Source of the DNA: a virus
Direction: 5' to 3' (one strand)
DNA: 39,564 bases
IMG/VR virus record: IMGVR_UViG_3300030329_002034
Location: 1 to 39,564 of that record
This document shows, piece after piece, positions 1 through 39,564 of this stretch (its first letter is position 1; every line of letters begins with the position of its first letter). The translations under genes were made by a program, and so were the position numbers. A model generated the notes under the pieces. That model made no database searches. It was given only the letters and a program-made list of their open reading frames with translations, and had not been told where the DNA came from.

Positions 1-111
1 TCTGTCTTTCTTGGTTTCTACCCATGTACCACTTTGTGTTGAAATAAAATTTGAATCAGCTACTATAACTTCTGTTACTAAGTTGTTTACTATCTTTGCG
101 TAATAACCCAT
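1..111 (-). CDS. partial small virion-type protein, cut by window edge
   Basis: Reading from the ATG at 111-109, 37 codons run without a stop to base 1 (MGYYAKIVNN... ending ...GTWVETKKDR). An AGGAG ribosome binding site overlaps the TAG stop of the preceding gene (122-120), so the two are coupled. The opening resembles the short 'YAKI-x-N-x-V-x-x-VIVAD-x-x-FI' proteins found near tail fibre genes of marine phages; their function is not known. If the window is circular, the frame continues into 39564-39541 for seven more codons (WNCGETD) and ends in TAA, giving a 44-residue protein. Missing: the true C-terminus, if the window is instead a linear fragment. Confidence 0.6.
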   Translation of the reverse strand, partial: MGYYAKIVNNLVTEVIVADSNFISTQSGTWVETKKDR

Positions 112-119
112 ATTAACTC

Positions 120-1133
120 CTATTGAAATTGATATCTTATAATTACGATACCATTACCACCATCACCACCTGCACCACCAAGATAAGGACTTCCACCTCC
201 ACCTCCACCTAAACCATCAGTTCCATCAGCTCCTGCTGCACTACTATAAAGTCCACCTTGCCCTCCTCCCCCTGCTCCACCGGCACCTCTAGTACCACCT
301 GAGTTTGCTGCAGCTCCACCACCACCTGCATAAGTAACATCTGTACCTTCTTCTACTATGTCATATGCTTTTCCGTCACCTCCATCACCACCACCATTAT
401 CAGCAGAAGTTCTTACTTGCCCTGCCTGACTAGCACCTCCTCCTCCGCCACCCATACCATAGAATTCAGTTGGAGTACCTCCTGCAAATCCGTAAGCAGT
501 TAAATCTCCTGAAGTAGTTGTTCCATCTCCTACACCTGTACCTGCACCCCAATCATTTGTTGGTCTACCTGAACCTCCACCTGAACCACCATCTTGTCCG
601 TGGTCACTACTTCCTGCAATAGAACCTGAACCACCACCACCACCACCGAGAGCAGTCTTAGTTGGTGATGCTGTACTCGCTTCAGATATAATGGAGTTAT
701 CACCGTTAGTTCCCGGAGTTCCTGAAGAATTAGTACCTGCTCCACCGTCACCTACTGTTATTGTATAATTACCTGTATTTAAGGTGATGTTTGTTCCGTA
801 CAATAAACCACCTGCACCACCACCTCCACCCCAGTTAGTACCAGAACCACCACCACCGGCTACCATTAAGATAGCAGCGACAGTTCCACCTGTACTCACC
901 CTTAGAAATCCACTGGACTCAAACTTTATAACTTTGAAATTCGTATCATCTATTGCACCATTTTCATCACCGGTTTTTGTTGAAAAATTAGATTCAGACT
1001 GAAACATAACCGGAGGTACAAACCCAGTAAATTCTTCACCATTTATTTTTGCTAAGTCGCTATCGTTCTGACCATTTATCTTGCCAATACTAGCGATTGC
1101 AATACCATTTACTTTTTTTACATTGTTAGCCAT
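120..1133 (-). CDS. glycine-rich tail fibre tip / adhesin-like protein
   Basis: A 337-residue protein at the end of the tail gene cluster. About the first 75 residues are ordinary sequence. From roughly residue 85 onward it is dominated by glycine runs (VAGGGGSG, GGGGGAGG, GGGGGGAS) separated by short hydrophobic beta-like strands such as the LNTGNYTITVGDGGAG stretch, and it ends in GIVIIRYQ. Glycine-rich arrays of this kind are known in phage receptor-binding tip proteins, where they can pack as polyglycine type II helices; assigning that fold here is inference. Its ATG overlaps the last base of the upstream fibre gene's stop codon (TAATG), so it is translationally coupled to the fibre and probably assembles on it. 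Likely role: host recognition at the tail tip. Confidence 0.75.
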   Translation of the reverse strand: MANNVKKVNGIAIASIGKINGQNDSDLAKINGEEFTGFVPPVMFQSESNFSTKTGDENGAIDDTNFKVIKFESSGFLRVSTGGTVAAILMVAGGGGSGTNWGGGGGAGGLLYGTNITLNTGNYTITVGDGGAGTNSSGTPGTNGDNSIISEASTASPTKTALGGGGGGSGSIAGSSDHGQDGGSGGGSGRPTNDWGAGTGVGDGTTTSGDLTAYGFAGGTPTEFYGMGGGGGGASQAGQVRTSADNGGGDGGDGKAYDIVEEGTDVTYAGGGGAAANSGGTRGAGGAGGGGQGGLYSSAAGADGTDGLGGGGGGSPYLGGAGGDGGNGIVIIRYQFQ

Positions 1134-2836
1134 TATGCGTGTTCAATAGTTGTTAGACATGGTTGTACAAAGATTGCATCATCTTCTATGGAGTGTCCAA
1201 TAACTTGTACTACATTATTAGTTCCAGATGGGGCTGTACTTGTCATAGTTCCTACTGTAGTGGATACGTAAACAGGTGCGCCATGAGTTCCAAAGTTAAA
1301 GTCGTCATCTCTTATTAATCCTAAGACCATTACCTCTACAGGATTACCAACAGTTACATCACTTTGGTTTATAGATACTCCGATACACGGCATTGTTGCT
1401 ATAGCAGTTGCATTTGCTTCTTCTACTAAATTATCCTCAGCTAAATAAACAGGGCTGAACGGAGTAACTGTTGCACCTGCGTTGAATGTAAATATAAGCC
1501 CCTGTGCATCACCATCATCTATAGAGTTATCTGCTATTACATCAGTAAAAGCTATATGTGAAGCATGAGGAAGATTCAAACTCTTATCAGCAGTCAATGT
1601 TACATCTTGTGCAAATGTTACTCCACCACCATCAGCTATAGTCATGGATAAATCACCATCTGTGTAATCAATAGTTGCTACCTCGACACTCCCACTTACC
1701 TCTATATCTCCTGCTACCGCTAGGTTTGCACTTGTAAGAGTAAGTAAATCAGTATCTGAAGTATGCCCTATGGTTGTTCCGTTAATATTTATATTGTCAA
1801 TAACTGCCTGAGTTACTGCTGAATTTGTTCCTAGTGTTACACCGTCAATAGCACCACCATCAATATCAATAGACCCAAGAGTTCCTACCGCTGTAATAGC
1901 ACTTTGTGTTGATCCTGTAACAGTTGCTGCACTACCAGAAACATTACCTGTTACATTACCTGTTAATGCTCCAACAAATGTAGTAGCTGTAACTGTTCCT
2001 GTTGATGGATTGTAAGTAAAATCACCATCTGATTCTAGTCCAATATTTCCTCCGTCTACATCTCCTCCTGACGTGAAGATAACTGCATTATTCTCATTTG
2101 TATTTTCGTTATCAGTAATTGTTACAGTAGTAGCTACGGCGGCGGTCCCTGTAGTGTCCTGATTTAACGTTCCAACAACTAAATCAATTGTATTATCAGC
2201 ATCTTGATACGTAGCCGTTATTCCCGTTTCTGTATTGCTTGTGAACATAGCTCCCGCTGTATCAGCTATATATTCAGCGAGGGTTGTACCATCTACTGTA
2301 ATAGCATCCGCTTCTAAAGTTCCATCAATATCAGCGTTACCCGAAATGTCTAGGGAAGCTGCGTCTAATTCACCTGCAACTGTAACTACAGAACTCGTAG
2401 CTGTAGCATGACCGGTAATAGTAAGAAGGTCTACATATGATCCTTGAGATGCCCTGTCGTTACCAATCGCAAATGAATTAGCTGTTCCTGAATCTTTTAC
2501 TTGGGTACGCCATGAGTCACCCGCCGCATCTGCTCTACCGGCGGCTAAATAAAAATTTGCATGCTCACCATTATCTGATTCTACTATTGCAAGTTCACTA
2601 AGTATTGAGCGATCTTCTGTTCTTAGCCACCTTATATTACTGCTTACCGCAATCTTTACATCAACCCCTGTTGTTTGGGTAAGGTGTTCCCAATAACCGG
2701 AACTGTTTGTGGTTACAGTAGCCGCGGCACCCGTTGATGTGGTAGCTCCTGACGCATGAGTCGTGACTGTAGCCCCGACAGATGGTGCACCACTGTTATC
2801 AAATACGTGACCTGCTAGTTTAAATGTATTAGCCAT
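1133..2836 (-). CDS. tail fibre protein with low-complexity fibre repeats
   Basis: A 567-residue protein. Residues about 5-60 look like a carboxypeptidase-regulatory/Ig-like beta domain (LAGHVFDNSGAPSVGATV...). The middle is rich in Thr, Ala, Gly, Asp and Val with fibre-type repeats (TFVGALTGNVTGNVSG, DISGNADIDGTLEADAI, VAGDIEVSGSVEVATID), the alternating pattern seen in trimeric beta-structured phage fibres. The last ~130 residues (from SPVYLAEDNLVEEAN) form a separate compact-looking domain similar in style to head-fibre or decoration C-termini. It sits between two other tail genes with one-base TAATG overlaps at both ends. Role inferred: side or tip fibre carrying the glycine-rich partner encoded next. 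The exact attachment site on the virion is not visible. Confidence 0.75.
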   Translation of the reverse strand: MANTFKLAGHVFDNSGAPSVGATVTTHASGATTSTGAAATVTTNSSGYWEHLTQTTGVDVKIAVSSNIRWLRTEDRSILSELAIVESDNGEHANFYLAAGRADAAGDSWRTQVKDSGTANSFAIGNDRASQGSYVDLLTITGHATATSSVVTVAGELDAASLDISGNADIDGTLEADAITVDGTTLAEYIADTAGAMFTSNTETGITATYQDADNTIDLVVGTLNQDTTGTAAVATTVTITDNENTNENNAVIFTSGGDVDGGNIGLESDGDFTYNPSTGTVTATTFVGALTGNVTGNVSGSAATVTGSTQSAITAVGTLGSIDIDGGAIDGVTLGTNSAVTQAVIDNININGTTIGHTSDTDLLTLTSANLAVAGDIEVSGSVEVATIDYTDGDLSMTIADGGGVTFAQDVTLTADKSLNLPHASHIAFTDVIADNSIDDGDAQGLIFTFNAGATVTPFSPVYLAEDNLVEEANATAIATMPCIGVSINQSDVTVGNPVEVMVLGLIRDDDFNFGTHGAPVYVSTTVGTMTSTAPSGTNNVVQVIGHSIEDDAIFVQPCLTTIEHA

Positions 2837-3243
2837 TAGCCTCGACCTCCTAATCTGGATCTATCTATGTATCTTAGAGCGTCTCTTACTACAGGTTCAG
2901 GTTGGATATATAAGTCATCTTCGTCTATAAAGATAAGAATTGTACCCTCTGTAGCTAAAAATTCTCTTGTCATTATATCTGACTGGATTATAGCAGTTCC
3001 TTTTTCATAATGATAAAACATGCCTTGCACGTTTATTGCAAGGTCAGGAGGATTACTAAATATAAAATCAATTATACGACCACCTTTTTGTAGTCTACCA
3101 CCTGCCATTTGATTTTGAAATGTAAAATCTATATCAGGTTTTTTCCCAACCTTTATCAATGTTGTATAACAAATATATTCCGGCACAGATCCTTCCCACC
3201 ATACAGGTAGGTCAGATCTTTCTATTTTTTTTTCTGTAACCAT
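2836..3243 (-). CDS. small tail-cluster protein, unknown
   Basis: 135 residues, not recognised. It contains no signal peptide or membrane segment. Charged at the N-terminus (MVTEKKIERSDLPVWWEG), then aromatic-rich mixed beta sequence (FIFSNPPDLAINVQGMFYHYEKG, GTILIFIDEDDLYIQPEP), ending in basic residues. Both ends overlap neighbours by one base (TAATG), so it is made together with the propeller-like tail protein upstream and the fibre downstream. Position suggests a small tail or fibre-adaptor protein, or a chaperone for fibre assembly; nothing in the sequence decides between them. Confidence 0.6.
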   Translation of the reverse strand: MVTEKKIERSDLPVWWEGSVPEYICYTTLIKVGKKPDIDFTFQNQMAGGRLQKGGRIIDFIFSNPPDLAINVQGMFYHYEKGTAIIQSDIMTREFLATEGTILIFIDEDDLYIQPEPVVRDALRYIDRSRLGGRG

Positions 3244-5153
3244 TACTGTTCTACTAATTGTAACTGAACTTGATTCCTTTCATCAAGTCCTGTCATTTCA
3301 AATCCGCTCGCCGCAACCGCGTCAACGTAATATGTCCTGGTGCTATCATTATTTCTATACGTAAATGATACAAGTGTATTACTATTCACTACAGTTGTAA
3401 TGGCATCATGGAGTTGTTTAGGGGATTTCCCCTTGTAGTCTCTTTGTGCATCTATAGTAACAGACCATCCGTATTTAGCAGGGAATTTCTCGCGCCATCT
3501 GAGTTCTATTAGGTTTAGGTCAGGAGATGCGGTGGAACTGTTAGTAGATAATGTAAATTTAAATTTGATTGAGGTAAAAGCTGTTCCTACCCCAGACGCA
3601 AAATCATATGATGTAGTTCCGTTGCTAGTAATTGTACCCATAGTTGTATAGCTTTCATTATACTCGGTAGCATATTGTACTAATATTGTTTGATTAGATG
3701 TACAACTACTTGTTACAACTCTAAATGTAAGTGCAAGTTTATCTCCTGTTACGTCTCCACCATCAAACCAGGGGGTTTCTAAAGTACCTGACGAAGCATA
3801 CTCAAACGCTGTCACCTGAGTCGGGTTAATAATATCTGTCGAAAGTTTCATATAATATACGTTGTCACCTACACCCCACCATACCCTATAATCTGAATAA
3901 GAACTTCCTACATCCATAGCTCCTGTGCCTGCACTATCCGAAGCAGACCATTTTACTTCCCATGCAAGGTCGTTATATCCTAGCATAGTTGATTGCCCTG
4001 TTCCACTAACTACAGGTGAACCACCACCCCAACCGCTCTCTGCTCTTCCCGTTGCAAATACACTATACTCTGGCTCTTCATCTGCGGCGGCATCTGTTAG
4101 TGCAAGTATATCGTTATGTGTACCTATAAGTTTTTGGATTGTACCTGAATGTGTACTAGGTAATCCGTGATCTCTATCAAATCCAATAAGACTTAAGACT
4201 GCGTTATTTGCTCCTGTTTGATATTTGTATATTGCGTTACCGGCTGGAAAGTATATTGCATCTCTCCATACAAGAGATCCATTACCTGCATCAGAATGAA
4301 ATGGTAGCTGTAGCTCTGTCATTTCCCAGCGGTTATTAGAATCATCATAAGCTAATAGACCTACCTTAGTAGCCGCGTAAATTGCAGGATTACCTGAAGC
4401 ATCACGATAAACCATTAAGGCTTTTACATAATCATCAGGTAGGGGTAGCTGTGCCTTATTTGTTGCAGTGGAACCCGGTCCAGATGCCCATACTTTAAGT
4501 GTTCCATCTTTAGTTATCCCCCATAGTTGCCCATGAAAGATAGTAAAAAACTTTACCTTATTTAAAGAATTTGCCGAGCCTGTTTTTGCTATAAGAGTAG
4601 AAGACGTAGCGGTAATATATGCGTATCCCTCATCATCTGATGCCCATAAAAGATATGTACCACCTGAATCTCTAAATACAATACTATCTGTAGGTGACGA
4701 AGCTAGATCACCATTTCCGCTTGTTTGTACAGCGTCACTCCAATGATCTCCGGCGTCACTGTAGCTCCTGATGACAACACCAAAAACTACATATACCAAA
4801 TTATTGAAGATTGTAACCGAATTAATTGCACCGGTTACCGCAGTGCCATCTGACTCTTCCATAGTTGTAGCGACAGGTTGTCTTCCAAGTACAACATGTC
4901 CTTTGAACCTAAGCTGACAATCAGAATACCAAACCCTATCAATAGATCCAGGATCTAATCCTCTGTTCCATCCTATACCACCACGAAAATCATTCTGTGT
5001 AAGTATGGAAGCTCGTGGATCTGCACCTCTTTGGGTGTCACCGATAGTAAATCTAGGTGCTTGTAACGATACAAGTGTCCGTCTTGGAGGACCTATTATC
5101 TTATAGTAGGTACTGTTTAGGAGTATTTCATTTTTATCTACTACTACAGCCAT
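3243..5153 (-). CDS. large beta-rich (propeller-like) tail protein
   Basis: 636 residues, rich in Ser, Thr, Gly, Asp and Tyr. Between about residues 100 and 420 it shows recurring blocks of the form 'hydrophobic strand - Asp/Ser turn - WxxSD/xxWG' (for example NLVYVVFGVVIRSYSDAGDH, GTYLLWASDDEGYAYI, GQLWGITKDGTLKVWASG, IYAATKVGLLAYDDSNNRW), as in beta-propeller repeats. The C-terminal third looks like beta-sandwich modules. Propeller-like nozzle or tubular proteins close the tail of T7-type podoviruses; that equivalence is an inference from architecture and position, not from a recognised family. One-base overlaps with both neighbours. Confidence 0.65.
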   Translation of the reverse strand: MAVVVDKNEILLNSTYYKIIGPPRRTLVSLQAPRFTIGDTQRGADPRASILTQNDFRGGIGWNRGLDPGSIDRVWYSDCQLRFKGHVVLGRQPVATTMEESDGTAVTGAINSVTIFNNLVYVVFGVVIRSYSDAGDHWSDAVQTSGNGDLASSPTDSIVFRDSGGTYLLWASDDEGYAYITATSSTLIAKTGSANSLNKVKFFTIFHGQLWGITKDGTLKVWASGPGSTATNKAQLPLPDDYVKALMVYRDASGNPAIYAATKVGLLAYDDSNNRWEMTELQLPFHSDAGNGSLVWRDAIYFPAGNAIYKYQTGANNAVLSLIGFDRDHGLPSTHSGTIQKLIGTHNDILALTDAAADEEPEYSVFATGRAESGWGGGSPVVSGTGQSTMLGYNDLAWEVKWSASDSAGTGAMDVGSSYSDYRVWWGVGDNVYYMKLSTDIINPTQVTAFEYASSGTLETPWFDGGDVTGDKLALTFRVVTSSCTSNQTILVQYATEYNESYTTMGTITSNGTTSYDFASGVGTAFTSIKFKFTLSTNSSTASPDLNLIELRWREKFPAKYGWSVTIDAQRDYKGKSPKQLHDAITTVVNSNTLVSFTYRNNDSTRTYYVDAVAASGFEMTGLDERNQVQLQLVEQ

Positions 5154-6421
5154 TAGTCTATAAGCCTCGTACCAGGTCTAAGTATAGGTAGGCTTCTCTC
5201 ATCAGTGCCTGCCGCCGCTTCCCACCATGTAGCGTTCTGTCTTCTGTCATCTGGATCTGTGGTATTACCCCTAGATAAAGACATCAGTGCCCTAGATGTT
5301 GTCCTACTTATAATTAAGCTAGGGCTTATATCTGCTGTATGTGTATCTGCTGTAAGTAAAGATGGCTTTTTATATCCTTCATACCTTAGTAATCTGCCAT
5401 TAACAATACCTAAGGCATCTGGATATAATACCATCTGTCGCTCCTCTCTACGTAAGTACCAAGAGTCTTGGTTCAATACATCCCATCTACTATAGTCTTC
5501 ACGATCAGCTATTAGTTTGTTCATTAATATAGTATTGGCTTGTTTATTGTCATCATATTCTAGCCCTACAGAAACAATTGCAGTATCGTCTTCAGGATTT
5601 GACAGTGGCAATCTGCAATATGTCCATGTCCTAGTAGGTATAACGGGTAGTTCCATAGTATCTACAGTGCCACCAGAGTTACCTAATAATAATTCTAGAT
5701 CTGCCGCGGCAACTGCATTTTTTACCCATATCCAAAACTCTACATGTGTAAACCTAGAAATATCTGTAGATGTAATAGTTCTTGTAAATATTGTATCCCC
5801 ATCACTTATAGAAGATGTATTAACTAATTTTATAGAGTTGCTACTAAACCTAGTCATCTCTGATGTACTACTTACAGTTACACTAGCATGTTTTGTTGCA
5901 TAGGTAGATGAATTTAAATCATCTAATTGCTTTTGATCTGCACCAGATCTATATAGTACACGGGATATTCCAACCACATCTGTTGGGATATCGTATTCAC
6001 TCTGACCTCTGTATCCTACAGGTACGTCACCTGTTACATTTGTATCATCAGGTACTAATCCTCTTGGGGTACGCTGAATAATTGAATCATTGATTAGATC
6101 GTGTATACGCTTGGGAGGGAAGTGAGGTTCCCAGAGTTCGTATGTATTACCTGTGGCAGTAGATGCGGATGCCGCAGTTACCCATGTAATGGTACCAGTC
6201 GAAGCTGTATAGTCACTAACCCTTCTAATACTTTCATTATTAGTTCCAGATGTGAATACAATCCACCATCCATTATAATGATCGTCGCCTCCAAGTAGTG
6301 TGTTATCTAATAAAGTGGTAGTACTACCATTTCCACTAGCAGAACCTTCAGGTAACTGATCTAAGTTTGACGCTATACTGCGTCGTATTTGTTTTCTGGT
6401 TCTTGATTCAATAACTGCCAT
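5153..6421 (-). CDS. head-tail or tail structural protein
   Basis: 422 residues. The N-terminus is helical and basic (MAVIESRTRKQIRRSIASNL), followed by beta-rich segments with WWIVFTSG and SRVLYRSG motifs, an apparent carbohydrate-binding-type or Ig-like insertion around residues 180-300 (ADLELLLGNSGGTVDT), and a helical C-terminus (SRTTSRALMSLSRGN). Placed after the decoration-like protein and before the propeller-like tail protein, where phages carry the head-tail adaptor or upper tail tube protein. The ATG overlaps nothing upstream (21-base gap, weak AAGG) but its stop overlaps the next start. Function beyond 'virion structural' is not supported. Confidence 0.6.
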   Translation of the reverse strand: MAVIESRTRKQIRRSIASNLDQLPEGSASGNGSTTTLLDNTLLGGDDHYNGWWIVFTSGTNNESIRRVSDYTASTGTITWVTAASASTATGNTYELWEPHFPPKRIHDLINDSIIQRTPRGLVPDDTNVTGDVPVGYRGQSEYDIPTDVVGISRVLYRSGADQKQLDDLNSSTYATKHASVTVSSTSEMTRFSSNSIKLVNTSSISDGDTIFTRTITSTDISRFTHVEFWIWVKNAVAAADLELLLGNSGGTVDTMELPVIPTRTWTYCRLPLSNPEDDTAIVSVGLEYDDNKQANTILMNKLIADREDYSRWDVLNQDSWYLRREERQMVLYPDALGIVNGRLLRYEGYKKPSLLTADTHTADISPSLIISRTTSRALMSLSRGNTTDPDDRRQNATWWEAAAGTDERSLPILRPGTRLID

Positions 6422-6442
6422 AATAAAACCTTATATAAGGCT

Positions 6443-6784
6443 CTATCCAAAACCGCCATAGAATTTTCTTTTCGTACCTCTGCGTTCCCTTGCACTTTGC
6501 CAGCTCTTATAATCTCTATTAACTTCAGCTAATTTTTGTCTGTCCGCTTTGGTTGAGGGAGAATAGGGTACTGTATTCTTTGACTCTGCATCTGTCTTCT
6601 CTGCCTGATCATGGAGTATTTCATCCAGTTGACTACCATCGAGGCGGGAAGCTCCCGGAATATATACCGGTTGCCCCCTTTCCCCGACTGTGAAAGTTTC
6701 TTCAGAAGGCTTTGCAAAGTTTGAAATACTCTTATCATCTGATGGATTTGGAGTAAGCCACTTTGTTTGTTTCTTCTTAACCAA
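6443..6784 (-). CDS. small hydrophilic protein, unknown, TTG start
   Basis: 113 residues, strongly hydrophilic and lysine-rich (starts MVKKKQTKWLTPNPSDD, ends RRGTKRKFYGGFG). No membrane segment or known motif. The first codon is TTG at 6784-6782, one base after the TAA stop of the upstream gene (6788-6786), with no strong ribosome binding site; expression probably depends on translational coupling. It lies between the decoration-like protein and the next structural gene, so it may be a minor virion protein or head-completion factor. The reading frame at 6529-6738 on the same strand is an overlapping shadow. Confidence 0.5.
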   Translation of the reverse strand: MVKKKQTKWLTPNPSDDKSISNFAKPSEETFTVGERGQPVYIPGASRLDGSQLDEILHDQAEKTDAESKNTVPYSPSTKADRQKLAEVNRDYKSWQSARERRGTKRKFYGGFG

Positions 6785-6785
6785 C

Positions 6786-7571
6786 TTAGTATCTTATTTG
6801 TAAATCAACCAATGAATACTCAGTAGTCGCTGCGGCGGCTAAAACTACACCTATCCTGACTTCACCAGAATTATCATCTGCTGATGCCTCAACAACACCA
6901 TCATTGGTATCTCCTGTGTAAACCTCATTACCAAGTAAGACAGTTCCCTGAGTAAGCACCATTCCCGGTCCTGCACTTTGATTCCAGAAATAATATCCGG
7001 AAGTTACATCACGGGTTGGAGTGCCCAAAGGAGGGCCGTCTATATCAGATAAATCCCAAACTTCTACCGAGTGTCCGATTGGCTTATGTAAACCAACTTG
7101 CGAATTTGTTGTAAGTGCAGTAGAAACGCTTTCATTGTCATAAAGATCAATAGTTATTGTAGCTCCTGTAGCGGCGGATGAGTGATCTCTTATCTGCCAA
7201 ATTTGACCTTCACCAGATGCGTCTGAGCCTGAATCATTTGTAAAGATATATCCATCTTCATAATCACCTGCTGTAGTAAAGTCATCTGTATATCTACCTG
7301 AACCGGTAATAGCAGTAGTGCCTCCATTTGTTACTGTAATCTGTGATGCACCTGCTGAAACTGCGGCGGCAACAGAAAGGTCTACTATGTGGTCAGAAGC
7401 TGTCTGAGAACCCATAGTTATTTTGCCTGCGGTTATTGCTTCTGCTGACTTATGATACCAAAAAACCCTACCATCAGGGAAAACCATTTTTGTACCAATA
7501 CGATGTTTTTTTGCTGAAGTGTGAGCCTTATCAAAGCCTGCACTTCCTTGAACTGATGTCGGAAACGACAT
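6786..7571 (-). CDS. capsid decoration-like / head structural protein
   Basis: 261 residues of beta-rich, small-residue-rich sequence. The N-terminal block contains RIGTKMVFPDGRVFWYHKSA followed by AITAGKITMGS, and the middle has AAAVSAGASQITVTNGGTTAI. The overall style, with Gly, Thr, Ala and Asp dominant and no catalytic motif, is that of abundant outer-capsid or cement proteins of marine phages. It is the first gene behind a strong promoter (7628-7656) and has a good GGAGG ribosome binding site, so high-level synthesis is expected, as suits a decoration protein. Family assignment is tentative; it could also be a head-tail connector component. Confidence 0.6.
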   Translation of the reverse strand: MSFPTSVQGSAGFDKAHTSAKKHRIGTKMVFPDGRVFWYHKSAEAITAGKITMGSQTASDHIVDLSVAAAVSAGASQITVTNGGTTAITGSGRYTDDFTTAGDYEDGYIFTNDSGSDASGEGQIWQIRDHSSAATGATITIDLYDNESVSTALTTNSQVGLHKPIGHSVEVWDLSDIDGPPLGTPTRDVTSGYYFWNQSAGPGMVLTQGTVLLGNEVYTGDTNDGVVEASADDNSGEVRIGVVLAAAATTEYSLVDLQIRY

Positions 7572-7574
7572 AAT

Positions 7575-7614
7575 AAACCTCCTTAAAGGTTTCTAGTTAC
7601 AGGGTTTACCCCTG
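7575..7614 (-). promoter_or_regulatory. leader hairpins including the ribosome binding site
   Basis: In the leader RNA of the 6786-7571 gene (minus strand), a 6-bp hairpin AAACCT-TTAAGG-AGGTTT (7592-7575) overlaps the Shine-Dalgarno AAGGAGG, so half of the ribosome binding site is in a stem. A second 5-bp hairpin (CAGGG-GTAAA-CCCTG, 7614-7600) lies just upstream. Together they could tune translation or stabilise the 5' end of the mRNA. The pairing is seen in the sequence; any regulatory role is inference. Confidence 0.4.
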
Positions 7615-7627
7615 CGACCAACCGATA

Positions 7628-7656
7628 TTTATAATAACCAAAAGTAACTCGGTCAA
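7628..7656 (-). promoter_or_regulatory. sigma70-type promoter inside the late block
   Basis: On the minus strand: TTGACC (-35, 7656-7651), a 17-base spacer, TATAAA (-10, 7633-7628). It lies in the only sizeable gap (7572-7664) between late genes and points at the decoration-like gene at 7571. Each box is one mismatch from consensus and the spacing is optimal. It would give extra transcripts for the head and tail genes downstream of capsid. Confidence 0.7.
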
Positions 7657-7664
7657 TCGTTACA

Positions 7665-8054
7665 TTACTTTTTAGTTGTATCTGACGAAGACACAATTTT
7701 CTCTATCTCGTCATGATTTAAAACCATTGTATCATTATTCTTGATCTCTGGTTCCTTATCTATGTCATCAAGGGTTAACTGTGTAGGTCCGTCAGGGTGT
7801 AGCGAGAGGTAGGGTAGCTTTTCTGAACTCGGTAAAGTCTCAGGTGGATCTAACCTAAACCCTCTCGCTAAATATCTTTGTAAATGGTATGGATCAAGTG
7901 GAAGATTTTTTATTTCTGTCCATTCCTCTCCAGATTTTCTCCATAAACTTCCTCTAGGCGTAGCCTTAAAGTCGATTGTCTCGACATTATAACCTTGAGC
8001 CCTAACAAGAGGCTGTAAACTTTGTGAAATCTTTTGTGGATTTAACGATACCAT
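7665..8054 (-). CDS. small protein downstream of capsid, unknown
   Basis: 129 residues with an AGGAG ribosome binding site 9 bases before the ATG at 8054. N-terminal half basic with mixed helix/strand (ISQSLQPLVRAQGYNVETI), middle contains YLARGFRLDPPETL, and the C-terminal third is acidic (LTLDDIDKEPEIKNND). Not recognised. Position directly after the capsid gene suggests a head-completion or capsid-associated protein. The end of the gene adjoins the internal promoter region. Confidence 0.55.
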   Translation of the reverse strand: MVSLNPQKISQSLQPLVRAQGYNVETIDFKATPRGSLWRKSGEEWTEIKNLPLDPYHLQRYLARGFRLDPPETLPSSEKLPYLSLHPDGPTQLTLDDIDKEPEIKNNDTMVLNHDEIEKIVSSSDTTKK

Positions 8055-8068
8055 ATACTAACTCCTAA

Positions 8069-8938
8069 TTATGATGTAGCATTTGCTGTTGCATCAGGGA
8101 AATCGTACAATAACGCCGCTCCCTTACTGCCGTCAGCTTCAAACATTCCGTATTCCTCGACAATCACCACTTCAGTTGCCCGAAGAGATTCATCTCGTTG
8201 TCTACGTTCTGTTTTACCTGATGCTACAAGATATCCCATAGCATCTCTACTAGCAATTACACCATAGCCTGAATCATTAGTATTCTTTTCGATGTTACCA
8301 TCTTCAAAAATAGGAACTCCGGATAATTTTATACCTGTCCAAAACTCTTTTACAGGAGGTTTCTGAAACGCATCCGGAAGAGTATATGTTCCAAGTAAGT
8401 TGTTTACTGTGCTAGTCATTTTCCATACTGCAAGTGGGTGATGCACGATAAAATCTGTTCCGATTTTTTCTTTTTTAGCATTACCTATAACACCTGATAT
8501 ATTAGCTAGATTAAACAGAGCGTTGTCTGCACCATAAGAAGTGCTGAACGCTGAGAAAAGTGCTATTACATCTGTGTCTTTTTTTCTTGCCATAGCGTCA
8601 CCCATCTGGCGACCTATGATTGAGAAGACAGATTCGTTGTTCTGTCTTAGTAGTCTATCTGTTACGATGACTTTGATTCCAACTTCCGCCGCAGTAGCAG
8701 AAACTATTGATGGAGAGATTTCCTCTGAATCAATAAAGTCTACCCCGTCAACTAGATCGGAAGCAGTCATTTGTTCAACTTTTGGGATGTCTACTTGATA
8801 ATGCCCGTTAGCTAGATTTATTCTATCTATAAGTGCTACACAAGGCATATTATGTTCTTCTTGATATCGTGCTTTTGTAAGCATGATACGAGACATTTTT
8901 TGCAGATTCCCCGTTGTTGAAGTCTGTGTCTGTGCCAT
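8069..8938 (-). CDS. major capsid protein
   Basis: 289 residues, forming the icosahedral shell. Recognised by position directly after a scaffold-like gene and by the pattern of HK97-fold coat proteins: an N-terminal arm (residues 1-35), a beta strand plus long helix (LLRQNNESVFSIIGRQMGDAMARKKDTDVIALFSAF), the IGTDFIVHHPLAVWKM segment typical of the axial domain, a 'LSGVPIFEDGNI' loop, and a C-terminal beta segment (ATEVVIVEEYGMFEADG). The length is in the usual range for a coat protein without fused protease. No separate head maturation protease was seen nearby, so either none is needed or the function lies in another virion protein. Confidence 0.85.
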   Translation of the reverse strand: MAQTQTSTTGNLQKMSRIMLTKARYQEEHNMPCVALIDRINLANGHYQVDIPKVEQMTASDLVDGVDFIDSEEISPSIVSATAAEVGIKVIVTDRLLRQNNESVFSIIGRQMGDAMARKKDTDVIALFSAFSTSYGADNALFNLANISGVIGNAKKEKIGTDFIVHHPLAVWKMTSTVNNLLGTYTLPDAFQKPPVKEFWTGIKLSGVPIFEDGNIEKNTNDSGYGVIASRDAMGYLVASGKTERRQRDESLRATEVVIVEEYGMFEADGSKGAALLYDFPDATANATS

Positions 8939-8949
8939 TTTTTTACTCT

Positions 8950-9786
8950 CTATATGAGATCAGGCATTCCTAATTTTTTAGCGGCGGAGTTCGCCTGCTC
9001 TGTAGAAATACCAGGATCTCCTGAATTATATCTATCAATAATAGATTCTGCGTCAGTTGGTGCTACGTCTACTGCCGGCTGAGAAGTTCCATATGTAGAA
9101 GGTGAAGTGTTTGACTGTAAGCGTTGTTCGAGCTTTGCGGCTCTACCCAATGCCTTAGCAACCTTTTCCATAGCTACAGGATCAGAGATACCATCAAGTT
9201 CTGAGTAATTAATTCCGTTCTGAGTAGCAAGTTCATAAGCTCTTGCCTGTTGAGAACGCTGATTTATCTCACCCATCAGTTTTTGATTTTGAGATGTAGT
9301 CTCTCGATTTGCAATTTCTGTCAGAAACGCTCTCTTTGCAAAGGCACTCTGTTCTTGCGAAATCTGTTGAGCAGTCATCTCATCCATCCCTTGTGCTATC
9401 AACTTCTGTCTCTGTTGCTCTTGATATACTTCTACCTGCTGATTAAGATTACTCTCTTCAGCTTGTTTTCTAGCCTGGTAAGCCTGTTCTTCCATCTGCT
9501 TATTAGCCTTTTCAAGTTCCGCAATTCTTTTATCATTTGAAGATTGTAGTTTACGAAATTCTTCTTGACTATAAGTTCGATCTGTAACAGATGTACCTTC
9601 ACTAGGCGTAGCGGAGATAGTTGTCTCCGTTGGCTGTGCAGTATCTACTGCCTGTTCTTCAGTTTGGGGAACTGCTTCCGTTACAGATGTAGGTTCACTA
9701 GATGACTCTTCATTAAGAAGAGGTACCTGCTCTGCACCTGTAGATTCTGCCGAATCCTGTTCTGGAACATTATTTTCTGTGACCAT
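8950..9786 (-). CDS. scaffold-like protein
   Basis: 278 residues from the ATG at 9786, chosen because GGAGG precedes it by five bases; an upstream in-frame ATG at 9828 lacks such a site. The first ~95 residues are acidic and disordered (rich in Glu, Thr, Ser, Gln). From about residue 95 to 200 comes a long coiled-coil of Glu, Gln, Lys and Ala (FRKLQSSNDKRIAELEKANK and the QVEVYQEQQRQKLIAQGM stretch), then a short C-terminal helix. Acidic disordered head, central coiled coil and position immediately before the coat gene are the marks of phage scaffolding proteins, which guide procapsid assembly and then leave. Confidence 0.8.
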   Translation of the reverse strand: MVTENNVPEQDSAESTGAEQVPLLNEESSSEPTSVTEAVPQTEEQAVDTAQPTETTISATPSEGTSVTDRTYSQEEFRKLQSSNDKRIAELEKANKQMEEQAYQARKQAEESNLNQQVEVYQEQQRQKLIAQGMDEMTAQQISQEQSAFAKRAFLTEIANRETTSQNQKLMGEINQRSQQARAYELATQNGINYSELDGISDPVAMEKVAKALGRAAKLEQRLQSNTSPSTYGTSQPAVDVAPTDAESIIDRYNSGDPGISTEQANSAAKKLGMPDLI

Positions 9787-9870
9787 TAAAGCCTCCACAG
9801 TTGTCTTATAACACCTTACAGATGTCACAAAATTTTTATAGGTTTCTTATATATTAGTACGAATAGAGTA

Positions 9871-12800
9871 TTATTGTAAAGCGTTTGGATCTGCGATTTC
9901 TGGATATCTCTGCTCTATAGCTTCTATTCTAGGTTGATTGAATCTATACCTATCAGGTGCTTCATTAGGAGTAACTCCTTCTGGATAGTCTTGTGCATGT
10001 ACTTTGTCAATTATATTTCTAGCTTCTTCTGATTTAACAAATCGACCAAGAGTACTTATTGCATCATATAAATCTTTATGCTTTAGTATTTCTTCAGGGA
10101 TTGCCTTGTAATTTATATTTGCATAAAGATAATTCAACTGAAGTTCAGAAACATTAGGAGCAACTTCCTCTTCAAATCTTGCCCATATTCCAGCTTCTCC
10201 TCGAACTCTTAGCTGTTCCCCTTCTCCTGCGGCTTCGTATTCCCTTGCTATTTGCTTATATCTAGTCCAAGCTATTGCAATATTAGGATCTTCATTCGGA
10301 GCATGATATATAATATCCTGTCTCTCATCATTGTCTATATCCCAGTTATTTTCACGAGCCTGTAATTTATATATCATGTCGTTTTGTTTTCTAAAATCTC
10401 TTCTTATTTCAAAAAATTCATCGCTGACCTGTCTTATTAATTGTTTTCTGGTCTCTGTTCTAGGAGCTTTTATACTTGCTTCATATTGTTCTCCGAGCTT
10501 TTTCAATGCCTGAAACTCAAGGTACTCCTGTTCCGATAGTAACATTGTCCATTTGTCAGGTTGATACTGTCCTCCCATTTCTATACCTGCACTTATAATT
10601 TTTCTTTCGTAGGGCCAAAGTTGATTATATCCTCTGCCAAATACAGCTTCAGATAAATCCTCTTTTGTATGGTAAGAATTTGAACCACCTCCAACAAAGG
10701 ACAATAATGATAACCATCCAACTGATTCGTTTTTCCAATTTTCCCCTTCTCCGATAAGAAGAGTTCCGGGCATGTTTACAGCTTCTCTCACTTCTTGTAA
10801 CGCCAGTGGTACAAATCTGTTCCCGGCTTCATTTCTTAAGGAATCAGGATCTGCTAAATCTATATCTTCTCCGTAGTAGTTTCTTCCTCTTATCATATCT
10901 AGTGCTATATTAAATTGAGGAGAAGTTTTACTTTTCAGAAATCTTAAGAGTTGATTGCCTCTTCCCCCGTAGACAGGAACAGAATCTCCCTGTGCATTAG
11001 TAGTCTTACCAGATATAATCTTCCATGTATTTGAGATTATATTTCCGTAACCTGCATTTAGATCTATTCTTTGAGGACCCCATTTTCCCTTTCCAAAATC
11101 GGTAGATTCAGGATCATCTTGAACATCAGCTCCTCCCGCTTTCATTATACCTATTACCATTCCAATCAAAGCAGATGTCTTAACTAAATCAAAAATGATT
11201 GTATTTCGAGCCCATTTCGCTCCGGCATTATGAGCCATAAGTATGGATAGGGGAACTTGATACCTTGAAACAAAAAGTCTTGCAGACCAAAAAACACCAT
11301 TGGTTACTGGAGCTATTTTATTTAGATCGAATCCTGTTTCTCTGCCGAATATCTTTATCTTACCTAGATCCCCTCTACCTGTAGCATAATTTACAAACTT
11401 GGCGTATTGCTTAACATTTACATTCATTTTTGGAGTATCGTGCTTATACCCCTCACTGATCATTTTTTTATACGCGGCTAACATAGACTTAAACCTAAGA
11501 GCATTTAAGAAAGTGGCATGAAATCTTGAACTATGAGAAATTCCAGGAATCTTATTTGCTATTCCTGATATAAATGCTTCCTCTCTTTCATAAAGAGTAT
11601 CTCTTGCAAAGTACAATTCGCCGACATCTTGGAAGTATTTGAACAACGGATGAGACTCCATCTCTGCATTTACCTTGTGCATATTACCTTCGGATAGCAT
11701 AGCCTTAAGCGCGGGACCTATAGAAGCTCCCCATTCTTTAGGATAAGGAGCCAGTAAAATTCCTCCCTGTCTAAGTAATCCCGAAAGATCAATAGACGAC
11801 ATAACACTTCTAGGTATGTTCCAAACACCTACTACAAAATCCCAAAGATTTCCAAAGGAAGACCTTTGTGCTTTTGCAAGTTCATCTATTATTTCCTTTC
11901 CGAATACAACTTCTAAGGCATCTAGTTCTCCGCTTGTTAATATTTGACCTTTAGTTCTTTTCCATTCGGCTCTTGCTTTAGTTATATCTGCATCTACTCC
12001 TACAAGTTTTCTTAGTCCATCTGCAAAACGCCTAGCAGTTCCCGCCTGATAATAGTTATCCCTTACAGATATATCTGCAATCTTATCCCAACCACTTTTA
12101 AACACAGCATAAAATTCTGTTTTAGTCATTTCAGGAGTTGTGACAGTTGTTTCTATCTGAGCTTCTCCCTGAGCCTTTGCTATTATCGGAAGCCTTTTTA
12201 TGTCGTAGGGATCCTGAGCGAAAATTGCCGCAGGTTTTTTTCTCTTTCTTGCAAGCTCAGTCTGAGTTGCATCTCTTAACTTTCTTTCTCTTGAAACCCA
12301 AGATGTTACCCTGCCTCTCCATGCGTTCGCTATTTCATCAGTTGCTTGTCTTGAAAGTTCTCCAGTTGAAGTTATTGCTCCATCCTTTTTAATAATATCT
12401 GCTACATATTTTGGTACATGATCCTTTTCTCCTCCCCATTCAATTTCATAATAATCTTTATTTACCTTTTGAATAGATTTTGCTATTGCTTTTTTAGGGC
12501 TTTCAACGGGAGCGTCACCTATTTCTTCGTTTATTTTTTTCAAAATATCTATACGTTTTTGTAATTCCATTTGGGCATCTGTCAAAGGACTTGATAATTG
12601 ATCAATGTCTTCCCCATTTAGTTTGCCTATACTTTTTCCATCCTTATCTTTAGGTGCGTCTTCCCAGGGGTCAGTAACTCTTTTAAATTCAAATCCTCCT
12701 CCTTTTTCTATATCGTAAGCCTCTCTTATTTCTTCAGCGCCATCTTCGTAGTCTGCACTTTTAGGATTAGGTCTAGCTCCGTTATCAATAGTCGTATACC

Positions 12801-15800
12801 TATTTGTTCCTTCTACTACCATTCTTTCTGCATCTTCCGCCTCACGAGCAAAAAGTATTGGAGCTCTACTCATAAAAGATGAATCTTGATATCTCTGCTG
12901 AGAATTATGGCTACCAGCTCTAATACCTTTTTTATTTAAATCTGCTACATAATTATCATAGAATGAATTTTTTACATAATCTGTAGTTCTTTCCAAGTTA
13001 AAGGCTCTTGAAATTGCATTATCCATACCTAAACTTGTCTTTAGGAGTAACTCCTTCTGAACAAGTTGTTTTTGTTGGAAACTTGTCTGTCTATTCCTTA
13101 TATATTCAGAATACTTACCTACTGGCTTTTCATTGGAAACAAAATCTCCCATATAATTTCTAGGGGTTTGATCTGGTTTTGTCTTACTATGGTATTCCCT
13201 TACCCACTTTCTATATCCTTCAAATAATTCAGCTATACTTTTACCATGCTTAGAGGCGTTAGCGTCTGCATAGTTATTCCATATCCACTCTCTAATATGC
13301 CCCATTCTAGACGAGTTTTTATATGGGTTTCTGGTGAATTTCGGAACTAATTCAATTTGATCTTCTATGCCAAGACCAGCCCATTGATCTTCTTCTGATA
13401 GAGGATACTCTTGATGGGATACTCCCATCCTACTTATTTTATTTCTTTCTGCTGTATGTTTATTTTTTGCTATTCTTTTTTGAAGTTCTGACGGATCTAA
13501 ATCCTTTAATAATTTCACCGAATAGAGTCCTTCATCAGGGCTCATTCGACTAGCCCTATCAATAGCATCGACATAGTCTCTACTTGGTTTTAGCCCCTTT
13601 TTTACTCCATACTCTTGCATAAGCATTTCTACATAACGATTAAACATTACTGCATGATCAAGCAACATTGAAACACTATTTATAGGATCATCCCAATCAC
13701 CCGTTCCGTTTATAACCCCATTCTTTCCTGTAAATTTATCTAATATATCTGTATAACGAACTTCCCTGTTAATTCCTTCAGGCAATAAAAATCTTCTATA
13801 CAAATCTTCCATCCAATTCGAATAAGCAGATGACTCTACAGTTGTTTTAGCATTTTCCAAGAGGGGTTTCATTGATTCATTAAATTTATTAAATTGCCCT
13901 ATAGCGTCAAGCGGCTCAGTCCATTCATCTTGAGTTCCGGATATTAAGTCCCTGAATGTATTTTCATGTATACGTAAGTAATTCATATCTAACATATCAA
14001 GAACGGAATCGTTTCTACTTAAAATACTTTCAAGTAAAGATAGTCTTGAATGACCAACAGTTTTATTAATATAATCATGCCAATCAAGAGTTCTTTGTGT
14101 ACCTGAGTTCTTTTGAAATTGAGTTACTAAGAATCCTTCATATGTCTGATCATTTCCATTTGACTCTAGTAACCTTACATAATCAAATATATTCCATCCA
14201 GCCCCTGCTTGACTGAAATCTCTGTTCATTACCGGCTCCGGTCCGCTTCTAACCGGTGCATTCCCCATCATGCCTGCCATAGGTCTAAGCTCTTCTACTA
14301 TAGGAATTTGCCCAAGTGCACTATTCTCAATAATATATTGAGCTTGCATCATTGCTTTTTTTGTAGACCTTTCAAAGATATCGAAGAAATCATTATATTT
14401 ATTATTTAAAATATCATCTAATAGAGTTCTGTTTTCTAAATTTAAAGCATACCCATCATATTGGGTGCTCATCGCGTCGTTTATATTTCTAATTGCTCGT
14501 TGTTCTGCCTCAGGATCAATAGTAAACTTGTCAACAGTTGGCTTAATAGGATTTAATTGATAATCTCTAATTACTCGATGGGCTTCAGGATCGTAACTAC
14601 CCATCATAATGTTATATGCGTCTTCTCTGAAGATTAATCCAGGTCTATGATAATTTCCTAATGGTAGTATAGGATTTCCATATATATCTTTATCTGGAAT
14701 AAAATGAGATGCTCTTTCCCTTGCAGATAAACTTTCGAATGACTGCCCCTCTAATCTTATTGTAGGAAATTCTTTAGGATTAGTTGTATTTAAATGTCTA
14801 TTTTTTCCGTATTTAGTTATCTGAGGGCTAAGTAAAGATGGATCTCCCTTGAATCCAAATTTATATTGCCAGTCTCTTATAGTGCTTATCATTGTATGAA
14901 TTTTTGCATCTCTCTTCATGCCCTTTGTTAGGTGAGATGTGCGCCAGGGGTATTCGTCTATCCGTGAATCATATTTATCCCCTAATTCATGGAGGTCCAT
15001 CATTCTTCTTATTGAATAATTATGATTTAGATCTACATAACTAAAACTATCTATTGCCCCAAGATCTCCAATTATTTCAAGTTCACCGGGCTTACGGATT
15101 TTTATGTGCTTATTAAATTGCTGTAACACTTCAAGCCCTCCGCTCACTAGCTCGCCTGCCCACTGAGAAGGCTCTGGTAGATCAGAAACAAATTCTAAGT
15201 CTGAAGGAGTTTCTAGTTCCCGTTTAATCCCCTCTACCGGAAGGGTACTATCAAGAAATATATGATTACCATTAGGTACATTTAATCTAACTGCATGTAA
15301 TATTCCTTGTGCCTGATAGTCTTTAGTTGGGTTATACAGCTTAGGATTATAAAGATATAAAGCCTTCATTGACGCCTGAACTAAACTTTCGGTAAATTCA
15401 AAGCCTGAATCACCTCTTACAAGTTTCTTAAGTTCAGGTAAATCAAAGCCAAGCCTACGTGCTTCTGCTAATCGAGGTATATTCTGAATATTTTTATATC
15501 TGGTTCCAAGATCTCCTAGAAAATTTTTATTCCAAGTACTAGCAGTATGAAAAAATACTCCATCTCCAAAAACGCTGTTTAGGGTAGCCATGTCCTGGTC
15601 TGCTGTAAATCCTATATATTTAGCGGCGTTACTATTATTCCACCATAGAGTTGCCTTGAGAGAACCATCTTCTAGTCTCCAATTATTTGCATCTACAATA
15701 GCAGAGTAAATACCTGACGAATCTCTATTATCTGAAAATTTTTTTATCCATGCGCCCGCAACTGTATCGTCTACAATACCTTCGTTTTTTACAATATCGT

Positions 15801-18800
15801 CTAGTCTTCTGTTGGTATATATATTTATCAGTCTTAAAATATTCTGCATCTTCACCATCAGCTCAAACTCTTGTGTGTGTATGTCCTTCTGTCCTGTACG
15901 AATGAGAGTATCTCTTGTCACCTCATCATTCAGAAGGTCTCTTAAGAAGATTTCTACCCCCATAGTCTTTCCTCCAGGCTTTAGATTTATAGGATCAAAA
16001 GGACCTGTTGGTATATCAGTAGTGCCAAATATGTCTAAAATAGGAGTAGTGCCCCCGGGGTCACTCGAAAGCCACCTATCGGTTCTCTTGGCAAGTTCAA
16101 GCCAATTTATCGGATCTAAATCCCCAGGTCGAGGTACATCATACCCTCCTATGTCATACGGCAGTTCCTTGAGTCCAACTCTTTTCATAAATAAAGAAAC
16201 ATCGAACCTTCCTATCGGTCCTGTATACCATTCTATTTGCTTCCGGGTAAGAGGAACAGGTTCTAACACTCCACCATAAAAACCCATGCGAGACGGACCT
16301 CTTAATTTCATCAGTTCATCAGGGCTATATTGTTCAATTTGTAAAATGGGATTAGTTCTTGGTTGAGGGTTTAGAACTTCATCTATATTGGGATCTCTTA
16401 GACCCTGAAACGGACTTCTTGTATAGCGAAATCTTTGAAGTAAAATATCTCTTGCTCTTGTTATCGAGTCATTCTCTATTTGCATACCCTTTATTAGATT
16501 TTTTGTCACCTCTGGATCTAGGTCTGGATCAGGGCGACGCCCTTGCCAGCTATGCAATTTAGTTATTCTCTTTGCCAAAGATTCTTGAGAGCCAAACTGT
16601 GCAAATAAGTCAGATATTCTTTGGCTTCTTAAAAATTTATCACTAGAAACATCTACCCCTCTATACTGAATCTCTCCTTCAGTAAGGACTGAAGTAATAG
16701 GAGGGTTTTCAGGATCTATATATTCTGCCCAAAACCTAGACATAATCTCGTCACCCTGTTTACTAAGGGTATTATTTCCAAGAGCTCCCAACCCAATATC
16801 TTCTAAAAAGTCTTCGGCATTAAAGTCATTTATTGGTTTTCCTAATCTTATAACTTCTTTAAAACGTCTCAACTGACTGTTCGTAGCTGTAGCTACCCAA
16901 AGTTCATGTTTATTTGATTCTGAATTTATTCTTTTATATTCAAAGTCATCTAAAAACTGGTGAGAATTTAGAGATCCCGGAGAACTAGGATCGAGATGTT
17001 TAGCTCCACGTTCAGCATTTAATAAATCGTAGTCTTTAGGAAACCCTTCTGCTGGATCCAAAAACCATCTTAATATATTTGAGCCGGGTATTTTATTGAT
17101 ATCTGCATTGGTTACCTGATCTCCTAAATTAGTAACGAAATCTAAATTTGATCCGCTTAAATTTACCTTTCTTAAGGTTGTACCAATAGCTTTTGTTATA
17201 ATATCTAAATAAGTTCCTAACTCGCTATTACTATAACCAGTTAATAATTTACCTTTATTTTTTTGCCATCTTACAATAATTTCGGGCAATGCTTCAGCTT
17301 CGGCATCTGTAAGTAATTTTCTAATTGCTTCTGTTTGTTCATCAGTTAGTTTTCTGTCTCCTATCGCCCATACATCTGTAGCTTCGTAATTATTTCTTGC
17401 CTTAAAGATATCTCTTGAATCAAAAGCACGGGCAATCCCTTTGTGTTTATCTTGTCTGATACCTATATTATCTATCCACCATCTCATTATTGGGTCCATA
17501 TGCCCTCTATAAGCCTCAGGGGATATTGCATGCTTAATAAAATTATCAAAGATGTGAGTGGTTTCATGTATAACTGTATCTGCAACTACCTGAGGATCTG
17601 TTTTACTTTTAGGATCAATATTAATTGATACAAATTTTCTAATTAAACCAAACTGTTGTAGTAGTCGAGATGTTGCTTCCTCTTTATTTGTAAACCTAGA
17701 TACTGGATATGGTGTAGGCATATCTCCGGAGTACGCCTCAACTTGTTTGATATCAAATCTCTCACCTCCAGTACGCTTAAAGAATCTTTCTCTTGCATCT
17801 TGATCTAATATTTGAATATTATCAAATAGTCGACCAAATCCTTTTCCGTCAGGGATTCCTAGTAATTGTTCATGTATATCGTTAATCGCTACTTCCATAT
17901 CCTTAAGGAATGGTAAGGTTAATTTTCCTGCTTCATCTCCATAAACTTCTCCAATATATTTTGCAACATCTTCCGGTGTATCTATACGAAATGGTACATT
18001 CTTATAATGATCTAACCAATGCCCAACCTGTCGAGGAAGAGATACTTTTGTATAGGCATCTATTTCTTTCTGTATTTTTTTTCGTTGTTTGTTTAAATCT
18101 TTTAATATAGCTGTGTCTTTTTTTATTTCATTCTTAGAACTAGATTTATTTATATAATTAGGATACTCCCTATCAAACGACTCGTAATAACCAGTCTTAT
18201 GGCTATTAGTTATCTCTGTATCTTTTGCTTCTATTTCTTTAGTTACTTTTTCAAGATCTTTTTCAAGTCTTGTAAAATGCGGATTTTTTTCTGTTCGTAA
18301 TCTTTTAGCTATTTTTTCTTGTTGTTCAGCGACTGTTCCTATAGTCACTTCTCTGGTGGTAGCTTCTTTATCTCCCCAAGTTCTCAACTTTGCAAAATTT
18401 ACCCTATCCCATCTTTTTCTTGTAGTTTCTAAAAGTCGGTCTACGTTCTTATGAATAACATTTTTATTGACATCAATATTCATAAGATATGTAACCATAG
18501 CTCTATCTCTAAGATCTAGGTCAACAAGTTCTGGTTTTAGAAGTAACTGTGTAGCTAACTCTACGTCTCCTCCTAGTGGATCAGCCTTTACCAGTGCATT
18601 TCTAAGATGCTCTCTTTGTTCAGGTGTTTTAGTCTCATATCCATCTCCGACAATCCTTATTTTATCAATCGCTTTATTAAGGGCTTCAGGTGTAAATTTA
18701 TTATTTAATTTTCTGTACGCTTCTATTTCAGGTCTAAATGCCTTTACAAGATCGGTATTTCTGAATCTTCCTAACATTATTCCTATCGGCACACCTCTAT

Positions 18801-20373
18801 ATAAACCTCCACCCATTCCTATTCCCACTTCTCCCCAGGTCTGATATTTTTCCGGCATATCTTGTATTACAGGATACAGTGTACTTGTGGCTTGTTGATA
18901 CCCTTCTTCAAGCTGTTGCTCTCCGTACCATCTTCCCATTGGTCCTCCGAATCGTGTAACAGGATCTGTAACTAGTTTTGCTACTCTAAACGGAAGGCTT
19001 ATAGGTAATCCAAGATAAGAGATCTTACGTAACGAATTGGCAATCGCGCCCAAACTTCTGCTTAGATAAGGTGCTGTAAGGGCCAACAGCGCCATTGAAC
19101 CTTGAATTAAAGGCGATGATTCTTCAGATAAGCCTTTAGGTCCTATCAATTTACTAACATCCAATCCACTATATCCTTGCATAGTATAAGGATTCATTGG
19201 GGCCATGTTTAATGACGCATCACGGGCTTGTTGATAAGCCAAAAACTTTTCCAATGCACCTGTTTCTTTCTGCCATTCTTCGCTAAATGGCTTAGGCTTT
19301 CCTTCAAGTTGCCATAAGGGAGGACCAAAATCTAATGCAGGATTGTCAGGTACATGAGGATATTTAATACCCATAGGATCTTCTTTTCTCCACATCTCTC
19401 TTATTTGATTTTCAGATAATGAAGGACCAACAATTTTTTGCCACCAGCTTACCTCTTCCCATTCTTCAGCGGTTGGGTTTCTATTATTTTCTAATTGAAA
19501 TTTTTTATATATATCAGGGGCTTCAAGTCTTCCCCATACAGGAACAAGGGCATCACGCATGCGAGTAGAAATATGATCTATCTGCTTTGGAAACATTCCA
19601 TTGTGAATAGTATAATATATCTGAGAGACAGGATTCTGTCCTTCATGTTTACTATTACTAATATTTACATCATTTCCTTCTACAGCATTTTTAAAATTAG
19701 TAAATGGAGTAATATATTCTTCAGGTATAAGCCGACCTGCCGATTCTGTATCGAATAAAAAGTCATATACTTCCTTGATGCCTTCAAATCCCACAACAAC
19801 TGTATCGTCTTTCCAATTACGAGACTGAATAAACTTTGTCATTGCATCTAAATGACCTACAATCTTCTCCCTATCCGATGCAGTCTCATACTTTAATGAG
19901 AACCCGTCACCTACAGGTATACTATCGGGAACTTTGTATCCATTCCAAAGTACTGTAGTTTTTTCTAATGTATCCAGAAACTTTGAATCAAATATAATCC
20001 TATCACTTTTCTTCATTCCTCCTAATGAATCTACTTCATTCTCAAATCTTTCTATCTCAGGGGCAAGTTTTTTATGATCTGTTACCTTTAGGCTTCCCTC
20101 AGGCAAGTTATACGCTGGAGCAACAATACTATTAGCGTAGTCATCAAAGTACTGTGACATGTTTTTTGTCATGTCTCCGGGTAAACTATTTCCATTATGA
20201 AGAAAGGTAGGCTGGGAAGGTTGAGGTAGGTTACTATCTATAGATTCTCCGGGCAAAAGCATATTATCGGCTTTTGGAAACTCTAGGTTTTTCTCTCGTT
20301 TTTTTGGTGTAGGAAGTACAGGTCCATACTTTGCCCACTCAGAAAAATCTGGAAAGGATCTTGGGAATACCAT
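9871..20373 (-). CDS. giant 3500-residue polyvalent virion protein with zincin motif
   Basis: One uninterrupted frame of 3500 codons, about 27% of the window. Visible parts: hydrophobic segments near residues 420-460 and 520-545; a charged coiled coil at roughly 690-780; a metallopeptidase-type HETTH at 936-940 (VIHETTHIFDNF) fitting HEXXH zincins; a long region without recognised domains; and at about 2840-3100 a block (WNIPRSVMSSIDLSGLLRQGG, later NGVFWSARLFVSRYQVPLS) like the C-terminal large-polyvalent-protein-associated domain (LPD38-type) of phage mega-proteins, with a hydrophobic segment near 3065. It is coupled to its upstream gene by a TAATG overlap. Likely packaged in the head and ejected with DNA, with the protease acting on cell wall or host proteins or on itself. 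Length equals that given for the N4 virion RNA polymerase, but no polymerase motifs were found. Confidence 0.75.
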   Translation of the reverse strand: MVFPRSFPDFSEWAKYGPVLPTPKKREKNLEFPKADNMLLPGESIDSNLPQPSQPTFLHNGNSLPGDMTKNMSQYFDDYANSIVAPAYNLPEGSLKVTDHKKLAPEIERFENEVDSLGGMKKSDRIIFDSKFLDTLEKTTVLWNGYKVPDSIPVGDGFSLKYETASDREKIVGHLDAMTKFIQSRNWKDDTVVVGFEGIKEVYDFLFDTESAGRLIPEEYITPFTNFKNAVEGNDVNISNSKHEGQNPVSQIYYTIHNGMFPKQIDHISTRMRDALVPVWGRLEAPDIYKKFQLENNRNPTAEEWEEVSWWQKIVGPSLSENQIREMWRKEDPMGIKYPHVPDNPALDFGPPLWQLEGKPKPFSEEWQKETGALEKFLAYQQARDASLNMAPMNPYTMQGYSGLDVSKLIGPKGLSEESSPLIQGSMALLALTAPYLSRSLGAIANSLRKISYLGLPISLPFRVAKLVTDPVTRFGGPMGRWYGEQQLEEGYQQATSTLYPVIQDMPEKYQTWGEVGIGMGGGLYRGVPIGIMLGRFRNTDLVKAFRPEIEAYRKLNNKFTPEALNKAIDKIRIVGDGYETKTPEQREHLRNALVKADPLGGDVELATQLLLKPELVDLDLRDRAMVTYLMNIDVNKNVIHKNVDRLLETTRKRWDRVNFAKLRTWGDKEATTREVTIGTVAEQQEKIAKRLRTEKNPHFTRLEKDLEKVTKEIEAKDTEITNSHKTGYYESFDREYPNYINKSSSKNEIKKDTAILKDLNKQRKKIQKEIDAYTKVSLPRQVGHWLDHYKNVPFRIDTPEDVAKYIGEVYGDEAGKLTLPFLKDMEVAINDIHEQLLGIPDGKGFGRLFDNIQILDQDARERFFKRTGGERFDIKQVEAYSGDMPTPYPVSRFTNKEEATSRLLQQFGLIRKFVSINIDPKSKTDPQVVADTVIHETTHIFDNFIKHAISPEAYRGHMDPIMRWWIDNIGIRQDKHKGIARAFDSRDIFKARNNYEATDVWAIGDRKLTDEQTEAIRKLLTDAEAEALPEIIVRWQKNKGKLLTGYSNSELGTYLDIITKAIGTTLRKVNLSGSNLDFVTNLGDQVTNADINKIPGSNILRWFLDPAEGFPKDYDLLNAERGAKHLDPSSPGSLNSHQFLDDFEYKRINSESNKHELWVATATNSQLRRFKEVIRLGKPINDFNAEDFLEDIGLGALGNNTLSKQGDEIMSRFWAEYIDPENPPITSVLTEGEIQYRGVDVSSDKFLRSQRISDLFAQFGSQESLAKRITKLHSWQGRRPDPDLDPEVTKNLIKGMQIENDSITRARDILLQRFRYTRSPFQGLRDPNIDEVLNPQPRTNPILQIEQYSPDELMKLRGPSRMGFYGGVLEPVPLTRKQIEWYTGPIGRFDVSLFMKRVGLKELPYDIGGYDVPRPGDLDPINWLELAKRTDRWLSSDPGGTTPILDIFGTTDIPTGPFDPINLKPGGKTMGVEIFLRDLLNDEVTRDTLIRTGQKDIHTQEFELMVKMQNILRLINIYTNRRLDDIVKNEGIVDDTVAGAWIKKFSDNRDSSGIYSAIVDANNWRLEDGSLKATLWWNNSNAAKYIGFTADQDMATLNSVFGDGVFFHTASTWNKNFLGDLGTRYKNIQNIPRLAEARRLGFDLPELKKLVRGDSGFEFTESLVQASMKALYLYNPKLYNPTKDYQAQGILHAVRLNVPNGNHIFLDSTLPVEGIKRELETPSDLEFVSDLPEPSQWAGELVSGGLEVLQQFNKHIKIRKPGELEIIGDLGAIDSFSYVDLNHNYSIRRMMDLHELGDKYDSRIDEYPWRTSHLTKGMKRDAKIHTMISTIRDWQYKFGFKGDPSLLSPQITKYGKNRHLNTTNPKEFPTIRLEGQSFESLSARERASHFIPDKDIYGNPILPLGNYHRPGLIFREDAYNIMMGSYDPEAHRVIRDYQLNPIKPTVDKFTIDPEAEQRAIRNINDAMSTQYDGYALNLENRTLLDDILNNKYNDFFDIFERSTKKAMMQAQYIIENSALGQIPIVEELRPMAGMMGNAPVRSGPEPVMNRDFSQAGAGWNIFDYVRLLESNGNDQTYEGFLVTQFQKNSGTQRTLDWHDYINKTVGHSRLSLLESILSRNDSVLDMLDMNYLRIHENTFRDLISGTQDEWTEPLDAIGQFNKFNESMKPLLENAKTTVESSAYSNWMEDLYRRFLLPEGINREVRYTDILDKFTGKNGVINGTGDWDDPINSVSMLLDHAVMFNRYVEMLMQEYGVKKGLKPSRDYVDAIDRASRMSPDEGLYSVKLLKDLDPSELQKRIAKNKHTAERNKISRMGVSHQEYPLSEEDQWAGLGIEDQIELVPKFTRNPYKNSSRMGHIREWIWNNYADANASKHGKSIAELFEGYRKWVREYHSKTKPDQTPRNYMGDFVSNEKPVGKYSEYIRNRQTSFQQKQLVQKELLLKTSLGMDNAISRAFNLERTTDYVKNSFYDNYVADLNKKGIRAGSHNSQQRYQDSSFMSRAPILFAREAEDAERMVVEGTNRYTTIDNGARPNPKSADYEDGAEEIREAYDIEKGGGFEFKRVTDPWEDAPKDKDGKSIGKLNGEDIDQLSSPLTDAQMELQKRIDILKKINEEIGDAPVESPKKAIAKSIQKVNKDYYEIEWGGEKDHVPKYVADIIKKDGAITSTGELSRQATDEIANAWRGRVTSWVSRERKLRDATQTELARKRKKPAAIFAQDPYDIKRLPIIAKAQGEAQIETTVTTPEMTKTEFYAVFKSGWDKIADISVRDNYYQAGTARRFADGLRKLVGVDADITKARAEWKRTKGQILTSGELDALEVVFGKEIIDELAKAQRSSFGNLWDFVVGVWNIPRSVMSSIDLSGLLRQGGILLAPYPKEWGASIGPALKAMLSEGNMHKVNAEMESHPLFKYFQDVGELYFARDTLYEREEAFISGIANKIPGISHSSRFHATFLNALRFKSMLAAYKKMISEGYKHDTPKMNVNVKQYAKFVNYATGRGDLGKIKIFGRETGFDLNKIAPVTNGVFWSARLFVSRYQVPLSILMAHNAGAKWARNTIIFDLVKTSALIGMVIGIMKAGGADVQDDPESTDFGKGKWGPQRIDLNAGYGNIISNTWKIISGKTTNAQGDSVPVYGGRGNQLLRFLKSKTSPQFNIALDMIRGRNYYGEDIDLADPDSLRNEAGNRFVPLALQEVREAVNMPGTLLIGEGENWKNESVGWLSLLSFVGGGSNSYHTKEDLSEAVFGRGYNQLWPYERKIISAGIEMGGQYQPDKWTMLLSEQEYLEFQALKKLGEQYEASIKAPRTETRKQLIRQVSDEFFEIRRDFRKQNDMIYKLQARENNWDIDNDERQDIIYHAPNEDPNIAIAWTRYKQIAREYEAAGEGEQLRVRGEAGIWARFEEEVAPNVSELQLNYLYANINYKAIPEEILKHKDLYDAISTLGRFVKSEEARNIIDKVHAQDYPEGVTPNEAPDRYRFNQPRIEAIEQRYPEIADPNALQ

Positions 20374-20696
20374 TAGAAGAATAACCTACGGGTGCGAGGA
20401 TTAAGCCTCGACGCCTGAGAGTACTGCCTTCCTAATTGGGTAAACCTTTCTGTAAATGGAAACTCCTGCTGTAAATAATCTGTAAACTGGAAAGTAGGAG
20501 CATCTCCTCTTAGAGCTTGCTCTCCAAGTTTTCCGTAAAAACCTTGCATAGCTTGTTGATACACATCTTCCGCCTGCCTTCTTCTTGCAGGAGTATCAAG
20601 TAGGTTTCTACGTGAAATATCTCCAAAGAATGCTGTACGGGTATCTCCTTCTAGGAAATCCTTAAACTTATCTGAATAGTTAAAGTTAATTGCCAT
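20373..20696 (-). CDS. small protein before the giant gene, unknown
   Basis: 107 residues from the ATG at 20696. This start was chosen over an upstream in-frame one because it overlaps the preceding stop codon by one base (TAATG), the same junction used across the late block. Helical, aromatic- and Gln/Arg-rich (MAINFNYSDKFKDFLEGDTR, FQFTDYLQQEFPFTERFTQL) with a basic tail. Both ends overlap neighbours by one base, so its product is made in step with the giant protein. It could be a small internal virion protein or a chaperone for the giant protein. Not recognised by family. Confidence 0.55.
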   Translation of the reverse strand: MAINFNYSDKFKDFLEGDTRTAFFGDISRRNLLDTPARRRQAEDVYQQAMQGFYGKLGEQALRGDAPTFQFTDYLQQEFPFTERFTQLGRQYSQASRLNPRTRRLFF

Positions 20697-22345
20697 TATA
20701 ATCCCCACCTTCCTGACGCCCAATTAAGGAAATTAGGTCTAAGTTCACCTGAATCAATACCTGGAGGACCTCCTCCTCCGGCTCGTACATAATCTGCAAA
20801 TATATCTTCTCTTGTAGGTCTTCCTCCCGGAAAAAATGCCTGCGCCGCTATAGGAGAATACATACCTGATTGAGCCGCCGAAAGCAGATCCAGTGCACGT
20901 TGAGTTGCTTCTGCGGTTTCCGGGGCGACATAGCCACTACCCAATGCACTTCCGGCATCTGCAAAATCCATGTTCCTTAATGTTCCAAACTGCTGTAAGG
21001 CTTGTGCTCCCATTTGAGGTACATCAGTTGCTCCTACGTAATCTGCAAAGGTTCTAGGCCCTACCCTTCCTTCCATTCTAGGATCAATTCCTCCCGGCAA
21101 ACCCCTATGTCCTAAAAGAGTACCCGCCTGATATGTTGAATAATAAGGATTGAGTTTACTTTCCATATATCTTTGGAATGCCCCTCCGGGAAGGTTTCCA
21201 TATTTATCTGTAAGGGCATCTCTAAAACCAGCTAAAGGAGATAATTCTTCTGTTCTGTAACGATAACGAGCCTCTCTCGCTAATTCTTCAGGAGATTGAC
21301 CTCTATCGTATACTCTATCATATAGTGTTTGTTCTCCTCCCCTCTCGTCCATCACTGTTGGTACTTCTGGGGTAAGATCAGCAGGTAAGCCCGGAGCTGT
21401 CAATTGACCTGTTCCACTAGGTCGTACAGTACCTCCGAGATCTCCGGTATCGACAGCCTGTTGCCATGTTGCTTTTTGCTCAGGCATTAAACCAGCCCAC
21501 TGATGTAATGCCATCATTAGTTTTTCGGCATAAGTATAAGGTCTGTTTATTCGTTCTCCGGTTGGACTAATTTCATCCTTACCCATATCGAACATGTCAG
21601 GATTTGTTAGCATCCAATTTCTTGCAAATGCCATTTGAGCGGGAGTCATAGGAGGAAGTTCAGATTCAGGTGAAAATTGAATTTTCCGTTGTTCTATTTT
21701 AGGTGAATCAGGATTGACATTAGTGCCTCCTCCTCCACCTCCAGGTGGGGTAACCAATGGAGGTTTACCTCCTTCATCGGCGAAGTGAAATCCTGGGTTA
21801 AAATTCTGTATAAAATCTTGAAATTCTAAATCACTACTCTGTCCACCCCGACCTAACGCTTGTCTCGGATCAAAAGATGTGTCGTCTGCACCTGCATCTG
21901 TTTCTGTTATTTCCCCGGAGGTAGGGGGAGTCATTATACGATCTCTAAGGGCAGTTATTAAATCTGCTCTGGCTTGACCTATCTCAGATCCGGCAAGAGC
22001 CGAAGGATCTGATGTTATGGATTGAGCCATGCCGGAACTTATAACAGGCAACAGTCTGCCTGCGTATACCTGAGGACCCCATGTTCTGGATGAATCAGGA
22101 TAACCCTTTCTCTGAAGTTCTTCAGGGCCACCTTCTGACCTGTCAGTACCTATCCAGGTTTGCCATTGTTTATCATTTAATTCTTTTGTACTATAAGTAA
22201 CCGCCGTATCACCGAACATCGCTTTCAGCGTTGCTTCGGCTTCTTCTTTATTTTGTGCTTCTACTCTTACTGTTTTAGCAAAACGCCCGGCGGTTGGAGT
22301 TGTTTCATCCTGTCCAAATCTTATAGTTACATCAAAAAACGCCAT
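20696..22345 (-). CDS. virion-associated protein, unknown
   Basis: 549 residues, Pro/Gly/Arg-rich. The first ~55 residues form a compact beta-alpha unit (MAFFDVTIRFGQDE...KTVRVEAQNKEEAEATLKAMFG). A Gly/Pro-rich linker with a GGGGGGTN run is near residue 210, followed by helical segments with repeated 'YR'/'DRGQSPEELAREARYRYR' sequence. No catalytic motif, membrane segment or signal peptide. It lies between the portal and the small gene preceding the giant protein, and starts at the base where the portal stop begins. Probably an internal head or ejection protein, or a portal-associated protein. This is inferred from position only. Confidence 0.5.
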   Translation of the reverse strand: MAFFDVTIRFGQDETTPTAGRFAKTVRVEAQNKEEAEATLKAMFGDTAVTYSTKELNDKQWQTWIGTDRSEGGPEELQRKGYPDSSRTWGPQVYAGRLLPVISSGMAQSITSDPSALAGSEIGQARADLITALRDRIMTPPTSGEITETDAGADDTSFDPRQALGRGGQSSDLEFQDFIQNFNPGFHFADEGGKPPLVTPPGGGGGGTNVNPDSPKIEQRKIQFSPESELPPMTPAQMAFARNWMLTNPDMFDMGKDEISPTGERINRPYTYAEKLMMALHQWAGLMPEQKATWQQAVDTGDLGGTVRPSGTGQLTAPGLPADLTPEVPTVMDERGGEQTLYDRVYDRGQSPEELAREARYRYRTEELSPLAGFRDALTDKYGNLPGGAFQRYMESKLNPYYSTYQAGTLLGHRGLPGGIDPRMEGRVGPRTFADYVGATDVPQMGAQALQQFGTLRNMDFADAGSALGSGYVAPETAEATQRALDLLSAAQSGMYSPIAAQAFFPGGRPTREDIFADYVRAGGGGPPGIDSGELRPNFLNWASGRWGL

Positions 22346-24222
22346 TATATATTCCTTATTATTCCCAAATTCGCGAGTCTTTGGTCGATGTCCGTTCTCG
22401 GCCCTGGAGATCCAGGATTACCTACGGGTGGTTGATTAGGAGGACCTGTCGGTGAAAATCCTTGAGCCGCCGAAGATACAGCCCCACCAGGTACACCAAG
22501 ACTAGCCGGACCTTCAGGTGACGGAGCTCCCTGAGGTGCGGGTGGTTGTTGTTGCATCTGCTGAGTTGCCATCTGCAACTGTTGGAATTGCAAGTCCTGT
22601 GCGGCTTCCTGCTGTTGTTCCTGTTTGAGGGTTTTTCTTAATAAATCTATATAAATAAGAGCCTTCTCAGACTCTCCTGTCTGCATAAGACCTTCTATAA
22701 GTGTTACTAACATAGCCTTAGGTTCTGTCGTATGAGCTGATTGCGCGGATATAGCATTTTTAAACTGATCCACATCTTCTATTTGTAGTATATTTTCCCA
22801 TATCCACTCATCTGGCGCAAGTGGACTAGGTCCTTCTCTCATCATTTGTGCCATAGAAATTAGTTGAGGATCGTCTTGAGGCAGTCTTACCCCAAACTTT
22901 ATATCCAATGCACCTCCATTCTCTATATCGGCGGGTTTTATCTCTTGGTGAAAGAAGTTTGATAGCTCATTATGTCTACCTCTGACTGTAACCGCAGAGT
23001 AATCTCCTGTTTCATACTGCATTGTAATAAGATTTGCTATTTGTACGTAGCATGATGACTGAGCTTTTACTCTTGGTTCTATCTGATGTGCAGAACCTTC
23101 CTGTAATATCTTAGCGGCGAACCCTGAAATCGCAAACGGCAGTTCACCATAGCTGACATTCGATAGTCCACCCCTCTGTATCTCTCCCGATACCATACTT
23201 ATATACTCATTGGTATTAATTGGCATGGTTACTTCATCGAGAAGCTGGATATCCGTACCCGCAGGCAAAGGGATCTCACTTCCGTCTTTCCAGGGGTCTG
23301 AATCCAGTGTAGTTGAGCCATCCGGTGACGTTATTTTATAAGGTCTTCTTACAGCCCTCTGCACAAGTGTCTTATATGCACTCATTGAGAAGTTAAAGTC
23401 CTTAAATAGCTTACGATTCTGCGCAAATATGGACTCTCCGTAGTCTTTTGCAGTATCATCACCCGATGCTTCGTCTTGTAGCCAGGGCGCAGGACCGACA
23501 GCTCCTAAAAATACAGGTGCGCAGGGCTTTCCATCCATATCAACTATATTATGCTTAAGAGAAGGCTTAACTATTTGAGGTTCACGGGAGTCTGCAACGA
23601 TTATATGCTCTTCCCTTGAGTAATAATCCCAAATATCAATGCCTCTATCGTCATCTATCTGTGTTGCGGGCTCGACATCCTTGTTATATGTAGCTTTAAT
23701 GGACTGTTGTGACCTTCTTGTCTTGTGCGCAAGCCATACAATTCCGTCATCGTCTAGTTCATACGCTATATGCAGTGGATCAAAGGGGGTAATATCAATA
23801 TATGTAGTACCATCAGGTCGTTTGTTCAGTACAGCGCGACCAGCGTACCACCCTCTAAGGGTAATATAGAATGCTAACTGTTCTCTTAATGCAGGCTGAC
23901 CGAGCCTTAGCATACGCTCATCTGCTAAATTCATAGATCCTATAATAAATTTTTCTTTTAAAGCTCCCGACTCCCTTGCGTCATGGGATGGAGCGAGATG
24001 TACCTTGACCGACATACTGGCTTGTGACAGATATGAAACTATTTTGTCTGCTAATATTCTTGGAGCATTTGATGTATAGGATTGATATCCCTCTCCCGCA
24101 TCGAAGTCATTCATTCGATAAAGACTATAATCTTCTTCCATTCGGGATCTTCTTGTCGTAAAACCTGGAGTGTTGTATGTATCCTTGATATGTTCTACTA
24201 ATCTATTTGCTCTTTCTGACAT
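22345..24222 (-). CDS. portal protein
   Basis: 625 residues; forms the dodecameric ring through which DNA enters and leaves the head. The N-terminal half has the portal pattern: an initial helix (ANRLVEHIKDTY), DYSLYRMNDF, ...SNAPRILADKIVSYLSQASMSV (stem-side helix), FYITLRGWYAGRAVLN, and ITPFDPLHIAYELDDDG followed by a WLAHKTRRS segment. Residues about 500-625 are Gln/Pro/Gly-rich and probably disordered. It follows the terminase stop codon without a gap (TAAATG), the usual terminase-portal order. Length fits podovirus-type portals, which often have extended C-termini. The assignment rests on pattern and synteny. Confidence 0.85.
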   Translation of the reverse strand: MSERANRLVEHIKDTYNTPGFTTRRSRMEEDYSLYRMNDFDAGEGYQSYTSNAPRILADKIVSYLSQASMSVKVHLAPSHDARESGALKEKFIIGSMNLADERMLRLGQPALREQLAFYITLRGWYAGRAVLNKRPDGTTYIDITPFDPLHIAYELDDDGIVWLAHKTRRSQQSIKATYNKDVEPATQIDDDRGIDIWDYYSREEHIIVADSREPQIVKPSLKHNIVDMDGKPCAPVFLGAVGPAPWLQDEASGDDTAKDYGESIFAQNRKLFKDFNFSMSAYKTLVQRAVRRPYKITSPDGSTTLDSDPWKDGSEIPLPAGTDIQLLDEVTMPINTNEYISMVSGEIQRGGLSNVSYGELPFAISGFAAKILQEGSAHQIEPRVKAQSSCYVQIANLITMQYETGDYSAVTVRGRHNELSNFFHQEIKPADIENGGALDIKFGVRLPQDDPQLISMAQMMREGPSPLAPDEWIWENILQIEDVDQFKNAISAQSAHTTEPKAMLVTLIEGLMQTGESEKALIYIDLLRKTLKQEQQQEAAQDLQFQQLQMATQQMQQQPPAPQGAPSPEGPASLGVPGGAVSSAAQGFSPTGPPNQPPVGNPGSPGPRTDIDQRLANLGIIRNI

Positions 24223-25650
24223 TTACCATCTCTTTACTGAAATAATTTTACTTGACAGTGACGCTCTGGCATATCCAAAGTTTATCACAAGTCCATACGT
24301 TATAGCTTTAACCCCATGATTAAAGGCATCTCTTGGAGTTTTTCCGATAGTGTTTCCCTCTCTGTCGGTCTTCCATGAATACACATGGACCTGATCGTCA
24401 AAAGGATTTGTTCCTCCACCTAACTCTGATATTACACCACGACATCGGGGGTTGAATACCATGTAAGGCATACCATTTTCAAGATTTGTTTTCAAAAATG
24501 TATTAAATCTTTCTATACCATCCGTAATTCCGACTCTTTGGGATTGCATGTATAGTGCGGCTTTATGAAGCCATGTATCTACCGGTCTTGATTCTCCTGC
24601 GGCGTTAGCCGCAACATCTATAACACCCTGAGAAACATCCTTCCACCACTGTCGACCCTGACATATCTCTATAATATCTTCGGTTGTCTTTTCTCTTTCA
24701 AAGACTTCATCAATAACTATCACACGATTGTTTATTATCTGAACAACCATCACAGCATATGCAGATTGAGTAACCTGTGAATATCCTGGGTCTACCCATA
24801 GATGCACCGGTTCTCCTTCAATATATTCTGCTTCGGAAGTTACATGAAGGTCTGATCTAAATAAATTATGGACTAGCCCTCTGGGTGGAGCAGGCTTACC
24901 TGCAACTCGTTCATTGAACCAGTCTTCACTGTGCAAGGTTTCCAATGATTTTATTTCAGGGTCTTCTCTACCCAGAGGATAAACCCGTTTATTAGTCCAG
25001 GAGGGCAAGGAAAAGGAGACAGCACTATCATCTGGATTAAAGTATTGCCATGCTTCCCAAAGCGACGGGTACCAGCCGAGAGAACTTTCGAATGTTCCCT
25101 CAAGAAATAACCAACCACGTTTCTCTGCGATACGACCTCTGAGTCTTAGGAAACTTTCGTGGTCTATCTGTGATGCCTCACACGCTACGATCATTCGTGG
25201 TGCTTCCATCGCCAGGGATCTGTGGTCTTGTGCTGACTTTGTTTTTATAGTAAATGTTCCCGGACTATCGGTAGAGCCACACGCTACAACCATATTTCCA
25301 GGATCTATTCTCTTTGAATGGCTTACCAAGAATCCCATCCCTCCTAATATATCTAAGAGATAATTCCATTCAGCTCGTGTTCGTTCATAGTCTCTAGCAA
25401 CTAGCCATACTATATCTTTATGTTCAAAATGATCTAACTTGGAAATAATAGACAGTGCTCCAAGAAAACTCTTGCCTGCTCTTTCACCTCCAGCCACTAG
25501 CTTTATCCTAGCGGGATGGTCTAGGATCTCATCTTGTTCCCTCCATGTTCCCACGTCTACCTGTTCTAATATGGCTTTTCTATCAGTCGCTAACATAATA
25601 TATACTGGTAAAGATTGTTCCACTACACCGACAGAAACAATCCAGAGCAT
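24223..25650 (-). CDS. terL: terminase large subunit (packaging ATPase-nuclease)
   Basis: 475 residues from the ATG at 25650; an alternative ATG at 25596 (MLATDRK) would give 457, and neither has a clear ribosome binding site. The N-terminal ATPase carries an adenylate-binding region (WREQDEIL) and a variant Walker A, AGGERAGKS at residues 53-61, followed by IVWLVARDYERTRAEWNYLL and a Walker B-like segment RMIVACEAS. The C-terminal nuclease has LWVDPGYS (first acidic residue), VIVIDEVFERE, GVIDVAANAAGESRP and the FDDQVHVYSW segment. It pumps DNA into the head through the portal encoded next. First gene of the late operon, behind the promoter at 25712-25739. Its small subunit partner is encoded 3.5 kb away at 28729-29205. 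Confidence 0.9.
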   Translation of the reverse strand: MLWIVSVGVVEQSLPVYIMLATDRKAILEQVDVGTWREQDEILDHPARIKLVAGGERAGKSFLGALSIISKLDHFEHKDIVWLVARDYERTRAEWNYLLDILGGMGFLVSHSKRIDPGNMVVACGSTDSPGTFTIKTKSAQDHRSLAMEAPRMIVACEASQIDHESFLRLRGRIAEKRGWLFLEGTFESSLGWYPSLWEAWQYFNPDDSAVSFSLPSWTNKRVYPLGREDPEIKSLETLHSEDWFNERVAGKPAPPRGLVHNLFRSDLHVTSEAEYIEGEPVHLWVDPGYSQVTQSAYAVMVVQIINNRVIVIDEVFEREKTTEDIIEICQGRQWWKDVSQGVIDVAANAAGESRPVDTWLHKAALYMQSQRVGITDGIERFNTFLKTNLENGMPYMVFNPRCRGVISELGGGTNPFDDQVHVYSWKTDREGNTIGKTPRDAFNHGVKAITYGLVINFGYARASLSSKIISVKRW

Positions 25651-25711
25651 AACCCTAACGAGGGCGGAACTGCCGCCTAACCCCCGGATGTAACTCTGCC
25701 AGCACTATAAC

Positions 25712-25739
25712 ATTACACTTGTCGTACTGTCTTTGTCAA
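25712..25739 (-). promoter_or_regulatory. late operon promoter, sigma70-like
   Basis: On the minus strand: TTGACA (-35, 25739-25734), a 16-base spacer, TGTAAT (-10, 25717-25712). The -35 is consensus and the -10 has one mismatch. The start of transcription would fall about 55 bases before the terminase ATG. The short leader contains a 5-bp hairpin (GGCGG-CAGTT-CCGCC, 25680-25666). The promoter lies right beside the G-tract array, so proteins bound there could control late transcription. Confidence 0.65.
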
Positions 25740-25747
25740 ATCTGTAA

Positions 25748-25790
25748 GGGGGAAAACTAAGGGGGACCTATAGGGGGTTAAGAAAGGGGG
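25748..25790 (+). repeat. four regularly spaced G5 tracts (iteron-like)
   Basis: GGGGG occurs at 25748-25752, 25761-25765, 25773-25777 and 25786-25790, so start-to-start distances are 13, 12 and 13 bases. Each tract is preceded by A or TA. The regular spacing near one helical turn resembles iterons or a protein-binding array. Four G5 tracts with 7-8 base loops could also form a G-quadruplex on the plus strand. The array lies immediately upstream of the late promoter. Confidence 0.6.
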
Positions 25791-25797
25791 ATTATCA

Positions 25798-25838
25798 AAC
25801 AATACATACTACTATTTATAGTAGTTGTATGTATTGTT
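25798..25838. other. 41-base hairpin in the divergent control region
   Basis: AACAATACAT pairs with ATGTATTGTT (10 bp), then ACTACTA pairs with TAGTAGT (7 bp) around a TTTA loop, with a 3-base bulge on the right arm. There is no T tract on either side, so it is not a standard terminator. It sits eight bases after the last G5 tract and touches the next palindrome. An origin, replication-protein or regulator binding site is plausible. Confidence 0.6.
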
Positions 25839-25850
25839 CTCTAATTAGAG
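25839..25850. promoter_or_regulatory. perfect 12-base palindrome, possible operator
   Basis: CTCTAATTAGAG is perfectly self-complementary and directly abuts the 41-base hairpin. A dimeric DNA-binding protein is the usual reader of such a site. No function can be assigned from sequence alone. Confidence 0.4.
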
Positions 25851-26181
25851 CATCATAAAAGAGTAAAGGTGGGCAAAATAAATATTGGTAGGGGTGTTCT
25901 AAAAATACCCCTGAAATTTAGGGGGGTACATATCCTCTTGCTCTTTCTGTTTCTTCAAAGGCTACCCCCCCTCTTGTAACTGTTTATCTTATTACTGTTG
26001 TTATTATCTTTCAGTGTTGTTTGATTGTATTGGTATTGTTTGTTGTTGATGTTAGGTGTGCCTAAGGCAAGTGTGGATGGGATGTTAACGCGCACGCGGA
26101 TGCGCGCTGTCAGAGCGGGCAGGCTCGGGCAGGCGCCTACGTGAGATTTTGCCACGAATTTTGAGATTGGAAAAAGCATAC
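25851..26181. other. noncoding control region with several inverted repeats
   Basis: No credible gene; the minus-strand frame 25955-26188 has a TTG start, no ribosome binding site and low-complexity sequence. It holds inverted repeats AGGGGT/ACCCCT (25890-25895, 25907-25912) and AGGGGGG/CCCCCCT (25920-25926, 25966-25972), a TTGT-rich stretch at 26025-26050, a 3-bp GCC-TAA-GGC hairpin (26060-26068), a CGCGCA/TGCGCG hairpin (26089-26106), and a tandem repeat of CGGGCAGGC at 26116 and 26126. G+C content rises sharply after about 26086. The promoter for the plus-strand genes must lie here or just after, but no clear -35/-10 pair was found. Confidence 0.5.
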
Positions 26182-26241
26182 AGATCAATAAAAAAAAATT
26201 TCCCCTTACGTAAGTAAGGGAAATTTATTTTTTAGTGATCT
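26182..26241. terminator. 60-base palindrome, bidirectional terminator-like
   Basis: AGATCA (26182) to TGATCT (ending 26241) are the ends of a near-perfect inverted repeat. Its core AAATTTCCCCTTAC / GTAAGGGAAATTT forms a strong stem with one bulged base around a GTAA loop. In the plus direction the stem is followed by ATTTTTT, and in the minus direction by a run of T. The structure is that of a bidirectional intrinsic terminator, but it ends just before the ribosome binding site (GAAGGAGGT) of the first plus-strand gene, so it may act as an attenuator for that gene. Confidence 0.65.
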
Positions 26242-26255
26242 GAAGGAGGTCAAAA

Positions 26256-26594
26256 ATGCCAAACCCTAACTCCCAACTCGAAGAGTTGGCTAAACTACTA
26301 GCATCTGCTTTAGCAGATGCTAACGAACCTAAGTCTTCGAAGAAGACTTCAAAGAAGTCCACTAGGTCTGAAAGACCTAGCAAATCGAAGACCGTTGGTC
26401 GTGTGCCCGCTAGGCGAGCCCGCACTCGAGCTGACCGACGCGAGGAACTTGCCAAGCAACTACGTTGCCATGTCAAGGGAACGATTCCCCCTTTCTCCGA
26501 AAGGGAGCTCAAACTGATCGTTGAGCACCGAGAGGCTTATCCACTACTCCGTAGTGGAGAAGAGCTCCGATTAGAAGTTCACCCTAAACCGTAA
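26256..26594 (+). CDS. small basic protein, hairpin-rich gene
   Basis: 112 residues, with AAGGAGG six bases upstream of the ATG. An amphipathic N-terminal helix (SQLEELAKLLASALADA) leads into a Lys/Ser/Arg-rich linker (residues 26-60) and a C-terminal part with ELAKQLRCHVKG and SERELKLIVEHREAYPLLRSG. The charge suggests nucleic acid binding. The family is not recognised. The coding sequence is built from successive perfect inverted repeats (see the array at 26273-26725), and the stop codon TAA lies inside the four-base loop of one of them. Base composition is richer in G+C than in later early genes. The start site and codon-sized sense of the protein support translation, but the RNA itself may also be functional. 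Confidence 0.65.
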   Translation: MPNPNSQLEELAKLLASALADANEPKSSKKTSKKSTRSERPSKSKTVGRVPARRARTRADRREELAKQLRCHVKGTIPPFSERELKLIVEHREAYPLLRSGEELRLEVHPKP

Positions 26595-26725
26595 GGTTTA
26601 GGGATGACACTTGTTCATAGAACAAGTTACGCCCAAATTTGAGCTAGGCGTTACGTGCGTATAACGCCAAGCCAAAACAAACTAAACCAACACGCACGGA
26701 AAGGAATAGAAAATTGCATTTCTAT
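26273..26725 (+). repeat. tandem array of distinct perfect hairpins
   Basis: Successive perfect inverted repeats with different stems: 26273-26289 (7 bp, loop GAA), 26299-26322 (11 bp, TT), 26331-26349 (8 bp, GAA), 26362-26380 (8 bp, GAA), 26390-26400 (4 bp, GTT), 26456-26468 (5 bp, TAC), 26477-26489 (5 bp, CGA), 26489-26505 (7 bp, TCC), 26507-26526 (6 bp, 8-base loop), 26540-26558 (8 bp, TCC), 26582-26603 (9 bp, GTAA), 26609-26627 (8 bp, ATA), 26647-26668 (7 bp, 8-base loop), 26706-26725 (7 bp, 6-base loop). A partly mismatched one is at 26405-26419. An alternative 6-bp hairpin at 26345-26359 competes with the third. The array crosses the end of the 112-codon gene without change. Confidence 0.85.
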
Positions 26726-26923
26726 CAAGCAGGCGAGCTAGCAAGCGGGGGGCATGGCTTTTCAGTCATCCAACCAACTAGCGAGCCATCAGACGCGGGG
26801 AATACCTACGTACTCGATGAACAAGAGTGTCACAGATGCTCGTGGGCGAGTAAGGATTCCAACAACCAACCATTCTCTCACGAGAGTGTCGAGCACGCAA
26901 AGGAGGAAAATTCATCATGGTAA
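26714..26923 (+). CDS. possible small protein, TTG start
   Basis: 69 residues beginning at TTG 26714, with AAAGGAA about eight bases upstream. The product (MHFYQAGELASGGHGFSVIQ..., then ECHRCSW) has a CxxC and reads as ordinary protein, and it overlaps the start of the next small gene by seven bases, as in coupled phage genes. Against it: the start codon sits in the loop of the last array hairpin, and an overlapping frame at 26754-27107 is also open. Treat as a candidate; no family recognised. Confidence 0.35.
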   Translation: MHFYQAGELASGGHGFSVIQPTSEPSDAGNTYVLDEQECHRCSWASKDSNNQPFSHESVEHAKEENSSW

Positions 26924-27051
26924 AGTGTGCGCACTGCGGAGTAGCAGTTGCAAAAGACGAGCTCTGTACAGTCACGGGCTTGAACGGGCAGGCGAAAGTT
27001 TGCCAATACTGTCAGTACACGTACATATGTTCGGACAGTGTGACAGTTTGA
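26917..27051 (+). CDS. 44-residue zinc-ribbon protein
   Basis: A short gene with AGGAGG ten bases before ATG 26917. The product, 44 residues, has CAHC at positions 4-7, CQYC at 29-32, and two further cysteines at 17 and 38. Two CxxC knuckles separated by about 21 residues fit a single zinc ribbon. Such tiny zinc proteins are frequent in early phage regions and often bind host enzymes or nucleic acid; here the target is unknown. The overlapping reading frames in the same stretch lack comparable start sites. Confidence 0.7.
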   Translation: MVKCAHCGVAVAKDELCTVTGLNGQAKVCQYCQYTYICSDSVTV

Positions 27052-27059
27052 TCGAAGAA

Positions 27060-27111
27060 TACACTACACTTTTACCCCTTTTATTTATAAAAGGGGATAA
27101 AAGTTAGTGTA
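27060..27111 (+). other. 24-bp intergenic hairpin
   Basis: TACACTACACTTTTACCCC and the TTTTAT that follows pair with ATAAAAGGGGATAAAAGTTA and the remaining GTGTA, giving about 24 base pairs with two single-base bulges and a two-base apex. No T tract follows, so it is unlikely to be a terminator. It lies between two early genes, just before an AGGAG site. Similar long stems at 27395, 27976, 29460 and 37151 suggest mRNA processing or stabilising elements. Confidence 0.7.
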
Positions 27112-27134
27112 ATATCACAAAAAGGAGAATTATT

Positions 27135-27377
27135 ATGCCAATCGTTAGGCAAGCGTATAACATGAACTCGGAGATCGGTTATTTGATCTCACGTACAGGC
27201 GGAAAGTGCAACAAACCACCTAGACTCGCCACTGCGGACACGAAAAGAAGGTGGAGAAATGATCTAGCCAAGAGGCGTAGGTTCGAGCACAAGGAGGCGA
27301 AGTCACTTGGAATGACTAGAAAAGAATACAAGCGTCACCTACATGACGTGGTCGTGTACGGGGGGTTTGGAAAATGA
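27135..27377 (+). CDS. small basic protein, unknown
   Basis: 80 residues with AGGAG eight bases upstream of the ATG. Very basic: TKRRWRNDLAKRRRFEHKEAK forms a continuous positively charged helix, followed by SLGMTRKEYKRHLHDVV. Two cysteine-free halves, no membrane segment. Probably binds nucleic acid or an acidic host protein. The gene lies between two long hairpins (27060-27111 and 27395-27453), so its message would be trimmed to a short unit if these are cut. A 6-bp hairpin (27171-27190) lies early in the gene. Confidence 0.6.
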   Translation: MPIVRQAYNMNSEIGYLISRTGGKCNKPPRLATADTKRRWRNDLAKRRRFEHKEAKSLGMTRKEYKRHLHDVVVYGGFGK

Positions 27378-27394
27378 CAGAATGATTTAGTTTA

Positions 27395-27453
27395 CATCAC
27401 GAGAATATATATTTCTCATATTTATATGAGAAAAATATATATTCTCTGTGATG
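27395..27453 (+). other. 26-bp intergenic hairpin
   Basis: CATCAC...CTCATA (27395-27420) pairs with TATGAG...GTGATG (27425-27453) around a TTTA loop. It is almost fully paired over 26 base pairs, with only an extra AA and an extra T on the right arm. It is long enough to be a substrate for RNase III. It carries no downstream T tract. It fills most of the gap between two early genes. Confidence 0.75.
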
Positions 27454-27514
27454 AGAGAAGTTATGTTTTGGTTGGAAAACAATTAGTGTGCAGACATGCA
27501 CGAAGGAGACAACT

Positions 27515-27961
27515 ATGTCCAAATCTACCAACAGTCGTTATGACGTCAGAATGCGTATGGGTGAAGAGCTAGGAATAGCTAGAGAGGATAACAAGCATCC
27601 GTTACGAGTGCTCAAGCAGATGTACGAGGATAAGTTCGGAGAGGGTGTTTTGGTAACAAACTACCCACGTTTCAAGGGCAAGAAAGCATCAGTCACAGGT
27701 GGGAAAATAGATGCGTCTAAATTCCCCTCTGAAGACTTGCTCGACAAGAACGGAAAACCTCTCATGGGGTTTGCGCTTGAGAAGAGAGTTCAGAAACTCT
27801 CTAAAGGCAAAACTGTCACTGCTACACCTGTAGCGGACAAGACAGATAACGTAAGGTTCGAGAAGATCGAACATTCAGTAGGTCAGCTTACAGACGTGGT
27901 GAAACAGCTTACACAAGCGTTCATGGACTCTAAAGTTGAACAGGAAACTGCTACAAAGTAG
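27515..27961 (+). CDS. early protein, unknown
   Basis: 148 residues from ATG 27515, chosen because AAGGAG precedes it at a normal distance; an in-frame ATG at 27488 has no such site. N-terminal segment SRYDVRMRMGEELGIARED then a helical stretch (LRVLKQMYEDKFGEGVLV), a Lys/Gly-rich middle (KGKKASVTGGKID), and a C-terminal coiled-coil-like helix (FEKIEHSVGQLTDVVKQLTQAF). Not recognised. Likely an early host-interaction or DNA-binding protein from its basic charge and position. It contains local hairpins, for example 8 bp at 27783-27802. Confidence 0.6.
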   Translation: MSKSTNSRYDVRMRMGEELGIAREDNKHPLRVLKQMYEDKFGEGVLVTNYPRFKGKKASVTGGKIDASKFPSEDLLDKNGKPLMGFALEKRVQKLSKGKTVTATPVADKTDNVRFEKIEHSVGQLTDVVKQLTQAFMDSKVEQETATK

Positions 27962-27975
27962 CAGTGTTATAATAG

Positions 27976-28004
27976 GTGCGGGAGTAAGTATCTTACTCCC
28001 GTAC
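27976..28004 (+). other. 13-bp intergenic hairpin
   Basis: CGGGAGTAAG (27979-27988) pairs with CTTACTCCCG (27992-28001) around a TAT loop; three more outer pairs (one G-T) extend it to 13. It lies in the short gap before the GTG start at 28023, leaving the AGGAG site (28011-28015) free. There is no T tract. It belongs with the other early intergenic stems. Confidence 0.7.
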
Positions 28005-28022
28005 AAGAATAGGAGAATTATT

Positions 28023-28373
28023 GTGGCAAGAGGCACAAACAAACAGGTGATTCAGGCATGGATAGATTGCCAGCCTTTGGATCACGTCAGTGGTAAGCTA
28101 CGTACTGACGGAAAAAAACTAACAAGCTACGATCTAGTCATAGGTGACACCACGAGTAAGTTCAAACGTGTAGGTGACTACACTGCTAAAGGTGGATTGT
28201 TCCTATCTCAAACAAACAGTGAGCATGTAGGACTAGCTAAAAGCATCTTACAGCAGAACATAGATGATGGGTGGCTGAAAGATTATCAACCACAGGTGAT
28301 AGATGCTAGATTCATGACAGCACTTCACCCAAGCAACAAGCGTGCGATAGCACGAGTATTAGACAGGAGATGA
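28023..28373 (+). CDS. early protein, unknown, GTG start
   Basis: 116 residues from GTG 28023, selected because AGGAG lies seven bases upstream and the upstream in-frame sequence runs through the intergenic hairpin. Begins MARGTNKQVIQAWIDCQPLD, with a TSYDLVIGDTTSKFKRVG middle and a C-terminal basic helix (NKRAIARVLDRR). A mixed alpha/beta fold is likely. Function unknown. Followed after three bases by the next gene, so the two are probably co-translated. Confidence 0.6.
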   Translation: MARGTNKQVIQAWIDCQPLDHVSGKLRTDGKKLTSYDLVIGDTTSKFKRVGDYTAKGGLFLSQTNSEHVGLAKSILQQNIDDGWLKDYQPQVIDARFMTALHPSNKRAIARVLDRR

Positions 28374-28376
28374 GCA

Positions 28377-28784
28377 ATGGGTAGATTTTTAGTAATATTC
28401 TCACACACCTTTATAACAGGTACACCTCTTGTTGCTGAAAGCATAGAAGAGGCTAAAGAAAAAGGGTATGAGGCATCTAAATCAAAGGGCTTTGCAAACA
28501 TGCTACAGTCTAGCATAGCAGACAAAGACGGAAGTCTTGAAAATATGGGTGGAGTTGTGGCAGTTATTGACCTAGAGACACAGAAGATACACGTAGCGAA
28601 AGCAGTGGATAGAATGGCAGACTATCACAAAGACTTATTGCAAGAAATACATAGTAGCCTAGATGACGAGGGTAGTTTACAACAGTGGATGGAGGCTCAA
28701 GAAAAGTTAAAAAATGAACAACTTAACACTAGGAAAGATCGTTGGAATCCTCTGGATCCTCAGACGTGGGGGAAACCTGAATAA
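28377..28784 (+). CDS. early protein, unknown
   Basis: 135 residues. Starts MGRFLVIFSHTFITGTPLVA, a hydrophobic strand-rich opening but not a clear signal peptide. Residues 20-50 are helical and charged (SIEEAKEKGYEASKSKGF). The C-terminal half is acidic and helical (LLQEIHSSLDDEGSLQQWMEAQ) and ends in RWNPLDPQTWGKPE. Not recognised. The gene ends 56 bases inside the convergent small-terminase gene, so the two messages are complementary at their 3' ends. Confidence 0.6.
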   Translation: MGRFLVIFSHTFITGTPLVAESIEEAKEKGYEASKSKGFANMLQSSIADKDGSLENMGGVVAVIDLETQKIHVAKAVDRMADYHKDLLQEIHSSLDDEGSLQQWMEAQEKLKNEQLNTRKDRWNPLDPQTWGKPE

Positions 28785-29205
28785 CCTCAGGTAACTTGGG
28801 AACATCCTGTTTGGTTGGTTCAATCTGTCTGCTACGCAGTGCCTCTAGTACTGCTAAAGCAGGCAGTTGTGCGGACAAAGGGTTTTCATTGGCACTCCAA
28901 CGCTCACGCGCTGGCCCACGTTCAAGTACCCAAGCTCTTGCTCTCCAATCTTCGGATTTACCTAATGACTCAACTATGGCGACCTCTGCCTCTGCTCTAG
29001 CTTTATCGTAGTTCTTAGCAAAACTTGTATAAGGTTCTTTAGCAGGTCTAGTAGGGTGTTCACCTCTTCCGATTTGTAGCCAACGAGTTACAACTTGAGG
29101 CATTATCCCTACTGCATGAGCAGACGTAGACAGATAGTTTCCGTTACGAATAGATTTTAGTATTGATTCTTGTATACCTTTTGTAAGGTTAGTTGGTCTT
29201 CCCAT
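28729..29205 (-). CDS. terS: terminase small subunit
   Basis: 158 residues from the ATG at 29205. The opening MGRPTNLTKGIQESILKSI leads into a helix-turn-helix (YLSTSAHAVGIMPQVVTRWLQIG), then SFAKNYDKARAEAEVAIVES, DWRARAWVLERG and a Pro/Glu-rich tail. This arrangement (GRPT start, HTH, 'AEAE' helix, 'DWRAxxWxLER') is typical of small terminases, which recognise the packaging site and load the large subunit. It is oddly placed: convergent with the early genes, 3.5 kb from the large subunit, and on a minus-strand transcript of its own. No Shine-Dalgarno is visible; a -10-like TATACT lies about eight bases before the ATG, so the message may be leaderless. Confidence 0.8.
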   Translation of the reverse strand: MGRPTNLTKGIQESILKSIRNGNYLSTSAHAVGIMPQVVTRWLQIGRGEHPTRPAKEPYTSFAKNYDKARAEAEVAIVESLGKSEDWRARAWVLERGPARERWSANENPLSAQLPALAVLEALRSRQIEPTKQDVPKLPEVIQVSPTSEDPEDSNDLS

Positions 29206-29252
29206 ACATACAAGTATAATACGTGAAGAGAAAAAAAACAAAAACGAAAATT

Positions 29253-29302
29253 TATTTATATATATATTTATTTTATTTATGAAATAAATAAATATATAAA
29301 TA
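29253..29302. other. long A+T hairpin upstream of terS
   Basis: An almost entirely A/T stem: the arm ending ATTT at 29275-29278 pairs with AAAT at 29282-29285 and outward to 29253/29302, with one single-base and one four-base bulge, about 20 pairs in all. It separates the small-terminase start (minus) from the structured region ahead of the ATPase gene (plus). A weak bidirectional terminator or DNA-unwinding element is possible. Confidence 0.5.
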
Positions 29303-29343
29303 TAGAATGGAGTTTGAATTGAAATTAGACTTCTTTATTTTCT

Positions 29344-29370
29344 GTCACAGTTAAGGTTTGGAACTGTGAC
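29344..29370. promoter_or_regulatory. inverted repeat with 9-base arms, operator or RNA hairpin
   Basis: GTCACAGTT (29344-29352) and AACTGTGAC (29362-29370) are perfect inverted copies separated by nine bases (AAGGTTTGG). The form fits a dimeric repressor site as well as an RNA stem-loop. It lies about 160 bases ahead of the ATPase promoter. Confidence 0.5.
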
Positions 29371-29379
29371 TATCCCTTT

Positions 29380-29458
29380 AGAGAGGGTGGATGAGGTGTA
29401 GGCTGGTGGTTTCCTTGAATTTTCCACCAAGTCATGAGGACTCCCTTTCGCCCTCTCT
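29380..29458 (+). ncRNA. candidate structured RNA element
   Basis: AGAGAGGG (29380-29387) closes with CCCTCTCT (29451-29458). Inside lie TGGTGG/CCACCA (29404-29409, 29424-29429) with a 14-base loop and GTC-ATGAG-GAC (29431-29441). The stretch has higher G+C than its A+T-rich flanks and no reading frame. It sits between an inverted repeat and a 15-bp hairpin, before the promoter at 29506. I do not recognise a known ribozyme or riboswitch core in it. Strand is assigned from the neighbouring gene. Confidence 0.35.
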
Positions 29459-29459
29459 T

Positions 29460-29495
29460 TATACCTATATATATTTACATATATATATAGGTATA
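29460..29495 (+). other. perfect 15-bp hairpin before the ATPase promoter
   Basis: TATACCTATATATAT (29460-29474) pairs perfectly with ATATATATAGGTATA (29481-29495) around a six-base loop. No T tract follows in the plus direction. It ends ten bases before the -35 box of the next promoter, so it may insulate it from upstream transcription or serve as a processing site. Confidence 0.6.
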
Positions 29496-29505
29496 GAAAC
29501 AATAT

Positions 29506-29535
29506 TTGACAACAGGTACAGAGGTACTGTACTAT
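29506..29535 (+). promoter_or_regulatory. promoter of the ATPase-VWA operon
   Basis: TTGACA (-35, 29506-29511), 18-base spacer, TACTAT (-10, 29530-29535). The -35 is consensus; the -10 matches four of six. Transcription would begin about 30 bases before the ATG at 29572, leaving room for the AGGAG at 29557. This promoter explains how genes from 29572 onward are expressed independently of the small early genes. Confidence 0.6.
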
Positions 29536-29571
29536 GATACAACCCCAAAAAAAGTTAGGAGAATTATACTT

Positions 29572-30591
29572 ATGGGAACTGTAGACATACGCTCAGCACT
29601 TAAAAAAGCAGAGCAAGAGGGAGACTTCTTCAACGATTTCGCTGTAGAAGTAGCCGAAAGAACCTATCAAATGAGACCTTCACCGGTCTTGCAGATAGGA
29701 GCGACAGGATGGGGCAAGACAAAACTTGCTAGGTTCATCGCGTCGTTAGCTGACCTAGAGTTTGTAGGTGTCAATGCCTATCCTGGCATGGATATATCTC
29801 AACTGATAGGAATGTGGAGACCAAAGAACTCCAATGGAAACATTGAAGTTGCTTGGGAAGACGGATTGCTAACACAGGCAATACGTAAAGGTGCACTCTT
29901 CGCACTAGAAGAGATCACAAGACTACCACGTAAGATGCAGGGTAGACTGCTCGGTGTACTTGACTCCGAGAATAGATACTACTCGTTACCTGAGGCAGGT
30001 ATCAGTAACATAGAAGTCAACGAAGACTTTTGGTTAGTTGCTACTGCTAATCCTACAGGTGGAGGGTATGATACATCATCTCTTGATCGTGCTTTGACAC
30101 GTAGGTTTGGAGCTATATTCAATGTGAACCAACCTTTGTGCGATGAAACACGTAAGTTTGAATACGAATTACGTAAGTATTACGATGAAGAATTTGCAGT
30201 GAACAGAGCAAAGAGCATGGTCAAATGGGCAACTGACCTTAGGCAAGCCGATAAAATTTCAATCAATACAGGTGAGGTTGTTCAGCTAATACATAACTCT
30301 AGTTTTGCACCTATAAAAGATGCCTGTCTTTGGACTATAGCACCTAAGTACAACGATAGTGATGTGAGCAAGATAATGACAAACTTGGATGCTCAATTTC
30401 ACAACGAGGATGATTGGGAAAAGCACAGAATAGATACCCCAACTGTGATTGCAGTCGCAAATGGTAGTACTACTAAAGTTGCTCCGACTATCGAAGAGCG
30501 TAAGAACTCTGTAACAACAGATGATCTGACTAGCATGTTTGCAAGTATGATGCAAAAACTAGAAGATAAGAAAGATTCGAGGGATGAATAA
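29572..30591 (+). CDS. MoxR/CobS-like AAA+ ATPase
   Basis: 339 residues from ATG 29572, chosen because AGGAG precedes it by ten bases; an in-frame TTG at 29506 is the promoter -35 box. Walker A GATGWGKT at 43-50, Walker B-like LFALEE at 109-114 with Glu in place of the usual Asp, sensor 1 LVATANPTGGG, and an arginine-finger region LDRALTRRFG. This is the MoxR branch of AAA+ proteins, which remodel a substrate together with a VWA partner; phage copies are often labelled CobS from the cobalt chelatase pair. The next gene (one-base overlap) supplies that partner. A metal-chelatase reaction is not supported; a chaperone-like role in virus development or host takeover is more likely. Confidence 0.85.
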   Translation: MGTVDIRSALKKAEQEGDFFNDFAVEVAERTYQMRPSPVLQIGATGWGKTKLARFIASLADLEFVGVNAYPGMDISQLIGMWRPKNSNGNIEVAWEDGLLTQAIRKGALFALEEITRLPRKMQGRLLGVLDSENRYYSLPEAGISNIEVNEDFWLVATANPTGGGYDTSSLDRALTRRFGAIFNVNQPLCDETRKFEYELRKYYDEEFAVNRAKSMVKWATDLRQADKISINTGEVVQLIHNSSFAPIKDACLWTIAPKYNDSDVSKIMTNLDAQFHNEDDWEKHRIDTPTVIAVANGSTTKVAPTIEERKNSVTTDDLTSMFASMMQKLEDKKDSRDE

Positions 30592-32747
30592 TGCCTAGTT
30601 GGTTTGAAGAACAAGCTGAACAGTATAGCTTTAATAAAGACTGGCAGTCACTTATTACTTCTACTCTTGGTCAAGAGATACAAGACGGATCACGTAGACG
30701 TAATGATAGACGTAAGTTTGGTAGCGGGATAGTTCATATAGATGCTAGAGCGGGATATGCTAACAATCCTGTAGTGCGTCTTCCTAGTAGACCAAATGCA
30801 ATAGACAAACTAATGGCGGGAGTAGCATCTCGCTTTAGTTACCTAGACTTACAGACAGTAGTTGCTGAATCGGTAGATCTTGCTCGTGACTATGAACATG
30901 GTAAGACAGTAGAAGGGGATGTAGAAAATGACTATTTCTATCGTATTAGAAACATGCTAATGCAGAACCGAGAGATAGCACAACAGGTAGAGCTGATGCT
31001 TGCGGTTAGAAACGGAGCGGATCACTTCAATGCACCTGAAATTATAGACAATGCTAGGATGAGATTGCAAGATAGTTTCTATGGGAAGTTGAACAGAAAT
31101 AAAACGGCAGTCAATCATAATCTTAATCAATCCATAGTAGAGAACTACATGGATGTAGTTTTAAGAGCCTATGACAAAGTGCTGTCAAGTGAACAGTGTA
31201 TGAAGTGTACCAAATCAGCATTTAGTCATCATATAAAACATATCAGAAGAGATCCGTCTGCGTTCAATGACAATACAAAGAGTCCTCGCTCTAGTATATG
31301 TAATCAAGTTGATTACGATCATTGGGAACATACATGTACAGATCTTAAAATAAAGTGTCTTTCTTATGATGCAACTCCATCTCTTATCTTTACTGGTATT
31401 CACAAAAGTAAAAAGATAGTTAACGATCAAACGCAGGACATTATTGAAATGCAAGGGTTCATAGGAGGGTATGAAGATACAAAGTTTGCTGAGTCTATGT
31501 GGGGAGCTGTTGCTATTGAGGTAGCGGGAGGTAACTCTCAGAATCCTTATGCAGAAGAGATTGCCAATAGATTCTTCATCAAGAATCCTATTACTAAGGA
31601 ATACATTAGCAATCCAAAGGACATATCATGGGCAATGGTATTTACCTGTGTAGCTATCTTAGATCTAATGATGAAAGCTAAACCTAAAGATTTTGGTTTA
31701 GATAATTCACAGTATTTTGAAAGCAGAAACCAAGAGAGAAAGGAAAATACTTTTCAAGGTACTCAAAATCCCGACTGGATCCAGAGAAGAATAAACTGCG
31801 ACAATACGGATGCAAAAAGAAACAGCGAACTATTATTCGATGATTCAAAGGAGAACGATCTTCTGACAGGTACAAAGTTTGAATCAATGACAGAAGAGCG
31901 CATGGAACTGATAGATAATATGTTATCGAAAAAGATAGAACTAAGGTATGGAACAGATGAAGATGAGGAGGAACGTGCAGACTTATCTGAACCTGACACA
32001 GGGGAACATGCTGACTTTGATTACATGAGAGGTGGGGTTTTGGAAAAAGAAACAGCGAACTATGCCTCAATTGAAAGATTAGTAATAGAGGAATTTGAAC
32101 CTACTACTGTAGGGGATGAAGAACTTGAACTACCTGTTAGTAGTATAAATGGTATGCCAACTCATAAAGCATGGCAAATTCCATACGGAAACATGGAAGT
32201 TTTTACTAGACAGGATGATGAGTCACCTGAGCTAGTCATACTGTTAGATAATTCAGCCTCAATGTTGTGGGGAATGAAAATTATAGGGCGTGATGAGAAT
32301 AACTACCCTATCCATAGCACAGAACCCTATATATTAGCATGGAGTGTGGCTATGACCATCAAGAATACTTACCCTAAGACACGAATCTACCCTTACTCAT
32401 CATTCGGTGTGTTTACAGGAGAGATAGAGGTGGGAAAAAGAGTACCTATTCTTGACAGGAGCGGAACTCCTACGGAGAGAACTCTTCTATGGTTAGCAGA
32501 CAAACTATTCGACAGGTTAGACAGAACAAATGTACTGCTTATCAGCGATGATGAACAGGGGTATGGCGTAGGAGATGTTTGTTCATACCTAAGGCAAAAA
32601 GAGTCAATGAGTCTAGGGCTTGTTCAAGTAGGGCATGGTACTAGAAACTGGATGCGAGACTTTCCAAGTGATTTCAGTATGAAGATACGTAGCTTGGAAG
32701 ATATAAAGGAAGTACGTTCAATAATAGATAGGGTAACAGCATTATGA
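30591..32747 (+). CDS. VWA-domain partner of the AAA+ ATPase (CobT/CoxE-like)
   Basis: 718 residues. The C-terminal von Willebrand A domain begins near residue 545: LVILLDNSASM carries the MIDAS DxSxS (D553-S557), followed by ILAWSVAMTIKNTYP, a TERTLLWLADKLFDRL helix and LLISDDEQGYG. Around residues 200-260 a Cys/His cluster (CMKCTKSAFSHHIKHI, then CNQV, HTC, KC) may bind zinc. Residues ~420-480 are acidic, as in CobT-type subunits, which use an acidic hinge before the VWA. The start overlaps the ATPase stop (TAATG) and the end overlaps the next gene by four bases, so all three are made together. Acts with the ATPase as a substrate-selecting subunit. Confidence 0.8.
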   Translation: MPSWFEEQAEQYSFNKDWQSLITSTLGQEIQDGSRRRNDRRKFGSGIVHIDARAGYANNPVVRLPSRPNAIDKLMAGVASRFSYLDLQTVVAESVDLARDYEHGKTVEGDVENDYFYRIRNMLMQNREIAQQVELMLAVRNGADHFNAPEIIDNARMRLQDSFYGKLNRNKTAVNHNLNQSIVENYMDVVLRAYDKVLSSEQCMKCTKSAFSHHIKHIRRDPSAFNDNTKSPRSSICNQVDYDHWEHTCTDLKIKCLSYDATPSLIFTGIHKSKKIVNDQTQDIIEMQGFIGGYEDTKFAESMWGAVAIEVAGGNSQNPYAEEIANRFFIKNPITKEYISNPKDISWAMVFTCVAILDLMMKAKPKDFGLDNSQYFESRNQERKENTFQGTQNPDWIQRRINCDNTDAKRNSELLFDDSKENDLLTGTKFESMTEERMELIDNMLSKKIELRYGTDEDEEERADLSEPDTGEHADFDYMRGGVLEKETANYASIERLVIEEFEPTTVGDEELELPVSSINGMPTHKAWQIPYGNMEVFTRQDDESPELVILLDNSASMLWGMKIIGRDENNYPIHSTEPYILAWSVAMTIKNTYPKTRIYPYSSFGVFTGEIEVGKRVPILDRSGTPTERTLLWLADKLFDRLDRTNVLLISDDEQGYGVGDVCSYLRQKESMSLGLVQVGHGTRNWMRDFPSDFSMKIRSLEDIKEVRSIIDRVTAL
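31814..32063 (+). repeat. 20-base direct repeat read in two frames
   Basis: The 20 bases AAAAAGAAACAGCGAACTAT occur at 31814-31833 and 32044-32063, 230 bases apart, both inside the VWA gene. Because 230 is not a multiple of three they are translated differently (KRNSEL versus EKETANY). A shared sequence that ignores the reading frame points to a nucleic acid-level cause. Confidence 0.7.
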
Positions 32748-33574
32748 AACAACACGCAAGAAAATTCGCATTAGATATGCTAAAGGAAATGACATCTCAC
32801 ACAATAATAGATGCAGGTGTAAAGCCAGCAGTTGTAACAGATATCCTTATAGATGAAGAAACTCTTGAGAAACATCAGTTGCTAATGGATGCCCATCATG
32901 GTACCGATGAAGTACGCAAGGGATCAATGCCAAGTTCAATGACACACAAAAGAATCATGTCAAAAGATATGAGAGATTCATTTCTTTCGGTCTTTAGAGA
33001 TGATAATTCTGCTGATTGGACACAAAAACAATGGGAAGAATGGGATAAATTTTGGAACGGAAGAACTCTTATAACAACTGTACTTGATGAACAGTCATTT
33101 TACATGATGACACATGAGCAGATTGTTAATCATCTTATGGATTCGGTAGGTAATCTGTCATTCTATGAACCCATCTTGACAGACGAGGGATTTGAAATGA
33201 AAGTTCCTGTCAAGGGAGGCAAGAAAAGTACATTCTTTGTTCTAATGATGCAAGCATGGATCACAACATTTATAAAATCTTCTCGTGAATATGAGACGAT
33301 TTCTCAAATGCCTTTAGATGATAGGGAAATGGCAGTGATTTTCATTGACGGAGAAACACCGGACAGGGTAAGAAAAGCAGTATTTGGGCACAATTATGAA
33401 ACAACATATGCTCCTGTTTATATAGTTGAATATAGTGATACAGGAGGAAAACCCCATACAGGATTTGAAGGAGAAGAATGTACCTGTAAGGGAAAACATA
33501 AGCTAGGTTCTTGGAAACCAGCACAATTATCGGAAGAAAAATCTACTAGTGGAAAGGATACAATAACATGGTAG
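32744..33574 (+). CDS. third gene of the ATPase-VWA module, unknown
   Basis: 276 residues; ATGA overlap with the VWA gene. Mostly helical in the first 180 residues (HARKFALDMLKEMTSHTI, DWTQKQWEEWDKFWNG, MMTHEQIVNHLMDSVG), followed by a strand-rich section (REMAVIFIDGETPDRVRKAV, TYAPVYIVEYSDTGG). A small C-terminal CTCKGKH motif may bind metal. Not recognised. Its tight coupling to the ATPase and VWA genes suggests it is a substrate, adaptor or inhibitor of that pair. It overlaps the following gene by seven bases. Confidence 0.6.
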   Translation: MKQHARKFALDMLKEMTSHTIIDAGVKPAVVTDILIDEETLEKHQLLMDAHHGTDEVRKGSMPSSMTHKRIMSKDMRDSFLSVFRDDNSADWTQKQWEEWDKFWNGRTLITTVLDEQSFYMMTHEQIVNHLMDSVGNLSFYEPILTDEGFEMKVPVKGGKKSTFFVLMMQAWITTFIKSSREYETISQMPLDDREMAVIFIDGETPDRVRKAVFGHNYETTYAPVYIVEYSDTGGKPHTGFEGEECTCKGKHKLGSWKPAQLSEEKSTSGKDTITW

Positions 33575-34074
33575 AAACCAGAGAGGCAACTCTTATAGAT
33601 AAAGAAACAGGTGAGATAATAAATCCCCCTGGGTTCGTTACAGATGACTATAGTAAGATGTCACCCCAACAGAAATGGGATGCCCTTACAAGAATGCGCT
33701 CTATTCGTAAACAAATAAGCGAAAAGATTGCATTTATAGAGGCTCAACTTGTCATTGAGATGAGAGAAAGCGACGCATCTGTACAATCTGTACCGCGGCG
33801 AGGAGATATAGTCCTTGATAGAGGTACACCTGCTTACGATACTAAAACTATTTCTCAGTTATATGAGGTATTAGGAGAAAATGTCTGTGATGCAGGTAAT
33901 AGAAAACTTGTTAGTACAAAGGTAACAAGTACGGAAAAGGTGGACGCGGTGAGAGTAAGGCAACTGATGAAACATGGAGACTCTGTAAAGAAAATTATAG
34001 CAGATGCGTATAATAATCAAGTTCAACGCTCACCAAGAATAAAACTGATAGACACAATAGAACAGAAAGGTTAG
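33568..34074 (+). CDS. coiled-coil early protein, recombination-linked, unknown
   Basis: 168 residues. After a polar N-terminus (ATLIDKETGEIINPPGF) comes a coiled-coil helix (QKWDALTRMRSIRKQISEKI followed by AFIEAQLVIEM), then a strand-rich part (RGDIVLDRGTPAYDTKTISQ) and a basic C-terminus. The pattern resembles Gp157-like helicase-loader or recombination accessory proteins in gene order only; no family match is claimed. It ends three bases before the annealing-type recombination gene, which favours a shared role in DNA metabolism. Confidence 0.55.
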   Translation: MVETREATLIDKETGEIINPPGFVTDDYSKMSPQQKWDALTRMRSIRKQISEKIAFIEAQLVIEMRESDASVQSVPRRGDIVLDRGTPAYDTKTISQLYEVLGENVCDAGNRKLVSTKVTSTEKVDAVRVRQLMKHGDSVKKIIADAYNNQVQRSPRIKLIDTIEQKG

Positions 34075-34077
34075 ATA

Positions 34078-35109
34078 ATGGCAGTAGAAGAATTGCAAAC
34101 ACCCAATACTGATGAACTAAAGGATCATGCACAGGTTCAAGTAGAAGTAATGGATGTAAATGTACTCGTAGAACAAATGAAACCTTACATGAGTAAGCCA
34201 TTTGTGGATAACATACGAGGAAACGTATACCCAAAAGTTGAGTGGTGGAATATGCTCGGCTCTATAGTTGGGGTAAAGCCTATGCTTGAAAGCTCACAAA
34301 GAATAGATCAAGGCAGTGCAAGGCATTCCAAAGATGGAGAGATAACATATGAGGCTACGATACAGTTGAGAAGTATAGACGGACTCAACACATTACATGG
34401 TCGAGCTACCTCAACGTGTTCGAGTGCTGAAAAGATGTGGAGTAACACAGAAGAATATGCTATAGGTTCAATGGCTCAGACAAGAGCAACAGGTAAGGCG
34501 TATAGATTGGGTTATTCACACGTAGCATTGGCATCGGGTATTCAAGCTACTCCCGCTGAGGAAATGTGGGGAATAGCAGATCAGCTCGACAACATAAAAA
34601 CACCTAAGGAAAACATAGGTGCTTTTCCTTCGACTAGTATGAGAGTTTCTGAATCAGTCGTTGAAGGTTCAGATGGTTCATTTGTACTTCCAGTAGGGCA
34701 GTTCAAAGGAAAAACTTTAGATGAAGTTTACAACTTTGTAGAAACGACAGGTAAGAATGCAGGTCAAAGAAGAGGAGAGGGTTGGCTTAGATGGATGTCT
34801 ACCAATACTCCTACAAAAACAAATCAATTACCAGCAGTGGTCAAGAAATTCTTAGATGAAAAATCTGAGCTTGTTCAAGAGGCAAAGCAGACAAGTGTAG
34901 TCGTTACAGACGCACCTAATGTCAAGAACAAAATGCCCGCTGATGTAAGGTCGATGCTATCTCAGGTAGAGGTAAATCCTGGAGCATGGAGAGAAGTAGC
35001 AGGAAGTATGATAGGTACAGACAAAAGTTTGTATGATTATACAGATGAAGATTTTGATAACCTATCAACAGCGTTGTCAAGAAAGTTACAAGGTGAGTTA
35101 GATGTCTAA
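34078..35109 (+). CDS. recombination protein: annealase-like domain plus ExoX-type C-terminal module
   Basis: 343 residues. Residues ~40-170 (YPKVEWWNMLGSIVGVKPM, TYEATIQLRSIDGLNTLHGR, then EEYAIGSMAQTRATGKAYRL and GYSHVALASG) show the alternating strands and the conserved 'SMAQTRATGKAxRLG' helix of Rad52/Erf-like single-strand annealing proteins seen in phages and archaea. Residues ~205-260 (LPVGQFKGKTLDEVYNFVET ... GWLRWMSTN) match the small module found at the C-terminus of exodeoxyribonuclease X-like proteins. It probably binds single-stranded DNA in recombination-dependent replication. Between the coiled-coil gene and the primase-helicase (eight-base overlap). The annealase call is tentative. 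Confidence 0.6.
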   Translation: MAVEELQTPNTDELKDHAQVQVEVMDVNVLVEQMKPYMSKPFVDNIRGNVYPKVEWWNMLGSIVGVKPMLESSQRIDQGSARHSKDGEITYEATIQLRSIDGLNTLHGRATSTCSSAEKMWSNTEEYAIGSMAQTRATGKAYRLGYSHVALASGIQATPAEEMWGIADQLDNIKTPKENIGAFPSTSMRVSESVVEGSDGSFVLPVGQFKGKTLDEVYNFVETTGKNAGQRRGEGWLRWMSTNTPTKTNQLPAVVKKFLDEKSELVQEAKQTSVVVTDAPNVKNKMPADVRSMLSQVEVNPGAWREVAGSMIGTDKSLYDYTDEDFDNLSTALSRKLQGELDV

Positions 35110-37144
35110 AAAAGATGAAGCATTGAGATATGCACGTAATGGATACTCGGTTATACCATTGACAGAAAACGCAAAGACACCTGCTCTTTCCGCATGGAAA
35201 GATTATCAGTCAAAGAGAATGTCCTTGACTGATATCGGTCAGTTTTGGGCAGAAAATCCTGAGTATAACGTAGGTATAGTTACAGGTAGCATATCAGGTA
35301 TCACTGTTATAGACATTGACGGAGACGAGGGAGAGCAATCCTATACAAATTCAGGATTTGAAATCCCAAATACACTTACTGTTAATACTCCTAATGGCAG
35401 ACACTTCTATCTAAAATACGACAATCGTTTTTCAACGGGAACAAGTTTCCTAAACAAGATAGATGTCCGTAATGACGGAGGATATGTAGTGGCTCCGCCA
35501 TCTGTAATTGATGGCAATACATATGAAATAGAAAGTGATGAGTACATAGAACCTGTTGAATGGGGTGTTGTACCTGAACAGTTTCAGAAAAGAGAATCAG
35601 CATCTGCTCTGGATCCTAGTCAGTTTGACCCCTGGGTTAGCAACGCTTTACTTGCAGGTGCACCAGAGGGGCAGAGAAATGAAGTTGCTACAAAGTTAGC
35701 AGGTTACTTTCATTCCAGAGGAATACCAAAGGACATACTCAAAACTATAATTCATAGCTTTGCAGAAAAATGCACCCCTAATATACCACCTGATGAAGTT
35801 GAAACTATTGTAGATTCTGTATTACGTTATGAACGTAACAAAGATAGAGCATTTGCAGATGGAGTTATCCCTCCTCCTATAGTGAGGGTAATGCCATCCA
35901 ATGACATCAGAGTTTTGTGGGCAGACAGTGGAGTTGAGGCTTTTATAGAACAACCTAGCAAAGACAGAGAAAGAATTAAGTGCAGACTTACCATAAAGAC
36001 AAAGTCTAATGGGTATCTATATGGGCCTATCTCATTCGACTTGCTATCAGGTACAAAAAGATTAGAAGCGGAACGTGCACTGAAGAAAAGACAGGATGAA
36101 GATTGGGGAACTATATTGGAGTACATATGTAGGCTTTCAGTATCGTCTTTAGAATCTTCTTCAGACTTTGTAGATATGGTTACCTACCAACGCCCTCCGT
36201 CAAGGAGAAATACGTGGCTAATAGATGGGTTCTTGGCTAGAAATAAACCTACCCTAATCTATGCTGATGGTGGTACAGGTAAGTCAATGTTTACTGTGGC
36301 TCTTGCTATGTCTGTTGCATCAGGTTTGAACATAATACCTGAATTAGAAGTGAATGAATCCACAGGTGGATCGGTAATTTACTTGGATTGGGAGGCTGAA
36401 CTAGAAGACCATGACGACAGGACTCAATGGATATGTAATGGTTTGGGCTCGAACAAGTGGTCAGTAAATGACTTCAACATACACTACATTAGGTGTCGTA
36501 CTTCTATCTTTCAGATGCAAGTTCAGATCCAGAAACAGATAGAGGAGACAGGAGCTCAACTTTTAGTCATTGATTCTCTTGTTCCCGCTGTAGACTCCGA
36601 TGCAAATGACGCTGATACTGCAAGGAGATTCTATCAAGTGTTACGATCACTTGATATTCCGTCACTGATAATCTCTCATACAACTAAGAATCCAGGTGAT
36701 GTCGATAGCAAAGCAAAGCCATTTGGTTCTGCTTACTGGTGGAATCAAGCTAGGTCGGTATGGGAAATACGTAAAGAGCAATCAGCAGGTGATAACTATA
36801 CAGATTTAGCTATCATCAATAGGAAGTCTAATAACTGGAGTATCGTAGAACCTATTGGAGTGCGTATGAAAACGGAAGATATGCAGTCAAGCGAACCAAA
36901 GGTTACGTTTGAACCTATTACTTTGTCAGCACAAAACAATAGTCTCTCCAAAGTTGTACCAATTAAAGCCAGGATAATAAGCCTATTGAATGGTACTATA
37001 GAGGGGATGTCGGTCAAAGATATAGCAGACGACCTTGAAGAGAACATGGACTCTGTTCGACAGGCATTACGAAGAGGACTGGGATCTGCGTTTATACAAT
37101 CCGTAGACCAGACAAACAACAGTAAGGTTTGGAAACTAAAATAA
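35102..37144 (+). CDS. primase-polymerase / helicase fusion
   Basis: 680 residues with three modules. Residues 1-170: archaeo-eukaryotic primase (prim-pol), with catalytic VIDIDGD (D71, D73, D75), GRHFYLKY (H101) and YVVAPPSV. Residues ~185-250: a primase C-terminal helical domain (PEGQRNEVATKLAGYFHSRG, then PPDEVETIVDSVLRYE). Residues ~370-600: RepA-like hexameric helicase ATPase with Walker A ADGGTGKS (388-395), Walker B LLVIDSL and SLIISHTTK. The last ~60 residues form a winged helix (VKDIADDLEENMDSVRQALR). It opens the origin, primes and may extend DNA. It is the only replication enzyme in the window; no family A, B or C polymerase is visible. Confidence 0.9.
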   Translation: MSKKDEALRYARNGYSVIPLTENAKTPALSAWKDYQSKRMSLTDIGQFWAENPEYNVGIVTGSISGITVIDIDGDEGEQSYTNSGFEIPNTLTVNTPNGRHFYLKYDNRFSTGTSFLNKIDVRNDGGYVVAPPSVIDGNTYEIESDEYIEPVEWGVVPEQFQKRESASALDPSQFDPWVSNALLAGAPEGQRNEVATKLAGYFHSRGIPKDILKTIIHSFAEKCTPNIPPDEVETIVDSVLRYERNKDRAFADGVIPPPIVRVMPSNDIRVLWADSGVEAFIEQPSKDRERIKCRLTIKTKSNGYLYGPISFDLLSGTKRLEAERALKKRQDEDWGTILEYICRLSVSSLESSSDFVDMVTYQRPPSRRNTWLIDGFLARNKPTLIYADGGTGKSMFTVALAMSVASGLNIIPELEVNESTGGSVIYLDWEAELEDHDDRTQWICNGLGSNKWSVNDFNIHYIRCRTSIFQMQVQIQKQIEETGAQLLVIDSLVPAVDSDANDADTARRFYQVLRSLDIPSLIISHTTKNPGDVDSKAKPFGSAYWWNQARSVWEIRKEQSAGDNYTDLAIINRKSNNWSIVEPIGVRMKTEDMQSSEPKVTFEPITLSAQNNSLSKVVPIKARIISLLNGTIEGMSVKDIADDLEENMDSVRQALRRGLGSAFIQSVDQTNNSKVWKLK

Positions 37145-37150
37145 ATAAAG

Positions 37151-37194
37151 CATGACAAGACATATCCCCCTTTAAGGGGGGATGTCATGTCATG
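37151..37194 (+). other. hairpin between primase-helicase and nuclease genes
   Basis: CATGACA (37151-37157) pairs with TGTCATG (37188-37194), continuing through GACAT/ATGTC and CCCCC/GGGGG to about 18 pairs with one mismatch and one bulge. There is no T tract. The upstream candidate ATG of the next gene (37192) is buried in the stem, which argues for the later ATG at 37216. It matches the other early intergenic stems. Confidence 0.7.
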
Positions 37195-37215
37195 TTAATA
37201 GAAAGAATAATATAT

Positions 37216-37557
37216 ATGAGCAAGAGTAAACAATGGAAAGAGTCTGAACGTAAGATGGCGAAAGAACTTGGGGGAGAACGTGTTCCTGTTAGCGGTAGGC
37301 AACGGGGATATGCACCTGATATCAGTCACAATAGGTTTTCAATAGAGCATAAGTACGGCAAAAGAATACTGTCGTCTAGGATAAAGGAAGCATTAGACCA
37401 AGCAAACGCATCAGTCGTGGGGGATCAAGTTCCGATTGTAACTTTTGAAGAGGCTACTCAGGCAGGTTATCCAAATATAAAAGGTGTGTTTATGACATTG
37501 GACACATTCAAGAAGATAACCAATCTCAGGGGTAAGAGAATCTTACCCCCAAGTTAG
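37216..37557 (+). CDS. PD-(D/E)XK nuclease, Holliday junction resolvase-like
   Basis: 113 residues from ATG 37216; an ATG at 37192 lies inside a hairpin stem and would add eight residues. A helix with SKQWKESERKMAKELGGERV leads to the catalytic core P34-D35, then IEHKYGK with E44-x-K46, the complete PD-(D/E)XK set. The tail has VPIVTFEEATQAGYPN. Size and layout fit small phage or archaeal-type Holliday junction resolvases and related recombination nucleases. It would resolve branched DNA made by recombination or replication before packaging. The precise substrate cannot be read from sequence. Confidence 0.7.
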   Translation: MSKSKQWKESERKMAKELGGERVPVSGRQRGYAPDISHNRFSIEHKYGKRILSSRIKEALDQANASVVGDQVPIVTFEEATQAGYPNIKGVFMTLDTFKKITNLRGKRILPPS

Positions 37558-37591
37558 AAGAATTATAGTCATAGGATATCAGGAGATATAA

Positions 37592-37867
37592 GTGAAAGCA
37601 ACAGCTAAAAAATATAGTCGTACGCACAAGTGTAAATCATCTCCCTCTAAAGCTCACTATTGGAAAGTAGAATCTCCAAATGGTAAGTATAGTAAAGGGG
37701 TATGTTCTCACTGTAGTAAGACTAGAGAGTTTGAAAACTCTCAAACCTATTCAGATTGGTATAGAAAATCCAGAGAGAAAGGACAGTACCGAAGTCGAAA
37801 AACTTCCAAGAACGAGAAACCAAAACTGTCTAGTGCTCTTTGGAATACATTCTATAAAGGAGTTTAG
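37592..37867 (+). CDS. small zinc-finger protein, GTG start
   Basis: 91 residues from GTG 37592, with AGGAG seven bases upstream. A probable treble-clef or zinc-ribbon finger spans residues 10-50: HKC at the start, then [12 protein letters not shown] with CxxC. The rest is very basic ([21 protein letters not shown]). Binding to DNA or RNA is likely. The stop codon TAG (37865-37867) is directly followed by the TTG start of the methyltransferase, whose ribosome binding site lies within this gene. Proteins of this type recur in metagenomic phages but have no assigned role. Confidence 0.65.
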
Positions 37868-37868
37868 T

Positions 37869-39230
37869 TTGGAACATTGGGAAATACGTGTGGGAAACGC
37901 ACTAGAGGAATTGAAAAAGATTCCAAATGAATCAATACAAACTGTTGTTACGTCTCCTCCATACTGGGGGTTACGTGACTACGGAACGGGAACATGGGAG
38001 GGAGGAAGTGAAACTTGTGATCACGTAGAGGGCGCAAGTAGAAACGATACAGACAGAGAGTTTGGTACAGGCGATGTAGTTGTAGAGTATTACAAAGATA
38101 AATGTGCTAAGTGTGGAGCTATAAGACACGACAGTCAGCTAGGTGCAGAAGATACATACCAAGAGTATGTGGACAACATGGTCGAGGTCTTTAGGGAGGT
38201 TAGGCGTGTGCTAAAGAATGACGGCACTCTATGGTTGAACTTAGGAGATTCCTATATGTCAGCATACAATACATCTCCACCGCCACAGACAGTGGGAGGA
38301 CAGAGAGGTATGCCTACAAGTGTACCCGGTAACAGGAAGAAACAGACAGGTGTAAAGCACAAGGATCTAGTTGGCATTCCCTGGAGGGTAGCGCTAGCAC
38401 TACAAGAAGATGGGTGGTGGTTACGGAGTGACATCATATGGAGTAAACCTAACCCCATGCCTGAATCGGTAAAGGATAGACCAACCAAATCCCATGAGTA
38501 TATCTTCTTGCTAACGAAATCCCCTCACTATTACTATGATGCTGACGCAATTCGTGAGCCACATACGTGGGAGGAAAGCAAGCCAAGACCATCAGGGATG
38601 GAAAGGAACGCACAGAAGTATAGAGATAAAGTGTATGGTGGAGGAGGATCTGGTTTTGCAGGTCACAGCGGAACAAGAAAGGCAGATGGTTCTTCATTGA
38701 ATCACCCGTTGGGTAAGAACAAACGTAGCGTTTGGACTGTCAATACAAAGCCATATCCTGAAGCTCACTTCGCTGTCTATCCAGAGAAACTTATAGATAC
38801 ATGTGTCAAAGCTGGTACATCAGAGGCAGGGGAATGTCCTGATTGTGGAAAATCTTGGGAAAGAAATATGGTAGCTGTATCCTCGCCTAAGAGAGAGACT
38901 AGAGATAACTATGTCGGAGTTATACCCGGCAGAGACAAGCCATCTCGAATGAACTCTAAGGATATGGAGGCGATAGAGAGAGTACAAGATGGATGGGAGA
39001 GAACATGTGGTCACACATCAGAGCCTATTCCTCAAATTGTATTAGATCCTTTTTCAGGTTCAGGTACAACAGGTCTTGTAGCATGTAAAAACAATCGTAA
39101 CTACATAGGGATAGAGCTATCCGAAGACTATGCTCAGTTGTCAATGAGAAGATTGGCAAGTGAAGTAGGTGCGACAGAGGTACAAGCTATGCTAATAAAT
39201 GCAGAGGGAGTACAAGCGGGTATGCTATAG
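37869..39230 (+). CDS. site-specific DNA methyltransferase (N4-C or N6-A type)
   Basis: 453 residues from TTG 37869, six bases after AAAGGAG; the longer frame from 37680 would overlap the whole zinc-finger gene. Catalytic motif TSPPYWGL at 28-35 comes first and the AdoMet-binding [11 protein letters not shown] (D393) late, the beta-class order; SPPY is most often seen in N4-cytosine enzymes. Two metal-binding insertions: CDH...CAKC (about residues 55-90) and CPDCGKSW...CGH (about 325-385). It follows [18 protein letters not shown] and [12 protein letters not shown], typical of phage copies. No restriction partner is present, so it probably protects phage DNA from host enzymes. Confidence 0.9.
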
Positions 39231-39236
39231 TATGTA

Positions 39237-39300
39237 AAGATACCCACTAAGATATCAGTAATATTTTTTTTGATCAGTATTATTCCTTAGTGGGTATTTT
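39237..39300 (+). terminator. terminator of the early block
   Basis: TACCCACTAAG (39241-39251) pairs with CTTAGTGGGTA (39286-39296), extended by A-T pairs outside, and is followed in the plus direction by TTTTTATTTAT. The 34-base loop contains a T8 run and a weaker inner repeat. It starts six bases after the methyltransferase stop and separates convergent genes. In the minus direction the T run is short, so it mainly stops plus-strand transcription. Confidence 0.75.
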
Positions 39301-39303
39301 TAT

Positions 39304-39528
39304 TTATCTGTTTCTATCACTTAGAGGCGGAGGTGGATATCTTCCACAATGCACGCAAGGTACTCTCTGATATATCGTACTAGACAAGCTCGTATATCTA
39401 CTGACATCTTCCGAGAGACTTTCAATCTCACGTATCACAGCCTTCTGTAACCATGCTCGGTGTACTAGATTGAGTATGAAGATTGTTGCCGACACAAAGC
39501 CGACTGCGATAAGTATATAGTCTTGCAT
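39304..39528 (-). CDS. small membrane protein, holin candidate
   Basis: 74 residues. One N-terminal membrane segment (ILIAVGFVSATIFILNLVH, residues 5-23), followed by a charged helix (LQKAVIREIESLSEDVSRY) and a tail with CVHCGRYPPPPLSDRNR that holds a CxxC. Single-segment, C-terminal-cytoplasm layout fits some holins and spanin-like or tail-anchored phage proteins. It is on the late strand and, if the window is circular, follows the tail fibre cluster by a 44-codon gene, the common place for lysis genes. The ribosome binding site is weak (AAGG). No endolysin was found near it. Confidence 0.55.
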   Translation of the reverse strand: MQDYILIAVGFVSATIFILNLVHRAWLQKAVIREIESLSEDVSRYTSLSSTIYQRVPCVHCGRYPPPPLSDRNR

Positions 39529-39564
39529 GACTATTGAACCTTAATCGGTTTCTCCACAGTTCCA

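Follow-up and report, generated by a model that had tools for sequence, protein, structure and literature searches.

Why should the first gene of a phage operon be packed with short inverted repeats, no two of them alike? The question is raised by an IMG/VR phage record, analysed here over its whole length of 39,564 bases (the window), for which comparison with 50,697 phage records gave no nucleotide relative. Its leftward genes include those for the large terminase subunit, the capsid protein and a giant protein of 3500 aa; the rightward genes, of which the first starts at 26256, include those for an AAA protein, a primase-polymerase and a DNA methyltransferase. Cumulative GC skew reaches its minimum near 25 kb, which is compatible with an origin there, though gene orientation alone could produce it. 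The 112 aa product of the first rightward gene gave no confident match in fold comparison, and its only relative found is a 67 aa protein of a related phage, G001 (49% identity over 59 residues). The capsid protein is distantly related (28-31%) to pelagiphage capsids, and terminase relatives (40%) are found on two contigs (L206, L207) of Chloroflexota/Dehalococcoidia MAGs, a possible hint as to the host of this phage group; the phages that bear arrays of the kind described below are uncultured and probably marine.

The sequence-only reading had described, between 26273 and 26725, a dense run of distinct short-loop hairpins that continues past the end of the gene. An inventory of perfect stems of at least 7 bp within this interval bears it out: there are ten, eight of them with loops of 2-4 nt, the stems are all different, and the stop codon does lie in a loop (Table 1). 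The cluster starts earlier than had been noted, at a long near-palindrome; positional counterparts of other sequence, recognized by inspection, precede the first gene of G001, L127 and G009. Downstream, a sparser enrichment extends to about 28.0 kb. Another long near-palindrome stands at 25800-25835, upstream of terL. Membership of a repeat family or Rfam family is ruled out: no recurring unit, REP-like or CRISPR-like, is present among the window stems, and an Rfam 15 scan of the window gave nothing above gathering score. Most array hairpins are without a T run in an intrinsic-terminator scan, the only ones flagged being at 26203 (+ strand, in the leader), 26358-26384 (- strand) and 26629-26651 (- strand).

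Table 1. Hairpins and neighbouring features, in window coordinates.
Feature	Position	Strand	Description
Large terminase subunit (terL)	24223..25650	-	neighbour gene, used for finding relatives
Long near-palindrome, first-early-gene leader	26181..26242		ends at Shine-Dalgarno; DNA fold z = -10, both strands
First early gene	26256..26594	+	112 aa basic protein, outside known families
Hairpin	26273..26289		7 bp, loop GAA
Hairpin	26299..26322		11 bp, spacer TT
Hairpin	26331..26349		8 bp, loop GAA
Hairpin	26362..26380		8 bp, loop GAA
Hairpin	26489..26505		7 bp, loop TCC (GGA on - strand)
Hairpin	26540..26558		8 bp, loop TCC (GGA on - strand)
Hairpin	26582..26603		9 bp, loop GTAA containing stop codon TAA 26592-26594
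Hairpin	26609..26627		8 bp, loop ATA, 3' of first gene
Hairpin	26647..26668		7 bp, 8-nt loop
Hairpin	26706..26725		7 bp, 6-nt loop
25-nt inverted repeat, 80% complementary	27060..27111		10-bp perfect core; precedes ORF at 27135
Thinner continuation	27412..28001		perfect hairpins 27412-27433, 27783-27802, 27947-27965, 27979-28001

Neither chance nor coding produces this density. Nowhere else in the genome are perfect short-loop hairpins clustered as densely as in the stretch 26203-26725, with up to 9 in 460 nt; the maximum per 460 nt in 200 dinucleotide shuffles of the genome was 1-3, and once 4, so that the claimed excess over chance stands. Over the whole window there are 28 such hairpins (stem of at least 7 bp, loop of 2-5 nt) where 10.9 are expected. 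Within the first gene itself 6 are present, against a mean of 0.23 and a maximum of 3 in 500 synonymous-codon shuffles, and the folding energy of the gene's RNA lies 4.8 standard deviations below that of the codon-preserving shuffles (z = -4.8), the comparison by which selection for folding had been proposed to be judged. Relative to dinucleotide shuffles, the folding energy of the region 26240-26730 has a z of -9.4 for the + strand and of -8.5 for the - strand.

Capsid and terminase proteins led to about 160 loci of related phages, in which perfect hairpins with stems of at least 7 bp and loops of 3-5 nt were counted. About 18 related contigs carry arrays, at roughly 4-15 hairpins per kb against about 0.1-0.4 expected. 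The position assigned to the array in the window, at the first early gene, recurs in these relatives: their arrays lie 0.5-2.5 kb from terL, at the start of an early operon that points away from it. Most of the relatives are either hairpin-dense or near background upstream of terL (G012, G018 and G008 are among those with few hairpins or none), with intermediate densities in L165, L173, L176 and L179; in G024 and G025 the enrichment continues for about 10 kb, with falling density. It is the place of the array that the phages have in common, not the sequences of the stems. Near-identical arrays (99.9%) were recovered from separate metagenomes (L144, L145, G015), and the array is therefore not a product of assembly. 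No comparable array was found in the distant cultured pelagiphages HTVC112P and HTVC202P, nor in the Chloroflexota MAG contigs that carry TerL relatives.

Most phages with an array have a first early gene from a single divergent family, whose helical products have the motif VTSGxVDLxMV and a C-terminal helix. The first genes of the window and of G001 are unrelated to it (motif GxELRLEVHPxP), yet bear the array, which is therefore not tied to one gene family; in G001 the usual family is represented by a gene about 1 kb further downstream, with fewer hairpins. The array thus follows position rather than gene. Nor is it confined to genes: in G009, L141, L189 and G015 clusters are also present ahead of the first gene, at distances of up to several hundred bases, and clusters outside genes are packed more tightly (the median gap is 8 nt there and 13.5 nt within first genes). 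A MoxR/CobS-like AAA ATPase gene is followed in the window by that of a large protein with relatives that give weak matches to von Willebrand A domains (29506-32747 for the two), a pair similar to gp24 and gp25 of N4-like phages. As a partner of the array this AAA-VWA pair was rejected: it occurs in most bearers but is absent from L148 and L156, and is present in G037 and G038, where the array is weak.

Maintenance of the stems was followed by covariation in the closest family, that of L141, L166, L134, L142 and L150, by tracing 25 hairpins of L141 through the alignment; the window's own protein could not serve, since no relatives of it beyond that of G001 were found. In this family 95% of alignment cells pair, a figure to be read with the fact that a structure derived from L141 favours the true register on pairing, though not on double changes. 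Nine pairs have changed on both sides, a number reached in 1 of 500 shuffles, whose mean is 3.8; slid registers give only 0-2 double-changed pairs, and the true register exceeds them all. Between L142 and L141 none of 136 stem positions differ, as against 94 of 681 other positions, and when the L166 hairpins are followed in L141, 107 pairs are unchanged, 4 have changed doubly and none singly. Silent sites behave likewise: at third codon positions 2 of 58 stem sites differ between L141 and L166, against 19 of 83 of the rest (p = 0.001), and L134 shows the same direction, not significantly. In the divergent families B, C and D many individual hairpins have been replaced and the array persists. 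The aligned sequences indicate that array stems are kept folded within a family by compensatory change. Thus the compensatory changes that had been called for do exist, in related phages and in stems other than the window's own, and together with the codon-preserving shuffles (0.23 expected, 6 present) they uphold the proposal of selection for folding on top of coding. In the same family one hairpin, GTAACT-AGG-AGTTAC, is unchanged in L141, L166 and L134 (alignment A5, columns 1368-1382); its loop holds part of the Shine-Dalgarno sequence of the next gene, and similar AACTAGGAGTT sites stand before other genes.

What kind of nucleic acid is being folded? We examined the grammar of stems and loops over 11 array zones, some of them from related phages, so that the tests are not fully independent. 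Perfect 8-bp stems can be placed 100 times where 1.03 are expected; stems do not exceed 12 bp and are mostly of 6-9 bp, and hairpins follow one another at about one per 20-35 nt. Tolerance of G-U pairs of the kind seen in RNA stems was not found: 8-bp stems with one interior mismatch have G.T 17 times and A.C 12 times, and one-sided stem changes between relatives give G.T 93 times and A.C 85 times, so that, in contrast to RNA stems, little advantage of a G-U pair can be seen. Spacers are most often of 2 (82), 3 (114) and 4 nt (57), where 3-4 of each are expected. The minimum loop in RNA is 3 nt, and the 2-nt spacers fall below it. The pair closing the loop is C-G in 132 cases and G-C in 20 (control hairpins, 20 and 14). 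Among 116 triloops, GNA (28) and its complement TNC (18) make up 46 where 19 are expected (p = 3e-9), and the earlier remark on GNA loops thus holds statistically, with an uneven distribution: the excess is strong in the window, G015, L156 and L181, and weak in L141, L143, L189 and G004. UUCG occurs in none of 123 tetraloops; GNRA tetraloops show a mild excess on the + strand (9, against 2.9 expected).

The two strands are almost equivalent in these respects. Loops outside genes have no strand bias (A 0.29, T 0.32), and the bias towards A-rich loops inside genes resembles that of the linkers. Folding of the sense strand is slightly favoured in 11 of 11 arrays (mean z about -1.1), as it is in 6 of 8 control segments. 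Two of the roles first suggested are affected: a strand-specific element is unsupported, because the hairpins are nearly strand-symmetric, and a structured or decoy RNA, though folding energy does lie far below that of shuffles as expected of a structured mRNA, is weakened by the absence of UUCG and by a frequency of G-U pairs barely above that of A-C mismatches. C(GNA)G is a loop of extra stability in DNA: for d(GCA) loops, C-G closure is 1.9 kcal/mol more stable than G-C closure (PMC5815330), and the promoter hairpins of phage N4 require a C:G closing pair and a loop with 5'G and 3'A for extrusion from supercoiled DNA (PMC4496689). Overall the grammar suits DNA better than RNA, and we judge action at the DNA level the more likely, though not proven.

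We therefore prefer, at a probability of about 0.4, an array of DNA mini-hairpins that folds on either strand and has as its target the early operon or an origin close by. The many different mini-hairpins that selection holds within and beside the operon's first gene would be enabled to fold by negative supercoiling of the intracellular genome, raised further by transcription, or by single-stranded stages of replication; and the folded stretch would serve as a platform, recognized by structure and not by sequence, for the control or protection of the early operon or of an origin in the divergent region. We infer both the folding of the hairpins as DNA in the cell and the function downstream of it, and identified no protein or process that reads them. 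Against the DNA reading stands the length of the stems, 6-9 bp being short for a cruciform to extrude; moreover, Watson-Crick, strand-symmetric stems would also suit a role needing an RNA and its complement both to be folded, and a role at the level of the transcript would likewise agree with the way in which hairpins thin out along the early operon.

The main rival to action as DNA takes up this last point: hairpins in the first early message may leave RNase E-like enzymes or RNA-targeting defences little unpaired RNA to attack, being themselves too short, at 12 bp or less, for RNase III. Density does peak in the first early gene and fall along the operon, and the RNA of the sense strand folds strongly in each array (z = -5 to -15), with the slight sense advantage and mild GNRA excess noted above. 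We consider it unlikely, if the most serious of the alternatives, in view of the poor tolerance of G-U pairs, the preference for 2-nt spacers, the absence of UUCG, an enrichment of TNC loops, ordinary in sense RNA, that equals that of GNA, and the clusters that precede the first gene by several hundred bases in the four phages named, which are possibly transcribed.

Symmetry between strands could also be accommodated if the array proofs the region against hybridization, both strands being self-paired so that CRISPR or Argonaute guides, or antisense RNAs, misfold or cannot pair. Watson-Crick-only stems, a hairpin every 20-35 nt or so, fast turnover of sequence with pairing preserved, patchy presence and location in the first-expressed genes would all agree with this; the loop grammar, however, is of DNA type, and we found no precedent in the papers searched, so that this explanation appears rather improbable. 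A replication origin or packaging site made of hairpins beside the terminase gene would draw on the DNA-level grammar, on the divergent region with its GC-skew minimum, on the adjacency of array and terL and on the permuted contigs of two relatives. G024 and G025 (L118 and L117), with roughly 95% identical genomes, have contig breaks at different places and a terminase-capsid distance preserved across the contig ends; this circular permutation suggests headful packaging, and makes a role of the array at a fixed genome end unlikely. G012 and G018, with terminases 74-75% identical, have no array, which is therefore unneeded for a conserved core step, and 20-40 hairpins over 1-2 kb, plus about 10 kb of thin enrichment in G024, exceed by far the number used in the hairpin origins known to us. 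We regard such a site as improbable. Template switching in quasi-palindromes, which makes and perfects hairpins without selection, could account for perfect stems, double changes and strand symmetry, but is quite doubtful as the source of an effect restricted to one region, in which closing pairs and loops obey stability rules and in which the stems of family A have changed less than other positions, silent sites included.

Only about the last 800 aa of the giant protein (9871-20373) are conserved between relatives, and the remainder is unrelated even where terminases are more than 70% identical; it resembles large polyvalent proteins, which are its named viral fold matches in a low-confidence model. 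A genome search with PF00940 gave no match anywhere, with controls also silent. That this giant might be a virion RNA polymerase, and the array its N4-type promoters, is suggested by its N4 vRNAP length and place in the structural module, by the C(GNA)G hairpins of the early region and by its C-terminal domain, which 7 of the 9 tested records with arrays possess, the window among them, but only one record without an array, G034; it is most improbable all the same, and we do not propose the giant as reader: no RNA polymerase match was obtained in Pfam, PHROGs or PDB by sequence or fold, most of the protein is not conserved, G024 and G025 bear arrays without the domain, its association with arrays amounts to very few independent events on the terminase tree, and the hairpins have no recognition bases in common.

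The preferred reading, of mini-hairpins acting as DNA, shares much with the N4 promoters, which are likewise small DNA hairpins of the early region, with 5-7 bp stems, 3-nt loops, a C:G closing pair and a GNA-type loop, and which fold by supercoiling (PMC4496689). In our arrays C:G closure and GNA loops are enriched as a class, not in every hairpin or phage; N4 has a few promoters, which share recognition bases and start transcription at a fixed site, whereas the arrays have 20-40 unrelated hairpins per phage, differing throughout in stem and loop, and no recognized RNA polymerase. The genome-scale ordered RNA structure of RNA viruses offers the other likeness, that of dense local hairpins laid over coding sequence without conservation of that sequence, but it belongs to RNA genomes, while the array occupies one region of a double-stranded DNA phage and its stems are Watson-Crick-only and nearly strand-symmetric. 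REP, ERIC and RPE palindromes are also short and numerous, and some lie in genes, but they are repeat families. The array is thus like N4 hairpins in physics and like ordered RNA structure in layout, and belongs with neither. We found no precedent in the open-access literature for dense, non-repetitive, compensatorily maintained mini-hairpins in the genes of a double-stranded DNA phage.

RNA viruses are well known to be under selection for dense self-pairing; we know of no such selection in the genes of double-stranded DNA phages. Tentatively, then, we see here a previously undescribed phage element, a dense set of non-repetitive mini-hairpins over the first early genes that protects or controls the early region through DNA shape alone. 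As it covers whole genes the array may influence the proteins that they encode; an AAKAAKAAKAA stretch in G015, for instance, contains the hairpins GGCTGCTAAAGCAGCC and GGCAGCTAAAGCTGCC. If it is a device for evading defence or for early control, it is one with simple rules that can be tested by synonymous recoding, and the array would be a new signature to seek in phage genomes.
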